Shown here in pieces: positions 1 to 64,000 of a stretch of 64,000 bases of DNA. The stretch spans positions 558,001-622,000 of the forward strand of contig CP051243.1 of assembly GCA_017795025.1 (NCBI GenBank), in the 5' to 3' direction. Position numbers and translations under genes: made by a program. Numbering within the stretch: position 1 is the stretch's first letter; every line of letters begins with the position of its first letter. This DNA is from Flavobacteriales bacterium (GTDB lineage Bacteria > Bacteroidota > Bacteroidia > Flavobacteriales > Schleiferiaceae). The notes under the pieces were generated by a model that was not told the origin of the DNA, ran no database searches, and saw nothing but the letters and a program-made list of their open reading frames with translations.

Positions 1-2
1 TT

Positions 3-194
3 GAAAATGGAAAAGTAGTTGAAGGCTGGTGGGGGGAAAGCGCCTCCATTCATATTGCCAAGGAAAATGGACAGTTAAGGCTCTTTTCCGATACCATGTT
101 GTTTAGCTACACCGAAAGCTGGGACCCCGAGGCATATCGACATGCCATCTTGGACTATACCGCCCCAGGAAAACCAAACCATATTCAGTTTTAA
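3..194 (+). CDS. C-terminal end of a cut-off gene, function unknown
   Basis: The third frame is open from the window edge to a TAA at 192-194 and gives about 63 residues with no interruption. The stop overlaps the ATG of the next gene in a TAATG arrangement, so the two are probably translationally coupled. The visible part is hydrophilic, with several Trp and Tyr residues, and resembles the end of a secreted or periplasmic beta-rich protein. No family can be recognised from so little sequence. The start lies outside the window. Confidence 0.7.
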   Translation, partial: ENGKVVEGWWGESASIHIAKENGQLRLFSDTMLFSYTESWDPEAYRHAILDYTAPGKPNHIQF

Positions 195-1762
195 TGCGCT
201 ACCGAATTGTCTTTTTGCTGCTGATGTTATCGTCAATCGCCTTGCCTGGGCAGGCCCCCATACCTTCGGATGTTTTGATTCCAAGATTATGGGGAACGGG
301 TTTCACCTTTGCAAGGCCAGTTTTGTACGGCGTGCATTCGGCCGAGAATTTCCACTTTCTATTAAACGGCAGTAATTCGGATTACTATAAAGCTTTACCC
401 CATACTCATCCGCTGGCCGCCACCGGTCGCTATTTTGTTGATTCATTTAGCTTCCCCTTGATTCAGCGCCAAGCCCCACCTCGGGACTATCCCTACATTC
501 GTATTTCCCAAAACCCACAGGTGTTTCAAGGCAGTTCTTGGATCAGCTTGGTCACCCATACCTTCGGCAGCCGCCTGCATATTTTCAATTTTTATCAAAA
601 TAGTTCCAGCTTTTTTCCTGAGCCTTACGCTTATAATCATTTACCTGCCTTATCGCAAAACCTAAATATTGATCAAGCCGGAGGTGTTTCCTTTTTAGCC
701 ACTTCCGTAGATGGTTTGAGTACGGATACCAATCGCACCTACAATGAAAATGGGATGGATAACGACAGCCTGTTTTTACTCGCTCCTAATTATGCCAAAC
801 GCGATTTTGATACCCTACGCATAATCCGTCATCCGGTGGAGGTCGACGCCCCCTTCACCAACTATTTGGGCCCCTTCGATTATAATCCAGATACAGAACA
901 ACTGCGCTATTTTAGGCGCCAGGCCCTGCTTATTTACGAGCGCAATAGTGTATGGCCCGACACCATAATTGCCTGTCCTCCTCTTATTAAGCTTAATGAC
1001 CTCAAGCAAATGGAGCGCGATAACTATCAATTTATTCGCTTCCTTCAAGATTCTGCCGGCGCCCCTACGGCCATCCGACTTTTACATTGGCGCTTTCGAA
1101 ATAATGCTTTTGAGGTCGACAGTTTTGAGATTGCTTTGCCAACTGCGGAATTTTGGCCCGAGGAGGAGGATCCTGATTATTCTTGGTACCCGGATCGGAA
1201 TCCCTATATCGATTCGGTAGATCAAGACATGATTATTATGGCCCATCGATTGGTGATGTACGACACTATAGGCTTAAGCACCAGCTACCACATGGTAAAG
1301 CTGAATAAGGAAGGCGAACTGATTTGGACGCAGCGCTTTTCGGGGGCCGAATTTCCAGCAAGTATCCTAACCATGGAGGAAATAAACGACACCCTAATTT
1401 TTGGTGGTTCTTATTTCCCGCATTATCCATTCAATACCCAGGTGAGTCATCGCTGGCCTTATTTCCGTCGACTCGATCCCCAAGGCCGTATCCTCGAAAG
1501 GAACAGCCAAGTTTTAAGTCAGGAGCACTTAGAAATTTATCCCAATCCCTTCCGGGTGGATTTCCATTTAGAAGCCCTAGGACTACAAGAAATTGAGCTT
1601 TTGGATCAAAGTGGAAGGCTTATTCGACGGCAGGCCATCAGCGAAAGCGAGGCATTCCAACACTTTTATTGGCCCGATTTAGAAACCGGTACTTATTACC
1701 TGCGCCTGCATTATTTGGATGGTAGGCAAATTTGCCGACGCTTAATGAAATTGCCTTTTTAA
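194..1762 (+). CDS. Secreted protein with T9SS type A C-terminal sorting domain
   Basis: This 522-residue protein starts with a signal peptide of about 20 residues (MRYRIVFLLLMLSSIALPGQ), so it should enter the periplasm by Sec. From about residue 447 it has the pattern typical of a Por/type IX secretion sorting domain: EIYPNPF, then a hydrophobic strand with LLDQSGRLI, then GTYYLRL, ending in a basic strand. The family's known role is to carry cargo through the outer membrane by T9SS and anchor or release it. The middle 420 residues, rich in Tyr, Phe and Asp, match no domain I recognise. The start codon overlaps the upstream stop (TAATG), which suggests an operon. Cargo function is unknown. 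Confidence 0.85.
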   Translation: MRYRIVFLLLMLSSIALPGQAPIPSDVLIPRLWGTGFTFARPVLYGVHSAENFHFLLNGSNSDYYKALPHTHPLAATGRYFVDSFSFPLIQRQAPPRDYPYIRISQNPQVFQGSSWISLVTHTFGSRLHIFNFYQNSSSFFPEPYAYNHLPALSQNLNIDQAGGVSFLATSVDGLSTDTNRTYNENGMDNDSLFLLAPNYAKRDFDTLRIIRHPVEVDAPFTNYLGPFDYNPDTEQLRYFRRQALLIYERNSVWPDTIIACPPLIKLNDLKQMERDNYQFIRFLQDSAGAPTAIRLLHWRFRNNAFEVDSFEIALPTAEFWPEEEDPDYSWYPDRNPYIDSVDQDMIIMAHRLVMYDTIGLSTSYHMVKLNKEGELIWTQRFSGAEFPASILTMEEINDTLIFGGSYFPHYPFNTQVSHRWPYFRRLDPQGRILERNSQVLSQEHLEIYPNPFRVDFHLEALGLQEIELLDQSGRLIRRQAISESEAFQHFYWPDLETGTYYLRLHYLDGRQICRRLMKLPF

Positions 1763-1778
1763 GAAGGTCTTCACTTTT

Positions 1779-3011
1779 TTACTCATTGAAAAAGGAATCG
1801 AGGATTTGCCATGTGGCTAAATAATCTTCCTGTTCCTGGGTCCGGTAGGCCTTATCACCAAGCTCTAAATAGCAAGTATTGAAGTAGTAATTCTGCACGG
1901 CGGAGCCTTTAATTATCTGGATTTTTTTAAGACGACAGGAAGATGCTGTTGGGTCAATTCCCTCTTTACTAAGGGCTTTCCCAATACCTTTTACCTGCAG
2001 GGAGTCTTGATTAAACTGCAATTGGTTTTCCTGTAAAAGGCTGTCTAAGGTGTTAATCAACGGATTGAAGTTTTGGCTCCAACTACCTAAAACTTGTACT
2101 TCTTTATAATTAGGAGTCCTACCGTAGTCCATTCCACTAATCGCCAAAATTCGACCATTAGGACTAATAACCAGGTAGTTTACCCGCTTACCCAAACTTT
2201 CAATAAGAATCTCACTTTCATCTACCTTGATGAGATAGTCGCTCGTATCAACCCAAGCTTGTAAATGCTGATAAGCCGAATGGAGCTTGCTCAAGCGAAT
2301 TTGCTGGGGATGCTGGGGTTTCGCCTTTATCGAACCCAAGGCATAAAATTCGGCTAAGTAACGCCGCAGCTCCTTATCAAATAGGGGGGCATCGCCTCCA
2401 TTTTTCAGGTTTAGAATGATACGTTGATGAAAGTTTTCGAATCCTTTACCCCGCTCGCCAAAGCTTTGTATTTCGTAAAAAATACTATCCGAAGCCGACT
2501 TCAGGTAATTGGCATGCTAATTAAAGCAGCCACCATGCGAAGTATAGGCAAGATTTAGCCCCGGAAAGTTTTGCCGCGCATCCTGGTATAAATGCAGCCA
2601 TAAGTGGAATTGGGCTTCGGAGAGGTCGAGATGTTGCCAAACACTAAAGGCCTCATCTTCTAAATCCAAAGGTTGATCGCGTAAGTAGTAATGCAGACTT
2701 ATAACCGGTTTAAAATCGGCTGTAAGCTAGCAAAAGAGCATATAGCTTGTATCCCGACTATTACTCACTACATAGGTCGTGTAGAGGTTTTCGGGGAGCC
2801 GGTTTAAATACTCGAAGTACTGATCCCCATTCATGTATAAATCAATTTCGGGATTGGCCGTGCTCAGGGAAAAGTCACTTTCTATAAAACCTAAAGTAGG
2901 CTCTGATACTTCGCTAAGCGGCACTCCGTCGATACTGAGGACTTGACCAAAACTCGGGATGCTGCACACTAAAAGTAGACCGAGGAAGAGGGAGCTTACG
3001 GTTTTAGGCAT
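1779..3011 (-). pseudogene. Secreted protein gene with two in-frame TAG codons
   Basis: Read as one frame, this minus-strand region runs from ATG at 3011 to a TAA at 1779-1781, 410 codons, interrupted only by TAG at 2727-2729 (codon 95) and TAG at 2517-2519 (codon 165). No frameshift is needed: all three segments are in phase, and the stretches between the stops read as normal protein. The N-terminus has a signal peptide (MPKTVSSLFLGLLLVCSIPS, then FGQ). The rest matches no family I know. Either TAG could come from CAG (Gln) by one C-to-T change. Most likely it is a recently inactivated gene. Readthrough is possible, but gyrB, fabI and other genes here end in TAG, which argues against general reassignment. 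The gene is convergent with the T9SS cargo gene. Confidence 0.75.
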
Positions 3012-3140
3012 ATTACGTAGACGCAAATTAAGGCGAGGGTTTTCTCTTGAAGCTTCAAACTTAGCATCTATCCTAATTATACCGTGAATAAATCCTCGGG
3101 AGGGGGGCTTCAAAACCCTCGGAAATCCTGATACTTTCCC

Positions 3141-3148
3141 TAATTTTG
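3141..3148 (+). promoter_or_regulatory. Bacteroidota-type -7 box for arginase-argS
   Basis: TAATTTTG matches the Bacteroidota -7 consensus TAnnTTTG exactly and lies 24 bases before the arginase ATG at 3173. I could not find a convincing -33 TTTG at the usual distance. The site lies in the short gap after the divergent double-amber gene. Confidence 0.5.
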
Positions 3149-3172
3149 AGCCCTCTCAATAAAAAGCTTTTT

Positions 3173-4126
3173 ATGTCGCGTACACTACAAATTATCGGGG
3201 TTACTTCGGAACTAGGAGCAGGAACCCGCGGATCTTCCTTAGGCTTAGATGCCATGCAAATTGCCAGCTTAAAGGTAGACCGTAGTTTTTTCTTACGTCA
3301 TGCCGAAACCCGCCTCGATACCGTGAATCATCATCTTTACCAAGAAACAGATTTGGCCTATGCCAAGCGACTTGATGGTATTGCAGAGATGTACGGACGT
3401 ATAGAAGCGGCAGTTAGTAATTCCTTAAAAAATGGGTCCTTCCCCATGATCGTCGCTGGCGACCATAGCAGCGCCGGAGGAACCATTGCCGGTATAAAAA
3501 AGGCTTACCCCAATAAACGTTTGGGCGTAATTTGGGTAGATGCCCATGCCGATTTACACTCTCCTTACACCAGCCCTAGCGGCAACGTGCACGGTATGCC
3601 CCTCGCTACCGCTTTAAGTGAGGATAATTTGGAATGCCAAAACAATCAACCCGAACAGGAAACCATTTGGCATTGGAACGAAATGAAGGGGCCGAATCAA
3701 AGGGTACAGCCCCAAGATTTAGTTTTTATTGGCGTCCGTAGCACCGAAACACCTGAGGACGTGATTATGGAGAAGTATGAGATTCCAAACTTCACCGTGG
3801 CCGAAGTGCGCGAAAAAGGAGTAGAAGCTATCGTGGCCGAAACTTTAGACTATTTGAAGGACTGCGAAATCCTCTATCTTTCTTTTGATGTAGATTCTAT
3901 GGATCCCTCCATTAGCGTAGGTACCGGTACACCAGTGCCTGATGGCTTTACGGAAGAGGAGGCTCGCTCTATTTGCTCGGGCTTATTAAAAGACCCTCGA
4001 TTTGTATGCTACGAAATGGTGGAGATTAATCCCCTGCTCGACGATAAAGGAAATGCCATGGCCGAGGCCGCATTCCGCATTTTTAAACCCATTTTCGAAC
4101 AAGTCGAAGCGCAAGAAAAAGACTGA
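3173..4126 (+). CDS. rocF: Arginase family ureohydrolase
   Basis: This 317-residue enzyme should hydrolyse arginine to ornithine and urea in the cytoplasm. All manganese-binding motifs of the ureohydrolase family are present: GDHS at 96-99, DAHAD at 123-127 and SFDVDSMDP at 237-245, followed by the substrate-pocket segment GTGTPVPDG. Length is normal for arginase. I chose ATG 3173 because an in-frame TTG at 3146 sits within the -7 box. The stop overlaps the argS start (TGATG), so both genes probably share an mRNA. Formimidoylglutamase or agmatinase activity cannot be excluded from sequence alone, but the pairing with arginyl-tRNA synthetase favours arginine as substrate. Confidence 0.85.
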   Translation: MSRTLQIIGVTSELGAGTRGSSLGLDAMQIASLKVDRSFFLRHAETRLDTVNHHLYQETDLAYAKRLDGIAEMYGRIEAAVSNSLKNGSFPMIVAGDHSSAGGTIAGIKKAYPNKRLGVIWVDAHADLHSPYTSPSGNVHGMPLATALSEDNLECQNNQPEQETIWHWNEMKGPNQRVQPQDLVFIGVRSTETPEDVIMEKYEIPNFTVAEVREKGVEAIVAETLDYLKDCEILYLSFDVDSMDPSISVGTGTPVPDGFTEEEARSICSGLLKDPRFVCYEMVEINPLLDDKGNAMAEAAFRIFKPIFEQVEAQEKD

Positions 4127-5904
4127 TGCAGCACGATATTCATAAACGCTTAGAAGCGGCGACCGCCGAAATTCTTCAAGATCTATACGGACTCGAGAAG
4201 GCTCCCATCGATTGGCAAGCCACGCGCAAGGAGTTTGAGGGCGACTTAACCTTAGTGGTTTTTCCTTACCTCCGCTCCAGCAAGAAAAAGCCGGAAGCAA
4301 CCGCCGAGGAAATCGGTCAGGTCCTGTTAGAGAATGTAGCCGAAGTACACAGCTTTAATGTGATTAAAGGCTTTTTGAATGTTGAGATTTCCAATGAATA
4401 TTGGTTAGCCTGCTTGCACGGAATTCAAGACCTGGAAAACTTTGGTAAAGCAGCCCCGCAAGACGAGACGATTTTGGTGGAATACTCTTCCCCCAATACC
4501 AATAAACCCCTGCACCTTGGGCATATCCGTAATATCTTATTGGGCTACTCGGTATCGCAAATTTTAAGCGCCGCCGGAAAGCAAGTTAAGAAGGTGCAAA
4601 TCATCAACGACCGCGGGATTCACATCTGCAAAAGCATGGTCGCTTGGCAGAAGTTTGCCAATGGAGAAAGTCCGGAAAACAGTGAGCTTAAGGGAGACCA
4701 TTTAGTAGGTAAATACTATGTAGCTTTTGATAAAGCCTACAAGGAGGAAATTGCCGCCTTGGAGGCCGCCGGAAAAACGGAGGAAGAAGCCAAAGAACAA
4801 GCGCCGATTTTATTGGAAGCGCGCGATACCCTGCGCAAATGGGAACAAGGGGATGCCGATACGGTGAAGCTTTGGGAAATCATGAACAGCTGGGTTTACA
4901 GCGGTTTTAATGCCACCTACGATCGACTGGGCGTTAACTTCGATAAGAATTATTACGAAAGCAATACCTATTTATTAGGCAAGCAAGTAGTAGAAGAGGG
5001 CCTCGAAAAAGGCATTTTCTTCCGCAAGGAAGATGGCTCGGTTTGGTGCGATTTGGAAGCGGAGAAATTAGGCGAAAAGCTCCTGCTTCGTAAGGATGGG
5101 ACCAGCGTATACATGACTCAGGATATTGGTACAGCCATTCAACGTTACGAAGACTTCGGTATCGACGGCATGATTTATACCGTGGGTAATGAGCAGGACC
5201 ATCACTTTAAGGTGCTTTTTGCCATCCTTAAAAAACTCGGCTATAAATGGGCAGCGAAATTATACCACCTTTCCTATGGCATGGTCGATTTACCTTCGGG
5301 TAAGATGAAATCTCGTGAGGGAACGGTTGTCGACGCCGACGACCTAATGGATGAAATGTTTGGTACCGCCAAGAGTATTTCGGAGGAACTGGGTAAAACG
5401 GATGGCATCAGCGAAAGCGAAAAAGAGGCCCTTTACCACCAAATTGGAATGGGCGCTTTAAAGTATTACATCCTTAAAGTGGACCCTAAAAAACGGATGC
5501 TCTTTAATCCGGAAGAATCGGTTGATTTCCAGGGAAATACCGGCCCTTTTATTCAGTATACCCATGCGCGCATCCAGTCGCTTATTCGCAAGGGAGCCGA
5601 TTTAACTTTTTCGGCCTCTGCCAGCTACACGGAGCTGATTAGTCAGGAGCGCGATTTAATTAAGAGCATCTTAGCCTTTCCGGAGGTCGTTTTAGAAGCG
5701 GCCAAGGAACAAGCGCCTTCTACCATTGCCAATTATACCTACGATTTGGTGAAACAATACAATGGCTTTTACCAGCAAGTAAGCATCCTTAACGATGCGA
5801 ATTCGGCAGCGGTGCATTTTAGGCTAGACCTATCCCGTAAAACAGCCGCGGTGATTAAAACGGCTATGGGCTTATTGGGAATTGCGGTACCCGATCGGAT
5901 GTAA
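4126..5904 (+). CDS. argS: Arginine-tRNA ligase
   Basis: A 592-residue class I aminoacyl-tRNA synthetase that charges tRNA-Arg. The N-terminal Add-1-like domain is followed by the HLGH signature at 130-133, in the context PLHLGHIRN, and by a KMSKS-like loop, GKMKSREGT, near residue 391. The C-terminal all-helical DALR anticodon-binding domain ends in a typical run of Ala, Ile and Met residues. Length and motif order are those of bacterial ArgRS. It begins inside the arginase stop codon and ends one base before the end of a convergent lipoprotein gene, so any terminator must be inside that gene or absent. Confidence 0.97.
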   Translation: MQHDIHKRLEAATAEILQDLYGLEKAPIDWQATRKEFEGDLTLVVFPYLRSSKKKPEATAEEIGQVLLENVAEVHSFNVIKGFLNVEISNEYWLACLHGIQDLENFGKAAPQDETILVEYSSPNTNKPLHLGHIRNILLGYSVSQILSAAGKQVKKVQIINDRGIHICKSMVAWQKFANGESPENSELKGDHLVGKYYVAFDKAYKEEIAALEAAGKTEEEAKEQAPILLEARDTLRKWEQGDADTVKLWEIMNSWVYSGFNATYDRLGVNFDKNYYESNTYLLGKQVVEEGLEKGIFFRKEDGSVWCDLEAEKLGEKLLLRKDGTSVYMTQDIGTAIQRYEDFGIDGMIYTVGNEQDHHFKVLFAILKKLGYKWAAKLYHLSYGMVDLPSGKMKSREGTVVDADDLMDEMFGTAKSISEELGKTDGISESEKEALYHQIGMGALKYYILKVDPKKRMLFNPEESVDFQGNTGPFIQYTHARIQSLIRKGADLTFSASASYTELISQERDLIKSILAFPEVVLEAAKEQAPSTIANYTYDLVKQYNGFYQQVSILNDANSAAVHFRLDLSRKTAAVIKTAMGLLGIAVPDRM

Positions 5905-5905
5905 A

Positions 5906-6649
5906 CTAAAGGTAGCTAAGGCTAAAGCATTCTCTACTCCAAACTTCCCCGCTGCCTTCGTGCCATGATTTTTCGAAGGACTGCAAGCGGGATTGACTAT
6001 CGTATTCGTAAGAATAAGTTCGATAGTTTTCACCGTTCGGCGGGGGTAGATCCCCATAACTTGTTTCCTTAATAGGATAATAGGACAGGGGTAAACCTAA
6101 AAACTGCCATTCGCTAAAGAGTACTCCCGTATAAGGGTCGGTACCAAATTCGAAGCGGGTAGTTGGAGGTGGAATGAGTCCATTTTTGAGTACACGTAAA
6201 TAGGGGTTTCCGAGGCTGTCGAGATGGTAGATGGTTTTTCCCTCATCGTAAATCCGCGCATCATTAAAAAACCGGCCGCTGCTGCTCAAGACGACGCTGT
6301 CCTGGTAAAAGCTTATCTGATGTTCCTTACGGTAATCGGTATTGGCACCAAAAAAGATGCTATCCACTAAGCGGTAAGCTTCACCATTTTGCCGAAAGTA
6401 AGTGCTTATTTGACTGGGCACATTGGTGTCGGAGGGGTAATAGCTTACCCGAATCACACTGTCTCGATTTTCAATTTTTTGGAGGAAGTGCTCCTCTTCA
6501 ATTTGGTAAGCTTGCGGATTTTTGAAGTCCCTAAGGATGATGAACTTTTCCCTGCACTCCGGTTCGGTTCCAATGGGGGGATCCGATTCTTTGTCGCAGG
6601 ATGCCCCTAAAAACAAAAGAAGTAAAAGGATAAATGTGGATCGAAGCAT
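5906..6649 (-). CDS. Putative surface lipoprotein
   Basis: The predicted product has 247 residues starting at ATG 6649 (MLRSTFILLLLLFLGASC). The hydrophobic run followed by LGASC is a lipobox. The residues after the cysteine (DKESD) are acidic, with one Lys, as in the lipoprotein export signals that send Bacteroidota lipoproteins to the cell surface. The mature part is rich in Tyr, Ser and Asp and contains YSYEYDSQSRLQSF, resembling a YD-type beta repeat. No enzyme motif is visible. An in-frame start 57 bases upstream (6706) would put a non-signal extension in front and is less likely. The gene is convergent with argS. Confidence 0.7.
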   Translation of the reverse strand: MLRSTFILLLLLFLGASCDKESDPPIGTEPECREKFIILRDFKNPQAYQIEEEHFLQKIENRDSVIRVSYYPSDTNVPSQISTYFRQNGEAYRLVDSIFFGANTDYRKEHQISFYQDSVVLSSSGRFFNDARIYDEGKTIYHLDSLGNPYLRVLKNGLIPPPTTRFEFGTDPYTGVLFSEWQFLGLPLSYYPIKETSYGDLPPPNGENYRTYSYEYDSQSRLQSFEKSWHEGSGEVWSRECFSLSYL

Positions 6650-6754
6650 GCTCAAAAGTAGAATCCTCCAGCTGCCGAAGCAAGGTAGATTGAGTGCCAA
6701 AAGCAATTGATTGAGGAAACGTTGCAGCGATTCAGGCGGAACGCCCCAAATTCA

Positions 6755-6762
6755 TAAATTTG
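6755..6762 (+). promoter_or_regulatory. -7 box for ffh
   Basis: TAAATTTG fits TAnnTTTG and ends 20 bases before the ffh ATG at 6783. This implies a leader of about 15 bases. No clear -33 element is seen at 18-21 bases upstream. Confidence 0.5.
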
Positions 6763-6782
6763 CAGCCCATTAAAACAAAGCT

Positions 6783-8126
6783 ATGTTTGATAATCTACAG
6801 GATAAACTCGAAAAAGCCTTTCACGTATTAAAAGGACACGGACAAGTGTCGGAAGTAAACGTGGCGGAAACGTTGAAGGAAATTCGCCGAGCCTTAGTGG
6901 ATGCCGACGTTAGCTTTAAAATTGCCAAGGACTTTACCAATACGGTTAAAGAGAAGGCGCTCGGGGCAGATGTATTAACGAGTTTAAAACCGGGTCAAGT
7001 ACTTACCAAGGCGGTTCGCGATGAGATGGCCGAACTGATGGGCGGTACTGCGGCCGAGTTGGATATAAGCGCTAAGCCCACCGTTATCCTGATGGCGGGC
7101 TTGCAAGGTTCGGGTAAAACAACCCACTCGGGTAAACTGGCGAACTATTTAAAGCGTAAGAAAACCCGTAAAGTATTATTGGTAGCTGGTGATGTTTACC
7201 GTCCGGCGGCCATTGACCAATTGCACGTCGTAGGGGAGCAAATTGGCGTAGAGGTATTTTCCGATAAAGAGAATAAGAATCCGGTAGATATTGCCGAGAA
7301 GGCCTTGGCCCATGCTAAGGCCAACGGACATAATGTGGTGATCATTGATACCGCCGGTCGTTTAGCGATTGACCAGGATATGATGACCGAGATCCGCAAT
7401 ATTCACAAAGCGGTGAAGCCACAAGAAACCTTGTTTGTGGTAGACTCAATGACCGGTCAGGATGCGGTAAACACCGCTAAAGCTTTTAACGATGTATTGG
7501 ATTACAACGGGGTAATCCTCACCAAATTGGATGGTGATACCCGCGGTGGTGCGGCGCTTACCATTCGTTCGGTAGTTAAAAAACCCATCAAGTTTATTGG
7601 TACCGGCGAAAAGATGGATGCCCTAGATGTTTTTCATCCTACCCGTATGGCCGACCGTATCCTCGGCATGGGGGATGTAGTTTCTTTGGTAGAGCGCGCC
7701 CAGGAGCAGTTCGACGAAGACGAAGCGCGTCGGGTTCAAAAGAAGATTGCCAAAAACCAGTTTGACTTCGACGATTTCTTGGGTCAGATTAATCAGATCC
7801 GAAAAATGGGTAACATGAAGGATTTGATGGGAATGATTCCCGGAATGGGCAAGATGATGAAGAACATCGATTTAGACGATGATGCCTTTAAAGGAGTGGA
7901 AGCCATAATCCAATCCATGACCCCCGAGGAAAGAGCGAATCCAAAGTTGATTAACGGTAGTCGTCGCAAGCGTATCGCCGATGGTTGCGGCAAAGGTATT
8001 CAGGAAGTAAACCAGCTCATGAAGCAGTTTTCGGAAATGAGTAAGATGATGAAAATGATGCAAGGCGCTGGTGGTCGCAGAGGAATGGCCAATATGATGA
8101 AGGGCATGGGGCGTCGCCCGATGTAA
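6783..8126 (+). CDS. ffh: Signal recognition particle protein Ffh (SRP54)
   Basis: This 447-residue GTPase binds 4.5S RNA and signal sequences and targets ribosomes making membrane proteins to FtsY. An N-terminal helical bundle is followed by the G domain: P-loop GLQGSGKTT from about residue 106, GDVYRPAAIDQL, DTAGRL near 189 and TKLDGDTRGGAAL. The M domain has the expected methionine-rich segments (MGNMKDLMGMIPGM) and the RNA-binding helix region with GSRRKRIADGCG. It ends in a Met/Gly-rich tail. All parts are intact and the length is typical. Confidence 0.97.
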   Translation: MFDNLQDKLEKAFHVLKGHGQVSEVNVAETLKEIRRALVDADVSFKIAKDFTNTVKEKALGADVLTSLKPGQVLTKAVRDEMAELMGGTAAELDISAKPTVILMAGLQGSGKTTHSGKLANYLKRKKTRKVLLVAGDVYRPAAIDQLHVVGEQIGVEVFSDKENKNPVDIAEKALAHAKANGHNVVIIDTAGRLAIDQDMMTEIRNIHKAVKPQETLFVVDSMTGQDAVNTAKAFNDVLDYNGVILTKLDGDTRGGAALTIRSVVKKPIKFIGTGEKMDALDVFHPTRMADRILGMGDVVSLVERAQEQFDEDEARRVQKKIAKNQFDFDDFLGQINQIRKMGNMKDLMGMIPGMGKMMKNIDLDDDAFKGVEAIIQSMTPEERANPKLINGSRRKRIADGCGKGIQEVNQLMKQFSEMSKMMKMMQGAGGRRGMANMMKGMGRRPM

Positions 8127-8200
8127 GCCTGAAGCTTTAAAAAATACTATTGTAAGTCCCTTGGCTTGATTATCTTAGACGCCCAATCAAACTATATACC

Positions 8201-8443
8201 ATGGGAAGGAAGTTTTTGGGTACGATTATCATCTTAATCTCTATTGCCATTTTATTGCACTTGTTGTATTTGGCCCCCACTATTTGGGAAGAAGCCCCTA
8301 AAATGTGGAAGCACTATAAGAGTGACCCTGATGAGTTTATGATGAAGGACGAAATGGATACGCTCTTATATTGGGTGCTTCATTTAGTTATTCCAGCCAT
8401 CTTAATTGGTACCGGTCGCGCCTTGCGCAGAGAACGTCGTTAA
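8201..8443 (+). CDS. Small two-helix membrane protein, unknown function
   Basis: The product has 80 residues, with a hydrophobic helix at about residues 5-25 (FLGTIIILISIAILLHLLYL) and a second at about 57-74 (WVLHLVIPAILIGTG). The loop between them carries Trp, Lys and acidic residues, and the tail is strongly basic (RALRRERR), which suggests a cytoplasmic C-terminus. I recognise no family. It lies between ffh and folD on the same strand, but folD has its own promoter. The start at ATG 8201 puts the first helix at the N-terminus without a cleavage site. Confidence 0.6.
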   Translation: MGRKFLGTIIILISIAILLHLLYLAPTIWEEAPKMWKHYKSDPDEFMMKDEMDTLLYWVLHLVIPAILIGTGRALRRERR

Positions 8444-8446
8444 GCC

Positions 8447-8476
8447 TTGTTGGTCGGAAAGGATGCCCTAACTTTG
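8447..8476 (+). promoter_or_regulatory. Two-part promoter for folD
   Basis: TTG at 8447-8449 and TAACTTTG at 8469-8476 are separated by 19 bases, which fits the Bacteroidota -33/-7 architecture. The folD ATG is at 8499, 22 bases downstream. Confidence 0.55.
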
Positions 8477-8498
8477 TGGTTCTAATCAATCGGGCATC

Positions 8499-9374
8499 AT
8501 GATCATAATCGACGGTAAAAAGACTTCTCAAGAAATTCGTAACGAAATCGCCGCGGAGGTGAAAACCATCACCGAAAAGGGTGGGAAAACCCCGCATTTA
8601 GCCGCAGTTTTAGTAGGCAGCAATGGCGCCAGCGTTACTTATGTTAATGCCAAGATTCGCGATTGTGAAGAAGTGGGTTATAAGTCATCCCTGGTAAAGC
8701 TTTCGGATACCATTACCGAAAAAGAACTGCTGGAAGAAGTAGAGCGCTTAAATCAGGATGAGGATGTAGACGGTTTTATCGTTCAGCTCCCTTTGCCCAA
8801 GCATATCAACGAACAAAAGGTTTTAATGGCTATTGATCCCGAGAAGGACGTGGATGGTTTTCATCCTACCAATTTGGGTAAGATGGCTTTAAACTTACCC
8901 AGCTATATTCCTGCTACGCCCATGGGTATTATGGACCTTTTGGATCGCTACAACATCGAAACCGGCGGTAAGCACTGTGTGGTGGTTGGCCGTTCGCATA
9001 TCGTTGGCTTACCCGCAAGTATTTTAATGGGTCGAAATCATTACCCTGGAAACGCTACCGTTACTTTATGTCATAGCCGCACCACCAATTTAAAGGAATT
9101 GCTTTTGGATGCGGATATCATCATCGCTGCTTTAGGGAAGCCTAATTTTATTACGGGTGATATGGTTAAGGAAGGAGTGGTAATTATCGATGTAGGTACT
9201 ACTCGCGTGGTGGATAAATCTAAAAAATCAGGGCATCGCCTGGTGGGTGATGTAGAGTTTGATTCCGTTTCTCCTAAAGCCTCCTACATTACCCCAGTAC
9301 CGGGTGGGGTGGGCCCGATGACCAGGGTAAGTCTATTAAAGAATACCCTCTTGGCGGTTCGCCATAAAATGTAA
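8499..9374 (+). CDS. folD: Bifunctional methylenetetrahydrofolate dehydrogenase/cyclohydrolase
   Basis: A 291-residue enzyme that interconverts 5,10-methylene-, methenyl- and 10-formyl-tetrahydrofolate in one-carbon metabolism. Visible signatures are [14 protein letters not shown], which carries the Tyr and Lys of the active site, [14 protein letters not shown], the DKDVDGFHP-type segment (here [13 protein letters not shown]), the nucleotide-binding GRSHIVGLP and the C-terminal [10 protein letters not shown]. The full length and all family motifs are present. It is expressed from its own promoter and ends just before a convergent membrane protein gene. Confidence 0.97.
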
Positions 9375-9375
9375 G

Positions 9376-9999
9376 CTAGCTCCTTAGAACTTCCTTATCA
9401 CTAGGCCAAATTTGTTGTAAGGTTAGTAGGAATATACTGTACACTCCAATCATAAACCATTCTTGCTGATGCGCCAAGGGGTGGCGTACGAGTTCATAAC
9501 AGGCTTTAAGCAAAGGGTAGGGGCTTTGCACAATATCCCAACTATTAAAGCGCAAATAGCGTCCGAGGTAAACGCCAAAAGCGGCTAAACCTAAAAAGCC
9601 TAATCGCCAAAACTGCGACGGAACCCGGGGCATACCCAGTTTTAATTCTTCGATAACAATCGCTAAGCTGTCGAAGGTAAATTTGAGTCCTGCCACTCCC
9701 GCGGCAAAGAACAATAAACTGTCGTACCAATGAAAACCGGCACTATGGTTTAGATGCACCAGGTCGGTAATAATGTATGGGGCATTTGGGAAAAAAAGGA
9801 GCCAAAGCATTAAACCCAAATACCATTTTTGCGGACTAGCTCGCAGTCTTTTTAAGAATAAAGCAAAAAATAAAGGCAGCCCAGCCAGGAAGAGATTCCA
9901 TATCAAAAAATAATATGATCCCGTGGCATTTGGCGCTAAGGGTCGCAGAATACAAAGGCTTAAAACAAAGGCGAGGTAAATAATAAATCGGCGGCTCAT
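9376..9999 (-). CDS. DUF1361 family membrane protein
   Basis: The 207-residue protein is almost entirely hydrophobic, with about six transmembrane helices. The family hallmark FFPNAPYIITDLVHL is present near residues 69-83, together with WYDSLLFF and the later YLGRYLRFNSWD segment, all as in DUF1361. The function of the family is not known. It shares no operon partner: its end lies one base past the folD stop and its upstream side opens into a 286-base gap. The start is the ATG at 9999. Confidence 0.8.
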   Translation of the reverse strand: MSRRFIIYLAFVLSLCILRPLAPNATGSYYFLIWNLFLAGLPLFFALFLKRLRASPQKWYLGLMLWLLFFPNAPYIITDLVHLNHSAGFHWYDSLLFFAAGVAGLKFTFDSLAIVIEELKLGMPRVPSQFWRLGFLGLAAFGVYLGRYLRFNSWDIVQSPYPLLKACYELVRHPLAHQQEWFMIGVYSIFLLTLQQIWPSDKEVLRS

Positions 10000-10285
10000 G
10001 ATTGGTTTAAATTACTTCTCCCTTTAATGCATAGCCTTCGTTTTAATTGTGATAGCATAAGCTAAAAAAACCTTAAAGCCGTGCTTGAGAATTTGTACGA
10101 GCCATTTTAAACGGCATTCATAGGCTTTGCTATTGATGCCTAAAATAACTATCACTTTTTCTGCAAAAGCGTAAATTTTACGATTATTCGATTTTTAAGT
10201 AATTGATATTTAGAACGCTGATTCTAAGAAGTCTAGGTTATGGGAATGGTGCTTTTTCCTAAATTTAAAGCAAATTTCAAACTGC
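10000..10285. other. Intergenic gap with a small dyad
   Basis: The 286 bases between two divergent genes are AT-rich and hold no reading frame or RNA gene that I can support. One short dyad, CGTAAA-T-TTTACG, lies at 10170-10182 and could be an operator for either gene. No exact TAnnTTTG box was found. Confidence 0.4.
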
Positions 10286-10609
10286 TTGAATCGCTTAACG
10301 ACACTTCAAATTTATCATCTTAAAAAGGAAAAGGAGGAAGAGTTTATAGCTACTTGGAAACTCTTAAACGACCTTTACTTTAGATATGCCTCTTGCTTGG
10401 AGGCCCGCATGCATCGGGTAAAACTATCGTATTACGAATACCTAAGTTGGTCGGATGCCCTCTCTTATAAGCAAAGCTTTAGCTCCTTGCCACCTGCAGC
10501 TTTAGCCTTAAAAGCCCGAATGCGATCTTGTTGTGTGAAAACCGAGGAATTAATTGAAATGGAGGGGCTGGTGGAACAGCGCAATACCCGATTAAGGTCT
10601 TACAACTAG
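10286..10609 (+). CDS. Small charged helical protein, unknown function
   Basis: The 107-residue product is mostly helical and basic, with LKKEKEEEF, then Tyr-rich segments (LYFRYASCLEARMHRVKLSYYEYL), and no signal peptide or membrane segment. The frame has no ATG before residue 42. The best start is TTG at 10286, because the frame is open only to a TAG at 10211-10213 and contains no other usual start. A shorter product from ATG 10409 is possible. I know no family for it. Its stop overlaps the end of the convergent smpB by four bases. Confidence 0.5.
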   Translation: MNRLTTLQIYHLKKEKEEEFIATWKLLNDLYFRYASCLEARMHRVKLSYYEYLSWSDALSYKQSFSSLPPAALALKARMRSCCVKTEELIEMEGLVEQRNTRLRSYN

Positions 10610-11061
10610 CGACGCATGGCACGGTCCATATCCCGCTTTACATCACGCTCTTTAATACTATCCCTTTTATCGTAGTTCTTCTTACCCTGGGCTAGGGCAA
10701 TCTTTAACTTAGCCAGACCTCGCTCGTTGATATACATATTAAGCGGTACAATACTGCGATTGCCCTTTTCTACTTCCGACTTTAATTTGGCGAGTTCTCG
10801 TTTATGCAAAAGGAGCAAACGTTCGCGGAGGGGTTCATGGTTGTTAATATTCCCATGACTGTATTCGGCAATGTGCATGTTCTTGATCCACAAGCGGTTT
10901 TCGGCTTCAAAGTAGCAATAGGCTTCTTGGAGGCTGGCCTTACCATCGCGCACCGATTTAATCTCGGTACCCCAAAGCTTTATGCCTGCTTCGTAGGTGT
11001 CGAGGATTTCATAATTATAGCGCGCTTTGCGATTCTTAATATTTACTTGCGACTTCGACAT
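10606..11061 (-). CDS. smpB: SsrA-binding protein SmpB
   Basis: A 151-residue protein that binds tmRNA and brings it to stalled ribosomes for trans-translation. The conserved core is visible: NRKARYNYEILDTYEAGI, then LWGTEIKSVRDGKASL, then the C-terminal ALAQGKKNYDKR followed by a basic tail. ATG 11061 (MSKSQVNIKNRKA) gives the normal family length. An in-frame upstream start at 11136 would add 25 residues not typical of SmpB and would overlap the pyrD promoter region. The tmRNA gene is not in the window. Confidence 0.95.
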   Translation of the reverse strand: MSKSQVNIKNRKARYNYEILDTYEAGIKLWGTEIKSVRDGKASLQEAYCYFEAENRLWIKNMHIAEYSHGNINNHEPLRERLLLLHKRELAKLKSEVEKGNRSIVPLNMYINERGLAKLKIALAQGKKNYDKRDSIKERDVKRDMDRAMRR

Positions 11062-11124
11062 GGGCTGCGAAGATACATCCTTCTTTTGGAGCTCCAATAG
11101 CCTATAAATCGCCTTTATGCTGTG

Positions 11125-11132
11125 TATCTTTG
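11125..11132 (+). promoter_or_regulatory. -7 box for pyrD
   Basis: TATCTTTG fits TAnnTTTG and ends 13 bases before the pyrD ATG at 11146. It supports that start over the in-frame GTG at 11122, which would lie upstream of the transcript start. Confidence 0.55.
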
Positions 11133-11145
11133 CCAAAATTTTTGG

Positions 11146-12162
11146 ATGTACCGCAGTTTACTCAAACCGATTTTTTTTAGCCTCGATCCAGAAAAGGCTC
11201 ATCATCTAACCTTTAATTTAATTTCTTGGCTGCATCGCATTCCCGGAGTAGGGGCCTTAAATCGATTTTTGTATCGCCCTAAGAATGCAGAGTCGGTAAA
11301 CTTATGGGGGCTTCATTTTCCCAATCGCATCGGCTTAGCAGCGGGCTTTGATAAGGATGGCAAGCTTTATCGGGAACTGCATAATTATGGTTTTGGTTTT
11401 ATCGAGGTGGGTACTATTACGCCTAAAGCACAGCCGGGCAATCCCAAGCCCCGTTTGTTTCGCCTTCCGGCAGATGAGGCTTTAATCAACCGCATGGGCT
11501 TTAATAATGGCGGGGTTGAGGAACTTGTGGAACGCTTAAAAGCCCCTCGTCCTAAAGGTTTGATTATTGGCGGTAATATTGGTAAGAACAAGGTTACTCC
11601 CAACGAAAATGCCCTCGAGGACTATCGCATCTGCCGTAAGGCTTTGCATCCCTATGTAGATTATTTTGTGGTAAATGTGAGTTCACCGAATACCCCAAAC
11701 TTGCGCGATTTACAAGAGAAGGAACCGCTAAAGCGCATTTTAAATAGCTTAAAAGAGGATGATGCGCAAGAGGAAGTTTCGAAACCTATTCTCCTCAAGA
11801 TTGCCCCTGATCTTAGCGATTCGCAGCTCGATGATATTATCGAAATAGTGGAAGAAACCCAAATCGCGGGCTTAATCGCCACCAATACAACTATTGATCG
11901 TTCCAATTTACAAACCCCCGATTCCCAAGTGGAGGCGATTGGAGCTGGAGGCCTAAGCGGAAAACCCGTTAAAAATCGCTCCACCGAAGTAATTCGCTAC
12001 CTTAAGCAAAACAGCAAAACCGATTTCCCCATTATTGCGGTAGGTGGGGTACAGCGTAAGGAGGATTATCTAGAGAAGCTGGAGGCCGGAGCGACATTGG
12101 TGCAGGTATATACCGGCTTTATTTACGAAGGTCCTGGCTTGGTTAAGCGTTTGTTGGCTTAG
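11146..12162 (+). CDS. pyrD: Dihydroorotate dehydrogenase (quinone), class 2
   Basis: The 338-residue flavoenzyme oxidises dihydroorotate to orotate in pyrimidine synthesis and passes electrons to membrane quinone. The N-terminal amphipathic helix region ([20 protein letters not shown]) typical of class 2 is present. It is followed by [37 protein letters not shown], the [12 protein letters not shown] segment and the FMN-phosphate site AVGGV. In class 2 enzymes the catalytic base is the Ser of this region. The last 20 bases overlap the end of the convergent kinase gene. Confidence 0.96.
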
Positions 12163-13744
12163 TAAGATAGCGGTCTAAGGTCTGGTAAAAGAGACTTTTA
12201 TTTAAGGGCTTGCTCAAATAATCGGTACAACCGCAGTCGAGTGCGCGTTCCTTATCCTCATGCATGGCATAGGCGGTTTGGGCTATGATGGGAATTTCAG
12301 GATTTAGCTCACGAATTATTTTCGTGGCTTGGAAGCCATTCATCAAAGGCATCTTTAAATCCATCAGAATTAGATCGAAGCTGGAATCTTGCTTAAAATA
12401 TTCCACCGCTTCTACGCCGTTTTTCGCGGTTTTGGTGTAAAGTTCATCGGTGCTGTCTTTTAAGAATTTTTGCAGGAGCTGTAGGTTGATGGGGTCATCA
12501 TCCACCAATAATATACGCACCTTGCTAAAGTGGACATCTTTACGCCCTTCCCGCGGCATTTTCGGCGCTTCGGTTTTGCCGGTAATATAAGGTACGCTGA
12601 GCTGCACCAGCGTTCCCTCATCCAATTTGGAGTCGATGTGTAGTTTCCCATTTAAGCAGCGGCTATAGGCATTGCAAATACTTAAGCCTAAACCAAGGCC
12701 ATCGTACTTACGGGTGAGATGCTCCTCAATTTGTACAAAATGCTGGTAGATATTATCAATATCCGTGGCATTCATCCCAATCCCCGTATCGCGCACCGAG
12801 AATTGCAGTTCCTCACCAAGCTTATTGATTTCAATTTCAATAGACCCTTGGTTGGTGAATTTGATGGCATTATTGAGGAGGTGGAAAAAGACCCCTTTCA
12901 ATTTAGAGGGATCACTCCAAAGCATCACCTCATCATGCTTAAGGCTCGATTTTAAACTGAGCTTTAGGCCTTTTGCTTCGGCTCGAGGGAGGTATAATTT
13001 ATAAATGTAATCGCCTAGCTGTTGCAGATTTACCGACTGGAATTTAACCTTTAAATCACCGGCTTCAATTTCCGAGATTTCAATGAGGTCCTGCAGGGTA
13101 TTCAATAAACGCTCGCTACTTACGCGAATGTTTTTAATAAACTGCTCTTTAATTTCACCTTCCAGATGGGGGTCTTCCAAAAACTCTAAGAAGCCCAGAA
13201 TCCCATTCATAGGCGTGCGCAGCTCATGTGAGATATTATTTAAAAAGGCAGTTTTTAAGCGCTCACTTTCCTGGGCTTTTAGACTCACCTCCTCGAGGAG
13301 CACATTTTTAGCCTTGTTTTCCTTGTCGAGTTTTTTAAGCTGCTCTTCTTGGTAGAAAAAATTTGCGCGCCGTTTTAATTGCCGGGCGATACTAAACTTA
13401 AGCGCCTTGGCACTCACTAAATTGGTGCGATAATCTTGAATCCCTAAGCCTTCTAAATCGTAGTCCTCTAAAATAAGATGAGCGGGGTCTAATAGGATTA
13501 CCGGCAAGTGAAAGGCGGGGTAATATCGTTTTACTTCTTGTAGGTACTGCAGTTCTTCCTCTAAATTTTCACTGGGACAAAATAGGATTAGGTGGAAATA
13601 AGACAGGGCCTTAATTTCGGGTAGGTCCTTCAAGTTGTGACCACTCATAACCTGATATTCGCTATCTGCTAATAAGGCCTTTACCTGGCTTTTGCATTGA
13701 TGATTGCTGGAGTAGAAGAGAATGGGGTCTTGTTCCGTCGGCAT
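12143..13744 (-). CDS. Hybrid sensor histidine kinase with degenerate N-terminal receiver
   Basis: The 533-residue protein has no membrane segment, so it should act in the cytoplasm. Residues 5-120 look like a receiver fold that has lost its acidic pocket: the phosphoacceptor position reads HLILFCPS. A coiled coil (131-165) leads to the HisKA domain with [11 protein letters not shown] (His173). The HATPase domain has Asn292 (LLNNAIKF), DTGIGM at 319-324 and [10 protein letters not shown]-terminal receiver follows, with VDDDP at 414-418, phosphoacceptor Asp462 in MDLKMP, and the conserved Lys in SKP. Phosphate should move from His173 to Asp462 and then to an unknown phosphotransfer protein. 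No partner regulator is adjacent. The signal is unknown. Confidence 0.88.
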
Positions 13745-13801
13745 TTAATCAGGCATTTAAACTAAAAGTAGTAAAAAATACACTTAGTATTTCGTGCCTC
13801 T

Positions 13802-14572
13802 TTAACTAAATGGTCTCTTCTTTAAATACTGTAATGCCTTAATTAAACGACTTCCGTACCAGGTAAAGCGAGCGCCGTCAATTACCCGCACTTCTGGGCA
13901 GTCGGGCCAAAAATCTAAAGTATGTCCAGCCGTAAAAGCATAGGGCTCACTGCTTAATAAGATGAGCTCGGGATTTAAGGACTCAATTTCTTCTCGACTT
14001 AAACTTGGATAGCGCTGTTCTTGTGCAGGGGCGAGGTTTTGCAGGCCGGCTATTTGTAAAAGAGCGTTGATATAAGTATCCGGTCCAGCCACCATATAGG
14101 GGTCCTTCCAAATGAAATACAAAACCGTTTTTTGCTTAAACTCGGGCATAGCCTCTGTAAGCGTTTTGGCTTCTCGATGCAAAATCGCTCCTCGCTCGCT
14201 TTGAAGTACTGCATCAAATAGGAGAAAAAGATCGAGGGCCTGCTCAATACTCCGCACATCACTCACCCAAACGGGGAATTCCTTCGCCAGCGCTTCAATT
14301 TGATCGGGTAGGTTTTCTTCCTTATTCGCCAGAATTAAGTCGGGGTTTAAGGCCCGTACTTTTTCTAGATGCACATCCTTAGTGCCGCCAATTACCGTTT
14401 TTTGTTCCCGTAATCCGGCCGGGTGTTCACACCAAGAGGTACAGCCGACCAAGCGTTCGGCACCAACTAAGTCTACAGCCAGTTCCGTTAAGGAGGGAAC
14501 TAGGGAGACAATGCGCTGGGGCGGATGGTCTAGACTTATTTCTCGACCTAATTGATCGAAGTACTTTGGCAT
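13802..14572 (-). CDS. Helical-backbone metal receptor-like binding protein without signal peptide
   Basis: The 256-residue protein resembles periplasmic binding proteins for cobalamin or iron-siderophores (TroA/BtuF fold). RIVSLVPSLTEL opens the first lobe, GERLVG-type VGAERLVGCTSWCEHP follows, then the long connecting helix and ILLSSEPYAF in the second lobe. It starts at ATG 14572 directly with PKYFDQLGREISL, the usual mature N-terminus, and has no signal peptide. It is therefore either cytoplasmic or exported some other way. It lies three bases after the cystathionine beta-synthase stop and is clearly in the same operon. No ABC permease or ATPase for such a system is adjacent. The ligand is unknown. 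Confidence 0.75.
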   Translation of the reverse strand: MPKYFDQLGREISLDHPPQRIVSLVPSLTELAVDLVGAERLVGCTSWCEHPAGLREQKTVIGGTKDVHLEKVRALNPDLILANKEENLPDQIEALAKEFPVWVSDVRSIEQALDLFLLFDAVLQSERGAILHREAKTLTEAMPEFKQKTVLYFIWKDPYMVAGPDTYINALLQIAGLQNLAPAQEQRYPSLSREEIESLNPELILLSSEPYAFTAGHTLDFWPDCPEVRVIDGARFTWYGSRLIKALQYLKKRPFS

Positions 14573-14575
14573 AAA

Positions 14576-15949
14576 TTAGCTCAGGGCGGTAATCAAATCT
14601 TGTTTGGTTAAGATGTGCTTGGAACCGGATTTTAAACGCACCATAACGGCCGAATTCTCCTTGTTCATTAATTGAGCGATGCTGCGCACATCTTGATCAT
14701 AGGCTACTTCCGGGAAGGGCCCTTGCATGATGTTCTCCACAAACTTTTCGGCCAGGCCGGGATCTTCCATCATCGATTGGAATAGTCGGCTATCATCCAA
14801 AGAACCCACCAAGGTATCGCCATCCATAACTGGAATTTGCGAGATATTGTACTGCTGCATTTTTTGGATAGCGGAGGCAATCACTTCATCCGGGCGAACC
14901 GAAACCAGGGGTAAATGCTCATGGGCTTTAACCAGATCTCCAGCGGTACTTTGCTCATTGGTAAGGAAACCACGGTCGCGCATCCAGTCGTCGTTAAAGA
15001 CCTTACCCACATAGCGACTGCCATGGTCGTGGAAAAGGACCACTACTACATCACTAGGCTTAAGCTGATCCTTCATCTGGCGTAAGCCTTGCATGGCAGA
15101 ACCGCAGGAATAGCCTAAAAACAGCCCTTCTTTACGTGCTAATTCGCGCGTGGCCAGGGCCCCATCTTTATCACTTACTTTTTCGAAATGATCTATTAGG
15201 TCGAAGTTCACATTTTTAGGTAAAATGTCTTCCCCAATCCCTTCGGTGATGTAGCTGTAAATTTCCTTTTCGTCGAATTCTCCGGTTTCGTGGTATTTCT
15301 TAAAAACCGAACCATAGGAGTCGATGCCCCAAATTTTGATATTGGGATTTTTTTCTTTCAAATACTTCGCCACCCCAGAGATGGTTCCACCGGTACCTAC
15401 ACCAACTACAAAATGCGTGATACGGCCTTCTGTTTGTTCCCAAATTTCGGGTCCCGTGCTTAGGTAGTGCGCTTCGGCATTGCCGGGATTATCATATTGG
15501 TAAGGATAATAAGAGTTAGGGATTTCCTTGTGCAGGCGGTCGGCCACCGAGTAATAGGATTCGGGATGCTCGGGGGGTACATTGGTCGGACAAACATAAA
15601 GTTCGGCGCCCATAGCTCGAAGCACGTCCATTTTCTCTTTACTCTGTTTGTCGCTTAGGGTACAGATAAGTTTGTACCCCTTCACGATGGCGGCTAAGGC
15701 TAAGCCCATCCCGGTATTCCCTGAAGTACATTCGATAATAGTCCCTCCCGGTTTTAGCAAACCTTCCTTTTCGGCATTTTCAATCATTTGCAAGGCCATA
15801 CGGTCTTTTACCGAGTTACCAGGATTGAAATACTCCACCTTGGCTAATATTTCTCCGGGAATGTCCTCGGCGATTTTATTAAGCCTAATCATTGGGGTAT
15901 TCCCAATGGTTTCTAAGATATTATCGTAGATATTTTTAACTGCTCGCAT
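14576..15949 (-). CDS. Cystathionine beta-synthase (PLP enzyme plus CBS pair)
   Basis: A 457-residue fold-type II PLP enzyme joined to a regulatory CBS-domain pair. PLP lysine Lys48 lies in NPGNSVKDRM, the phosphate/cofactor loop SGNTGMG follows near residue 75, and VGTGGTISG binds the PLP phosphate. From about residue 335 there are two CBS motifs (SVRPDEVIASAIQKMQQYNI and the later VRSIAQLMN), which in relatives bind adenosyl ligands. It should condense serine with homocysteine, although cysteine synthase activity is possible. There is no N-terminal haem domain. It sits 33 bases after the LolE-like gene and three bases before the metal-receptor gene. Confidence 0.9.
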   Translation of the reverse strand: MRAVKNIYDNILETIGNTPMIRLNKIAEDIPGEILAKVEYFNPGNSVKDRMALQMIENAEKEGLLKPGGTIIECTSGNTGMGLALAAIVKGYKLICTLSDKQSKEKMDVLRAMGAELYVCPTNVPPEHPESYYSVADRLHKEIPNSYYPYQYDNPGNAEAHYLSTGPEIWEQTEGRITHFVVGVGTGGTISGVAKYLKEKNPNIKIWGIDSYGSVFKKYHETGEFDEKEIYSYITEGIGEDILPKNVNFDLIDHFEKVSDKDGALATRELARKEGLFLGYSCGSAMQGLRQMKDQLKPSDVVVVLFHDHGSRYVGKVFNDDWMRDRGFLTNEQSTAGDLVKAHEHLPLVSVRPDEVIASAIQKMQQYNISQIPVMDGDTLVGSLDDSRLFQSMMEDPGLAEKFVENIMQGPFPEVAYDQDVRSIAQLMNKENSAVMVRLKSGSKHILTKQDLITALS

Positions 15950-15982
15950 GATGGTATTTTTATAGGAATAGGGGCCGCAAAG

Positions 15983-17212
15983 CTAATCAAATCGTATGGC
16001 TTTGCTGGGTTGAATCCGACTTACTAAATAGGCGGGAATTAATAAACAGGCTATCGAAATAGCCAGGGTAATAAGGTTTATGCCGAGCAGATGCATGGGG
16101 TTTAAATCGATGCTTACCACACTTACGTAATAGGTACTGGAGTCGAGCTTAATTAAACCAAATTGATCTTGCAATAAGGCGAGGCCAATCCCAATTAGAT
16201 TTCCCCAAAGCATCCCTTTACCCATGAGGTAGGCGGCATTCATCAAGAAGATATTTTGGATGCTACGGTTCGTACTGCCCATGGCTTTTAGTAAACCAAT
16301 CATGGTGGTGCGCTCCATTATTAAGATAAGTAGGGCTATCGACATGTTAATGGTGGCCACAATGATGATAATTCCAAGGATTATGAGAATATTCAAATCA
16401 AATAAATCTAACCATTGAAAGAGCTGTAAGTTCAATTGCCGTGCATCCATGGCATCGTATTCAAAGGGAAGCTTTAAGCGTAATTCCGCCAACAGCGCCT
16501 CGGGATCGTCAACATCCGCTAAATGGATTTCGTAAGCACCAACCTGAGTGGAGTCCCACTTTGAAAGGCGCTGCACATGATCCATATCCCCAACAATAAA
16601 GGATTGATCGAGTTTATCGAAATCCGTTTGGAAGATTCCGGCCACGGTAAATTTTCGTCGTAGAGGCGCTTTATTAGGACGCAAAAAGTACATCTCACAC
16701 TCGGAGAATAATTCGAGCTTAAGTTTTCGGGCTAAGCTTGCGCTGATGGTAATGCTATCATCGTAAGCGCCATCTTTAAACTGAGGAAGTGTACCTTCTA
16801 ACACAAACTCCTGAAGGAAACTCAAATCGTAATTTTCGCCTAAGCCCTTTAAAACGGCGCCTTCAAAGAGATCTTCGTTTTTAAGGATCCCTGCTTTTTG
16901 TCCAAAAGCCTGCATGCGTTCGATACGAGGGTCATTCTTTAAATCGCTAATAAGCGATGGGTCAAGTACGATAGGAACCTGCTCGTATCCGGGGGTGGGA
17001 CGATAATTTAGTATTTGAATATCTCCGCCAAATCCGGTTACTTTGTCTTTAATCGCTTGGCGAAGACCATTGCCCGTTGCAATGGATAAAATCATGATGA
17101 TGAGACCTAAGGCGATGGCCCAGATAGAAATATTCAAAACCGGTTTAGCCACCTTCCGCGTGGCGGATCGGTTTTTAAGTATGCGTCTTGCTATGAAAAA
17201 CTCAAAGGACAA
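15983..17212 (-). CDS. LolC/LolE-like ABC transporter permease
   Basis: A 409-residue FtsX-family permease. The N-terminal segment FFIARRILKNRSATRKVAKPVLNISIWAIALGLIIMI leads into transmembrane helix 1 (about 25-45). A long periplasmic MacB-like domain follows, then three C-terminal helices (about 270-295, 315-345 and 375-400). Lol permeases extract lipoproteins from the inner membrane, but the matching ATPase is not nearby, so the exact role is inferred. The start is TTG at 17212. The frame holds no ATG upstream before a stop, and this start gives the family's normal N-terminus. It begins three bases from the divergent namZ start. Confidence 0.8.
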   Translation of the reverse strand: MSFEFFIARRILKNRSATRKVAKPVLNISIWAIALGLIIMILSIATGNGLRQAIKDKVTGFGGDIQILNYRPTPGYEQVPIVLDPSLISDLKNDPRIERMQAFGQKAGILKNEDLFEGAVLKGLGENYDLSFLQEFVLEGTLPQFKDGAYDDSITISASLARKLKLELFSECEMYFLRPNKAPLRRKFTVAGIFQTDFDKLDQSFIVGDMDHVQRLSKWDSTQVGAYEIHLADVDDPEALLAELRLKLPFEYDAMDARQLNLQLFQWLDLFDLNILIILGIIIIVATINMSIALLILIMERTTMIGLLKAMGSTNRSIQNIFLMNAAYLMGKGMLWGNLIGIGLALLQDQFGLIKLDSSTYYVSVVSIDLNPMHLLGINLITLAISIACLLIPAYLVSRIQPSKAIRFD

Positions 17213-17215
17213 TTG

Positions 17216-18418
17216 ATGAAGCTTCCAAAAATTCGGCTCAAATATACCCTTATTCTAACGCTCTGCTTTAGCTTTTTGCAAGGACAATCATTTCGATTAA
17301 AAAGTCCGGATAGTTTGGTGATTGCCGCCGATCGCCCCGGGGCTTACTTGGCCTCCCTTTACTCTAAAAAGGTGGGCCTGGTGGTCAATCATAGTTCGAC
17401 CTTAGTTGATGGTCAACACTTGGTTGACTTTCTGTTGGAAAACAAGATTGATGTACAGCGGATTTTTAGTCCCGAGCACGGTTTTCGAGGCGAGGCCTCT
17501 GCCGGTGCCAAAGTGGAAAGCGGAAAAGATCCTAAAACGGGCTTACCGGTAATTAGCTTATACGGAAAACGCCGCAAGCCCTTACCCGAGGATATCCAAG
17601 GTTTAGACCTTATCGTTTTTGATATTCAAGATGTTGGGGCTCGATTTTACACCTATATCAGCACCCTAAGCTATGTAATGGAGGCTGCCGCTGAGAATCA
17701 AATTCCGGTACTCATTTTAGATCGCCCCAATCCGCATGGCTACTATATTGATGGGCCCGTTTTAAATCTAAAGCACCGTTCTTTTGTAGGTATGCATCCC
17801 GTGCCGGTAATCCATGGCATGACGGTAGGAGAGTATGCCCGTATGGTGAATGGCGAAGGTTGGCTTTTAGGCGGAGTAAAGTGCGACCTCGAGGTGGTTC
17901 CCTGCTTAAACTATGATCATCGTACGGCTTACGAATTACCGATAAAACCTTCTCCAAACTTGCCTAATGCTAATGCCGTAAGTCTTTATCCCTCCTTATG
18001 CTTTTTTGAAGGTACTCCGGTAAGTGTGGGAAGAGGTACCGATTGGCCTTTCCAAATTATTGGTGCTCCTTGGTTTACGGAGTATGCGGATAGCTTTACG
18101 CCTGAGGATCGTCCGGGTGCGGCAAATCCTCCCCACGAAGGAGTGCTTTGCAAAGGATTTAAACTCACCGACTTTGCCGAGTCCTATATGGATGGCTTAG
18201 GTGAGCTTTATTTATACTGGTTGGTGGAAGCTTATAATATGTCGCCAGACAAGGAGAATTTCTTTAAGCCCTTTTTTACTTTATTAGCGGGTAGCACCGA
18301 GCTGCAAGCGCAAATTGAAAAAGGTATGCCGCCCGAAGAAATTCGTGCTTCTTGGCAATCCGATTTACAGGCCTTTCAGCAAATCCGCCGGCGCTATTTG
18401 CTTTACAGCGATTTTTAA
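17216..18418 (+). CDS. namZ: Exo-beta-N-acetylmuramidase NamZ (DUF1343)
   Basis: A 400-residue exported protein with a signal peptide (MKLPKIRLKYTLILTLCFSF, then LQGQ). The DUF1343 core is clear: KVGLVVNHSSTL, FSPEHGFRGEASAGA, DLIVFDIQDVGARFYTYIST, ILDRPNPHG and GTPVSVGRGTDWPFQ. Characterised members (NamZ) remove MurNAc from the non-reducing ends of peptidoglycan fragments, so a role in cell-wall recycling in the periplasm is likely. ATG 17216 is preferred to the adjacent TTG at 17213. Its end overlaps the convergent glycosyltransferase gene by four bases. Confidence 0.88.
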   Translation: MKLPKIRLKYTLILTLCFSFLQGQSFRLKSPDSLVIAADRPGAYLASLYSKKVGLVVNHSSTLVDGQHLVDFLLENKIDVQRIFSPEHGFRGEASAGAKVESGKDPKTGLPVISLYGKRRKPLPEDIQGLDLIVFDIQDVGARFYTYISTLSYVMEAAAENQIPVLILDRPNPHGYYIDGPVLNLKHRSFVGMHPVPVIHGMTVGEYARMVNGEGWLLGGVKCDLEVVPCLNYDHRTAYELPIKPSPNLPNANAVSLYPSLCFFEGTPVSVGRGTDWPFQIIGAPWFTEYADSFTPEDRPGAANPPHEGVLCKGFKLTDFAESYMDGLGELYLYWLVEAYNMSPDKENFFKPFFTLLAGSTELQAQIEKGMPPEEIRASWQSDLQAFQQIRRRYLLYSDF

Positions 18419-19512
18419 ACCTGATCCACTAATTCTTGGTAACAGGCTTCATAGCCTAAAATGGTTTGCTCCGAGTTAAAGCGGGTTCTAATCCTTTCCT
18501 TGGCAGCAGCTCCCATGGTTTCGGGTGCCTGAGGATCATTATACATCTTTACCAGGGCTTCGGCCATAGCTTGGGGGTTTTTCTTTGGTACCACATAACC
18601 CGAGACACCATCTTCAATCATTTCCCGATTTCCGGGGATATCGGTAATAATAGCGGGCGTTCCTAGGGACATACCTTCTAAAACCGACTTGGTAATCGAC
18701 TCGCCGTAAAGTGAGGCGAGTAAAAAGGTTTGCGCCATTTTAATGATGCGCAATCCATCCGGCCGCCAGCCTAAAATATGAATGCGCTCAGGATGTGGCA
18801 GGGAGGCAATGATCTTTTGATTCTCGGGAATGTCCATATCCTTGCCCAATACCAATAAATGAATATTGGCCTCCTCTGGCAGGTGGGCAAAGGACTCCAG
18901 GAGATAGGGCATGCCTTTCATTTTCCGATTGTTCGCTACACAGGCGGCATAAAAGGCATTAGGGTCGAGGCCCAGTTCCTCATGGCTCATCGCTTCTACC
19001 TCTTCATACCATTCTAAGCGATGCCCCTTGTTAACGGTTACCAATTTGGGTTTTACGAATACCCGGGCTTTGTCGATATGCTCGGCCACCCCTTCCGAAT
19101 TGCATAAAATAGCGTCAACCCGAGGATGTAAAAACTTGTAGTAAATGCTGGGGTCGTACCAATGGATATGCCCTTGAAAGCCGCGGTAGAGCAAGACCTT
19201 AACCGGAACTCCTTTTGCGGCTTGAATACCATTTACCATCGATACGCCATTAAAGAGGTGCAGAATATCGTAGGCACCATCAATCAGTTCCTTGCGGATG
19301 AAGGCAATTTCTGCCTTATCTAATTTCTTTTCGGGATGAAAATCAATCACCCGAATACCTGCCTCCTGAAAGTTTTTACAATACGCACTGTCGCCATAGG
19401 TCATTATCGTTACCGAATGCCCACGCTTTTGCAAGCCGATAAAGATTTCGGCTTCGGGACGCACCGTAATGGTTGTTCGGTAATTACTGATGACCAATAT
19501 TTTTAAGGGCAT
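18415..19512 (-). CDS. GT4-type glycosyltransferase
   Basis: A 365-residue glycosyltransferase with the two-lobe GT-B fold. The N-terminal lobe starts KILVISNYRTTITVRPEAEIF. The C-terminal lobe has the nucleotide-sugar donor motif GESITKSVLEGMSLGTPAII followed by EMIEDGVSGYVVPKKNP, in which the E-x7-E arrangement of the family is visible. There is no signal peptide or membrane helix. It should transfer a sugar to a surface polymer or glycolipid, but the substrate cannot be read from the sequence. It is a single gene, convergent with namZ, and not in a polysaccharide cluster. Confidence 0.8.
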   Translation of the reverse strand: MPLKILVISNYRTTITVRPEAEIFIGLQKRGHSVTIMTYGDSAYCKNFQEAGIRVIDFHPEKKLDKAEIAFIRKELIDGAYDILHLFNGVSMVNGIQAAKGVPVKVLLYRGFQGHIHWYDPSIYYKFLHPRVDAILCNSEGVAEHIDKARVFVKPKLVTVNKGHRLEWYEEVEAMSHEELGLDPNAFYAACVANNRKMKGMPYLLESFAHLPEEANIHLLVLGKDMDIPENQKIIASLPHPERIHILGWRPDGLRIIKMAQTFLLASLYGESITKSVLEGMSLGTPAIITDIPGNREMIEDGVSGYVVPKKNPQAMAEALVKMYNDPQAPETMGAAAKERIRTRFNSEQTILGYEACYQELVDQV

Positions 19513-19615
19513 TGCAAAAATTTTGGGCGAAGGTAATCAATCAGCGAGAGCTCAAAAAGAAGGTCGAATGCCTAAAAATATGGGCAAAAATCAGTGTAAG
19601 GCTTTTTAAGCAAAG

Positions 19616-19623
19616 TACTTTTG
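19616..19623 (+). promoter_or_regulatory. -7 box very close to the decarboxylase start
   Basis: TACTTTTG fits TAnnTTTG exactly. It ends only four bases before the ATG at 19628, so the transcript would start at or next to that codon and be leaderless. An alternative is initiation at ATG 19643. Confidence 0.5.
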
Positions 19624-19627
19624 CAAA

Positions 19628-20866
19628 ATGATTTGGAAACACATGACAAAGCCCGAAATTAAGGATCGGGTGTACAAGGCTTTAGCCGAGAATAGAAATT
19701 ACGATAGCGATTTTATTTTAGGTATTCCCGGTACTTATTTGGATACCGCCCAGTTTCATAGGGATGCTAACTTTTTAGAAGATGCCCCTTTCTTAAGAAC
19801 CTTCATCAATAATCCTAATCATATTGGTTGTCATACCCTTACGGGAGATGGAGGAGAAGACATGTTCCGGGGTACCCAAAAAATTGAGGTAGAATTAATC
19901 CGGATGATTTCGGAGGAAATCATGAATGCCGATGCGAAATCGGTGGATGGTTATGTGGCCCCTGGTGGCACGGAAGCTAATATTCAAGCTTTGTGGGTAT
20001 ACCGCAATTACTACCAACAAGAGTTTAAAGCGGCTGCGCATGAGGTGGCCGTAGTGTTTAGCGCCGATAGTCATTACAGTTTTTATAAAGGCGCCAACAT
20101 CCTCGGCATTCGCGCATTTCCTATTGCGGTTAATGAAGAGGACCGCAGCATTTCCAAGGAAGGTTTGAGTGCGGTAATTGAAGCGGCCCAAAAAGAAGGG
20201 GTGAAGTACTTTATTGCCATAGCTAATATGAGTACCACCATGTTTGGTTCGGTAGATGACCCCGATTTGATAGGTGAAGTTTTTGAAGCCAAGAATCTCC
20301 CTTATAAAATGCATGTGGATGGTGCTTTTGGCGGATTCATTTATCCATTTACCAGCACCGATTCGAAATTAGACTTTGCTAATCCCAGGGTAAACTCCAT
20401 TACTGTTGATGCCCATAAAATGCTCATGGCACCTTACGGAACGGGAGTATTTATGATACGTAAGGATTGGATTCACTACGCCGCTACCTCCGAGGCTAGT
20501 TACGTGCAGGGCCTCGATTATACTATGGTGGGTAGCCGGTCCGGAGCGCAGGCGGTTTCGATTTGGATGATCCTTATGACCCATGGTCCCCGCGGTTGGA
20601 AAAATACCATGGAGCGCCTGATTATTGAAACCGATAAATTGTGTCATGCCCTCGACGACATGGGAATCACCTATTTCCGTCACCCCAGTTTAAATATCGT
20701 ATCCATGCATGCCCCGCAAATACCCAAAAATATCCCTTCCAAGTATCGCTTGGTAAGCGACAATTTTGGCGCGGAACCCAAGTGGTGGAAAATTGTGGTC
20801 ATGCAACATACGCTAGGTAAGGTGGTAGACCAGTTTATTACCGACATGCGCGAGGCCTTAGCCTAG
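19628..20866 (+). CDS. PLP-dependent group II amino acid decarboxylase
   Basis: The 412-residue protein has the group II decarboxylase fold. The PLP lysine lies in VDAHKMLMAPYG. SVDGYVAPGGTEANIQAL binds cofactor phosphate, HVDGAFGGF carries the Asp that contacts the PLP ring, and DSHYSFYKGANILGI is typical of the family. Related enzymes decarboxylate aspartate, glutamate or aromatic amino acids, but the substrate cannot be assigned here. The start is either ATG 19628 (MIWKHMTK) or ATG 19643. I favour 19628 because MxWK openings occur in relatives I remember. Its stop overlaps the convergent kinase gene by four bases. Confidence 0.82.
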   Translation: MIWKHMTKPEIKDRVYKALAENRNYDSDFILGIPGTYLDTAQFHRDANFLEDAPFLRTFINNPNHIGCHTLTGDGGEDMFRGTQKIEVELIRMISEEIMNADAKSVDGYVAPGGTEANIQALWVYRNYYQQEFKAAAHEVAVVFSADSHYSFYKGANILGIRAFPIAVNEEDRSISKEGLSAVIEAAQKEGVKYFIAIANMSTTMFGSVDDPDLIGEVFEAKNLPYKMHVDGAFGGFIYPFTSTDSKLDFANPRVNSITVDAHKMLMAPYGTGVFMIRKDWIHYAATSEASYVQGLDYTMVGSRSGAQAVSIWMILMTHGPRGWKNTMERLIIETDKLCHALDDMGITYFRHPSLNIVSMHAPQIPKNIPSKYRLVSDNFGAEPKWWKIVVMQHTLGKVVDQFITDMREALA

Positions 20867-22434
20867 TCCTTCCACAGTGGAAGTCGAATATCAAAGATGG
20901 CCCCATCATCGTTGTAAGCGTGGATGTTCCCTCCGTGGGCATCAACGTACTGCTTAACAATGGTTAATCCCAAACCGGTACCTTCGGCCTTTCCTTCGGT
21001 GGTAAAGGGCTGGAAGATTTTTTCTAAAACAGTGGGGGGGATCCCCGGGCCATTATCTTTAATGCTAATACGTTGAAAGTTGCCTTCGGCCGAACAACGA
21101 ATGGTAATGGTAGGGTCGGCTACCTTATGGTCTAATAAGGCATCGCCAGCATTACTGAGCAGGTTCATAATTAAGCGTTTAATCTTACTGGCATCACCAC
21201 GTAAGTAAACACTATCCTTACCTTCTAAATCTAATTTTATCGCGCTAATATCGCGACGGTTATTGGTAAGGTCGATGGCCTCTTCTATTAATTCGGCCAA
21301 GTGTACCTTCTCCTTTTTAATGGGTGCCTCCCGAATAAAATCCATAAAGTCCTCTAAAATCTCTGCGGCCTGCCGTGAGCTTTGATCCAGAAGCTCGAGG
21401 TAATCTTCATTGGCGCCATCTGCCCTTAGGAGCTCCGTAATTTGAGGGATATTTTTAATGGGAGTGCGTAGGTCATGCATCAACATTCCTAAGGCATTTC
21501 CAGCCGCACTTAATTTCTCTTTTCGCAGCAGCTCTTCTTGTAGATGGGCATTTTGAATAGCATGCGTGGCATTTTGAATAAAGAGTTGGAGAAGGTAAAT
21601 CTTCTCTGTTTTTAAAGTTTCGTTTGGTCGCAGTAGGGCAAATACGGGATAGTCTTGTAAGAGGGCAAGTACCACATTTTTATCCTGTAATATCGACTCC
21701 GAATTATGGCGCGCCATGCGAATCATTTTGAGCAGGGCTTCTTTATTGAGGGTGTCTTCGACATTTCCAACTTGGAAAAGTAAATCCAGTTCGTCACCTT
21801 CTCTTAGGGTACCCATCACCGCATTTTCGGTACCAATGTAGCGGGCGAGTTGGTCAAATATGTTTTGGAGCAAACTGTGCAGCTGACTTTCCCCTAAGCT
21901 TATTCTTCCGGTCGTGGCAATTAAGTCCTCGAGGTTTCGAAGTTTATTGTAATCGTTTACCGCCTTGGTAGCTAATTGCAAGATTTCCTCCGAATTATAG
22001 GGCTTTACGTGGTAACCCACGTTACGGCCGGCCTCTTTTACAATTTGGTCAATCGAATGATCGGAGTAGGCGGTAACAATTATGATTTCTACTTTCCCAT
22101 CGTGCTTTCGGATGCGCTTAGCGGTTTCTAAACCATCCCAACCGGGCATGCGCATATCTAGGAAAATGACCGCGTAAGGGTCGCCACTTTCCACCGCGGT
22201 ACGTACCTTTTCTACCCCAACCTGACCATTTTGGGCTTTGTCTACTCGGAAGTCAGGGAATTGCTTGTTGTCTACTACGGGCGTCTCCTCTTTTTCCTCA
22301 TCAAAGAGCAAATCCAAAGCATCATCAACTTTTACATTCTTCTCTTGCTGGTGAGGAATGAGAATCTCTTCTATGTTATCACGCACCATTTCTTCATCGT
22401 CGATGATTAGTACGCGGGTGTTCATTTTATCCAT
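20863..22434 (-). CDS. Response regulator-histidine kinase fusion with GAF-like domain
   Basis: The 523-residue soluble protein starts with a receiver: acidic pair at 12-13 (IIDDEE), phosphoacceptor Asp93 in FLDMRMPGWDG, Thr at 121 and Lys144 in HVKPYN. The receiver has an extra, acidic segment of about 30 residues (about 28-60) between its first helix and second strand. A GAF-like region spans about 170-300. The kinase core has MHDLRTP (His320), NLLSNAGDAL, KDNGPGIP and GTGLGLTI. It lies two bases after the upstream PAS kinase, so the two are made together. Phosphate may pass from the first kinase to this receiver and so control the second kinase, which is inference. Confidence 0.88.
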   Translation of the reverse strand: MDKMNTRVLIIDDEEMVRDNIEEILIPHQQEKNVKVDDALDLLFDEEKEETPVVDNKQFPDFRVDKAQNGQVGVEKVRTAVESGDPYAVIFLDMRMPGWDGLETAKRIRKHDGKVEIIIVTAYSDHSIDQIVKEAGRNVGYHVKPYNSEEILQLATKAVNDYNKLRNLEDLIATTGRISLGESQLHSLLQNIFDQLARYIGTENAVMGTLREGDELDLLFQVGNVEDTLNKEALLKMIRMARHNSESILQDKNVVLALLQDYPVFALLRPNETLKTEKIYLLQLFIQNATHAIQNAHLQEELLRKEKLSAAGNALGMLMHDLRTPIKNIPQITELLRADGANEDYLELLDQSSRQAAEILEDFMDFIREAPIKKEKVHLAELIEEAIDLTNNRRDISAIKLDLEGKDSVYLRGDASKIKRLIMNLLSNAGDALLDHKVADPTITIRCSAEGNFQRISIKDNGPGIPPTVLEKIFQPFTTEGKAEGTGLGLTIVKQYVDAHGGNIHAYNDDGAIFDIRLPLWKD

Positions 22435-22436
22435 GA

Positions 22437-23678
22437 TTAATCTGCTGAGCTTAAGGGAATACGAATAGTAACTGTAGCACCTTGGCCTGGGCCTTCGCTG
22501 CTAATCTTTAAGGAGCCGTTATGACTTTCTATTACCGCAATACTGCTGGCCAAACCAATTCCGGTTCCTGAAGATTTGGTGGTGAAGCCGCGCTCAACAA
22601 GACGTTCAGCATCTTTCGGGTCGAAGCCAATCCCATTATCCTGGATAACTACCTCTAAGGCGTCTTTTTGAATATCGACCTCGATGGCTAGTTTCTTAGG
22701 ATCGGAGCTTCCTTCATCAATAGCATCTAAGGCATTTTTGAGGAGATTGATAAAAACTTGTATGAGTTTGGTGCGGTCTCCTTCAAAGCTGGGCATCTCA
22801 TCGGGAATATCGGCGCTAAGCTCAATTTCCCGCTTTTCGATGCTGGCCATTAAAATGGAAAGCGCATCATAGAGTACATTCTTAAGGTTTACCGGGGCCC
22901 GCTTGGAGCTTTCGGTATTACTAACGTACTGTCTTTGAATATTAAGGATATCACTAATGTGGCTGGTGATCCCCATCTGTTCCTTAATGTTGGTATTGAG
23001 CTTATTAACCAAGCTAATTTGATTTTCTTGTAAACCACTCACGAGGTTAATTAGCGCCTTGGATTTTGCCTCCCCAATGGCTTGGGCAATATCTGATTCT
23101 TTGGTTTCGAGGAAGAGTTTCAGCTTTTCGAGGGTTTCAAGATCACTTTCTTCTAAACTCCTACGGGCCTTGGTAAGATGGGAGCCAATCCCCACCACTG
23201 CATTTCCAATATCATGTAAAACACCCGCAGCCATTTCAAATTTACTGCGATCGATGGCCATTTCTTGGTTTAGCCTTGCTACTTCTTCTTGGGCTACGTG
23301 ATAATTGGTGATATCATCGAAGCTGTAAACATAGGACTGGGCCGAAACCTTATTGATGGAGTAGAAGAAATGACGAACATGCATTTCACCTTCATGTTCC
23401 ATCTCCACCGTTTGCTTTTGCTGGGTGAGGATAAAACCGGATTCTTCGGGATAGTCATCAATTTTCTTGGCGATACCCGGAGCAATCATCTCCAGCAACT
23501 TGAGAATGTTAGTTGGGGCTAATCCAGCTCTTTGATAGAGGGGAAGTACCATCATTTCGGCCATCTGATTCATGTGGCGGATGTCGCCGGATTGGTTGGC
23601 CACAATCAATCCAATGGCGGCCTGATCCAGTATCGTTAACAGATCCTGATCGGCCATGGAGGAGTGGGGAGTTTTCAT
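22437..23678 (-). CDS. PAS-domain sensor histidine kinase
   Basis: From ATG 23678 the product has 413 residues and no membrane segment. A PAS domain is at about 10-110 (DLLTILDQAAIGLIVANQSGDIRHMN). The H-box reads VLHDIGNAVVGIGSHL, the HDIGN-type histidine motif. The HATPase domain has LLKNALDAIDEG, QDNGIGFDP and GTGIGLASS. ATG 23657 (MADQDLL) is an alternative start. The longer frame beginning at 23714 would start inside a terminator hairpin and is rejected. It is followed after two bases by the receiver-kinase gene. Both are on the same strand as trxA, but the terminator at 23692-23723 separates them from it. Confidence 0.87.
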   Translation of the reverse strand: MKTPHSSMADQDLLTILDQAAIGLIVANQSGDIRHMNQMAEMMVLPLYQRAGLAPTNILKLLEMIAPGIAKKIDDYPEESGFILTQQKQTVEMEHEGEMHVRHFFYSINKVSAQSYVYSFDDITNYHVAQEEVARLNQEMAIDRSKFEMAAGVLHDIGNAVVGIGSHLTKARRSLEESDLETLEKLKLFLETKESDIAQAIGEAKSKALINLVSGLQENQISLVNKLNTNIKEQMGITSHISDILNIQRQYVSNTESSKRAPVNLKNVLYDALSILMASIEKREIELSADIPDEMPSFEGDRTKLIQVFINLLKNALDAIDEGSSDPKKLAIEVDIQKDALEVVIQDNGIGFDPKDAERLVERGFTTKSSGTGIGLASSIAVIESHNGSLKISSEGPGQGATVTIRIPLSSAD

Positions 23679-23691
23679 GTCCCCTAAATTG

Positions 23692-23723
23692 AAAAAAAAA
23701 ACCGCGGTTTGCAAGACCGCGGT
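23692..23723 (-). terminator. Rho-independent terminator after trxA
   Basis: On the minus strand ACCGCGGT is followed by a 7-base loop, a second ACCGCGGT and nine U residues. The 8-base stem is perfect. It lies 25 bases past the trxA stop and 14 bases before the PAS-kinase ATG. Confidence 0.9.
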
Positions 23724-23748
23724 ATCAGTAATTTATAGGTTCATCGAA

Positions 23749-24111
23749 TTATTTTGTTACAAGCAATTCTTCCTCGATCACCTTTTGCAAATTATTCTTT
23801 GGTAAAGCCCCTCTCGACATCATCGGAGTACCTTCCATTGGGATAAATAAAATGGAGGGAATACTTTGGATGCCAAAAGCACCGGCCAATTCTTGTTCGG
23901 CTTCGGTATCTACCTTATAAATGATTATATCGTCTTTATATTCATCACTTAACTCCTCAAAAATAGGGGCAACCATTTGGCAAGGTCCACACCAATCGGC
24001 ATAAAAGTCGATAATGGCGGGTTTATCTCCTTGGTATTTCCATTCTTTATGTTGAGTATAATCGAATACGTCTTGCTTAAACTTTTCAGTACTTAATTTT
24101 ACGGTGGGCAT
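23749..24111 (-). CDS. trxA: Thioredoxin
   Basis: A 120-residue cytoplasmic thioredoxin with the redox motif WCGPC at 40-44 inside IIDFYADWCGPCQMV, and the cis-Pro loop in IQSIPSILF. It lacks a signal peptide. It has a slightly longer N-terminus than classical Trx. It should reduce disulfides in cytoplasmic proteins, including enzymes such as ribonucleotide reductase or methionine sulfoxide reductase. It stands as a single gene with its own terminator. Confidence 0.93.
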   Translation of the reverse strand: MPTVKLSTEKFKQDVFDYTQHKEWKYQGDKPAIIDFYADWCGPCQMVAPIFEELSDEYKDDIIIYKVDTEAEQELAGAFGIQSIPSILFIPMEGTPMMSRGALPKNNLQKVIEEELLVTK

Positions 24112-24189
24112 TTCACTAAATTTTGTGCAGCGAAGGTAAAGCCTCTCTGCAAGGTGAAGGGTGCCATAAGTTACTTGTATAATATTATA

Positions 24190-24966
24190 ATGAAGCTTAA
24201 TACTTCGTCAGGTTTTTTAAAATCAGAGGCTGCTTTTGCCTTGGTATCTGCTGTAATGCTATTTACCTTCTTGGCGATTTACCGCTCTTTTGGTATTGAT
24301 GCTCAGCTTTCGGCCAGCGGCCACGGTCTGTTCATTCGCAGTTTAACCTATGCCACCTGCTTTGGATTCACGCTCTACCTCTGTGCCTTAATAATAGGTA
24401 ACAGGCAGATTTGGCTCCTTCGAATGAGCCAATTCATACTTAGCCTGATTATCACCTTTCTACTTCTAAACTTCTTTTGGCTAGGCCAAGATTGGCAGTG
24501 GTCTAGCTTCGGTTCCCTAGCGGGGGATTTAGTGCTTTTCTGGGTTTTTCCTTTGCTTTATAATTTAGCATTGAGGCGTTTTTCGGAGCGGTCTATAACC
24601 GTCGGACTTAAAGCGGATGTAGAGCAAGCAGAACTTCGATTAAGTGATGATACTGGTCGTAAGGAGCTTATTTTAAAGGCGGATGAACTTTTATTTGCGA
24701 CAGCGGAAGGGAATTACCTGGATATACACTTTTGGAGAAATGGGCAAGCAGAGAAATTGCTGTTAAGGCAAAGTCTTAAAAACTTGGAAGCCCAATACCC
24801 CAATCATTTAATCAGGATTCACCGTAAACATCTTGTAGCCCTAAACTCCATTTCAGAAGTTTTTTGGCATTCCCGAGACGCAAAGGTTCGCTTAAAGGAT
24901 GGCAGAGAGTTAAAATTAGGTAGTACCTATCAGGCCCAATTAAAAGACCGCTGGTCGAGGGTGTAG
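24190..24966 (+). CDS. Membrane-anchored LytTR transcription regulator
   Basis: From ATG 24190 the product has 258 residues. Four hydrophobic helices fill the first half (about 13-35, 50-70, 80-100 and 110-130). A LytTR DNA-binding domain follows at about 150-258, with RKELILKADELLFATAEGNYLDIHF, LLRQSLKNLEAQ, IRIHRKHLVALNSI and a final VRLKDGRELKLG, in the order usual for the family. It has no kinase or receiver, so it may sense a signal through its membrane part and bind DNA directly. The upstream GTG at 24154 is less likely because it adds a stretch of no obvious use. Confidence 0.85.
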   Translation: MKLNTSSGFLKSEAAFALVSAVMLFTFLAIYRSFGIDAQLSASGHGLFIRSLTYATCFGFTLYLCALIIGNRQIWLLRMSQFILSLIITFLLLNFFWLGQDWQWSSFGSLAGDLVLFWVFPLLYNLALRRFSERSITVGLKADVEQAELRLSDDTGRKELILKADELLFATAEGNYLDIHFWRNGQAEKLLLRQSLKNLEAQYPNHLIRIHRKHLVALNSISEVFWHSRDAKVRLKDGRELKLGSTYQAQLKDRWSRV

Positions 24967-25057
24967 GCGGTATTTACCATTCGTCCCAAATAATTCAATT
25001 TAGTCCCAAACTCCCGTATTTCTTGTGCAGCTGTGCTTATTAGTCGATTTTTGAAAC

Positions 25058-26131
25058 ATGCTTTTACGCCAGTTTTTCGCAGTCTCGGCCTTGCTAGGAC
25101 TAAGCTTATTGCAGCCCCAGCCAGAGCTCCCAAATTTTTCGGGTCAACTTTACCTCCAATCCGAATTGCAAAAGGAGATCTTTTTGTGTCAGGGCTTAGC
25201 CAATCGTGCGCACCAAGTACCCGTAAATGAGGAAACGGTTTTTGATATAGCTTCCCTTAACAAGTCCTTTATTGCCAATTTGGTATTGCAGGCAGTGGGT
25301 GAAGGACGCTGGAAACTGGATGATCATTTAAACGACCTTTTAGCCGGCTATAACTATCAGGCGCGCTTTGATCCAGAAATAACGCTACATCAAATGCTTT
25401 GTCACCGTTCTGGCTTGGCTGATTATGATGACTTAGCGGAAGATTTGAAAGCCCATAATTTTCGGAAATATAAGCGAAGCACTTTCCGTAATGCCGCATA
25501 CCTTTCTTTTTTAGCCGCTCAGGAACATGGACCAGCCAATCAGAAGTTTTACTATTCAAATTTCGCTTATCACATCTTACCCATCTTATTAGAAGCCGAG
25601 TATGAGCAGGAATTTCAAAGTATTCTAAGTCAGAAAATTGGCGAAGTTTTAGGGATGAAAAACTTGTATGCACCAATTGAGAGAAGGCAGGTAATTCCCA
25701 ATCTCGCCACTGCTTACACCCTGGAGGAAGGAAAGTTTTATGCCAATGAGTATATCGACCTTAGTTTGGGTCGACGTATTTTTTGCGGAGCTCCGGAGCT
25801 TATGAAATGGCTGGAAGCAGGAGGAGGTAGAAGCTTATTATCAGATAGCTTAGCTTCCTTGGTGATGCAAAATCATTTGGTCGATATAAGCGAGGACTAT
25901 GCTTATGGCTATGGTTGGGTAACTTATGAGGCCAGAGATCAGTTTAAGATGGGAAATCTTGATTTAAACCAAAGCTATTTTATTCATGGTGGAAGTACCG
26001 AGGGCTTTCAGTCCTTAGCCATTTCGGTTAATGAAGGCGAAACCAAATTAGTCTTGCTGGCCAATAATGGCGATGGTAAAGCGCTTTTTGAACGTGCGAA
26101 ATCAATTTTAAAGAACATTTACGATGATTAA
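25058..26131 (+). CDS. Secreted serine hydrolase of the class C beta-lactamase/PBP fold
   Basis: The 357-residue protein begins with a hydrophobic signal segment (MLLRQFFAVSALLGLSLL). The catalytic SxxK motif is SLNK at 66-69 in DIASLNKSFIANLV. The YxN motif is YSN in FYYSNFAYHILP, and a KTG-like HGG lies in YFIHGGSTEGFQS. Together these support a serine acyl-enzyme, such as a D-amino peptidase, esterase or penicillin-recognising enzyme. The exact substrate is unknown. The next gene begins before its stop, with an 8-base overlap, so they form an operon. Confidence 0.85.
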   Translation: MLLRQFFAVSALLGLSLLQPQPELPNFSGQLYLQSELQKEIFLCQGLANRAHQVPVNEETVFDIASLNKSFIANLVLQAVGEGRWKLDDHLNDLLAGYNYQARFDPEITLHQMLCHRSGLADYDDLAEDLKAHNFRKYKRSTFRNAAYLSFLAAQEHGPANQKFYYSNFAYHILPILLEAEYEQEFQSILSQKIGEVLGMKNLYAPIERRQVIPNLATAYTLEEGKFYANEYIDLSLGRRIFCGAPELMKWLEAGGGRSLLSDSLASLVMQNHLVDISEDYAYGYGWVTYEARDQFKMGNLDLNQSYFIHGGSTEGFQSLAISVNEGETKLVLLANNGDGKALFERAKSILKNIYDD

Positions 26132-26786
26132 CAAGGTCCTGTATATACTACTGTTTATCGGTTTTAACAGCCAAGCCCAAGAATTCTTAGGTATGTGGGA
26201 AGTAGTTTCGGTGGAAGTGGGAGACTTTAAAAATACACCTCAGGCCAAATGGATTTTATTTGAGGAGGAGGGTTTTAGGTCAGGAAATGGATTTTTAAAA
26301 AATGGGGCTGGTACCTATACTTATCAGCATAAAACCAAGGCTTTAAAAATTCAGGATAGTTTAGGATTTGAAGATTCGAATGGACCATTTATCGTTTCTT
26401 TTGAAGGCGAGACCATGATTTGGCAGCGGAATGAAGATGAGGGTTTGGTAACAGTGCGATTGGAAAGACGCTCGGAATTACCCATGCGGCCGCTCGATAG
26501 GATTATTGGAATTTGGCTTCCAGAGGAGCCTGATAGTATCTCCTATGTGTTTTTAAGTTGGACTCGTAATTATCGTATTCGATTTGCTGATGGACGTACG
26601 GAAAATGGCGTTTGGCATGCCCATGCCCATCGTCCTGAACTGATCTTTTTACCATGGGACCGCAGTAAAAAGTCCCGTTCCTATTGGATAGAAACGGGAC
26701 CTTGGGAAGAGCTGTTGCTCAAGTCCGCTGCCGATGAAAGTCAGCAGCATCACTATTCACGTGTTCGAAGTTTTCCAGAAGATTAG
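26124..26786 (+). CDS. Secreted protein with two lipocalin-like halves
   Basis: The 220-residue product has a signal peptide (MINKVLYILLFIGFNSQAQ). Two segments of similar pattern follow: FLGMWEVVSVE to about residue 110, and RIIGIWLPEEP to the end. Both begin with G-x-W, continue through GAGTY or NGVW, and end in a strand with W or L. This resembles a tandem of small lipocalin-like barrels, common in Bacteroidota secreted proteins, but I cannot confirm it. It overlaps the upstream serine hydrolase by eight bases and the convergent HiPIP gene by four. Function is unknown. Confidence 0.6.
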   Translation: MINKVLYILLFIGFNSQAQEFLGMWEVVSVEVGDFKNTPQAKWILFEEEGFRSGNGFLKNGAGTYTYQHKTKALKIQDSLGFEDSNGPFIVSFEGETMIWQRNEDEGLVTVRLERRSELPMRPLDRIIGIWLPEEPDSISYVFLSWTRNYRIRFADGRTENGVWHAHAHRPELIFLPWDRSKKSRSYWIETGPWEELLLKSAADESQQHHYSRVRSFPED

Positions 26787-27193
26787 GCTTCGGCTGCCCA
26801 AGACTTACAATATCCTCCAGGAGCCACGGCGCCATTTACAAATAATTGGCAACCTCCGCAGGCTCCTTCAAATTTATCGGGCTGGTAAAACCTACAGTTT
26901 TTACAAATCTTATCCGCTTCTGGACTTTCGGCCACATAACCTACACTTTCGCGAACCGATAAATCTGATTCGGCTAAGTTGCTGTTATATTGGTCACAGT
27001 CGGCGGTAGCTGCTTCGGTGGCTGCTTCGCTAGCTGCTGGTGCTGGAGCGGGTGCTGGTTTTGGGCTTGGACTATCGCTGCTCGCTTCTTCCGGACTGCC
27101 TCCGCAAGCTTGCAAAAGGGCCACTCCCGAAAAAGCGGTTAAGGATAAAATTCCGGCTTTAGTTAAAAAGGTTCTTCGATCTGTCTTGGTCAT
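26783..27193 (-). CDS. Tat-exported lipoprotein with high-potential iron-sulfur (HiPIP) domain
   Basis: The 136-residue protein opens with a twin-arginine signal (DRRTFLTKAG, Arg6-Arg7) and a lipobox ending at Cys30 (LLQAC). A Pro/Ala-rich linker at about 41-60 precedes the C-terminal domain. That domain has a HiPIP-like cysteine pattern: Cys97 and Cys100 (ICKNC), Cys115 in CGGCQLF, Cys129 in GGYCKSW, with an additional Cys112. Such domains hold one [4Fe-4S] cluster and carry electrons in the periplasm. Tat export fits, because the cluster is inserted before export. No partner oxidase or reductase is adjacent. The cysteine ligand set is inferred from the pattern. Confidence 0.85.
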   Translation of the reverse strand: MTKTDRRTFLTKAGILSLTAFSGVALLQACGGSPEEASSDSPSPKPAPAPAPAASEAATEAATADCDQYNSNLAESDLSVRESVGYVAESPEADKICKNCRFYQPDKFEGACGGCQLFVNGAVAPGGYCKSWAAEA

Positions 27194-27284
27194 ATCTCAT
27201 TCGTTTTAAGCTTAATCAATATTACAGATAAAGGCCATAAGTGTTCTCATTATCAGCTTATTTGGACTTAATCCAATTAGCCAA

Positions 27285-27317
27285 AAACAAAAAAGCCCCG
27301 AATAAATCCGAGGCTTT
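27285..27317 (-). terminator. Terminator after the PspC gene
   Basis: On the minus strand the arms AAGCCTCG and CGGGGCTT pair, with one G-U, around an 8-base loop and are followed by a run of U. It lies 22 bases past the PspC gene stop. Confidence 0.8.
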
Positions 27318-27338
27318 AATGGAAGAGTACGAAGCCTT

Positions 27339-29072
27339 TTAAATAAGGTTCTGCGGATAGTTAATGTTCTGTAGTAGGGCCAGTTGTAAGGGCTCACTTG
27401 GGTGATGGCTTACCTGACGTTCTTCAATACGAATTAAATCATCTTCGATAATAACTTCGGTTCCTGGGTCTCCTTCGGGATATTCTTCTTCCCAAAAATT
27501 ATCATCTTTAAAACCTTCTTCGCAGTCAAGACATTGAAGTCCTCTTGAGGTCATGACCCAATAATGTTCTACCATTTCGGGGTCATAAACGTTTTGAACA
27601 TTAGCAATATCGTAAATGATGCTTTCCATCCCTTTTCCTAAGTATAGGGTATCACCTTCGGCTAGGTAAAGGACCATGCGAATTTTTTGTCCTCGAAAAT
27701 AGTCGCCGTTTGGAATAGTGAAGTAACTGCCAGCCATCACTAGCCCAGTATCTATTTTAAGCTTATGATTGGTGTTGAGGGCATTTAAGCGAGCTTTCTC
27801 GTATTCGCTTCCTCTACCATATTGTTTTTTAACCAAGTAGCTTTTATTCGAACTCGATCTTTGAACATCAAAGAGAATATTACTGAAGTAGCTTTTGCCA
27901 TCTACTAAATGCCAATCATTATGGTCTCGGTAGTAGAAATCAACTGCATCGTAAATACTATCCTTTTCAATCTCCATGTAAATCATGCCGTTTTTGGCGG
28001 GAACAGGGTACTCTTTGCTTTGTACACTCTCATGTTCAAACTCCCTTGCAATTTGAACACCACTTACAATTAAAGTGATTAGACCTGCCAGGGTTAATAG
28101 CCCTAAACCACGGCGCATTCCTGAATTGAGCGGCTCAATCCGGAAGATGATGCGTACTCCGTAGTAAATAATGAGAAGTAAAGGTCCTAAAACCAGTAAA
28201 GAACTCCCAATCATCAAACCGCTGTAAACGCTACTATCGGAAGAAAGCAATTGAAGCATATCACCGAATTGAGCCAAGCTGTAATGGTATCCATCAAGTT
28301 CAAAACCAATAAAGAAAGTGGCGGCCAGGCTGATTAAAACAATAATTCCAATCGCCAGGAAGAAAAAGCCAATGGCCTTGAAGATAAATTTGAGAATCAA
28401 TTTAATGATATCGAAAACCCCGGTAAAAAAAGCGGCAATTACATTTTGACCATTGCCATTGTAATTACGGGCTTTATCCCCCAGCTTCGACATGCTTGCG
28501 CCCACTGCCGCCCCTTCTTCTTTTACGAAGTTTTCAATATTGCTGAGGGTAACTGGCTTTCCCCGCATCTGCAACTTTTCGGTGGTGGTGCGGGCGGCAG
28601 GCACTACAATCCAAAGGATTACATAAAGTAAAAAGCCAAAGCCAGCAAAGAAGGCCACTAAAAAGAGCAAGCGCATCCAAAGCGAATCGATATTGAAATA
28701 GGCCGCTAAGCCTGATGCCACACCGCCAATCATGCGGTTATCAATGTCGCGGTGTATCTTTTTGCTTCCAGTATATGCTTCTTGGTAGCTAAAGTTATGC
28801 ACCTGCTCTTCGCCAAGGTAGTCTTCGGGCTTGCCCATGATGGCAATTACCTCCGCTACGTCTTTGGTGTTGATTACTTGCTTGCTTTCGGAAGTTCGTT
28901 CCTTAAACAATTCCGACATACGGGTTTCGACGTCGTTCATAATTTCATCGCCCCCACTGGTTTGCTGAAATTGAGAACGTAAGGTTCTTAAGTAAGCTTC
29001 GAGCTTGGCGAAGGCATCATCATCGATATGAAAGATGATCCCTCCGAGATTGATGTTAAAGGTCTTTTTCAT
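27339..29072 (-). CDS. PspC domain membrane protein
   Basis: The 577-residue protein has a soluble N-terminus that may be an adaptor (MKKTFNINLGGIIFHIDDDA, to about residue 95). The PspC domain is at about 103-165, with RDIDNRMIGGVASGLAAYFN, then LLFLVAFFAGFGFLLYVILWI. Several further helices follow at about 215-340, and then a large hydrophilic C-terminus that may lie in the periplasm. PspC proteins in other bacteria take part in the envelope stress response. Here the gene follows a PadR-type repressor and a small secreted protein, in order secreted protein, padR, pspC. An envelope-stress role is inferred from the family. Confidence 0.85.
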   Translation of the reverse strand: MKKTFNINLGGIIFHIDDDAFAKLEAYLRTLRSQFQQTSGGDEIMNDVETRMSELFKERTSESKQVINTKDVAEVIAIMGKPEDYLGEEQVHNFSYQEAYTGSKKIHRDIDNRMIGGVASGLAAYFNIDSLWMRLLFLVAFFAGFGFLLYVILWIVVPAARTTTEKLQMRGKPVTLSNIENFVKEEGAAVGASMSKLGDKARNYNGNGQNVIAAFFTGVFDIIKLILKFIFKAIGFFFLAIGIIVLISLAATFFIGFELDGYHYSLAQFGDMLQLLSSDSSVYSGLMIGSSLLVLGPLLLIIYYGVRIIFRIEPLNSGMRRGLGLLTLAGLITLIVSGVQIAREFEHESVQSKEYPVPAKNGMIYMEIEKDSIYDAVDFYYRDHNDWHLVDGKSYFSNILFDVQRSSSNKSYLVKKQYGRGSEYEKARLNALNTNHKLKIDTGLVMAGSYFTIPNGDYFRGQKIRMVLYLAEGDTLYLGKGMESIIYDIANVQNVYDPEMVEHYWVMTSRGLQCLDCEEGFKDDNFWEEEYPEGDPGTEVIIEDDLIRIEERQVSHHPSEPLQLALLQNINYPQNLI

Positions 29073-29078
29073 GATGTT

Positions 29079-29417
29079 TTATTTTTCGTTGGTTTCGTTC
29101 ATACTTTGATTTACCGCTTCTTGCAAGCGCTCCCAGGTAATGCGAAGCTCTTTTAATGCCGAGCGTCCGATTTCGGTTAAGCTGTAGTACTTGCGGGGAG
29201 GACCACTGCTGGACTCTTCCCAACGGTAGGCGAGCAATCCGCCATTCTTTAAGCGGGTAAGCAAAGGGTAAAGGGTACCTTCCACCACTATTAATTCCGC
29301 TTTCTTTAATTCTTCGATAATCTCGTTTGCGTAAGCATCGCGCTCTTGAAGCATATTGAGTATGCAGAGCTCCAAAACGCCCTTACGCATTTGGGCTTTG
29401 GTGTTCTCTAAATTCAT
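29079..29417 (-). CDS. PadR-family transcription regulator
   Basis: A 112-residue winged-helix protein with the standard PadR layout: KGVLELCILNMLQERDAYANEIIEEL, then the recognition segment VEGTLYPLLTRLKNGGLL, the wing with RKYYSLTEIG, and a C-terminal dimer helix. PadR proteins usually repress their own operon and release DNA on binding a ligand. It overlaps the upstream gene by four bases and lies six bases before the PspC gene. An operator-like dyad covers the operon's promoter. The inducing signal is unknown. Confidence 0.92.
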   Translation of the reverse strand: MNLENTKAQMRKGVLELCILNMLQERDAYANEIIEELKKAELIVVEGTLYPLLTRLKNGGLLAYRWEESSSGPPRKYYSLTEIGRSALKELRITWERLQEAVNQSMNETNEK

Positions 29418-29887
29418 GATGCTTCCGTATTAAAGTTGATGGATCCCGAAAGGATGAGCACTACAGCGTCGCGCTCATTACGATCGTTAATGATTAAAAT
29501 CAAATGAGGACTGTAGGTCTTGCCTTTCTTTTTAAGGATGAGGAGCTGATGGTCATCATCTTCATTCCATTCGGAGGGGGTATCGGCCAATTCGTAGCCG
29601 AGACGAAGCAGTTCTTCAATGATTTGCTTTTCGTTGCGTAATCCTGGACGATAGTCTTCAAAACCAATAAAACGTACGCGTTTCACGGTTCCTCTAATGC
29701 GTTGCTGGAGGTCGTCAGTGTCAATGTCGATATCAAAATCTTCGAAGATCGAAGCATCAAGATTTAAAGCGACACTAAACTTTTCGCCCTCGTAACGCCG
29801 ATAGATGTCCTCAATCGGATCCGAGTTTTGAGCAATTCCACTAAAGGTGAAGAGCGTGAAAATTGCTGCGGTTAATTGTCTTTTCAT
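29414..29887 (-). CDS. Secreted DUF4252-like protein
   Basis: The 157-residue product has a signal peptide (MKRQLTAAIFTLFTFSGIAQ) and a small domain with IYRRYEGEKFSVALNLDAS, a middle VKRVRFIGFEDY, and a final VLILSGSINF strand. The layout resembles DUF4252, a family of exported Bacteroidota proteins of unknown function. I can see the similarity only by eye. It is the first gene of the operon and directly precedes padR, which it overlaps by four bases. Confidence 0.55.
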   Translation of the reverse strand: MKRQLTAAIFTLFTFSGIAQNSDPIEDIYRRYEGEKFSVALNLDASIFEDFDIDIDTDDLQQRIRGTVKRVRFIGFEDYRPGLRNEKQIIEELLRLGYELADTPSEWNEDDDHQLLILKKKGKTYSPHLILIINDRNERDAVVLILSGSINFNTEAS

Positions 29888-29906
29888 GTCTATGTGTTTT
29901 GTTTTA

Positions 29907-29948
29907 CAAAGATATGTAGCTTTTTAGGTACTATGCAAAACAAAGTAC
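29907..29948 (-). promoter_or_regulatory. Promoter of the PadR operon with overlapping dyad operator
   Basis: On the minus strand a -33 TTTG (29939-29936) and a -7 TATCTTTG (29914-29907) are 21 bases apart, both in the Bacteroidota pattern. An imperfect dyad with GTACT-TG half-sites spans 29928-29948 and overlaps the -33 element. In each 10-base half seven bases match. This arrangement would let PadR block its own operon. The binding itself is inference. Confidence 0.55.
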
Positions 29949-30067
29949 TATAATAATTTTCAAGAACCTGTAAATCAGGTTATTAAATTTCACGAAAAAT
30001 TGAGCTTCTCCATAAAAATTTGGGAAGCGGTCGATTAGTGGAGGAAACTTGTCGGTGAATTGGGCGC

Positions 30068-30772
30068 TTAAAGCAGGATGCTTTTCTGATCTTTCTGATC
30101 TTGTAAAAGATAGTGATACCGAAAGTCTAGTTGGTTGTTTTGGTACTCCGCCTGACAAAAACTAACGGTCTCTAAGATAAACCCTGAGTCGAGCAAAAGG
30201 CCTCCTTCCTTGGCGGAAAGTTGCCGGTCGAGATGAAAGCTTTCAATAAGACCGGCAGATATGGTTTCTTGCCGCCCCAGCCATCTGCGAAAGCGCGCTT
30301 CGCGAGCAGCCCTAATATTAGGGTGGTAGAGTTTAGTGCTACTCCAAAAATGCGCTTCATTGGGGTTTAAGGCTTTCCAGTGATTGGCGTTTGGATCATG
30401 TTGCAATTGCCAAAGCTCGCCAGCTCTCGCCAAAATCAAGGTAAAGGGCTCTACCCCTTCGAAGCTTTCCTTTTGTAATTCCTCGAGATTGGGGTTTTGG
30501 AAGAAATTTAAAATCACCTTACCCCGGCTGTAAGCATAAGGTAGCTTGCGTAAATAGGGAATACTCCCTCCATTTAAAAGGCAAAGGGTCCAGCCCGATT
30601 CATGCACCCCCATCCAAGTGCCGCCCGCTTTGAGGTCTTGCGGAAAAAAACCTTTTAAGCCAAAATCTTCTCGTTCTTCTAAGGTGGAGCTACTCTCACG
30701 CTGCGGAAGTTCGTCGCGGTTATGACTTAAAATAAAGCCTTCTTTTTGAGGAAGATAACTAAGGCTGCACAT
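30068..30772 (-). CDS. NRDE/TANGO2 family protein
   Basis: A 234-residue protein with the family opening MCSLSYLPQKEGFILSHNRDE and the ESSSTLE...GGTWMGVHESGW region expected for the NRDE fold, an N-terminal-nucleophile-like hydrolase. In eukaryotes TANGO2 has been linked to haem and acyl-CoA handling, but the bacterial role is not known. Cys2 would become the N-terminal residue after methionine removal, as in N-terminal-nucleophile enzymes. It lies three bases after the type II NADH dehydrogenase stop and is the last gene of the five-gene operon. Confidence 0.82.
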   Translation of the reverse strand: MCSLSYLPQKEGFILSHNRDELPQRESSSTLEEREDFGLKGFFPQDLKAGGTWMGVHESGWTLCLLNGGSIPYLRKLPYAYSRGKVILNFFQNPNLEELQKESFEGVEPFTLILARAGELWQLQHDPNANHWKALNPNEAHFWSSTKLYHPNIRAAREARFRRWLGRQETISAGLIESFHLDRQLSAKEGGLLLDSGFILETVSFCQAEYQNNQLDFRYHYLLQDQKDQKSILL

Positions 30773-30775
30773 AGT

Positions 30776-32062
30776 TTACTTTGTGGAGCGATGCCAAGGG
30801 CGAATAATCAGTCGGATTTTACGATCATAACTAAAGTAGTTCACCAGCCAGTTAAAGAATACCACTACACGATTGCGAAACCCTACCAAACTCAAGAGGT
30901 GAACCGCCATCCACACGGCCCAGCCCGGGAAACCTTTTAGCATGAGCTTATTGTATAATTCCGCTACTGCTTTGTTTCGTCCCACGGTGGCCATGGTTCC
31001 TTTGTCTTTATAACGGAAGGCTTTCCAATTACTCGGATTTTTACGGCTATTGAGGTTTTTAGCCAAATTTAAACCTTGTTGGATGGCTACCTGAGCAAGC
31101 ATAGGGTGCCCTTTAGGCGTGTCCTTCGCTTGCATGGAGGCTACATCACCAATGGCATAAATATTTTGGTGTTCCCCAATTTGATTAAAGGTATTCACCA
31201 AATAGCGGCCTCGCTCGTAGTCCTTGCCTTCTTCCAAGCCAGCGATAATATTCCCCTTAACGCCTGCTGCCCAAATTAAAGTAGAGGCGGGAATATCTTT
31301 CTTATTGGTTTTTACCACGGATCCATCATAGGATTCTACGGCCGTGTTTAACCAAACTTGCACCCCCAAGGATTCTAAGTACTGCAAGGCATTGCGAGAA
31401 GAGAACTCTTGCATGGGCGGTAAAACCTTATCGGCCATTTCAATTAAATGGATGGACATCCGTCGAAAATCGAGGTCAGGATAATCGTTGGGCAGCACAT
31501 GGGTTTTTAGTTCCGCCAAAGCACCTGCCAATTCGGTTCCGGTAGGACCGGCACCTACAATGGCGAAATTCATTAAACGTTCGCGCTCTTGTAAATCTTG
31601 ACTTAATGAGGCCGCTTCAAAGTTTTGGAGCATTAAGCTGCGGAGGTTAAGGGCTTCGGGAACCGTTTTCATCGGCATACTCCATTTCTCTACCTGCTCC
31701 ATCCCAAAGTAATTGGTTTCACTGCCGGTGGCGATGATAAGATGGTCGTAGCTTAAACTCCCAATATTACAATGGAGGATCTTCTTTTCCGCATCAATCT
31801 TTTGAGCCTCCGCCAAGCGAAAATAGAAGTTGGGTAACTTTCTAAAAATGTTTCGAATGGGGTAGGCGATTGAATCGGGCTCTAGGCCAGCGGTGGCTAC
31901 TTGGTAGAGTAGGGGTTGAAAAGTGTGGTAATTGTGTTTATCAATCATCACCACTTGATAGACCTTATGATTGAGCTTTTTCGCCAAATTAAGTCCACCA
32001 AATCCGCAACCTATAATTACGATTCGTTCGAGGTTATTGTCGGGAATATTTAATCCTTCCAT
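30776..32062 (-). CDS. Type II NADH:quinone oxidoreductase (NDH-2-like)
   Basis: A 428-residue FAD enzyme. The FAD-binding motif is VIIGCGFGGLNLAKKL (GCGFGG) near the N-terminus. The NADH-binding motif is IVGAGPTGTELAGALAEL, and the second FAD contact is IYAIGDVASM. The C-terminus has the hydrophobic, aromatic membrane-binding segment seen in this family. It should pass electrons from NADH to quinone without pumping protons. It starts five bases after the QEGLA/DUF1704 gene ends, in the same operon. Other FAD pyridine-nucleotide enzymes are possible. Confidence 0.88.
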   Translation of the reverse strand: MEGLNIPDNNLERIVIIGCGFGGLNLAKKLNHKVYQVVMIDKHNYHTFQPLLYQVATAGLEPDSIAYPIRNIFRKLPNFYFRLAEAQKIDAEKKILHCNIGSLSYDHLIIATGSETNYFGMEQVEKWSMPMKTVPEALNLRSLMLQNFEAASLSQDLQERERLMNFAIVGAGPTGTELAGALAELKTHVLPNDYPDLDFRRMSIHLIEMADKVLPPMQEFSSRNALQYLESLGVQVWLNTAVESYDGSVVKTNKKDIPASTLIWAAGVKGNIIAGLEEGKDYERGRYLVNTFNQIGEHQNIYAIGDVASMQAKDTPKGHPMLAQVAIQQGLNLAKNLNSRKNPSNWKAFRYKDKGTMATVGRNKAVAELYNKLMLKGFPGWAVWMAVHLLSLVGFRNRVVVFFNWLVNYFSYDRKIRLIIRPWHRSTK

Positions 32063-32067
32063 AGTGT

Positions 32068-34077
32068 TTATTCGAGTCCGCTCAAGATGTAGTTGTAAAT
32101 ACCCTGAGTGCTTTCATTTTTTGGATTCACAAAGCTATGGCTTATGTATTTAGGCTTTTTGATGATTTCGCGATCCATCATTTCCGAAAGCGTATCATAA
32201 AACTCTACTGAGGTTTTACCAACTAATAGTGGGCTTAAATCGCTGTCGCTTTCATACATCCTCAAAATCTTTACAAATCCACTGAGGTAAAGGTAGTCTT
32301 TAGTAAATCCGCCGCCTCTAAATACACGGGTACAAATACTAAAGGCGTCTTTTGGGGTATAGAGCTCCGATTGGATCAAATAGTTAAAGCACTGTTGAAA
32401 ATCGGCCCCATTACACATCATATCCACTACGCGTACGCGAGAGGCAAGTTTCTTTAAACGCTTTAAGCTGATATTGCCACTCAGGTATTCTGCCAAAATT
32501 GCTAATCCCTCTTGGGTGCGGGTGTTAACCGGCATACCTAAGTTGAAAATCTTTAGATCTTGCAAATTGGAATTTTGCGTGGTTACCATATGAACCCCCA
32601 GTTCATGTTCGATTAAGGCGGCTAATTCGCGCTTATTAAAATTGGCATCGGGACGAATAAGCACGGTTTTTTTGGAGTTCAAAACCATTACTTGCGAAAT
32701 CACCCGTTTGCTCAGTTCTATTTTCCCGTTCATTTGATAGATGTCCATCGCCTCGCGGAAAGCTTCGACCACTTCCTCAATGGGCAAATTTGCCATGCGC
32801 TTTGGTTCGGATGGAATAGGGGGAAGTAGCGATAAATACTGGGCATTTCTTAAATCGGCATTGCTTGGCCGACCAAAGTAACGCAGGGAGTTAAAGAGGA
32901 ACTTTTCGGTATTTAAGCTCGCGAGCAAGTCTACCTTATCGAAATAAGAATTGATGACCGACTCGTACAAATAGCGAATGGAAACATCGCTGATGTTTTG
33001 GGTTTTGAGTCCACCGAGCTGCTGTTTTAAACTAAAAGGCTGAATTTTAATCGGCGCATATCGGAATTGCGGAGGCTCACTGTAATTCTTCTTAAAAAAC
33101 CTTTTGCGCTCTGCGTCGGTATTGGTTGGGTTTACAAAGGCCAAAAGCTCAAAGCTTTTAAGCATCCGATAAAGGGCGGTATCGATCTTCTTTAATTCGG
33201 GATCAAGGCCCTTATGCAAGAGCATTCCCGGTTTTGAAAGTCGGAAGGTGGTTTCTTTATCCGCAAAAAACTCGGCGGTTTGCAGGATGGCCGTTTTAAA
33301 CTTGCGTTGCAGCAGGCGCACTACATCTGGAAAATCCTCCCCACTTGATTCGTTGCAATACACCTTCTTAACCTCCGTGGCCAGTACCAAGGTGTTTTGG
33401 AAATGGGCACTAATGTATTCCAGGTTGTAGCCTAGGCCCATAAACACATCATTAATGGCGCAAACACTAGGCTCATTGGGAACTTCAATTTGCTCTAATT
33501 CATTTTGCCACTTCTTGATGTAAGGGCCAAACCGAGCTTCATCAACCCGAGCGGTGCCAATATTAAACAAGGGTACCTGTCGGTCCCAGCGCTGCCAGTT
33601 ATAGGAGTGAATATCAAAAACTAAACAAGCCTCGAATCGCCGCTCTAATTCCGTCACCAAGGCGTGTAGTATTTGATAATAGTTATCGTGCTTGCGCAAG
33701 CTTTTACTCTGGTCGCGAGGACTTAGTTTCTTGCTCCAAACATCTTTACCCCAGGCCGTATCGTAAATGGCGGCAATAGGCCTACGGTTTAAATCGTATT
33801 CATAGCGGGAGTCACCGCCTACTATGGTTATAGGTAAAGATGATATAAAGGCATCAGTATGGGGATCTTCCTCATACCAACGTTGGTATTCATCTAGGGC
33901 AATTTTTTTCTGTAGTTCTTCCCTTAAACGTCCACCGGCGTGAATAGCCGTACAGAGGTAAGGAACATAGCGTTCTACCTTAACAACTAGGCTTTTATCT
34001 CTAGTTTGGGCTTCAAATGTTTCACCTGATTGTATTAATCTGATAATTTCTTCAGGACTCAGTATTTGCGTCGTCAT
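32068..34077 (-). CDS. N-formylglutamate amidohydrolase-DUF1704 (QEGLA) metallopeptidase fusion
   Basis: The 669-residue protein joins two zinc-enzyme-like parts. Residues about 35-260 carry N-formylglutamate-amidohydrolase motifs: AIHAG (44-48), DPHTDAF (71-77), SRYEYDLNR (90-98) and DIHS (155-158). Residues about 290-669 form DUF1704, with HELGVH (491-496) and TQEGLA (521-526), the likely zinc-binding and catalytic set. Bacterial members have been annotated as 'flavohemoglobin expression-modulating QEGLA protein'. Eukaryotic DUF1704 proteins include tubulin tyrosine carboxypeptidases of the MATCAP type, so peptidase activity is plausible. The ATG overlaps the end of the ATP-grasp ligase gene by 26 bases. 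The substrate is unknown. Confidence 0.85.
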   Translation of the reverse strand: MTTQILSPEEIIRLIQSGETFEAQTRDKSLVVKVERYVPYLCTAIHAGGRLREELQKKIALDEYQRWYEEDPHTDAFISSLPITIVGGDSRYEYDLNRRPIAAIYDTAWGKDVWSKKLSPRDQSKSLRKHDNYYQILHALVTELERRFEACLVFDIHSYNWQRWDRQVPLFNIGTARVDEARFGPYIKKWQNELEQIEVPNEPSVCAINDVFMGLGYNLEYISAHFQNTLVLATEVKKVYCNESSGEDFPDVVRLLQRKFKTAILQTAEFFADKETTFRLSKPGMLLHKGLDPELKKIDTALYRMLKSFELLAFVNPTNTDAERKRFFKKNYSEPPQFRYAPIKIQPFSLKQQLGGLKTQNISDVSIRYLYESVINSYFDKVDLLASLNTEKFLFNSLRYFGRPSNADLRNAQYLSLLPPIPSEPKRMANLPIEEVVEAFREAMDIYQMNGKIELSKRVISQVMVLNSKKTVLIRPDANFNKRELAALIEHELGVHMVTTQNSNLQDLKIFNLGMPVNTRTQEGLAILAEYLSGNISLKRLKKLASRVRVVDMMCNGADFQQCFNYLIQSELYTPKDAFSICTRVFRGGGFTKDYLYLSGFVKILRMYESDSDLSPLLVGKTSVEFYDTLSEMMDREIIKKPKYISHSFVNPKNESTQGIYNYILSGLE

Positions 34078-35092
34078 ATAGGGACTCGGGGCGAAAATCT
34101 TCTTTAAGTTGATTGCGGCTTTCGACTACTTTTTCGAGGTAGTCTAATATCTTCTCTTGTAACTTTACTTTGTACAGGGCATTGATGTCTTTAAGGGTAC
34201 CGGGACTTAATACATTGATTTCAATCAATTTACTATTAATGAGGTCAAGACCGGCATAATAGATTCCGTCCTTCACTAGTTTTTCCCCAATACGCTTACA
34301 AAGAATTTTATCCTGTTTGGTTAAACGGTAGCGTTCAACGGTTCCGCCAGCCGAAATATTGGAGCGCACATCTCCCGCTGGGGGTCTGCGACGCAAGGCA
34401 CCAATCGGCTCGCCATTAAGCATGATTACCCGAACATCGCCTTCTTCGGCTCCTTCGATATAATCCTGAAGGATAACATAGTTGGATTTGCCTTTTTCGC
34501 GGTGAATGTAAAAGTCGAGGAGGGAGCGGATATTGTGCATGGCCGACTTTTCGATTACAATTACGCCACTCCCACCAAAGCCGTCGAGCGGTTTCATAAT
34601 CATTTTATCCTGATCCGACTCTTGGATAATGCGTAGCAGGTAATCGAGGTTTTTAGACACATGGGTGGCCGGAATCAGTTCACGCTCCGGGTCGTAGTAT
34701 GCGGCAGTGTAAATCTTATTGTTGGCTTCCCGCAGGCCATTTACATCATTAATGATAAAGACATCATCCTTGATGGAGTCCAAAAAGTTAAGTACCAAAT
34801 TATCCAGCGGCGGATTATCGCGCATAAAGATGACATCGAATTCCCCGAGGGGACTCATTTCTGGCTTAAACTGAATTTCTCGGTAAAAGGCCTTAATGCT
34901 TTTTGGGGGTTTATCTGCACTATCAATCCACTTGCATAAGCTTAAGGTTACGCTGTCGCGGATGGTTAAATTGGCAGTATGGGTAATGGCCACCTCATGT
35001 CCGCGCTTTACAGCTTCGTGGATTATTCGGATGGTAGAATCCTGGGCCGGGTTAACCCTTTCCCAGGGATACATGATAAAACAGATCTTCAT
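34052..35092 (-). CDS. Glutathione synthetase-like ATP-grasp ligase
   Basis: The 346-residue protein has the GshB-type ATP-grasp layout: FMRDNPPLDN (about 89-98), NDVNGLREANNKIY, the nucleotide-binding MKPLDGFGGSGV (166-177), YVILQDYIEGAEEGDVRVI, RRRPPAGDVRSNISAGG (234-250) and LIEINVLSPG (289-298). Such enzymes join a carboxylate to an amine through an acyl phosphate. It could make glutathione itself, but coupling to a formylglutamate-amidohydrolase/peptidase gene suggests another glutamyl or peptidyl product. No gamma-glutamylcysteine ligase is in the window. It lies six bases after the serine hydrolase gene. Confidence 0.87.
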   Translation of the reverse strand: MKICFIMYPWERVNPAQDSTIRIIHEAVKRGHEVAITHTANLTIRDSVTLSLCKWIDSADKPPKSIKAFYREIQFKPEMSPLGEFDVIFMRDNPPLDNLVLNFLDSIKDDVFIINDVNGLREANNKIYTAAYYDPERELIPATHVSKNLDYLLRIIQESDQDKMIMKPLDGFGGSGVIVIEKSAMHNIRSLLDFYIHREKGKSNYVILQDYIEGAEEGDVRVIMLNGEPIGALRRRPPAGDVRSNISAGGTVERYRLTKQDKILCKRIGEKLVKDGIYYAGLDLINSKLIEINVLSPGTLKDINALYKVKLQEKILDYLEKVVESRNQLKEDFRPESLYDDANTES

Positions 35093-35098
35093 TAATTA

Positions 35099-36406
35099 TT
35101 AGCGTTTAAAAGGAACCTTTAATCCTCCTTGTTCAAAATTCATAGTGCCGGCTTCGGGATTAAAGGTCATGGTAATTCCGGCTGCTTTAAATTCAAATAC
35201 ATTGTCGCCTTTGGCGCTTAGCGGAAAGGCCCCCTGTCCACTAGCCTGGGCCTTTAAGGTTTTTCCTTCGAGGAAGACTTTAATGTCTAAGGGGAAGTTG
35301 GCAGATTTATAGGTTCCGGTGTAGCGCACTAATACTTCCTCTTCTAATTCCAGTTTTTCAAAGCTCGGTAGTTCATATCCCTCCCGTTGAAAGTAGATGG
35401 AAAGAATGTCAATTAAAAGGTCGTTCATGGGGTACTGACTTCCGTTTAAGCATAGGGCAATGGCTAAATCCTCGGAGGGCATATAACTGGCGTGGCTTAC
35501 GAAGCCATCAATACCACCGTTATGACCAAAAGCCAGTTTATCATAAAAAGGATAACGAAATAATCCTAGTCCCGTTTCCGATGGACCTTTCATAATTTCT
35601 AAAGCTTCTTCGGACAAAAACTCAGCTTGATGCAAGCCTCGCATAAACAAGCACAATTCCTCTGGATGGGAAACCACTCCGCCAGCCCCTAATGGTATGC
35701 TAGGATGCGTATTGGTGGCCGCGGTCCAGCTGCCTGTCCAGTAATAGCTATCAGCCTCCGCTTCACTGCGTTTTTCTGCTGTAAAGAAGTAGGTATTGTC
35801 GAGTTTGGCTTGAGTGCAAATATTTTCGCTTAAGAGCTGAGCAATCGGTTTTTGATAGAGGTCTTCTAAGATGTAGCTAAGCAGTACATAATTGGTATTG
35901 GAGTATTCCATTTTCTCATCCGGACTAAAGTCGGGCTCCAAGAGGGCAAAACGCTGCAGCATTTGCTCTTTGGTTTGAGGGCTTTCCATGATGGAGGAAT
36001 AAGCGGCATCATTGGTGAAGTTATGAATGCCACTACGATGAGCTAAAAGCATGCGGATATCAATTGAGGCCGCATTGGAAATCTCTGGATACCACTGGGC
36101 TAAATTGTCCTCAAGCTCCAGTTTACCATCAGCCACAGCTTGCATAACTAGGGTAGCGGTAAAGGTTTTGGATATGGAGCCAATGCGATAGAGCGGACTT
36201 TGCCGACTAATAGTCGTACTCCCTTTGGAAATGGTAGCTTGATAAAACGGCCTCCCTTCTTTAAGAATGTAAACCGATCCCAAGACTTGATTCTCGCGCG
36301 CTAAGAGGGAAAATAGGCTGTCTAATTGGGCGGTGGGATTTTGGGCGGCAATAGAAAAACTGAGTAACAGTAGGCCTGCGGTGCTCATTAGGTTTTTAAG
36401 AAACAT
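35099..36406 (-). CDS. Secreted serine hydrolase of the class C beta-lactamase/PBP fold
   Basis: A 435-residue protein with a signal peptide (MFLKNLMSTAGLLLLSFSIA). The nucleophile motif SxxK is SISK in RIGSISKTFTATLV, the YxN motif is YSN in MEYSNTNYVLLSYIL, and the third motif is HNGG in FGHNGGIDGF. A C-terminal region from about residue 345 looks like the beta-sandwich extension often found in this group. It is the first gene of the five-gene minus-strand operon and lies six bases before the ATP-grasp gene. Whether it acts on the product of the ligase is unknown. Confidence 0.85.
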   Translation of the reverse strand: MFLKNLMSTAGLLLLSFSIAAQNPTAQLDSLFSLLARENQVLGSVYILKEGRPFYQATISKGSTTISRQSPLYRIGSISKTFTATLVMQAVADGKLELEDNLAQWYPEISNAASIDIRMLLAHRSGIHNFTNDAAYSSIMESPQTKEQMLQRFALLEPDFSPDEKMEYSNTNYVLLSYILEDLYQKPIAQLLSENICTQAKLDNTYFFTAEKRSEAEADSYYWTGSWTAATNTHPSIPLGAGGVVSHPEELCLFMRGLHQAEFLSEEALEIMKGPSETGLGLFRYPFYDKLAFGHNGGIDGFVSHASYMPSEDLAIALCLNGSQYPMNDLLIDILSIYFQREGYELPSFEKLELEEEVLVRYTGTYKSANFPLDIKVFLEGKTLKAQASGQGAFPLSAKGDNVFEFKAAGITMTFNPEAGTMNFEQGGLKVPFKR

Positions 36407-36428
36407 GCAATATTCTTTAAAACTAAAT

Positions 36429-36479
36429 TACACTTTAATTCTACCTTAAATGAAGTTTTATTTATTCTCTACACTTTAA
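36429..36479. repeat. Two copies of a 10-base repeat upstream of the serine hydrolase operon
   Basis: TACACTTTAA occurs at 36429-36438 and 36470-36479 in the same orientation, 41 bases apart start to start. Both lie in the gap (36407-36592) between the minus-strand operon and the SdpI gene. This distance is close to four helix turns, so a regulator could bind both copies. Chance cannot be excluded in an AT-rich gap. The rest of the gap holds no gene I can see. Confidence 0.35.
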
Positions 36480-36592
36480 GTAAACGTAAAATTCACACTT
36501 AACTGCATAAGAGGACTAAAAAAGGATGGTTTTAGCCATTGGTATTTTGTATTATCGCATAGTAAAACCAAACAAAGAACGATCCTGTCCAA

Positions 36593-36949
36593 ATGAAAGT
36601 TAATATCCTATTTATAGTATTCTTATGCTTCGGGGGATTGATGTTTCTAGTGGCACTAATAACGAAGATTTTCCCAGCCAAAAAGCCGAATTCATTTTAC
36701 GGTTATCGCACGGACCGTTCGATGCGCAATAGGCGAAATTGGAAGTATGCTCAGTCCTTACTTCCCGCTATGTTTTTCCGTTTAGGGATCTTATTCTCGG
36801 CATGCTCTCTATTATGGTACTTTGCAACGCCACCATCGGAAATGCTCGGCATGGCTTTATTCTTTGTACTTCTTGTCGCTGGTTTCGCCTTCGAAATTTA
36901 CAAGAGCGAGAAAAAGTTAAAGCGCTTTTCAAAAGAGAAGATTGACTAA
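36593..36949 (+). CDS. SdpI-family membrane protein
   Basis: The 118-residue protein has three hydrophobic helices (about 5-25, 58-78 and 86-104). The SdpI-like segment NSFYGYRTDRSMRNRRNWKYAQ follows the first helix, as in the family. SdpI in Bacillus protects against the toxin SdpC and signals to a regulator. In other bacteria the family is mostly uncharacterised. No toxin gene is seen next to it. Its stop overlaps the end of the convergent peroxidase gene by four bases. Confidence 0.8.
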   Translation: MKVNILFIVFLCFGGLMFLVALITKIFPAKKPNSFYGYRTDRSMRNRRNWKYAQSLLPAMFFRLGILFSACSLLWYFATPPSEMLGMALFFVLLVAGFAFEIYKSEKKLKRFSKEKID

Positions 36950-38094
36950 TCCACAAAAGGATTACTAAACTTCACATCATTATTTAAAGCCGTATCGGTT
37001 AAGGTTTCTAAAAAGGCAACCAAAGCCTGTTTCTCGTTTTCACTGAGATTTAAACGGCGCACTCCATTATTTGGTAAACGCAAAGGGATGCTTAGGTTGG
37101 GATTATTGGCTACACCCGAGTTGTAGTGTTCAATTACTTCTTCAAGAGTATTGAAGCGACCATCGTGCATGTAAGGGGCAGTGAGGGCTACATTTTTAAG
37201 TGAGCCTACTTTAAACAAGCCATTTTGGTTTGCATTTCCGGTAACTCCGCCTACTCCAGCATCATCTGCATTTAGGGCATCTAAGCCATTGTTGCGGGGG
37301 CCAGGAGCGATAAAGGCATCGGTTCCATGGCAAGCAGCACAACCAATAGCAGGATTTAAGAATAGCGCTTTGCCCTGGTTTTCCTCGGCGGTGAAGTTGG
37401 GGAAGTTTTGATTTGCGGCAGTTACTTGCTGACGGCCGATATCGTATTTACTTTGATAACTAATCATACTGCGGATGAACTGGGCTAATGCCAAGCTAAT
37501 CCGGTTTGAGGTAATTTCGTCGCTGCCAAAAGCGGCTAAGAATAGCTCATCGTAATAGCCTAAATTTTGCAGTCGTAGCACCAGGCTGTCTAAATCCATT
37601 CCCATCTCCACTTCATCTTGGATAGGCAATAGCACTTGATCTTCCAAGGTGTTAGCGCGCTCATCCCAAAAGAAGTGACCATTAGCATAAAAACGACTAT
37701 TGGCTAAGGACATCGAATGACGGCCGGTTAAGCCATTTTCAAAACCTAAGCTTAAAGTCGCCGGGTCGCTAAAGCCATTAATAGATTGATGACAGGACGC
37801 GCAAGAAATGGTGCCGTTGCTACTCATCTGTTTCTCGTAAAAAAGTACTCGTCCCAGAGTAGCACCGGCATTGGTAACGGGGTTATTAACCGGTGTGTTA
37901 TCGGCATTAGCCACAGGCCCTTGGTTAAGGTAAGCGGGTAAGTTTGGATTGGCGTAATTTAAAAGGTTGTCTGGTAATACAGGAGCATTGGATACGCTTG
38001 GATTATTGCTCCCCTTATTGGTATCTTCTAGATCTTTTTTACAGGCAAACATTAAAATTAGGAGGGCGCTGAGGGCTAAAATTTTCTTAGGCAT
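36946..38094 (-). CDS. Di-haem cytochrome c peroxidase-like lipoprotein (MauG/CcpA family)
   Basis: From ATG 38094 the product has 382 residues. A signal with a lipobox (MPKKILALSALLILMFAC) places it as a lipoprotein, with CKKD at the export site. There are two haem c motifs: CASCH at 98-102 and CAACH at 252-256. The family also shows VLFYEKQMSSNGTISC, the PIQDEVEMG segment near 157 and LTAPYMHDGRF near the C-terminus. It should reduce hydrogen peroxide with electrons from periplasmic carriers. The haem count is read from the motifs. It is not in an obvious operon. Confidence 0.9.
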   Translation of the reverse strand: MPKKILALSALLILMFACKKDLEDTNKGSNNPSVSNAPVLPDNLLNYANPNLPAYLNQGPVANADNTPVNNPVTNAGATLGRVLFYEKQMSSNGTISCASCHQSINGFSDPATLSLGFENGLTGRHSMSLANSRFYANGHFFWDERANTLEDQVLLPIQDEVEMGMDLDSLVLRLQNLGYYDELFLAAFGSDEITSNRISLALAQFIRSMISYQSKYDIGRQQVTAANQNFPNFTAEENQGKALFLNPAIGCAACHGTDAFIAPGPRNNGLDALNADDAGVGGVTGNANQNGLFKVGSLKNVALTAPYMHDGRFNTLEEVIEHYNSGVANNPNLSIPLRLPNNGVRRLNLSENEKQALVAFLETLTDTALNNDVKFSNPFVD

Positions 38095-38211
38095 AGGATG
38101 GCTATTTAAAATCATAGATGGATGAACAAAGAATTGGTTTAAAGCGGAGGGCAAAATATTTTTAATAAGGCGGCGATTTTCTACATTCGAACTCAGAGAA
38201 TAGATGGGTAT

Positions 38212-38751
38212 ATGCGTAAAGTGATTTGGCTTTTTGGCCTGCTTTCGGGGCTCTTAATAGGAGCTGGTTTTTTTGTGAATATTGGCAATTCCGCCCTTAA
38301 CTCTGGTAGTTCGGAAGTTTTGCGCTATACCTTAATGGTAATCGTTTTTGGTATAGTCCTTTTTGCCGCCTCCCGAATTTTACAAACTCGTCACTTTAAT
38401 GGGGAAATAAATTTCTCACGTTCCTTTATCGCCGGTTTTTATATTGTGCTTATCGCCTCGGTTGCCTACTCTATAATGTGGGAGATTTATTTTAGTCAGC
38501 ATGGCGAGCAATACACCAACAATTACCTAAAAGAGATGAAGGAGCGATTGCTGGATAGTGGTTTGGGGCAGTTGGAAGTAGAATCGCGTTACGCCAATCA
38601 GGAGCAAATAATGAATTCGTATCGCGATAACTTTATCGTGCGCTTTGGACTTACTATGGCCGAAATTTTCCCGATAGGCATTTTACTGGCTTTAGTTAAT
38701 GCTATTTACTATTCCTTTGTAGAAAAGCGCAGCCAGAATTTAGAAGATTAA
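38212..38751 (+). CDS. DUF4199 membrane protein
   Basis: The 179-residue protein has four transmembrane helices (about 5-25, 38-55, 72-95 and 148-168). It contains FSRSFIAGFYIVLIASVAYSIMWEIYF, the core of DUF4199, a Bacteroidota family without known function. The loop between helices three and four carries YLKEMKERLLDSG, a charged stretch. It is three bases upstream of the rhomboid protease gene, so the two are probably co-transcribed. Confidence 0.8.
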   Translation: MRKVIWLFGLLSGLLIGAGFFVNIGNSALNSGSSEVLRYTLMVIVFGIVLFAASRILQTRHFNGEINFSRSFIAGFYIVLIASVAYSIMWEIYFSQHGEQYTNNYLKEMKERLLDSGLGQLEVESRYANQEQIMNSYRDNFIVRFGLTMAEIFPIGILLALVNAIYYSFVEKRSQNLED

Positions 38752-38754
38752 TTT

Positions 38755-39576
38755 ATGGAGTCCTTGCATCTTGTGGGAATGGTGCTAATTGGCCTTAATG
38801 TGTTGATTAGCTGGATGGCCTTTCGGAATAGCTTGCTTTTCGAAAAGCTATTGCTCCGAATCGGTAACATTAAAGCGGGGCAGCAGTATCGCTTGGTCAC
38901 TTCCGCATTCGTGCACGCCGATTGGTCGCATTTGTTTTTCAATCTTTTTAGCTTTTTCATTTTCGCCGGTCGGCTAGAGGAGGAGTTGGGCTCGGTTTGG
39001 TTCTTGATTTTGTACTTCGGAAGTTTACTAGGAGGAAGTTTACTGGCTTGGCTTTTCCATAAGGATAACAATGACTACCGGGCGGTTGGTGCCTCAGGAG
39101 CTGTAAGCGGAATCGTGTTTGCTTACATTGTGATGTTTCCAGATGAGGAGTTAAGCCTAATGCTTTTACCCTTTTTCTTTCCCGCTTGGATTTATGGCTT
39201 ACTCTTTATAGTGTACTCTATTTATGGTATCCGTCGGCAAAATGATAACATTGGCCATGAAGCGCACTTAGGTGGGGCGATTACCGGCCTTTTTATTACC
39301 CTCGCCCTGCAGCCGCAACTAACGGAAAGTCATCCCATGACAATTATTTACTTAGTCGTGCCTAGCCTAGCCTTTTTGGTGGTCTCTTTTTTTAAGCCCC
39401 AATTGTTGCGCTGGAATTTTGGTGATGGAACCGAAGCGCATACACAGGATGATCGCTACCGTGAAAAAAAAGTGCAAGAAGAACAAGAGCTTAACCGCAT
39501 TTTAGAAAAGGTAAAGCATTCGGGCACAGATGCTCTTAGCGATGCAGAGCGACGTTTTTTAGAAGATAATTTTTAG
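38755..39576 (+). CDS. Rhomboid family intramembrane serine protease
   Basis: The 273-residue protein has six hydrophobic helices. The catalytic serine is Ser114 in GASGAVSG, and the catalytic histidine is His171 in GHEAHLGG. The HADWSHLFFN segment before helix two carries the conserved His and Asn of the family. Rhomboids cut membrane proteins within or near the bilayer. The hydrophilic C-terminus (from about residue 220, with EEQELNRILEKV) is probably cytoplasmic. It follows the DUF4199 gene after three bases. Substrate unknown. Confidence 0.93.
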   Translation: MESLHLVGMVLIGLNVLISWMAFRNSLLFEKLLLRIGNIKAGQQYRLVTSAFVHADWSHLFFNLFSFFIFAGRLEEELGSVWFLILYFGSLLGGSLLAWLFHKDNNDYRAVGASGAVSGIVFAYIVMFPDEELSLMLLPFFFPAWIYGLLFIVYSIYGIRRQNDNIGHEAHLGGAITGLFITLALQPQLTESHPMTIIYLVVPSLAFLVVSFFKPQLLRWNFGDGTEAHTQDDRYREKKVQEEQELNRILEKVKHSGTDALSDAERRFLEDNF

Positions 39577-39618
39577 GCCGCTTAAAAGCATTATTTTAGC
39601 GGCATCTAAATCAGTCAA

Positions 39619-40434
39619 ATGGCCAATAATCTATTAGCAGGAAAGAAAGGAATCATCTTTGGAGCTTTAAATGAAGATTCCATTGCATGGAAAATCGCAG
39701 AAAAGGCACATGAACAAGGTGCTCAATTTGTTTTAACCAATGCACCAGTTGCTATGCGAATGGGAGAGATCAACAACCTAGCTGCCAAAACCGGCTCGGA
39801 AGTTATCCCCGCTGATGCAACCAATATGGATGACCTAAACAACCTATTCGAAAAAGCCGAAGAAGCCCTAGGCGGGAAGCTTGACTTTATTTTACACAGT
39901 ATTGGGATGAGTATTAATGTGCGCAAGGGCAAGCATTATACCGAACTCAATTATGGGTGGTTAGAGAAAGGCTGGGACGTAAGTGCGGTATCTTTCCATC
40001 GGGTGATGCAAGTAGCCTGGGAACGCAATGCGATGAACGATTGGGGTAGTATTTTAGCTCTAACTTATATCGCGGCCCAAAGAACCTTCCCCGATTATAA
40101 TGACATGGCCGATAATAAAGCCTATTTAGAAAGTATTGCCCGTAGCTTTGGTTACCATTGGGGAGTACGCAATAAAGTGCGGGTAAACACTATTTCGCAG
40201 TCTCCAACCCCAACTACTGCTGGTAGTGGTGTTAAGGGTTTTGGAGGTTTTATCAATTATGCGGAGAAGATGAGCCCCTTGGGCAACGCTTCGGCAGATG
40301 ATTGCGCGGACTATGCGATTAGTATGTTTAGCGATCTTACCCGAAAAGTAACAATGCAAAATCTTTTCCATGATGGCGGCTTTAGCAACACTGGTGTTAG
40401 TGATGCTATTATTGAGCGCTTCGAGGAAGACTAG
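39619..40434 (+). CDS. fabI: Enoyl-[acyl-carrier-protein] reductase, NADH type
   Basis: A 271-residue SDR enzyme. The nucleotide-binding segment is FGALNEDSIAWKIAEKA, the FabI version of the glycine-rich loop. The catalytic pair is Tyr160 and Lys167 in DYNDMADNKAYLES (Tyr-x6-Lys), with LALTYIAAQRTFP before it. It reduces enoyl-ACP in the last step of fatty acid elongation and would be the target of triclosan-type inhibitors. The substrate-binding loop carries MSINVRKGKHY. A strong terminator follows at 40455-40490. Confidence 0.93.
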   Translation: MANNLLAGKKGIIFGALNEDSIAWKIAEKAHEQGAQFVLTNAPVAMRMGEINNLAAKTGSEVIPADATNMDDLNNLFEKAEEALGGKLDFILHSIGMSINVRKGKHYTELNYGWLEKGWDVSAVSFHRVMQVAWERNAMNDWGSILALTYIAAQRTFPDYNDMADNKAYLESIARSFGYHWGVRNKVRVNTISQSPTPTTAGSGVKGFGGFINYAEKMSPLGNASADDCADYAISMFSDLTRKVTMQNLFHDGGFSNTGVSDAIIERFEED

Positions 40435-40454
40435 AATACAAAATCTCATTTTTT

Positions 40455-40490
40455 AAGCCGTCCGAGTGTTTTCGGACGGCTTTTTTTTTT
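40455..40490 (+). terminator. Rho-independent terminator after fabI
   Basis: The 11-base arms AAGCCGTCCGA and TCGGACGGCTT pair around a short loop and are followed by eight more T after the second arm. It lies 20 bases past the fabI stop. Confidence 0.93.
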
Positions 40491-40598
40491 GCCCTGTTTT
40501 TAAGCTTTAAATCGGGCTAAATAGGGAAGAAGGCCTTCTAGATTACCGCAATGTTAAAAACATGTGGAAAAAGCCTTGATTTGTAGGGGTGGTAAGGC

Positions 40599-40628
40599 TT
40601 TGGAGCTCCTTTGTTTTCGGTATCTTTG
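40599..40628 (+). promoter_or_regulatory. Promoter for gyrB
   Basis: TTTG at 40599-40602 and TATCTTTG at 40621-40628 are 18 bases apart, and ATG 40661 follows 32 bases later. Both boxes match the Bacteroidota housekeeping pattern. Confidence 0.6.
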
Positions 40629-40645
40629 AGAATTATCACATTTAG

Positions 40646-42604
<1,959 letters not shown>

Positions 42605-42624
42605 AAATCGATATCGATAAAACT

Positions 42625-42652
42625 AAGCCCTGAAGAGATTCAGGGCTTTTTT
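42625..42652 (+). terminator. Rho-independent terminator after gyrB
   Basis: The arms AAGCCCTGAA and TTCAGGGCTT pair around GAGA and are followed by T residues. The stop of the convergent zinc-ribbon gene lies within the stem. Confidence 0.88.
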
Positions 42653-42957
42653 AATGCTTCTTTTTTGGCCTCAAATTCAGACTCGGTGAGGCTCCCGGCT
42701 ATAAACTGATTTTGTAAGCTTGCTAAGGACTTATAGTATGGCCAATCCTCCTCCGCTATATTTACAGCCTTGCCGCAATGCGGACATTCTTGGAAGTACA
42801 TCCTTTGATGGCGGTAGATCGGCAAGAAGAATAATTGCGCTTCCATCCATCGTTCGCGCAGCACAAAATACGATTCACGATCACAGTGCTCGCATTCCAT
42901 AAAATCGGCTGGTCCCCAATCTTTATGCTTGGGCAGATAAGCGACTATAAAGATCAT
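42640..42957 (-). CDS. Zinc-ribbon-type small protein
   Basis: The 105-residue product has two Cys-x2-Cys pairs, ECEHC (about 21-25) and ECPHCGK (about 57-63). These would hold one zinc ion. The region between has FFLPIYRHQRMYF, the hydrophobic middle of such ribbon domains. The C-terminus has a short SHOCT-like helix (FIAGSLTESEFEAKKEAL). Its ATG overlaps the glutamine amidotransferase stop by four bases, so they are probably co-transcribed. The function is unknown. Confidence 0.72.
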   Translation of the reverse strand: MIFIVAYLPKHKDWGPADFMECEHCDRESYFVLRERWMEAQLFFLPIYRHQRMYFQECPHCGKAVNIAEEDWPYYKSLASLQNQFIAGSLTESEFEAKKEALKKP

Positions 42958-43538
42958 CTTTTCAAGCTCTTGATGCGGTTCAACCAGTTGTTGAGGGTTT
43001 CTCTTCCTCCTTCGGTCATTATACTTTCAGGATGATATTGAATACCGGCAAGGGCGGAGTTTGCATCTTCAAATGCCATTAGCACGCCATTCCCTCTTTG
43101 AGCAACCACCGCAAACTTTTTATTAAAAGTAGGGCTTGGCTTTATGCCCCAGCTGTGATAAAGTCCTACCGCAAAGCATTCTTCTAAACCGCTTAAAAGC
43201 CACGATTCGTTTTGGCGGTATACCTGCCGGCTGATGCCATGGGCAACTTCCTTTTGGTTATACAGTTTGGCTCCGAAATGTTCGGCAATCGCCTGAGCGC
43301 CAAGGCATATTCCTAAAATTGGTTTGCTTTCGGCATATCGCGAAATGAGCTCCATGCACTTTCCCGCTTCACTAGGCAGTCCTGGACCAGGAGATAGGAT
43401 AATACCATCAGCTGAATCTACTGCTGTCCAACTAAAATTTTGGTTGCGACAAACCGATACCTCTGCCCCTAAGGCCTCAAAATAATGGGCGAGGTTGTAG
43501 GTAAAAGAGTCGTAATTATCAATCAGTAAAAGCTTCAT
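42954..43538 (-). CDS. Class I glutamine amidotransferase subunit (anthranilate or aminodeoxychorismate synthase)
   Basis: A 194-residue glutaminase. The opening is LLLIDNYDSFTYNLAHYF. LSPGPGLPSEAG follows, the catalytic cysteine is Cys78 in GICLGAQ, and the catalytic His and Glu lie in QYHPES. It supplies ammonia to a chorismate-binding partner for tryptophan (TrpG) or folate (PabA) synthesis. The partner is not adjacent, so the two cannot be told apart, but a lone copy without trp genes favours a PabA role. It is divergent from the RidA gene by 25 bases. Confidence 0.88.
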   Translation of the reverse strand: MKLLLIDNYDSFTYNLAHYFEALGAEVSVCRNQNFSWTAVDSADGIILSPGPGLPSEAGKCMELISRYAESKPILGICLGAQAIAEHFGAKLYNQKEVAHGISRQVYRQNESWLLSGLEECFAVGLYHSWGIKPSPTFNKKFAVVAQRGNGVLMAFEDANSALAGIQYHPESIMTEGGRETLNNWLNRIKSLKR

Positions 43539-43563
43539 AACTTGTCCGCAAATTGAGGAAAAA

Positions 43564-43950
43564 ATGAAAGAAATCGTATATACCGATGGGGCACCCGATC
43601 CAATTGGTCCCTACTCGCAAGCAACCGTGTTTGGAAATCAGGTTTTTACCTCTGGACAAATTGCAATAAATCCTAAAACCGGTCAATTAATTTTAGATTC
43701 AATTGAAGCAGAAACGCGTCAGGTGCTAGATAATTTAAAAGCGGTTTTGGAGGCGGCTGGAAGTAGTTTAGCGGCAGTCTTAAAGTGCAGCATCTTTATT
43801 GCGGATATGGGTCAATTTCAGCGGATTAATGCGGTGTATGCCGAATACTTCGATGCGGAGCTGGCCCCAGCCCGGGAAACGGTTCAGGTGGCGGTATTAC
43901 CCAAAAACGTGAATATTGAAATATCGGCTATAGCCTATCGAAATTCATAA
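43564..43950 (+). CDS. ridA: RidA family enamine/imine deaminase
   Basis: A 128-residue protein of the YjgF/RidA family. IGPYSQATVFGNQVFTSGQIA and the later PARETVQVAVLPKNVNIEISAIA are diagnostic, and the Arg in PARETV is the conserved catalytic Arg. It should remove reactive 2-aminoacrylate released by PLP enzymes such as the cystathionine beta-synthase type. It stands alone between a divergent glutaminase gene and lpd. Confidence 0.93.
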   Translation: MKEIVYTDGAPDPIGPYSQATVFGNQVFTSGQIAINPKTGQLILDSIEAETRQVLDNLKAVLEAAGSSLAAVLKCSIFIADMGQFQRINAVYAEYFDAELAPARETVQVAVLPKNVNIEISAIAYRNS

Positions 43951-43987
43951 AAGATAAGCTTGCTCCAAGGGATGCCTCTTTTTCTAC

Positions 43988-43995
43988 TAAATTTG
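43988..43995 (+). promoter_or_regulatory. -7 box for lpd
   Basis: TAAATTTG fits TAnnTTTG and lies 35 bases before the lpd ATG at 44031. It supports that start over the upstream in-frame GTG at 43995, which overlaps the box. Confidence 0.5.
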
Positions 43996-44030
43996 TGCCT
44001 CCCAAATTCTACTATCATAAAAATATTTCC

Positions 44031-45419
44031 ATGGAATTTGATTTGATCGTTTTAGGTAGCGGCCCCGGAGGATACGTTACCGCAATTCGTGCTTCGCAGC
44101 TAGGTTTAAAAACTGCCATTGTTGAGCGTGAAAGTTTAGGTGGAATTTGCCTCAATTGGGGTTGTATTCCTACTAAGGCGCTATTAAAAAGTGCCAATGT
44201 TTTTGATTATATCAACCATGCCGACGATTACGGTATCAAGGTTGACAGCGCCGATAAAGACTTTTCTGCGGTTGTGAAACGCAGTCGTAGCGTAGCCGAA
44301 GGAATGAGTAATGGGGTCCAATTCCTCATGAAAAAGAACAAGATCGAAGTGATCATGGGCGAGGGTAAAGTAGTACCCGGAAAAAAGGTGGAGGTAAAGG
44401 ACGCTGAAGGGAAGACAAAAACCTACAGTGCTAAGAATGTAGTTATTGCCACCGGCGCTCGTAGCCGTGAACTGCCAAACTTGCCTCAAGATGGTAAAAA
44501 GATTATTGGCTACCGTCAGGCCATGGTGCTTCCTGAGCAGCCTAAGAAATTGGTGGTTGTGGGATCAGGTGCCATCGGTGTAGAGTTCGCTTACTTCTAC
44601 AATGCCATGGGAACAGAGGTGACAATCGTAGAATACATGCCGAACATCGTACCGGTAGAGGATGAAGAAGTTTCCAAGCAATTGGAACGTAGCTTTAAAA
44701 AGGCCGGTATTAAAATCATGACCAATGCCGAAGTAACCGGAGTAGATACTAGCGGTGAAGGTTGCAAGGTTCAAGTGAAAAACAAGAAAGGCGAATCCAC
44801 CATCGAGTGTGATGTAGTGCTTTCGGCAGTTGGTGTTCAGGCCAATATCGAGAATATCGGATTGGAAGAAGTGGGTATTAAAACTGAAAAAGGTAAAATT
44901 CAGGTGAATGACTTCTATGGAACCAATGTAGATGGATATTATGCCATCGGAGATTGTGTTCCTGGGCAGGCCTTGGCTCACGTCGCTTCCGCGGAAGGGA
45001 TTATCTGTGTAGAGAAAATTGCGGGCCACAATCCACAACCATTAGACTATGGTAATATCCCGGGCTGTACCTACTGTTCTCCAGAAGTAGCATCGGTAGG
45101 TATGACCGAAAAAGCAGCTAAGGAAGCAGGGTACGATATTAAAGTGGGTAAATTCCCATTCAGTGCTTCGGGTAAAGCAAAAGCGGCCGGTCATAGCGAT
45201 GGTTTTGTGAAAGTGATTTTTGATGCTAAATACGGCGAATTCTTAGGCTGTCATATGATTGGTGCTAATGTAACCGAGATGATTGCCGAGGCCGTAGTGG
45301 CTCGAAAGTTAGAGACCACCGGAATGGAAATCGTTAAGTCTGTGCATCCTCACCCTACTATGAGTGAAGCGGTAATGGAAGCATCTGCTGCAGCATATGA
45401 TGAGGTGATTCACCTTTAA
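44031..45419 (+). CDS. lpdA: Dihydrolipoyl dehydrogenase
   Basis: A 462-residue flavoprotein disulfide reductase. The FAD motif is LIVLGSGPGGYVTAIRA, and the redox disulfide is GGICLNWGCIPTKALL (Cys-x4-Cys). VVVGSGAIGVEFAYFY is the NAD motif, YAIGDCVPGQALAHVA the second FAD contact, and HPHPTMSEA carries the catalytic His and Glu at the C-terminus. It is the E3 subunit of pyruvate and 2-oxo-acid dehydrogenase complexes. No E1 or E2 genes are adjacent. Confidence 0.96.
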   Translation: MEFDLIVLGSGPGGYVTAIRASQLGLKTAIVERESLGGICLNWGCIPTKALLKSANVFDYINHADDYGIKVDSADKDFSAVVKRSRSVAEGMSNGVQFLMKKNKIEVIMGEGKVVPGKKVEVKDAEGKTKTYSAKNVVIATGARSRELPNLPQDGKKIIGYRQAMVLPEQPKKLVVVGSGAIGVEFAYFYNAMGTEVTIVEYMPNIVPVEDEEVSKQLERSFKKAGIKIMTNAEVTGVDTSGEGCKVQVKNKKGESTIECDVVLSAVGVQANIENIGLEEVGIKTEKGKIQVNDFYGTNVDGYYAIGDCVPGQALAHVASAEGIICVEKIAGHNPQPLDYGNIPGCTYCSPEVASVGMTEKAAKEAGYDIKVGKFPFSASGKAKAAGHSDGFVKVIFDAKYGEFLGCHMIGANVTEMIAEAVVARKLETTGMEIVKSVHPHPTMSEAVMEASAAAYDEVIHL

Positions 45420-45440
45420 TCTGAACTTACAATTCTTTCC

Positions 45441-45476
45441 AAGTCCCGGTTTTAAATTTAAAGCTGGGACTTTTTT
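45441..45476 (+). terminator. Rho-independent terminator after lpdA
   Basis: AAGTCCC pairs with GGGACTT, continued by weaker inner pairs (GTTTTAAA with TTTAAAGC), and is followed by T residues. It lies about 22 bases past the stop. Confidence 0.85.
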
Positions 45477-45636
45477 ATGCGCAAGAATTGACAAAATTTG
45501 GGCACCTAAATCCTAAAGTTTGCCCAACTAAATGTTAAAGACATTCCCTTTAACATTTTCCTTCAAATAAAATTTAAACATTAGCTGTACTAACCGATTT
45601 CCTTAACCCTGCTACTCGGGCGTCATACGTATATAT

Positions 45637-46527
45637 ATGGCAAGTTTGAGCTTGAGAGAAGGTGTGCAAGAGCATTTATTGATAGAGGGGTCCATTCTGC
45701 AAGGCCAATCTGCCAGATATGCTAACACCCAATCTTGTCTAAATCGCGAGTCTGGCTACACCATTAAGTATGCCTTTAATAGTCATGAAACCTTTTGGTT
45801 AAATGGTAAAAAAATCCATTTAGCACCGGGAGAATCATTGTTTATAAACCAGAGGTACAGTCGCGCTCATCAATATGAAGCCTCGGCACTCTCAAGGGGC
45901 TTATGTCTCCATTATCAGGAATCCGAATTAATGGACCTCTACCGGGTTTTAAAGAACCGGAAGATTATCGATTATAGTTTTCAATCCTTTCAAGAGATTC
46001 CCGAATTGCGTTTTGAACGCCAAACGCATCTAAACAGTAAACTAAAGGAAATTTGTAGGGATATAGAAGAAGATCAGTTTTCCATTAAACAGGCCGGCTT
46101 CGAATCGATCCTTGAAGAAATGCTGCTGGAAATCGACTGGGAACTGATTGGCTATAATCAGCGCCTACAGGAGTTTAATCCTGCAACCCGCCAATCTTTA
46201 ATTCGCAAAGTCGTTCAAGCGCGAAAATTTATGCTGGCGAATTTACATCGACCTTTAAAATTGGAGGATATCGCCAGTGAGGTAGCCATGTCCCCTTTTC
46301 ATTTTCAACGACAATACAAAAAGGCTACCGGAAAAAGTCCTAATCGACATTTAGTGGAATGGCGTATCGAAAATGCTAAAGAGCTACTGCGTGAAGGAAA
46401 GAATTCAGTTTTAGAAATATCTACTATGCTAGCTTATAATGACTTACCTACCTTTTCAAAGGCCTTTAAGCGGGAGGTTGGGAGTAGTCCTAGTAATTGG
46501 CAAAAACAGTTTGTTAAAAATTCTTAA
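45637..46527 (+). CDS. AraC-family transcription regulator
   Basis: The 296-residue protein has a cupin-like N-terminal part (about 45-105, with LAPGESLFINQRYSRAHQYE), a middle helical linker and a C-terminal AraC DNA-binding domain (about 188-296). The first HTH is KLEDIASEVAMSPFHFQRQYKKATGKSPNRHLVEWRIE and the second follows with VLEISTMLAYNDLPTFSKAFKREVG. AraC domains of this kind act as dimers on inverted or direct half-sites. Its ligand and target are unknown. A structured element and a terminator lie immediately downstream. Confidence 0.9.
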   Translation: MASLSLREGVQEHLLIEGSILQGQSARYANTQSCLNRESGYTIKYAFNSHETFWLNGKKIHLAPGESLFINQRYSRAHQYEASALSRGLCLHYQESELMDLYRVLKNRKIIDYSFQSFQEIPELRFERQTHLNSKLKEICRDIEEDQFSIKQAGFESILEEMLLEIDWELIGYNQRLQEFNPATRQSLIRKVVQARKFMLANLHRPLKLEDIASEVAMSPFHFQRQYKKATGKSPNRHLVEWRIENAKELLREGKNSVLEISTMLAYNDLPTFSKAFKREVGSSPSNWQKQFVKNS

Positions 46528-46603
46528 AAAATGGATGCCTCGACCAACCTTACACTTTTTGATATCGTTTCCCTTTGAAGATGTCTACAGTATTTATCGC
46601 ACT

Positions 46604-46660
46604 TAACCAATTGATGTAAACGTCTTACCCTGATCAAAGCATGCTTTGATTTATTGGTTA
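46604..46660 (+). other. Structured element: nested inverted repeats
   Basis: TAACCAAT at 46604-46611 pairs with ATTGGTTA at 46653-46660. Inside lies a perfect 18-base palindrome (46633-46650, ATCAAAGCAT/ATGCTTTGAT type), next to the second arm. It could be a folded RNA or a DNA-binding site. It is followed after five bases by a terminator. No reading frame of note covers it. Confidence 0.45.
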
Positions 46661-46665
46661 TCCCC

Positions 46666-46697
46666 GAAAACCCACTTTTTAGTGGGTTTTCTTTTTA
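46666..46697 (+). terminator. Rho-independent terminator between the AraC gene and aroC
   Basis: GAAAACCCACT and AGTGGGTTTTC form an 11-base stem with a 4-base T loop and are followed by five T residues. It ends the AraC transcript, or the transcript of the structured element, 84 bases before aroC. Confidence 0.9.
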
Positions 46698-46781
46698 ACT
46701 AAGCTCAGGTTTTTAGCTCTAAACTTCTGTTAAACGGAAAACAGAATGTAATTTCAAGCCCTAAATGTTTTCTTTGTTTTT

Positions 46782-47843
46782 ATGGCTGGAAATTCGTTCG
46801 GAAATCTTTTAAAATTAAGCACCTTCGGTGAGTCTCATGGCGAAGCCATTGGTGGAATACTCGATGGATTTCCCGCCGGTTTAGAGCTTGACCTAGACTT
46901 TGTTCAGCAGCAATTAGACCGTCGTAAACCGGGTCAGTCGCGAATCAGCAGTCAGCGCAAAGAAAGCGATACCCTTCAAATCCTATCCGGCATCTTTGAA
47001 GGCAAAAGTACCGGAATGCCCATTGGCTTCATCATCCCGAATGCTGATGCTAAATCCAAAGATTACAATCATATAAAGGATAAATTTCGTCCTTCTCATG
47101 CTGATCGCACTTATGCCGAGAAATATGGGCATCGTGATTATCGTGGAGGCGGAAGATCCTCGGCACGAGAAACAGCTGTCCGCGTAGCGGCAGGGGCCTT
47201 AGCGATGCAAATTCTCCCCCAAGTGAAAATAAGGGCCTATGTATCTTCGGTTGGGCCTATTGATCTGGATCATGACCTCAGCTTAGATTATTCCAAAATT
47301 GACCAGCACATCACGCGTTGTCCGCATCCCGAAACGGCGGCTCTAATGGAGCAAGCAATAGTAGAGGCCCGAAAACAAGGAGATAGCCTCGGTGGAATTA
47401 TTACCTGTCGGGTGGAAGGCTTGGATGTCGGTTTAGGCGAGCCCGTTTTTAATAAGCTACCCGCTGAACTCGCTAAAGCGATGATGAGTATAAATGCCGT
47501 TAAGGGTTTTGAAATCGGAGAGGGATTTGCAGCCGCACGCATGAAAGGATCGGAACATAATGATACCTATGGCGAGGATGGAAAAAGGCGGAGCAACCAT
47601 GCCGGAGGGGTAGAAGGCGGTATTAGCACCGGAGAGGACCTTGTTTTTCGAACGGCCTTTAAACCGGTGGCCACCATAATGAGCGATCAACAGGGATTAA
47701 ATACCGAAGGCGAAATGGTAACCGTGGCGGGTAAAGGTCGACACGATCCATGCGTGGTTCCTCGCGCCGTACCTATTGTAGAAGCTATGACCGCCCTGGT
47801 ACTGGCCGACTATTTTTTATTAAACCGAAGTTCAAGAATCTAA
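46782..47843 (+). CDS. aroC: Chorismate synthase
   Basis: The 353-residue enzyme makes chorismate from EPSP, the last common step of aromatic synthesis, and needs reduced FMN. All three family signatures are present: [19 protein letters not shown] near the N-terminus, [19 protein letters not shown] in the middle, and [27 protein letters not shown] in the C-terminal part, followed by [16 protein letters not shown]. Length is normal. The symporter gene starts two bases after the stop, so an operon is possible. Confidence 0.97.
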
Positions 47844-47845
47844 AT

Positions 47846-49291
47846 ATGAAAGTAGCCCTACACTGGAAAATTCTCATTGGTTTAAGCCTAGGTGTTATTT
47901 GGGCCTTCATCAGCAGCAGCTTAGGATGGAGCCAGTTTACCATTAATTGGATAGATCCATTTGGAACCATCTTTATCAACCTCCTAAAGCTTATTGCTGT
48001 TCCTTTGGTTTTTTTCAGCATTATCTCCGGAGTTACGGGATTAGGTGATCCCTCCAGCTTAGGACGAATGGGTTTACGGACCTTAATCTTTTACTTCTTT
48101 ACCACCCTTTCGGCGGTAAGCCTGGGTTTGATATTAGTCAATAGCTTTGGTCCGGGTCGTTTGGTAGATGAGGACACCCGAATTGACAATCGTATTACCT
48201 ACGAATTATGGGCTCAGGAAAAGCAGGTTGAGGTTAAGGACCAGAAAAACTTTTTACAAAACCCAGCTTATGAGGATCGCGTGGCCCGAATTCAAAGTTT
48301 GGGGGGCGAAACTATTGATCCCGAAGTAGAGAAAAGCATGAAAATCGCTCAGGCTACCAAGGACGCCGGACCGATGCAAAAAGTAGTGGATATTATTCCC
48401 TCCAATATCTTCGAGGCCTTGGCCAATAATGGTCAGATGTTACAGGTAATATTCTTCGCTTTGTTCTTTGGAATCGCCTTGCTCTTTATTCCGGGCGATA
48501 AAGGGCAACCGGTCATTGACCTGGTGAATGCCATTATGGAGGTTTTACTTAAGATGGTCGACTTTATAATGCAAGCGGCGCCCTTCTTTGTATTTGCCTT
48601 ATTAGCGGGAACCATCAGTAAAATGGCGGGCGATGATGTTTCGAAAATGCTAGATATTTTCGCAGGACTGTCCTGGTACTCCTTAACCGTGTTTGTTGGA
48701 TTGGCCTTTATGGTAGCTATTTTTTATCCTTTGCTACTAAAACTTGTGGTACGTAAAATACCTTTTACGGGCTTTTTTAAAGCAATGAGCCCAGCTCAAA
48801 CCTTGGCTTTTAGTACGTCTTCATCAGCGGCAACCTTACCCGTAACCATGGAATGCGTGGAAGATAATTTAGGTGTCGATAAGAAGATTACCAGCTTTGT
48901 GCTACCCATTGGCGCTACTGTAAATATGGATGGTACCAGCTTATATCAGGCAGTAGCCGTAGTGTTTTTGGCGCAGTTCCATTTAATTGATCTCGATTTA
49001 GCCCAGCAGCTAACCATCGTGCTTACCGCCACCTTGGCTTCCATTGGCTCGGCGGCGGTGCCAAGTGCTGGCTTGGTGATGTTGATTATTGTGCTCGAAT
49101 CCGTTGGTCTCAATCCGGCCTGGATAGGTATTATCCTTCCGGTAGATCGAATTTTGGATATGTGCCGAACCGTAGTAAATGTAACCGGTGATGCCACTGT
49201 ATCTTCCATTATTGCGGCTCGCGAAAATCTTTTAAACTATCGTCAGTCTCACGATACAGACGATACCTTTAACCCTGACGTTAACCCTTAA
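47846..49291 (+). CDS. Dicarboxylate/amino acid:cation symporter (SDF family)
   Basis: From ATG 47846 the product has 481 residues and about eight membrane segments plus two re-entrant loops. The family signatures are TSSSAATLPVTMECVEDNLG and PIGATVNMDGTSLYQAVAVVFLAQ, with the final DRILDMCRTVVNVTGD segment that binds substrate and cation. It should import glutamate, aspartate or a C4-dicarboxylate with Na+ or H+. A large soluble insertion at about 105-180 follows the third helix. It starts directly after aroC, though its role is not clearly linked. Confidence 0.9.
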   Translation: MKVALHWKILIGLSLGVIWAFISSSLGWSQFTINWIDPFGTIFINLLKLIAVPLVFFSIISGVTGLGDPSSLGRMGLRTLIFYFFTTLSAVSLGLILVNSFGPGRLVDEDTRIDNRITYELWAQEKQVEVKDQKNFLQNPAYEDRVARIQSLGGETIDPEVEKSMKIAQATKDAGPMQKVVDIIPSNIFEALANNGQMLQVIFFALFFGIALLFIPGDKGQPVIDLVNAIMEVLLKMVDFIMQAAPFFVFALLAGTISKMAGDDVSKMLDIFAGLSWYSLTVFVGLAFMVAIFYPLLLKLVVRKIPFTGFFKAMSPAQTLAFSTSSSAATLPVTMECVEDNLGVDKKITSFVLPIGATVNMDGTSLYQAVAVVFLAQFHLIDLDLAQQLTIVLTATLASIGSAAVPSAGLVMLIIVLESVGLNPAWIGIILPVDRILDMCRTVVNVTGDATVSSIIAARENLLNYRQSHDTDDTFNPDVNP

Positions 49292-49301
49292 ACCCCTTGG
49301 A

Positions 49302-52097
49302 ATGAAACGAATTTTTCGCTTTCTGTTTTTCCTTTTAGTATTGCTTTTTGCCGCAGCATTAATCCTTCCGGTAGTTTTCAAAGATTCTATTGTGGAGCGA
49401 ATCAAGCAAGAAGCTAATGCCAATTTAAATGCAAGGATGGATTTTGAAGATGTGGATTTAGCACTAATTTCCACCTTTCCATACTTCGGTTTTTCCTTGG
49501 AAGGTTTAGAAATTATTGGGGTCGATAATTTTGAAGGTCAGAAGCTTTTAAGCGCCGGAGATTTTCAGCTTTCCATTGACCTAATGTCTGTATTATCCGG
49601 TGAAAGTTACAGTATAGAGAAGATTGCTGTAGAGGATCTTGATCTTCGGATTTTAATCTTAGAAGATGGCAGTGCCAATTTCGACATTGTAAAGGGCAGC
49701 GAAGAGGCCGAAGAGGCTCCCGAAGCCACTGAGAGTTCGGCCTTTCATTTGGCTTTGCAGTCTTGGGAAGTGCACAATTTTGATCTGCAGTATCAAGACC
49801 GTGAGGCGGATATGGAGTTTCACCTGGAGGATTTAAACCAGGAGGGAAGCGGTGATTTCACCGAGAATATTGTCGCAATCAACACCCATACCGAGGCCAA
49901 GGCCATAAGTTTCCTTATGGAAGGGATGGCTTACCTCAATCGGGTTCAGCTCGAATCGGATTTTGGCATGGAGCTTAATCAGGAGAAATTTAAATTCACC
50001 TTTGGCGAAAATACCGTTAAGCTAAATGATCTCGCCATGCAGTTCTCTGGTTGGCTTGCTATGCCCAATGAGGCTATCGATATGGATTTGAAGTTTAGCA
50101 GCCCTGATAATAGCTTCAAAAGCTTAATTTCCTTAATTCCCGCTCTTTACTATCAGGATTTCCAAGATTTGAAAACCTCTGGTGAATTTAAGGTTGATGG
50201 CATTGTGCAAGGGAAGATGATTGATAACATCTATCCTAGTTTCGATGTAAACCTCAATGTGCGAAACGGATTCTTTCAATACCCTGATTTACCCGCTGCG
50301 GTAGAAAAGGTGAATATCGACTTCAAAGCGAAGAACACCAGTCGCAATTTAGAAGGTACCGAAATCAACTTGAGTAGAATGGAAGCTGTGGTTGCCGGGA
50401 GTACCATCAGCGGAAGCTTCCAATTAAAAGAACCTTTAGGCGATCCAAAGTTTGCCTTCCAGTCTAAAGCTAAAGCCGAATTATCCGATTTAGCTAAAGC
50501 CATTCCGATGGAAGGTTATGAAATGTCGGGAGGTATAGACCTAAACATGTTTGCCTCCGGAAGTATGTCCATGATTGATCAGGAGCAATATGAGCAATTA
50601 AAGGCCGGCGGGGCCCTATTGGCCAATAAGCTTCATTTTGGTGGCGATAGTTTAGGGATGCGTTTAGACATCCCTCAAATGGATTTGAAACTGCAGCCTT
50701 CGCAAGCTGTTTTAGGTCCCAGCACTTTAATTTACGAAGGCAATGAGATGAACATGAAAGGGGTTCTGGATAACCTTATTGCCTATGCTTTACGCGATGA
50801 ATTGCTAAGTGGTAGCTTCGATTTTAGTAGTCCTAGATTAGACTTATTGGCCTTAGCGGGTGAGGAGAGTTCCGAAGCAGCGACTACGGAAGAAGATACC
50901 ACCGCTTTAAGTGTATTACGCTTACCCCAGAACATTGATTTTGTGCTCAATGCGAAAATCGACTCCTTGCTGTACGACAATATTCGAATTGCCAATTTGA
51001 ATGGTAATATCCGATTAAAGGAAGGTAAAGCCAGTATGGAAGATGTGGATATGAATATGCTGGATGGTAAGTTGAGCATGTCGGGTTCCTACGATTCTAA
51101 ACCAGAGGTGCCAAGCGCCGATTTTAGGTTTGCGATTAATGGCTTCTCCTTTAAAGAGAGTTACCGCAGTTTAGACATGGTAAAGCAAATTGCTCCTATC
51201 ATGGAAAATATGGAAGGTAATTACGACATGGCCTTGGATTTAAACACCTTAATGAGCAATGAAATGTCTCCCGACTTAAACACGGTTAATGCAAGTGGAT
51301 TATTGCGAACCAAAAGTGTACAAACGGGAGGAGAGGTTTTTAATCGCTTGGCCACCTTCCTCAATAATCCCGACTATCAAAAACTGAAAGTGGAGAATGT
51401 TAATTTAAACTTCGCTATTGTAGATGGTAAATTGGAAGTAGAGCCCTTCGATTTCAAATTAGCGGGCCAAAAGGCAGACCTGGGTGGAAGCATGAGCTTG
51501 TCGCAGGACTTGGATTTTGACCTAAACACCAGCGTTCCCCTTAAAAGTCTTAAGGCCGAAAATTACTTGCAGCAGTTTAGCGCTTTAAGTAGTGGATCGG
51601 TTCCACTTACCGTGAAGATTGGTGGAAAAGCCACTAAGCCAACCGTACGCCCAAGTTTAGGAAACCTCAAAGAGGAGCTTGGTAAGGAGCTAAAGGAAAA
51701 GCTTAATAAGGCAGTGGATAGCGCCAAAACGGTGGTAAAGCAAGAAGTGAATAAGAAGTTAGATGAATTGGTAAAAGAGGCAGAAGCGCAAGGAGATAAA
51801 CTTATTGAAGAGGCACGTAAGCGCGGAGAACAGCTAAAAGCAGAGGCCAAGGTTCAAGCGGATAAAATTAGAGCCGGCGGGGAAACAGCCGCAAAGAAAA
51901 TTCTTGATGAAGCAGGCTCTAATCCATTAAAGCAAGCCGCTGCGCGTCCTCTAGCAGAAAAGGCGCGTAAGGAGGCGAATGCCAAGGCCCAACAGGTAGA
52001 GGAAGAAGCCGCCAAACAAGCCAATCAATTAATTGAGGCGGCCGAAAATCAAAAACAAAAGCTCATTGATGATGCCAAAGCAAAAGCGCAGATTTAA
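49302..52097 (+). CDS. AsmA-like membrane protein with alanine/lysine-rich tail
   Basis: A 931-residue protein with one N-terminal helix (MKRIFRFLFFLLVLLFAAAL) and the AsmA-like opening SIVERIKQEANANLNARMDFEDVDLALISTFPYF. AsmA proteins form long lipid-transfer grooves between the membranes. The last 145 residues (from about 785) differ: a long amphipathic helix rich in Ala, Lys, Glu and Gln (for example KLIEEARKRGEQLKAEAK), as in coiled coils or lipid-binding tails. Its last 29 bases overlap the OmpA-family gene, suggesting one operon. The role of the tail is unknown. Confidence 0.82.
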   Translation: MKRIFRFLFFLLVLLFAAALILPVVFKDSIVERIKQEANANLNARMDFEDVDLALISTFPYFGFSLEGLEIIGVDNFEGQKLLSAGDFQLSIDLMSVLSGESYSIEKIAVEDLDLRILILEDGSANFDIVKGSEEAEEAPEATESSAFHLALQSWEVHNFDLQYQDREADMEFHLEDLNQEGSGDFTENIVAINTHTEAKAISFLMEGMAYLNRVQLESDFGMELNQEKFKFTFGENTVKLNDLAMQFSGWLAMPNEAIDMDLKFSSPDNSFKSLISLIPALYYQDFQDLKTSGEFKVDGIVQGKMIDNIYPSFDVNLNVRNGFFQYPDLPAAVEKVNIDFKAKNTSRNLEGTEINLSRMEAVVAGSTISGSFQLKEPLGDPKFAFQSKAKAELSDLAKAIPMEGYEMSGGIDLNMFASGSMSMIDQEQYEQLKAGGALLANKLHFGGDSLGMRLDIPQMDLKLQPSQAVLGPSTLIYEGNEMNMKGVLDNLIAYALRDELLSGSFDFSSPRLDLLALAGEESSEAATTEEDTTALSVLRLPQNIDFVLNAKIDSLLYDNIRIANLNGNIRLKEGKASMEDVDMNMLDGKLSMSGSYDSKPEVPSADFRFAINGFSFKESYRSLDMVKQIAPIMENMEGNYDMALDLNTLMSNEMSPDLNTVNASGLLRTKSVQTGGEVFNRLATFLNNPDYQKLKVENVNLNFAIVDGKLEVEPFDFKLAGQKADLGGSMSLSQDLDFDLNTSVPLKSLKAENYLQQFSALSSGSVPLTVKIGGKATKPTVRPSLGNLKEELGKELKEKLNKAVDSAKTVVKQEVNKKLDELVKEAEAQGDKLIEEARKRGEQLKAEAKVQADKIRAGGETAAKKILDEAGSNPLKQAAARPLAEKARKEANAKAQQVEEEAAKQANQLIEAAENQKQKLIDDAKAKAQI

Positions 52098-54057
52098 ACT
52101 CTCGCTCTTATTTTTAGGTCTGATAGTTTTAATTTCCTGGCAGCCTTTGCATGCCCAAGCGCCTGAATTAGGGGAATGCGATCAGGAAGTAGAGGAAATA
52201 GCTAGCAATCAATTACCAAAGGCCATTCGCAGCTGGAACCAAAAGAACTACCGCGAAGCTGAGCGATACCTGGAGAAAGCCTTGCGCTATGATGCACATT
52301 ATGCCGATGCCTTATACCTTTTAGGGGAGTTAAAACTGCGGCAGAGGGAAATTGTAAAAACCCAGTTTTTATGGTCCCTTTTGGTGGAAGAATGTCCAAA
52401 TTACAAACCAGAGATTCCCTATTTCTTGGGCGTTATGTATTTGGAGGATAATAAACTCAATAAAGCTATCCCCTTGATAGAACAGTTTTTAGCCAATCCC
52501 GAGCGTGATTTTGGCTACGACAAAGAAGCTAAAGCAGCCCTGGAGGAAGCCAAGCTTAAAAAGTCCTTACTAGAGAATACCGTGGCTTTTGACCCTAAGC
52601 CCGTGCAACGAATTAGCACGACGGCCGATGAATACCTGGCGACCATTTCGCCAGATCAGCGCACTATATACTTCACCCGTCGATCTAGGAAAGTAAATCG
52701 TAAGGCCGGTCCCGCTACTACCGCTCGCTTAGTAGAAGAGTTTTGTGCTTCCAGCTTACAAGCAAACGGTCAATTTGAGGAGGGTGCGCCTTTACCTAGT
52801 CCCTTTAACACCAGCTATAATGAAGGTGGACCCAGCATCACAGCCGATAATACCGAGCTCTACTTTACGGTATGTGAGGATTTAGACGGATATAAAAATT
52901 GCGATATCTATTACACCGAAAAGGATGCTTATGGCTATTGGAGCACTCCGCGCTCGGTGGGTGACCATATCAATAGGATAGATAGTTGGGAGTCACAGGC
53001 GTCCATTACGGCTAATGGCGACTGGTTGTATTTTACTTCAGATCGAGAGGGTGGAGTAGGAGGTTTAGACTTATACCGCTGTCATCGTTTGGAAGATGGA
53101 ACTTGGTCGGCTCCAGATTTATTAGATGGCAGGGTAAATACTCGATACGACGAGAAATCCCCATTTATTCATTCCGATTCGCAAACCTTGTATTTTACCA
53201 GTAATGGACATCCTGGTTTAGGAGGCTTTGATATTTTTTATGCCAAGGCTATTGACTCCACTTGGCAGGCACCTTCTAATATAGGCTATCCTATTAATGG
53301 TGAGGAGGATGATTTGGGCCTCTTTGTAAGTTTAGATGGCAAAACTGGATATTTTTCCAGCAACTCCTTGCGGGCAAACACCGGCTGGGATCTTTATTCC
53401 TTCGAAATGCCAGAAGCGGCTCGCCCGGAAGAGGTATTTCTGGTGCAAGGTAATTTAGATGTGGCTGAAGGAGCTTCGCTTGAGGATGCTACGGTGAAAA
53501 TCAAAAACCTGAAAACCAAGGAACTTACCGAGGTGAAGGTAGACCTTGAAACGGGTTCCTTTGCCAGGGTGGTTAAACGTGAGGAGGCTTCCGATTATAT
53601 CGTAAAAGTGGAGAAGAAAGGCGCGGCTTTTAGCTCTCGGTACTTGTCTGCCGATGAATTAAAGTTGCGACCAAATGTGGAAACATCTTTAGAGTTGGCC
53701 CCCATGGAAGTCGGGCGGGAGTATACTTTAAACGACATTCAATTTGAAAGTAATTCCTCGAAATTGAACCCTGCAGCGCGCAGTATCATTGAGGAGTTTG
53801 CCCTATTTATGAAAGATAATCCTGAGCTCAGTGCCGACATTCAGGGCCATACCGATGATGTGGGGGATGATGAAAGTAATTTACGCCTTTCAAAGGCTCG
53901 TGCACAAGCGGTTTATGAATATGCTATCTCGATAGGGATTGAAGCCAGTCGCTTGAGCTGGCATGGCTATGGTGAGGGAAAACCTTTGGCGGATAACGCT
54001 ACCGAAGAAGGGCGAGCTAAAAATCGGAGGACTGTTTTTGTAATAACCGCGCAGTAG
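52069..54057 (+). CDS. OmpA-family protein with TPR and PD40/WD40 repeats (PorE-like)
   Basis: From ATG 52069 the product has 662 residues with a signal peptide (FLGLIVLISWQPLHAQ). TPR-like repeats lie at about 40-150 (YREAERYLEKALRYDAHYADALYLLG). PD40-type propeller strands follow at about 190-450 (TISPDQRTIYFTRRSR; ANGDWLYFTSDREGG; SDSQTLYFTSNG). A carboxypeptidase-like beta domain spans about 455-540, and an OmpA peptidoglycan-binding domain ends the protein (IQGHTDDVGDDESNLRLSKARAQAV). This order matches PorE of the type IX secretion system, but many paralogues share it. It overlaps the AsmA gene by 29 bases. Confidence 0.85.
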   Translation: MMPKQKRRFKLSLLFLGLIVLISWQPLHAQAPELGECDQEVEEIASNQLPKAIRSWNQKNYREAERYLEKALRYDAHYADALYLLGELKLRQREIVKTQFLWSLLVEECPNYKPEIPYFLGVMYLEDNKLNKAIPLIEQFLANPERDFGYDKEAKAALEEAKLKKSLLENTVAFDPKPVQRISTTADEYLATISPDQRTIYFTRRSRKVNRKAGPATTARLVEEFCASSLQANGQFEEGAPLPSPFNTSYNEGGPSITADNTELYFTVCEDLDGYKNCDIYYTEKDAYGYWSTPRSVGDHINRIDSWESQASITANGDWLYFTSDREGGVGGLDLYRCHRLEDGTWSAPDLLDGRVNTRYDEKSPFIHSDSQTLYFTSNGHPGLGGFDIFYAKAIDSTWQAPSNIGYPINGEEDDLGLFVSLDGKTGYFSSNSLRANTGWDLYSFEMPEAARPEEVFLVQGNLDVAEGASLEDATVKIKNLKTKELTEVKVDLETGSFARVVKREEASDYIVKVEKKGAAFSSRYLSADELKLRPNVETSLELAPMEVGREYTLNDIQFESNSSKLNPAARSIIEEFALFMKDNPELSADIQGHTDDVGDDESNLRLSKARAQAVYEYAISIGIEASRLSWHGYGEGKPLADNATEEGRAKNRRTVFVITAQ

Positions 54058-54280
54058 GAAGTTCGGGGTTTTCTTCTGCTTCCAAGCGATGGTATACCGC
54101 ATAAGCTTGTTCGAGCTCATTAAACTCAAAATAGCGGCTGCGAAAGCATAATCCCCAGAAGTAGTAATTGATAAGAATTACGTAGCGGGAGCCATTTCGC
54201 GCAAAGAGCTTAATGGTCTTTTGAGGTTTTTCTTTGCGTTCTAAAATTTTAAAGCCGCGAGGGTTTCTTTGTTGAGGCAT
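54017..54280 (-). CDS. Small basic protein, unknown function
   Basis: The 87-residue frame starts at ATG 54280 (MPQQRNPRGFKILERKEKPQ) and is basic at its N-terminus, with a Tyr/Trp-rich middle (YVILINYYFWGLCF). It overlaps the end of the OmpA-family gene by 41 bases on the opposite strand. The same frame extends upstream to 54442, but that part lies across a terminator and the rplS end and is very likely not translated. No family is recognised. It could be a chance frame. Confidence 0.4.
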   Translation of the reverse strand: MPQQRNPRGFKILERKEKPQKTIKLFARNGSRYVILINYYFWGLCFRSRYFEFNELEQAYAVYHRLEAEENPELPTARLLQKQSSDF

Positions 54281-54293
54281 GAGTTTTCGGGCA

Positions 54294-54323
54294 TAAAAAA
54301 AGCCGCTACAAAAGAGCGGCTTA
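54294..54323 (-). terminator. Rho-independent terminator after rplS
   Basis: On the minus strand AGCCGCT, a 7-base loop and AGCGGCT are followed by seven or more U. It lies 22 bases past the rplS stop. Confidence 0.9.
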
Positions 54324-54344
54324 TATATTATCCCGAAGTAAAGG

Positions 54345-54692
54345 CTACATTCTTCTTTCTTTAATTCGTGCAGCTTTACCGGTACGTTCACGCTGGTAGA
54401 AGATACGTGCGCGACGCACTTTACCACGTTTGTTGATTTCAATTTTGTCCAAAGCGGGCATGTTGATTGGGAAGATACGCTCTACCCCAACGTTACCGCT
54501 CATTTTACGGATTGTAAAAGTTTCGGTGCTACCAGAACCACGACGTTGCAATACTACACCGCGGAAGAACTGAATACGCTCTTTGTTACCCTCGGTAATT
54601 TTGTAATAAACAGTGATGGTATCACCGGCGAAAAAATCAGGAAACTCATTTTTATTGGTATACTCTTCCTGAACGTACTTAACTAAATCCAT
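54345..54692 (-). CDS. rplS: 50S ribosomal protein L19
   Basis: A 115-residue protein with the L19 core: FFAGDTITVYYKITEGNKERIQFFRGVVLQRRGSG, ETFTIRKMSGNVGVERIFPINMP and the basic tail RARIFYQRERTGKAARIKE. ATG 54692 gives the normal length. The longer upstream frame would add a non-family segment. L19 lies at the interface between ribosomal subunits. It is downstream of trmD, the usual bacterial gene order, and has its own terminator. Confidence 0.97.
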   Translation of the reverse strand: MDLVKYVQEEYTNKNEFPDFFAGDTITVYYKITEGNKERIQFFRGVVLQRRGSGSTETFTIRKMSGNVGVERIFPINMPALDKIEINKRGKVRRARIFYQRERTGKAARIKERRM

Positions 54693-54801
54693 TATTAAGC
54701 AATTTGTAATTTTAGTAAAGCCAACATGCACAGCTCTTGCCAGAGGTTGACCAACCAATTCCCCGTTTTTGGGGCTGCAATATTACAACATTTCCCTTTC
54801 C

Positions 54802-55488
54802 TTACAAAGAATCCTCATCTAAAAGATCAGGGCGCTTAGCTTTGGTGATTTCCAGAGCTTTAGCTTCCCGCCAGGCATCAATTTCGGGGAAGTTTCCTCC
54901 CAGTAGAATTTCGGGGACTTTCCAGCCATTAATTTCGGCCGGACGAGTATAAACGGGCGGGGCCAGTAAATCATCTTGAAAAGAGTCGGAGAGTGCAGAG
55001 GACTCATCACCTAAAACGCCAGGTAATAGTCGGATAACCGCATCGCTCACCACCGCTGCCGCAAGCTCACCACCGCTTAATACATAGCTTCCAATCGAGA
55101 TTTCCCGGGTAATGATATGGTCTCGTATCCTTTGGTCTACGCCCTTGTAATGCCCACAAAGGATTAGAATATTCTCTTTTAAACTCAGCTGATTTGCCGT
55201 TTTTTGATCGAACAGATCGCCGTCGGGCGTCATATAAATAAGCTCATCGTAGGTCCTTTCCTTTTGTAAGTCGCGAATCATATTTAAGATGGGCTCTACC
55301 ATCATCACCATCCCAGCACCACCACCAAACTGGTAATCATCAATTTGATTGTGCTTACCGAGTCCGTAGTCTTTTAAATTATGAAGCTTTACTTCAACCA
55401 GACCTTTGTCTTGAGCGCGTTTTAAAATGGAGTGGCTAAATGCGCTTTCCATTAAATAGGGTTGCGCACTAATGATGTCGATTCGCAT
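54802..55488 (-). CDS. trmD: tRNA (guanine-N1)-methyltransferase TrmD
   Basis: A 228-residue SPOUT enzyme that methylates G37 of tRNA next to the anticodon and prevents frameshifting. The knot region is visible in GGGAGMVMMVEPIL, YMTPDGDLFDQKTA, ILCGHYKGVDQRIRDH and SIGSYVLSGGELAA, all in normal order, and the C-terminal part has PPVYTRPAEINGWKVPEILLGG. It lies 25 bases after msrB, on the same strand, and precedes rplS. All three probably belong to one operon. Confidence 0.97.
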   Translation of the reverse strand: MRIDIISAQPYLMESAFSHSILKRAQDKGLVEVKLHNLKDYGLGKHNQIDDYQFGGGAGMVMMVEPILNMIRDLQKERTYDELIYMTPDGDLFDQKTANQLSLKENILILCGHYKGVDQRIRDHIITREISIGSYVLSGGELAAAVVSDAVIRLLPGVLGDESSALSDSFQDDLLAPPVYTRPAEINGWKVPEILLGGNFPEIDAWREAKALEITKAKRPDLLDEDSL

Positions 55489-55513
55489 GAGGCAAAGCTA
55501 AGGTAGAAACTGC

Positions 55514-56044
55514 TTATTTCGCTTCTTGGCTATTCGAAGAAGTACTCGTGCTATCGGATGCGCTCTCGAAGTCTAGGGCTAATGAATTGATGCAGTAGCG
55601 CATGCCTGTTTCGGTAGGGCCGTCATCGAATAAGTGACCTAGATGTCCGCCGCAATTGGCACAGAGCACCTCGGTACGAACCATGCCGAAGCTACGGTCT
55701 TCTCTTTCAATAATGGCATCATTATCGGCCACCTTATCAAAGCTAGGCCATCCACAATGTGATTCAAATTTGGCATCACTACTAAACAGTACGGCGTTGC
55801 AGGCACCACAGCGGTAGGATCCATCTTCAAAGTGTAGATTATACTCTCCTGTAAAAGGGCGTTCGGTTCCTGCTTCTCGCATGATGCGATAAACATCAGG
55901 CGCTAATTCTGCCTTCCATTCCGAATCTGTTTTTTCAATCTTTGGTTTCATAGTGGCGGTGTCTTTAGGGGTTTCTTGAGCCTGACAGGCTACGCTTAAT
56001 AGTAAAATGCTAAAAATCAATAAGGGGCTTTTCATATCGGTCAT
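55514..56044 (-). CDS. msrB: Peptide methionine-R-sulfoxide reductase, lipoprotein
   Basis: From ATG 56044 the product has 176 residues. A lipobox (LLSVAC) makes it an exported lipoprotein. The MsrB domain spans about 40-158, with zinc ligands in CGAC and CANCGGHLGHLFDDGP, substrate contacts in HCGWPSFDK, and the catalytic cysteine in RYCINSLAL. It should repair oxidised methionine in periplasmic proteins. A start at ATG 56035 is equally possible. It follows the alpha/beta hydrolase gene by 28 bases and precedes trmD. Confidence 0.93.
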   Translation of the reverse strand: MTDMKSPLLIFSILLLSVACQAQETPKDTATMKPKIEKTDSEWKAELAPDVYRIMREAGTERPFTGEYNLHFEDGSYRCGACNAVLFSSDAKFESHCGWPSFDKVADNDAIIEREDRSFGMVRTEVLCANCGGHLGHLFDDGPTETGMRYCINSLALDFESASDSTSTSSNSQEAK

Positions 56045-56072
56045 TTTACATATTGACGTATAGATGGCCTGT

Positions 56073-56924
56073 TTAGTTCTTAAAGAAATCATAAATCGAT
56101 TCCAAAACCCCTTGATCTCGCAGCACCCTGCGATGCCCTAATCCTTCTGTCTCCAAATATTTAGATCCCCGCCATTTCTTGTGCATCAGACGGGCATTTT
56201 CCACACCAACATCTTGATCGTGAAGGTCGTGAACGATCAAGCCTTCGGGGCGAAAGATTTGGCAGAGGTGGTCGGAAGAAGCTTGATCGGTGCTTAATTG
56301 ATAGCGATTCTCAATATATTTTAAGATGTAATCTCTAACCTTATCATCTAAATCGAGCTTCTCGGTAAAATCGCCAACTACACCTTTTATGTTCGCCGGA
56401 GAACCGATGGTCACTAGTTTTTCAAACCAGATATTTCGAGACAGGGCATTAAAGAGGGCCATGCCTCCTAGGCTATGTCCAATCGCCATTTCAAATTCTC
56501 CAAAGCGATGGTAGCTTTCTTCAATCGCATCAACAAAGTCGAGCATATGCGTACGTGATCCCTGCAATTCGCCATGTTGCGGAGCCTCAATACTAAAAAT
56601 GTGAAATCCCTTTTGATGTAAAAAATTCGCGATTTCAAAAAACTGGGAGGCCCTGCCACTCCAACCGTGGATCATTAAAACTTTTGGTCCGTTCGCTCTA
56701 AGTTCGAAAACAAGAAACTCTTGGGCATTTTTACTTAGAAGCTCGTGCTTTTCGGCTTGCTTACGAAAGCCCTGTTCCCGGTTTGGAATGCCAAACGGAA
56801 TAGGTTTAAAGAATAGTCTTAATGCGAACTTACCGGCCCAAAGGCTGCTTATTCGATTTAAATTACGAGCTATAAAGCGTAAGTAAGCTGGAACTTTAAA
56901 GCTTGGGACCGCCTCTGGTGTCAA
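56073..56924 (-). CDS. Alpha/beta hydrolase
   Basis: The protein has an alpha/beta-hydrolase core: VLMIHGWSGRASQFF (oxyanion segment HGW), nucleophile Ser in GHSLGGMALF, and the catalytic His in LETEGLGHRRVL. The start is uncertain. TTG at 56924 gives 283 residues beginning TPEAVPSFKVPAYLRF, a good family-like N-terminus. TTG at 56960 would extend it by 12 residues and overlap the region in front of the divergent kinase. No ATG is available in the frame. Substrate unknown. Confidence 0.82.
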   Translation of the reverse strand: MTPEAVPSFKVPAYLRFIARNLNRISSLWAGKFALRLFFKPIPFGIPNREQGFRKQAEKHELLSKNAQEFLVFELRANGPKVLMIHGWSGRASQFFEIANFLHQKGFHIFSIEAPQHGELQGSRTHMLDFVDAIEESYHRFGEFEMAIGHSLGGMALFNALSRNIWFEKLVTIGSPANIKGVVGDFTEKLDLDDKVRDYILKYIENRYQLSTDQASSDHLCQIFRPEGLIVHDLHDQDVGVENARLMHKKWRGSKYLETEGLGHRRVLRDQGVLESIYDFFKN

Positions 56925-57029
56925 ATGGAGTAGATTTGAACTACAAAAATGCGAAAGCAAGGGGAGTTGCGCAAATTAGGCTCCCAATCAAAACCTAGAT
57001 TATTAGCTTGGTGTAAATTGGAAGGCGAG

Positions 57030-59963
57030 ATGAAATGGAGTAATCACCTTTTACTGGTAGTAATATTTGGAATATCCCTGCAGACTTATGCTCAGGTTTC
57101 TGCGCAACTAAACGCTAATAGTGGCTTGCCCGAAAATACTGGTCAATGCTTACTGCAAGACGCCCAAGGCTATATTTGGATTGGTACGCAAAACGGACTG
57201 GCACGCTATGACGGTCAAAGCTTTAAGGTCTTGAAGGAGGCAGATGGCTTGAGCAGTAATCAGATAGAGAAATTATATTTAATCGACGACCATAAACTTT
57301 TAATAGGCACTCGAAACGGCTTAGATCTTTACGACACTTACACCGAAACGTTATTACATTTTATCCCAGACACTCAACAAAGTTATGAGGCCAACTGGTT
57401 TTGTTCGCTAGGCGCTAAAGGAGATACCATTTATGCGAGTACCTTTTATGGCTTGCACATTTTAACCCAGGACCTCAAGCCATTGTCCTTTTTCCCCAAT
57501 CAGAATCAGTCGGAACGATTATGGACCAGTGTATATAAGGACCCCAATAGCAATGAGCTTTGGTATTTAAGTAATGGTCAGTTGTATTTGGTGCAGAACA
57601 ATTTCTTGAAGCCAGTATTAGACACCGAAAAGCGCGTTTTATCCTTATTAAGCTTAGGGGATAGTTTACTATTAGGCACCGAAGAAAAGTTACTGATTTA
57701 TAATAAGGCGGCCACTGCCCTAAGTCCATGTTCTTGGTGTCCCGAGGACTTATCCTTCATTCTTGATATGAAAAAGGGCGGCCATGAGGAGCTCTGGTTT
57801 GCGACGCGAAATGGTGCTTACAGTTATCAGGATGGAAATTGGCAATGGTACCATAGCAAAGCGACCGGAGAAAATAAGATTAGTCATTCTCTAGTACTCA
57901 GTATTTTAGAGGATCATCAAGGTCAAGTTTGGCTAGGGACCGGTCAGGGTATAAACCTCATCGACCCTCGAAAAAGAAAGTTTCAGCGTTGGAGCGAGCT
58001 CTATAAGGGCCCTGAATATGCTTCCTTTAAAAACATTGAAGTTCTTTTTTACGACCAGAATCACCGGCTTTGGGTAGGGGCCTCGGATGGTTTACAGTGT
58101 TACGAGCGAAATGACCTTGGCCATTGGCAAGCTATACCCTTAGCTCCTCCTTTTAGGGAGCGCTCCTTCAATATTGATTTCATTACCCAAGCTAGCGATG
58201 GCTCGATGTACATTGGTACTTCTGGTGGTGCATTATATAGAGGTAATATGGATTCCTGGGATTTACTGTATGATGGTGATGACCACAAACAATTGAGAGG
58301 AATTTGCTTTGCCCAGGATAAAGGAGCGCTCTGGCTGGGTTATTCGGATGGTTTACTTTATTGGACCGAAGAAAAGGGGATAGTTCCATTAAAGGGTTTA
58401 CCGAAAATACCGGTGGTTCAAATGGAAATCCTGGAGGGAGAATTATGGATTGGCAGCGCCAAAGGTTTATTCCGAATTGATACCAGCAATTTAGCCTGGA
58501 AACAATACCAAGCGGGTCCGAAAGGGTCCATTCCCAATTCATTAGTAACCGACTTTAGCTTCGATGGTAAATCCTACTGGTTTAGCAGCTTTGGGGGCGG
58601 CATTTACCAATATCATCCTGCTAAGAATACATTCAAGGTTATTGGCGAATCGGAAGGTTTGGTTAATGCCAATGTTTGGTCCTTATATTTCGATTCTTTG
58701 GGGCGACTCTGGTCGAGCACCGATGGGGGCATTAGTGTTTATGATACCGCCATTGGTGAGTTTCATAGTTTTAACAGTAGGGACGGACTCAATTTCGACG
58801 ATTTTTCCATGAATGCTCACTGCCAGGATTCAGCCCATTGCTATTATTTTGGCAATCCGGAGGGCATTACGGTCTTTGATCCACTGGCGGTATTTCCGGA
58901 TACTTCAGTTGCTTTACCAAGCTTAAGAGAGGTTTGGGTAGATTACGAAGCCAGTCCCCAGCATTTAAGTCAGGCCTTAAGTACTGGTCGTTTGGAAATG
59001 CGCCCAACTTACACCAGCCTGGATTTATTCTTTAGTGGCTTTAATTTTCGCGATCCTCAGTTGGAATGGGAGTTCAAGCTCGATGATGCGGCCTGGCGGT
59101 CCTTCGAAGGGGGGCGCTTGAGTTTGGGTAGACCAAGCCCAGGGTCCTACAAACTTCAAATTCGCAATAGGAATAAAGATGGCTTTTCGGCTCCAAAACC
59201 CTACCTCATCGAATGGCTGGTGATTCCGGCTTTTTATGAAACTTGGTGGTTTAGAATTGGACTCTTCTTAACCCTTATCCTGCTTAGTGCAGGCCTAATT
59301 TTTATTTACAATCGCCGTCAATTCCTTAAACGCATTCAACAACTGGAAACTGAGCAAAAAGTCCATCAGGAGCGAGAACGAATTTCGCAAGATTTACACG
59401 ATCACGTGGGCGCCCACCTAAGTAGGATAGCCTCCGACTTAGATTTAATGGAGTTAAAATTGAAGAAACAGGTGGTTTGGGAAGAAGGGCTCGATCAACT
59501 TGTGGATACTCGAAACTATACCTCCGAAACCATACGCTTGCTAAGAGATACCATCTGGGCCATCGATAAGGACGATTATAGTATCGAGCAATTTGCTGAA
59601 AAGATTGAGGCATTTTTAGAGCAATACCTAGCCGATTACCTTCCCTGGACTTTTAAAAAAGACCTAAGCTTTAAGCGGAGCTTAAGCTCGCGAGAAGCGC
59701 TTAACTTATTGCGCATCTTACAAGAGGCCACCCAAAATATGTTGAAGTATAGTCAAGCCAACAACTTTCAGGTTAAACTTTATGGAAGGGAAGCCTTAAT
59801 CCTCGAGATTAAGGATGATGGGCTTGGCTTCCAAGACCTGGGATTAGAAACGGAATCTTACGGTTTAAAGAATATGAAAGCTAGAGCGACTGAAATTGGT
59901 GCTGAGTATGAAATCGATTCAACTAATGGCGTGAAAATTAAAGTCCGCTTAAAAGCGCATTAA
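57030..59963 (+). CDS. Two-component sensor kinase with propeller and Y_Y_Y domain
   Basis: The product has 977 residues with a signal peptide (MKWSNHLLLVVIFGISLQTY). Repeated propeller motifs (GYIWIGTQNGLARYDG, QVWLGTGQGINLI, GRLWSSTDGGISVYD) fill about 30-660 and predict a sensor of periplasmic carbohydrate or another ligand. A Y_Y_Y-type domain follows at about 660-735 and one membrane helix at about 745-765. The kinase core of the HisKA_3 type has ERERISQDLHDHVGAHLSRI (His near 790) and a HATPase domain with LEIKDDGLGFQDL. The upstream in-frame start at 56949 would add 27 residues before the signal peptide. Its likely partner is the LuxR regulator at 60775. Confidence 0.9.
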   Translation: MKWSNHLLLVVIFGISLQTYAQVSAQLNANSGLPENTGQCLLQDAQGYIWIGTQNGLARYDGQSFKVLKEADGLSSNQIEKLYLIDDHKLLIGTRNGLDLYDTYTETLLHFIPDTQQSYEANWFCSLGAKGDTIYASTFYGLHILTQDLKPLSFFPNQNQSERLWTSVYKDPNSNELWYLSNGQLYLVQNNFLKPVLDTEKRVLSLLSLGDSLLLGTEEKLLIYNKAATALSPCSWCPEDLSFILDMKKGGHEELWFATRNGAYSYQDGNWQWYHSKATGENKISHSLVLSILEDHQGQVWLGTGQGINLIDPRKRKFQRWSELYKGPEYASFKNIEVLFYDQNHRLWVGASDGLQCYERNDLGHWQAIPLAPPFRERSFNIDFITQASDGSMYIGTSGGALYRGNMDSWDLLYDGDDHKQLRGICFAQDKGALWLGYSDGLLYWTEEKGIVPLKGLPKIPVVQMEILEGELWIGSAKGLFRIDTSNLAWKQYQAGPKGSIPNSLVTDFSFDGKSYWFSSFGGGIYQYHPAKNTFKVIGESEGLVNANVWSLYFDSLGRLWSSTDGGISVYDTAIGEFHSFNSRDGLNFDDFSMNAHCQDSAHCYYFGNPEGITVFDPLAVFPDTSVALPSLREVWVDYEASPQHLSQALSTGRLEMRPTYTSLDLFFSGFNFRDPQLEWEFKLDDAAWRSFEGGRLSLGRPSPGSYKLQIRNRNKDGFSAPKPYLIEWLVIPAFYETWWFRIGLFLTLILLSAGLIFIYNRRQFLKRIQQLETEQKVHQERERISQDLHDHVGAHLSRIASDLDLMELKLKKQVVWEEGLDQLVDTRNYTSETIRLLRDTIWAIDKDDYSIEQFAEKIEAFLEQYLADYLPWTFKKDLSFKRSLSSREALNLLRILQEATQNMLKYSQANNFQVKLYGREALILEIKDDGLGFQDLGLETESYGLKNMKARATEIGAEYEIDSTNGVKIKVRLKAH

Positions 59964-60673
59964 AAAGCCCGGGTATGCCCAAGCGATACTCCGATATAAA
60001 GCTGAAAATAAAGGGCATTTGCGGTATAAGCGATGTCATCTTTAAGGGCCATGAAATCGGTATTGGTGCTCATCGTATTAAAGCCGACTCCACCACCAAC
60101 TAGGAGAAAGCTAAAGGGCGTGATGTGCAAGTCGATATGGCTATCCGTAGCAAAACCATTAAACACTTTGTCGTTCCAAACATTCATCACCGCTACCTTA
60201 GCATACAAGCGCATATAATCGTTTAAACTATAGGTAATTGGAACTTCTGGTCCAAGAAGCCAGGAAAAGCTTTCCACTTTACCCCCTCCGTAATTACTTA
60301 GGCCATAATGAGTGAAATCATTGCGAATACCAAAACCAAATCCCCAGCGATCACCCGATTCGGAAAAGGATCCTAAGGAGAAGGAAACCACGGAGCCATT
60401 AAGTACTTGATAAGATGCGCCTTCAGATTCATAGCTATACTCGCCATATGCAGAGTTAAAGACTTTACCGATGTAGTAAATGTCATCCGAAAACCAATGG
60501 CCTTCTATGGTGTAGTCCATTTTATAGGGATGCTGTAAGTCTACATTTAAATCGGGAATTGAAATAGACTGACTGCCACCCACAGTGCCTAAACTAAAGT
60601 AACCAAAGGTGGGACTTTGTGCGCTTAGGGTTTGGGAAACTAGGATCAGGATTAAAATGGTACTTCGTAACAT
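59960..60673 (-). CDS. Outer-membrane beta-barrel-like protein
   Basis: The 237-residue product has a signal peptide (MLRSTILILILVSQTLSAQ) and alternating aromatic/Gly strands such as GYFSLGTVGGSQSI, YAKVAVMNVWNDKVF and FQLYIGVSLGHTRAF. The last strand ends with an aromatic residue, as in outer-membrane barrels. About ten strands can be guessed. The gene lies on the minus strand between the sensor kinase and the LuxR-type regulator, and its stop overlaps the kinase stop by four bases. I recognise no precise family. Confidence 0.68.
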   Translation of the reverse strand: MLRSTILILILVSQTLSAQSPTFGYFSLGTVGGSQSISIPDLNVDLQHPYKMDYTIEGHWFSDDIYYIGKVFNSAYGEYSYESEGASYQVLNGSVVSFSLGSFSESGDRWGFGFGIRNDFTHYGLSNYGGGKVESFSWLLGPEVPITYSLNDYMRLYAKVAVMNVWNDKVFNGFATDSHIDLHITPFSFLLVGGGVGFNTMSTNTDFMALKDDIAYTANALYFQLYIGVSLGHTRAF

Positions 60674-60774
60674 GTATTCTTTTGGTTCAAAGAAAGCTGC
60701 TTACTTAGGGCTGGACAATCGGGCAAATGCACCAAAATTTCGGAAATTGCTGCATCTTTTAGGAAATTTCGAGC

Positions 60775-61428
60775 ATGACCACAAAACCCATTCGGCTGTC
60801 CTTGGTGGATGATCAAAAGGCAAGTTTAGATCGATTTGCGGCTTTACTATCTTATTTTGAGGAATTTAAGATTATCTGGACCGCTAGCTCGGCAAAAGAG
60901 GCCCTGCGCAAGGCAGAGGATGAGGTTCCAGATGTGTTTTTATTAGACTTGGAAATGCCCAAGCGGGATGGGGTGCAATTATGCCAAGACCTTAGATCTC
61001 GTTCTATCAAAGCTAAGATATTGATGCTTAGTATCTCAGATCGTAATGACCATTTAAAACGCGCCCTTCATGCTGGTGCAGATGGTTATTTATTGAAAGG
61101 GGAGCGCCCCGAAGTTTTATTACGAATGATTAAAGACAGCCTGGAAGGTCGAATGGCTTTTTCGGCAGAAATGGCGCAGCAAAGTTTGGCAATGATGCGA
61201 AGCCCTATGCCTGAGGATTTACAAACACCAGAAGATTATGAGCTTAGCAAAAGAGAGCTGCAAGTGTTGAAGCATCTCGTTTCGGGTGAAACCTATACGG
61301 ATATTGCTCAAAGTTTAATCATTTCACCACTCACCGTAAGAAGTCATATGGAGAACATCTATCGGAAGTTACAAGTGCAGAATAAGACCCAAGCTATAAA
61401 TATTGCCTTGCGCAACCAATGGTTCTAA
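60775..61428 (+). CDS. LuxR/NarL-family response regulator
   Basis: A 217-residue protein with a receiver (acidic pair Asp12-Asp13, phosphoacceptor Asp58 in LLDLEMP, Thr/Ser and Lys108 in YLLKGERP) and a C-terminal NarL-type HTH at about 155-210 (LSKRELQVLKHLVSGETYTDIAQSLIISPLTVRSHMENIYRKL). HisKA_3 kinases normally pair with this class of regulator, so the propeller kinase at 57030 is the obvious partner, although the intervening gene is on the other strand. The kinase at 61507 is the second candidate. Confidence 0.93.
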   Translation: MTTKPIRLSLVDDQKASLDRFAALLSYFEEFKIIWTASSAKEALRKAEDEVPDVFLLDLEMPKRDGVQLCQDLRSRSIKAKILMLSISDRNDHLKRALHAGADGYLLKGERPEVLLRMIKDSLEGRMAFSAEMAQQSLAMMRSPMPEDLQTPEDYELSKRELQVLKHLVSGETYTDIAQSLIISPLTVRSHMENIYRKLQVQNKTQAINIALRNQWF

Positions 61429-61506
61429 ACTTGGGACTAATTATTCAAATTTTTCATCAGTGGACAAATAAGCCTTATTTTCGAAGACTTATTCTGTGAG
61501 CGCAAC

Positions 61507-63237
61507 ATGATTTCCCGTCTCTGTTCCATAACTGTCTTTCTAAAGCTATTTGCCTTTGGCCTTTTGTTCTATGGGCCGTCTCTTGCGGCGCAAGCAGAGC
61601 CTGCAGATGCTTATGCAGATTCCTTAAAGGACGCTCAAGCCTATTATTGGAATAATGATAAAATTGACTCCGGCTTCGCGGCCAACGCTGCTTTAATTCG
61701 GTATTACAAGAAAATTGGGAATGACTATGAATATGTTCGTGAGTCGATAAACCGAGCGGAGGTGCTTCGCGGGATCGGTGGCTATACCGAAGCCATTAAT
61801 ACCATCAGGGAGGTAGAACCTATTTGTAAAACCCTGCCATTATCTACTGTAAGATCAGCTTTTTATAATCGAAAAGGTGCTATACTGCATGAGATGCGCC
61901 AGCATGAGGCCGCGCTGGCAGCCGTTAAGGAATCGCAAAGAATTGACTCTATAAAAGGCTTTAAGTGGCGGATTATCTCCAACCTAATGCTAGAAGGTGC
62001 GCTGTACCGAGATATGAAGGATTTGGAGAAAGCAGAAAAGGTTTTGGTTAAAACCTTTCAAGCCTCAAGGGACTTAGCGGATAGTAGTGAATGGGCCTCT
62101 GCCGCCTATAACTTAACGGTCTTGAATTTTAGATTAGGCGACTATGAACGCTCTATTCGCTATGGTCGTCGCTACATTGATATCAGCCCTTTTAAGGAGC
62201 AGAAGATAACATATGGCGACGTATTTCATTTAGTGTCAAGGGCTTATGAGGAACTGGGGAATATAGATTCGGCTCACTTCTATTTGGATTCGGTTTACGG
62301 TATTAGGATGCGTCATATGCAACGTATTATTGACGATAACTCCAGTAAGTATGAGGTCGTTAATCAATTAGAGAAGGAGCGCTTAGAGAACGATATCCTG
62401 CAAGCTGAACGGGAGCAAAGTCGTTTACAGCTGATTATTTTGGCTTTAGCGGTACTTGTGGCCATCGTTCTCATTTATTTCGCCAACCGACAGCGAAATC
62501 AATATAAACGAGCCAATGCCCAGCAAGAGGAGTATAGTAAAGAACTAGAGAATAGTCTTAATTTCAAGAATAAGCTGATAAGCATTGTAGCACACGATAT
62601 TCGAAATCCTATAGCCTCCCTTAAAGGTCTTATTCACGTTTACAATGAGGGCCTTGTAGAGGAGAAGGATTTAGAACAAATGATGCGCGGTTTGGAGGCT
62701 TCCGTCGGCAATGTGGATTTGCTCCTAGAGAATCTCCTGAACTTTGTACGCAGTCAGAGTGGCGAGCTCGATCCGCACATCGAGCGTTTGAATGTGGCAG
62801 AAGTGGTTCATGTGTCCATCTCCGAAGCACAGGCCCAGCTTCAAGATAAGGGGATTTCGGTTAACCTGGATAAGCTCAATGCCCAAGATACCATCTCCAC
62901 CGATGGAAATTATTTAGCTTTTGTTTTAAGGAATGTGTTGAGCAATGCCATTAAGTTCTCGGAGCCCAATTCTAGTATTGAGATTTCTTGTCATCACGAA
63001 GAGGATTTCGACTGTATTAATATTCAAGACTTTGGCAAGGGTATGAATGCGGAAACCTTAAGGCAAATCCGCGAGAACACCGCCATCCGCAGTAATCTTG
63101 GCACTGGAAATGAAAAAGGCACTGGTTTAGGCATTGGTTTAAGTCAGGAGTTTTTGCATAAAATAAACGGTAAGCTTAAAATTGAGAGTAGCCTAGGAGA
63201 AGGTACCACCGTTAGCATTTGTCTGCCTAAGTCCTAG
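61507..63237 (+). CDS. TPR-containing membrane sensor histidine kinase
   Basis: The 576-residue protein has a signal segment (about 1-28), several TPR-like repeats in the periplasm (about 30-280, for example YTEAINTIREVEPICKTL), one membrane helix at about 308-327 (LQLIILALAVLVAIVLIYFA) and a cytoplasmic kinase: SIVAHDIRNPIASLKGLI (His near 363), NVLSNAIKFS, QDFGKGMN and GTGLGIGLSQ. TPR sensors of this type are widespread in Bacteroidota. The ligand is unknown. It follows the LuxR-type regulator by 78 bases on the same strand, so it may also signal to it. Confidence 0.9.
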   Translation: MISRLCSITVFLKLFAFGLLFYGPSLAAQAEPADAYADSLKDAQAYYWNNDKIDSGFAANAALIRYYKKIGNDYEYVRESINRAEVLRGIGGYTEAINTIREVEPICKTLPLSTVRSAFYNRKGAILHEMRQHEAALAAVKESQRIDSIKGFKWRIISNLMLEGALYRDMKDLEKAEKVLVKTFQASRDLADSSEWASAAYNLTVLNFRLGDYERSIRYGRRYIDISPFKEQKITYGDVFHLVSRAYEELGNIDSAHFYLDSVYGIRMRHMQRIIDDNSSKYEVVNQLEKERLENDILQAEREQSRLQLIILALAVLVAIVLIYFANRQRNQYKRANAQQEEYSKELENSLNFKNKLISIVAHDIRNPIASLKGLIHVYNEGLVEEKDLEQMMRGLEASVGNVDLLLENLLNFVRSQSGELDPHIERLNVAEVVHVSISEAQAQLQDKGISVNLDKLNAQDTISTDGNYLAFVLRNVLSNAIKFSEPNSSIEISCHHEEDFDCINIQDFGKGMNAETLRQIRENTAIRSNLGTGNEKGTGLGIGLSQEFLHKINGKLKIESSLGEGTTVSICLPKS

Positions 63238-63357
63238 TCATTTAGGCCTTCCCTGCAACATAGTTTCAGCTCTTTATTTTGGAACTTAAAGGATGTGCAA
63301 CATAGCTATAAGCCCTTTGTTTGGTAGGCTTCTACTTTAGCCATCAAATCAACAGCT

Positions 63358-64000
63358 ATGCGACTCCTTACATTTCTTTTTTGCCTTTTCAGTATTTGCA
63401 ATGCAAAGGCACAAACCGAAGCCTTTTACACTTCTACCGAAAGACCTTTTGGTTTAAACTTCAGCATAAACTTACCACCCTTGGAGGGAAGGCCCAATCA
63501 GCAATTGGCATTTTGCACCAATCATTCGGCTATCGATACGGTGCGTTATCATTACAATCAAAAAGGTAAACTCGAGTATTACAGTACCCTAGAAGGAGCC
63601 AACTTCGGACTTCAGTTTAAGGAATTTCGGTTGGGGTATGATCCTCTTGGTCGACTAAACTCTTGGGAACATTTGCCAGATGCCACCAATAATGGCATGC
63701 GCTATTCTTGGTCGCTCGATTCCGTTGGAAATATTATAAGCCTCGAAACGTATGAAACGTCAACCCAGGGATCCATTCAAAGGGACCAAGCCTACCGCAT
63801 TGAAAGTAATTCGCAGTATTCGGTTTATCAGGTGAAACATCTATCAAGTAATAGTCGGCGTATCCATCAAATTAAGAAGGATTTCCAGCAATGGGATTCC
63901 TTGGTTTTTATTGATTTTCATCACTCGGGTCGGGTGGATTCCACTTGGGTTTTTGGTCCGCAGAATACTAACCTCACTAAGCTCAATGAGCCCGACTATA
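63358..64000 (+). CDS. Secreted protein with YD-type repeat, cut off by the window end
   Basis: The reading frame starts at ATG 63358, begins with a signal peptide (MRLLTFLFCLFSICNAKA, then Q) and stays open for 214 codons to the window end. The visible part contains YHYNQKGKLEYYSTLEG, YDPLGRLNSWEHLP and SLDSVGNIISLETYE, resembling the YD/Rhs-type strand repeat seen in secreted or surface proteins. The C-terminal part, which could hold a sorting or toxin domain, is outside the window. Confidence 0.75.
   Translation, partial: MRLLTFLFCLFSICNAKAQTEAFYTSTERPFGLNFSINLPPLEGRPNQQLAFCTNHSAIDTVRYHYNQKGKLEYYSTLEGANFGLQFKEFRLGYDPLGRLNSWEHLPDATNNGMRYSWSLDSVGNIISLETYETSTQGSIQRDQAYRIESNSQYSVYQVKHLSSNSRRIHQIKKDFQQWDSLVFIDFHHSGRVDSTWVFGPQNTNLTKLNEPDY

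Follow-up and report, generated by a model that had tools for sequence, protein, structure and literature searches.

The locus analysed here raises the question of what an ATP-grasp ligase and a two-domain hydrolase, encoded by overlapping genes, accomplish together in a flavobacterium. The window, that is, the whole stretch of 64,000 nucleotides under analysis, harbors both genes on the (-) strand, and their coordinates, first read in a first-pass annotation made from the sequence alone, were confirmed by the ORF reading. The ligase (LIG1; 34052..35092) is a GshB-like ATP-grasp protein of 346 amino acids with GSH-S_N and GSH-S_ATP domains; the fusion protein (32068..34077) is 669 amino acids long and joins an N-formylglutamate amidohydrolase (FGase) domain to a MATCAP (DUF1704) domain. 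The end of the former and the start of the latter share 26 bases (34052..34077, -), as previously annotated, which suggests translational coupling; in relatives, the overlaps between ligase and hydrolase genes range from 4 to 23 bases (e.g., L182, L178, L033, L181, L040, and L113).

The pair is embedded in a compact gene run (30068-36406), all members of which lie on the (-) strand and were assigned from their ORFs and Pfam matches. A serine beta-lactamase/esterase-like gene (35099..36406) lies 6 bases upstream of the ligase, a type II NADH dehydrogenase-like gene (30776..32062) 5 bases downstream of the fusion gene, and a TANGO2-like gene (30068..30772) 3 bases further downstream, so that the spacings along the run are 6, -26, 5, and 3 bases. 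The three genes occupy the same places in three out of the four module-bearing congeners examined. The NADH dehydrogenase-like and TANGO2-like genes are operon mates outside the core of the module; the same probably holds for the beta-lactamase-like gene, which is absent from the 95 other loci clustered. A regular-expression scan for the Bacteroidota-type promoter motif gave no match at the operon, and probing with the PHROGs (phage) and PADLOC (defence) libraries did not retrieve any match.

The domain calls of the first-pass annotation were upheld by Pfam for both proteins. In the fusion protein, FGase (PF05013) matches residues 39-227 with 58.5 bits (cut-off 28.9) and MATCAP (PF08014, which we take to be the renamed DUF1704) matches residues 325-656 with 317.3 bits (cut-off 27). 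Taking Pfam matches and fold together, and for the first domain its conserved residues as well, the FGase domain spans residues 27-275 (33253..33999, -) and the MATCAP gluzincin domain residues 312-669 (32071..33144, -). The structure predicted for the fusion protein (pLDDT 93.7) superposes with solved relatives of both domains, that is, the FGase 2q7s_B (Z 25.5) and human MATCAP 7z6s_C (Z 25.5, rmsd 3.0 over 296 residues); the relationship between DUF1704 and tubulin carboxypeptidases, proposed earlier from sequence, thus extends to the fold. The FGase fold is related to that of the M14 carboxypeptidases. At the level of narrower models, the MATCAP part passes TIGR02421 (345.1, cut-off 338.65), whose name, "flavohemoglobin expression-modulating QEGLA motif protein" (also COG3930), implies no mechanism, and the FGase domain fails the model of the N-formylglutamate deformylase HutG (TIGR02017; 14.9, cut-off 278.75).

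The catalytic motifs of the fusion protein are intact and lie exactly where they had been annotated: AIHAG at residues 44-48, SRYEYDLNR at 90-98, and DIHS at 155-158 in the FGase domain, HELGVH at 491-496 (32590..32607, -) and QEGLA at 522-526 (32500..32514, -) in the MATCAP domain. The conserved residues of the former include H46, S90-R91, E93, D95, N97-R98, D155, H157, and E235. For the latter, the family profile aligns the HExxxH zinc motif HELGVH and QEGLA with HEIGTH and EGLA of 7z5g, respectively; H491, E492, H496, and E523 are invariant in A1, and E523 is presumably the third zinc ligand, as in other gluzincins. Among the named MATCAPs, which are the best 80 of at least 574 relatives, belong mostly to Flavobacteriia and are biased to near relatives, HExxxH occurs in 80 out of 80 and an R..RGGG...KD..YL motif, mostly retained in human MATCAP, in 79. 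A count of QEGLA over the same loci would not be independent, since they were retrieved by the pattern QEG[LI]AV[LFM][SA]E. In a second lineage, the MATCAP domain is attached to a degenerate FGase domain.

The ligase belongs to the surroundings of GshB without grouping with it. LIG1 scores 86.4 bits with GSH-S_N and 168.8 bits with GSH-S_ATP. It passes the NCBIfam glutathione synthase equivalog PRK05246 (274, cut-off 272), as does the Photobacterium ligase (291.7), and fails the equivalog TIGR01380 (226, cut-off 299.05); it lies marginally below the cut-off of the subfamily PRK12458 (407.8, cut-off 408) and fails the RimK family model TIGR00768 (88.3, cut-off 143.4). No TTL family is found among the seven Pfam families matched to E = 1. 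In the structural neighbour search, the closest structure to the LIG1 model is GshB (28% identity with that of E. coli), with RimK next, and the matches include PsnB. The residues of the catalytic core common to all the GshB rows are kept, and several positions invariant in the eight GshB rows, of which E. coli alone is experimentally established and the other seven are GshB by annotation or similarity, are altered in the module ligases. According to the tree, these form two clades outside GshB, each occurring beside MATCAP and each, like GshB, on one side of a branch (LIG1 96/100, LIG2 98/99, GshB 95/96); the LIG2_L084 row is truncated four residues into the ligase. The joins of RimK and LIG2 and the root are unsure because the long RimK and LIG2 branches meet.

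The association of ligase and MATCAP is not confined to the window. In 395 Flavobacteriales genomes, a strong GshB-family ligase lies at most 3 kb from MATCAP in 34 out of 38 MATCAP-bearing genomes (Fisher P about 2e-43 for the co-occurrence of the two, shared ancestry ignored), and 37 out of 39 such ligases lie within 3 kb of a MATCAP. In a sample of 296 Bacteroidota, which partly overlaps the former, the two share a locus in 15 of 16 MATCAP genomes (P about 3e-22, with the same disregard of ancestry) and 17 of 19 ligases are linked to MATCAP. Given the Flavobacteriales counts, the pairing is not due to chance; rare linkage in other genomes, which the first-pass annotation had regarded as fatal to its idea, is the opposite of what was found. 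MATCAP is absent from the 14 named control genomes. Of the best 80 of at least 574 loci, 76 contain a ligase, either complete or truncated at a contig edge, and L104 has a further partial one. The module also occurs in rhizobia, Photobacterium, and one actinobacterium; Proteobacteria were covered through plasmid records, and 8 of the 11 loci opened (a non-random choice out of 127 records for MATCAP), from rhizobia and Photobacterium, harbor it. In Sinorhizobium meliloti, FGase, MATCAP, and ligase are carried by pSymB. Two genomes carry both ligase types in one same-strand run, and in G566 MATCAP is flanked by two ligases.

Of the 38 MATCAPs in Flavobacteriales, four lack a neighbouring ligase. 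Ligase-less MATCAPs from one genus comprise two complete, shorter, and divergent proteins and one contig-edge fragment; in G531 MATCAP stands beside the usual symporter and chorismate synthase, with ligase and FGase lost and the zinc motif retained. Short MATCAPs without a ligase were also found in Pseudoalteromonas (two loci) and Aeromonas (one locus), and L042 has no ligase within 2.4 kb upstream. Conversely, ligase 2 occurs on two Ensifer plasmids where no MATCAP lies within about 13 kb. FGase is not obligatory, since of the nine Bacteroidota loci of type B, two (L029 and L031) have none beside MATCAP.

The reading that we consider the most likely, and to which we would give about even chances, is that the module writes and erases amino acids reversibly at the carboxyl end of a peptide or protein. 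Its support consists of the domains, the intact motifs, the predicted folds, the tight and repeated linkage, and the separation of the ligases from GshB. The solitary MATCAPs and ligases and the loci without FGase count against it, as do the PRK05246 scores and the sulfurtransferase-like neighbour described below. According to this scheme, the ligase would activate the carboxyl group as an acyl phosphate and join to it one or more amino acids, probably of the acidic kind; the fusion protein would take them off again, the MATCAP domain removing the C-terminal residue in the manner of a zinc carboxypeptidase and the FGase domain cleaving the amide bond to an acidic residue. Both enzymes would share a substrate in the cell, and the carrier could be either the tail of a protein or an oligopeptide in free form.

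Two known cycles can be compared with this scheme. The first-pass annotation had drawn a parallel with the tubulin tyrosination cycle (TTL with MATCAP/TMCP or VASH), and the parallel holds for the eraser, a MATCAP homologue sharing the HExxxH, EGLA, and R-KD-YL motifs with enzymes of a family (TMCP) that, in the available text of one report, cleave off C-terminal tyrosine and glutamates (PMC10499314). It does not hold for the writer, which has no TTL match and is kin to GshB and RimK; moreover, the module adds an FGase domain. With RimK as the structural neighbour next after GshB, RimK/RimB is the better analogue: there, too, an ATP-grasp amino-acid ligase, from the same structural group as that of the module, is linked to a peptidase that reverses its action, with RimB removing the glutamates added by RimK and hybrid RimBK proteins joining protease and ligase, according to the accessible part of PMC11957791. 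The differences are that RimB is an aspartic, retropepsin-like protease whereas the module has predicted zinc hydrolases, and that the module ligase is GshB-like and below the RimK cut-off. A looser resemblance is offered by RloABC of Pseudomonas aeruginosa, where ATP-grasp and peptidase genes are linked to hypo-osmotic tolerance; these peptidases, however, are secreted aspartic enzymes accompanied by a membrane transglutaminase-like protein, and the accessible text describes neither MATCAP nor FGase (PMC12239564).

FtsZ, the bacterial tubulin relative, was considered as a candidate substrate, which the sequences leave unsupported. FtsZ C-termini were compared in 29 out of 30 genomes (that of the window genome was not recovered by the motif used), counting G186, which has a divergent MATCAP only, as module-less. 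The tail ends in ..VD in all 16 module-less genomes and in 10 of the 13 module-bearing ones; the remaining three (G171, G211, and G231) end in ..IMD or ..MMD and come from distant families that contributed no module-less genome to the comparison. Within the families compared across the 29 genomes, no difference in the FtsZ tail tracks the module.

A one-way synthesis of a small peptide or thiol fits the data nearly as well as writing and erasing, and we regard it as a tentative possibility. One or two GshB-like ligases would extend an N-acylated amino acid, the FGase domain would deacylate the product, and MATCAP would trim it; such a pathway predicts an equal linkage of ligase and MATCAP. GshB-, RimK-, and LysX-type ligases build small peptides or lengthen existing ones, FGase-family enzymes are, to judge by their names, N-acyl-amino-acid hydrolases, and the two operons with two different ligases would also be accounted for. 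A gene resembling 3-mercaptopyruvate sulfurtransferase (216.8 bits, short of the cut-off of 250) is present in 31 of the best 80 of at least 574 loci, in 29 of them between ligase and FGase, and hints at thiol chemistry; however, it is missing from all 13 fused loci in the same set and from the window. In 55 of the best 80 of at least 574 loci, an SDF symporter is encoded upstream of the ligase, but it is probably a synteny bystander, perhaps tracking chorismate synthase rather than the module, since 7 of 10 module-less relatives have an SDF homologue next to chorismate synthase. Two of these seven are close to the symporter of the module (63 and 81% identity) and five share only 32-33% with it; the chorismate synthase of the window likewise adjoins an SDF homologue (45%), and in G531 symporter and MATCAP persist in the absence of the ligase. 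A transport or thiol operon was rejected as the main reading on account of this probable bystander. Furthermore, the clusters seen, whose labels were mostly assigned by reading the sequence, share no recurrent gene for a carrier or for export.

The chemistry of writing and erasing might also act on a free polypeptide, made and broken down as a store or osmolyte in the manner of cyanophycin or poly-alpha-glutamate, which we hold to be improbable. RimB stimulates the poly-alpha-glutamate synthesis of RimK (PMC11957791, available text), and the FGase fold resembles the phage poly-gamma-glutamate hydrolase 3a9l (Z 11.4); no such polymer is known here, though, and that score is no higher than those of ordinary carboxypeptidases in the same match list. 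Low-salinity induction speaks for this reading and for writing and erasing on a carboxyl end alike: in the accessible data on Photobacterium damselae, RNA-seq at 1% versus 3% NaCl shows adjacent locus tags annotated as GshB and QEGLA up 38.4- and 27.5-fold and RimK up 52-fold (PMC10308900); judging from the annotated locus tags, the induced pair would be the present module.

That the ligase is an ordinary glutathione synthase, with a deformylase of the usual kind and an unrelated peptidase as neighbours, is very improbable. The fold, the core residues, and the domain composition shared with E. coli GshB, the PRK05246 scores of the window and Photobacterium ligases, and a plasmid annotation calling the ligase "glutathione synthetase" speak in its favor; against it stand the failed TIGR01380 and HutG models, the clades apart from GshB, and the lack of any detectable gamma-glutamylcysteine ligase in the window genome, where profiles for Glu_cys_ligase (PF04262) and GCS2 (PF04107) found neither and LIG1 is the sole GSH-S_ATP gene. 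Glu_cys_ligase was found in none of 16 MATCAP genomes and GCS2 in six, one of which (G186) has no ligase. Glutathione synthesis was therefore discarded as the main reading; glutathione formation, the outcome that the first-pass annotation had set against its own idea, is made unlikely by these genomic and phylogenetic data rather than excluded biochemically. Least probable of all is the maturation of a graspetide-like ribosomal peptide, in which the ligase would cross-link and the peptidase would cut the leader: other ATP-grasp ligases do cross-link, PsnB is among the structural matches, and some clusters of this type include peptidases of the zincin superfamily according to the accessible text of PMC8939145, but the gene spacing leaves no room for a precursor inside the window gene run, and the sole recurrent small ORF between core genes (among ORFs of at least 80 amino acids) has 108 amino acids, no significant Pfam match, and a place in only 9 of the best 80 of at least 574 loci.

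In agreement with the first-pass annotation, which knew of no experimental account, none was found for the function of bacterial MATCAP/DUF1704 in the open-licence literature, and the accessible texts describe no function under the names TIGR02421 and COG3930. We are not aware of any activity, substrate, or mutant described for the ligase/FGase/MATCAP module. The amidoligase survey of Iyer et al. (2009) may touch on such neighbourhoods, and a prior prediction is possible.

If amino acids are indeed written and erased, a wider and rather doubtful extension would be that the eukaryotic tubulin-tail carboxypeptidases are members of a more ancient, bacterial family, found chiefly in the context of an ATP-grasp-coupled reversible peptide tag. 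In the second lineage, where MATCAP sits on a presumably dead FGase domain, usually beside an intact FGase, the two zinc hydrolases, which differ in fold, might make up a single eraser complex for tags placed by a GshB-like ligase on a protein tail in response to osmotic conditions.

The module places the MATCAP family in a definite bacterial context; the family is otherwise described in the open-licence literature only as tubulin carboxypeptidases. Two ligase clades labelled as glutathione synthases in the databases probably have a different function, and the low-salinity results published on the Photobacterium "GshB", as far as the accessible text goes, may concern the ligase/MATCAP module. 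Since the gene set is compact and present in harmless bacteria that can be cultivated, among them S. meliloti and marine flavobacteria of the kind of Kordia or Polaribacter, the function of bacterial DUF1704 is directly testable.

Both open reading frames described in the first-pass annotation were found at the positions claimed, on the minus strand: a GshB-like ATP-grasp ligase (34052-35092) and, with a start overlapping it by 26 bases, a downstream fusion (32068-34077) of an N-formylglutamate-amidohydrolase domain (FGase, PF05013) with MATCAP (PF08014, formerly DUF1704). They lie in a run of five genes, in the order beta-lactamase-like serine hydrolase, ligase, fusion, type II NADH dehydrogenase-like, and TANGO2-like, with gaps of 6, -26, 5, and 3 bases. 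In the order sample, MATCAP was present in five of the seven genomes of the window's genus, the window's included, and absent from G349 and G568; three of the four other MATCAP-bearing congeners (G322, G342, and G426) retain the five-gene order, and the fourth (G538) has just ligase and fusion left, in different surroundings. Since the accompanying genes vary in this way and the clustering gave none of the three a partner among 95 other loci, the core is represented by ligase, FGase, and MATCAP. Elsewhere in the window (46809-49273), an SDF symporter homologue comes after a chorismate synthase gene; in many Flavobacteriaceae the module directly adjoins such a pair, which suggests insertion at a shared site. 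Four fused loci from several Bacteroidota MAGs (L038, L039, L041, and L069) have two opposite-strand neighbours in common, of about 1,160 to 1,220 residues upstream and aminotransferase-like (a label given by reading the sequence) downstream.

The linkage of ligase and MATCAP was checked in two overlapping samples. Out of 296 Bacteroidota genomes, 16 harbor a Pfam MATCAP, 17 a strong GSH-S_ATP match (E up to 1e-30), and 15 both. Within the 16 genomes with MATCAP, every one of the 17 strong ligases is at the MATCAP locus and the weaker RimK-like matches are away from it; the sole exception among these genomes is G186, whose MATCAP is divergent and which lacks a strong ligase. The two other ligase genomes, G076 and G194, have no MATCAP, and their higher-scoring ligases (228-231 bits) group in the tree with E. 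coli GshB. In 395 Flavobacteriales genomes, a ligase lies within 3 kb of 34 out of 38 MATCAP genes and a MATCAP within 3 kb of 37 out of 39 ligases, the widest gap counted being 2,989 bases. The Fisher P values, which ignore shared ancestry, are about 3e-22 and 2e-43, respectively. Of the two unlinked ligases, one (226.6 bits) is an additional, GshB-like copy in G614, and the other lies where a 3.45-kb contig ends, in a genome that is 65% complete. Three of the four unlinked MATCAPs come from one genus: two are short, divergent, and complete, and the third is a fragment at a contig edge. The fourth, in G531 (L183, 6942-8111), is of type A (see below); its locus no longer has ligase or FGase, but the adjoining SDF symporter (81%) and chorismate synthase (74%) persist, with HEIGVH retained and QEGMA as second motif. 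Moreover, two Ensifer plasmids carry a ligase with no MATCAP in about 13 kb; this ligase belongs to the second clade found beside MATCAP (ligase 2), ligase 1 being the clade of the window gene. A shorter MATCAP type without ligase, of about 420-445 residues, was also observed (L114, L117, L017, L185, L186, and L122 of Pseudoalteromonas, 5617-6897, the last near betaine synthesis genes).

Two architectures were recognized. Type A consists of ligase 1, FGase, and MATCAP, the latter two being separate genes in most Flavobacteriaceae loci seen and fused in the window, Salinivirgaceae, several Flavobacteriales MAGs, one Cytophagales and one Bacteroidales MAG, and Photobacterium sp. DA100. Type B, with the usual order FGase, MATCAP with an N-terminal domain of about 230 residues, and ligase 2, comprises nine Bacteroidota loci (L022-L024 and L026-L031), two of which (L029 and L031) have no FGase within 11 to 15 kb of sequence, and seven rhizobial plasmid loci; in G103 and G118, a single FGase and a single MATCAP are flanked by the two ligases. 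Among the best 80 named loci, out of at least 574 relatives found by the QEGLA-type pattern, fusion was seen in 13; twelve of these are of type A, and the remaining one, from Tessaracoccus, has ligase 2 on its downstream side and is akin to type B. Of the 80, 76 contain a ligase, which in L089 is cut by the contig end. A further locus, L104, has a partial one at its edge; none was found in the 1.3 and 0.9 kb upstream of L049 and L072, where the loci end, or in 2.4 kb upstream of L042. Between ligase and FGase, 29 of the same 80 (L022, L043-L048, and others), including none of the 13 fused ones, harbor a 3-mercaptopyruvate-sulfurtransferase-like gene (216.8 bits, under the cut-off of 250), and nine a 108-residue gene with no significant Pfam match.

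The predicted structure of the fusion (pLDDT 93.7, pTM 0.90) matches FGase 2q7s over residues 27-275 (Z 25.5, rmsd 2.2, 238 residues; M14 carboxypeptidases, Z about 11-13) and human MATCAP over residues 312-669 (Z 25.5, rmsd 3.0, 296 residues). HExxxH is conserved in all the MATCAPs of the best 80 loci and R..RGGG..KD..YL in 79; E523 of the fusion is presumably the third zinc ligand. In the profile alignment with 7z5g, HEIGTH, EGLA, and KD..YL are paired; according to PMC10499314, MATCAP-family enzymes are gluzincins whose HExxxH motif is extended and which strip C-terminal tyrosine and glutamates. The type B N-terminal domain gave no Pfam match in the two proteins scanned (L023 and L024); in a profile comparison, 144 of its columns could be aligned with FGase's C-terminal half, at a probability of 95.9% and an E of 6e-9 (valid for that single comparison), without the FGase-conserved DIHSYN and E-xx-K positions. 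Type B thus appears to have MATCAP joined to an FGase domain that has degenerated, in most cases next to an intact FGase gene, just as fused type A has it joined to an intact domain. That MATCAP carries an FGase domain in both cases suggests that the two may act as one complex; loci lacking an FGase gene argue against this being a requirement.

Ligase-peptidase pairs in general are already known; a search of open-licence literature found no functional account of the GshB-like ligase/FGase/MATCAP pairing. An earlier prediction is possible, with Iyer et al. 2009 as one likely place for it. Ligases of the GshB/RimK group use an acyl phosphate to couple an amino acid to a carboxyl, MATCAP takes off C-terminal residues, and FGase-family enzymes hydrolyze acidic amino acid amides. 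Because the ligase is regularly tied to such hydrolases, with intact motifs, the best reading, to which we would give about an even chance, is that the ligase would write residues on the carboxyl end of a peptide or protein and the MATCAP/FGase hydrolases would erase them. The same logic is experimentally shown for RimK/RimB, of which a fused RimBK form exists, according to PMC11957791. A one-way pathway to a small peptide is a somewhat less likely alternative in our judgment; co-occurrence is unable to separate it from a cycle. The write-and-erase reading is weakened by the MATCAPs and ligases that stand alone, by the occasional absence of FGase, and by the sulfurtransferase-like gene inside 29 of the best 80 operons, though in none of the fused ones; furthermore, FtsZ, a tempting substrate, gave no sign of being acted on. 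The likelihoods that we attach to these readings, and to glutathione synthesis, follow from these points.

The only physiological lead found comes from a table in PMC10308900, in which RNA-seq of Photobacterium damselae at 1% NaCl shows a GshB gene (A0J47_RS17020) up 38.4-fold, the adjacent RS17025 (QEGLA protein) up 27.5-fold, and RimK up 52-fold. These tags are probably type A, as we infer from Photobacterium sp. DA100: there, ligase 1 and a fused FGase-MATCAP gene share 23 bases. A table in PMC3091676 likewise places a COG3930 gene of Vibrio vulnificus beside a "glutathione synthetase". An osmotically responsive, two-hydrolase eraser complex for protein-tail tags added by GshB-like ligases, with the eukaryotic tubulin-tail carboxypeptidases belonging to an older bacterial family, would be a doubtful proposition, its odds being lowered by the loci without an FGase gene.

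Finally, the ligase might simply synthesize glutathione. Its model (pLDDT 84.8) is nearest to E. coli GshB (TM 0.79 on query), then to RimK, and many positions invariant in eight GshB rows are kept, including E. coli K125, K160, D208, R210, R225, R233, N235, D273, E281, and N283, which we take to bind ATP and Mg; those altered in ligase 1 include D9, D88, E124, D215, T285, and T288. In a 35-row tree, the eight GshB (E. coli and seven assigned by annotation or similarity), 13 ligase 1, and 12 ligase 2 each fall on one side of a branch (support 95/96, 96/100, and 98/99, respectively). The GshB equivalog PRK05246 barely accepts the window ligase (274 vs. a cut-off of 272), accepts the Photobacterium one (291.7), and rejects both of the ligase 2 proteins that were compared with it (209.6 and 219.2); the best-fitting NCBIfam subfamily is PRK12458, named glutathione synthetase (436 to 488 bits in three relatives, 222 in E. 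coli GshB, and 407.8 in the window ligase vs. a cut-off of 408). The window genome, a single contig of 3.44 Mb with 99.97% completeness, has 34052-35092 as its only GSH-S_ATP gene and gave no Glu_cys_ligase or GCS2 match; the 16 MATCAP genomes gave none and six (G186 among them), respectively. We regard glutathione synthesis as highly improbable. The window ligase and those of L113, L115, and L023 are named glutathione synthetase or synthase by NCBIfam, yet form separate clades. Because of such ligases, glutathione capacity may be overstated in database annotations.
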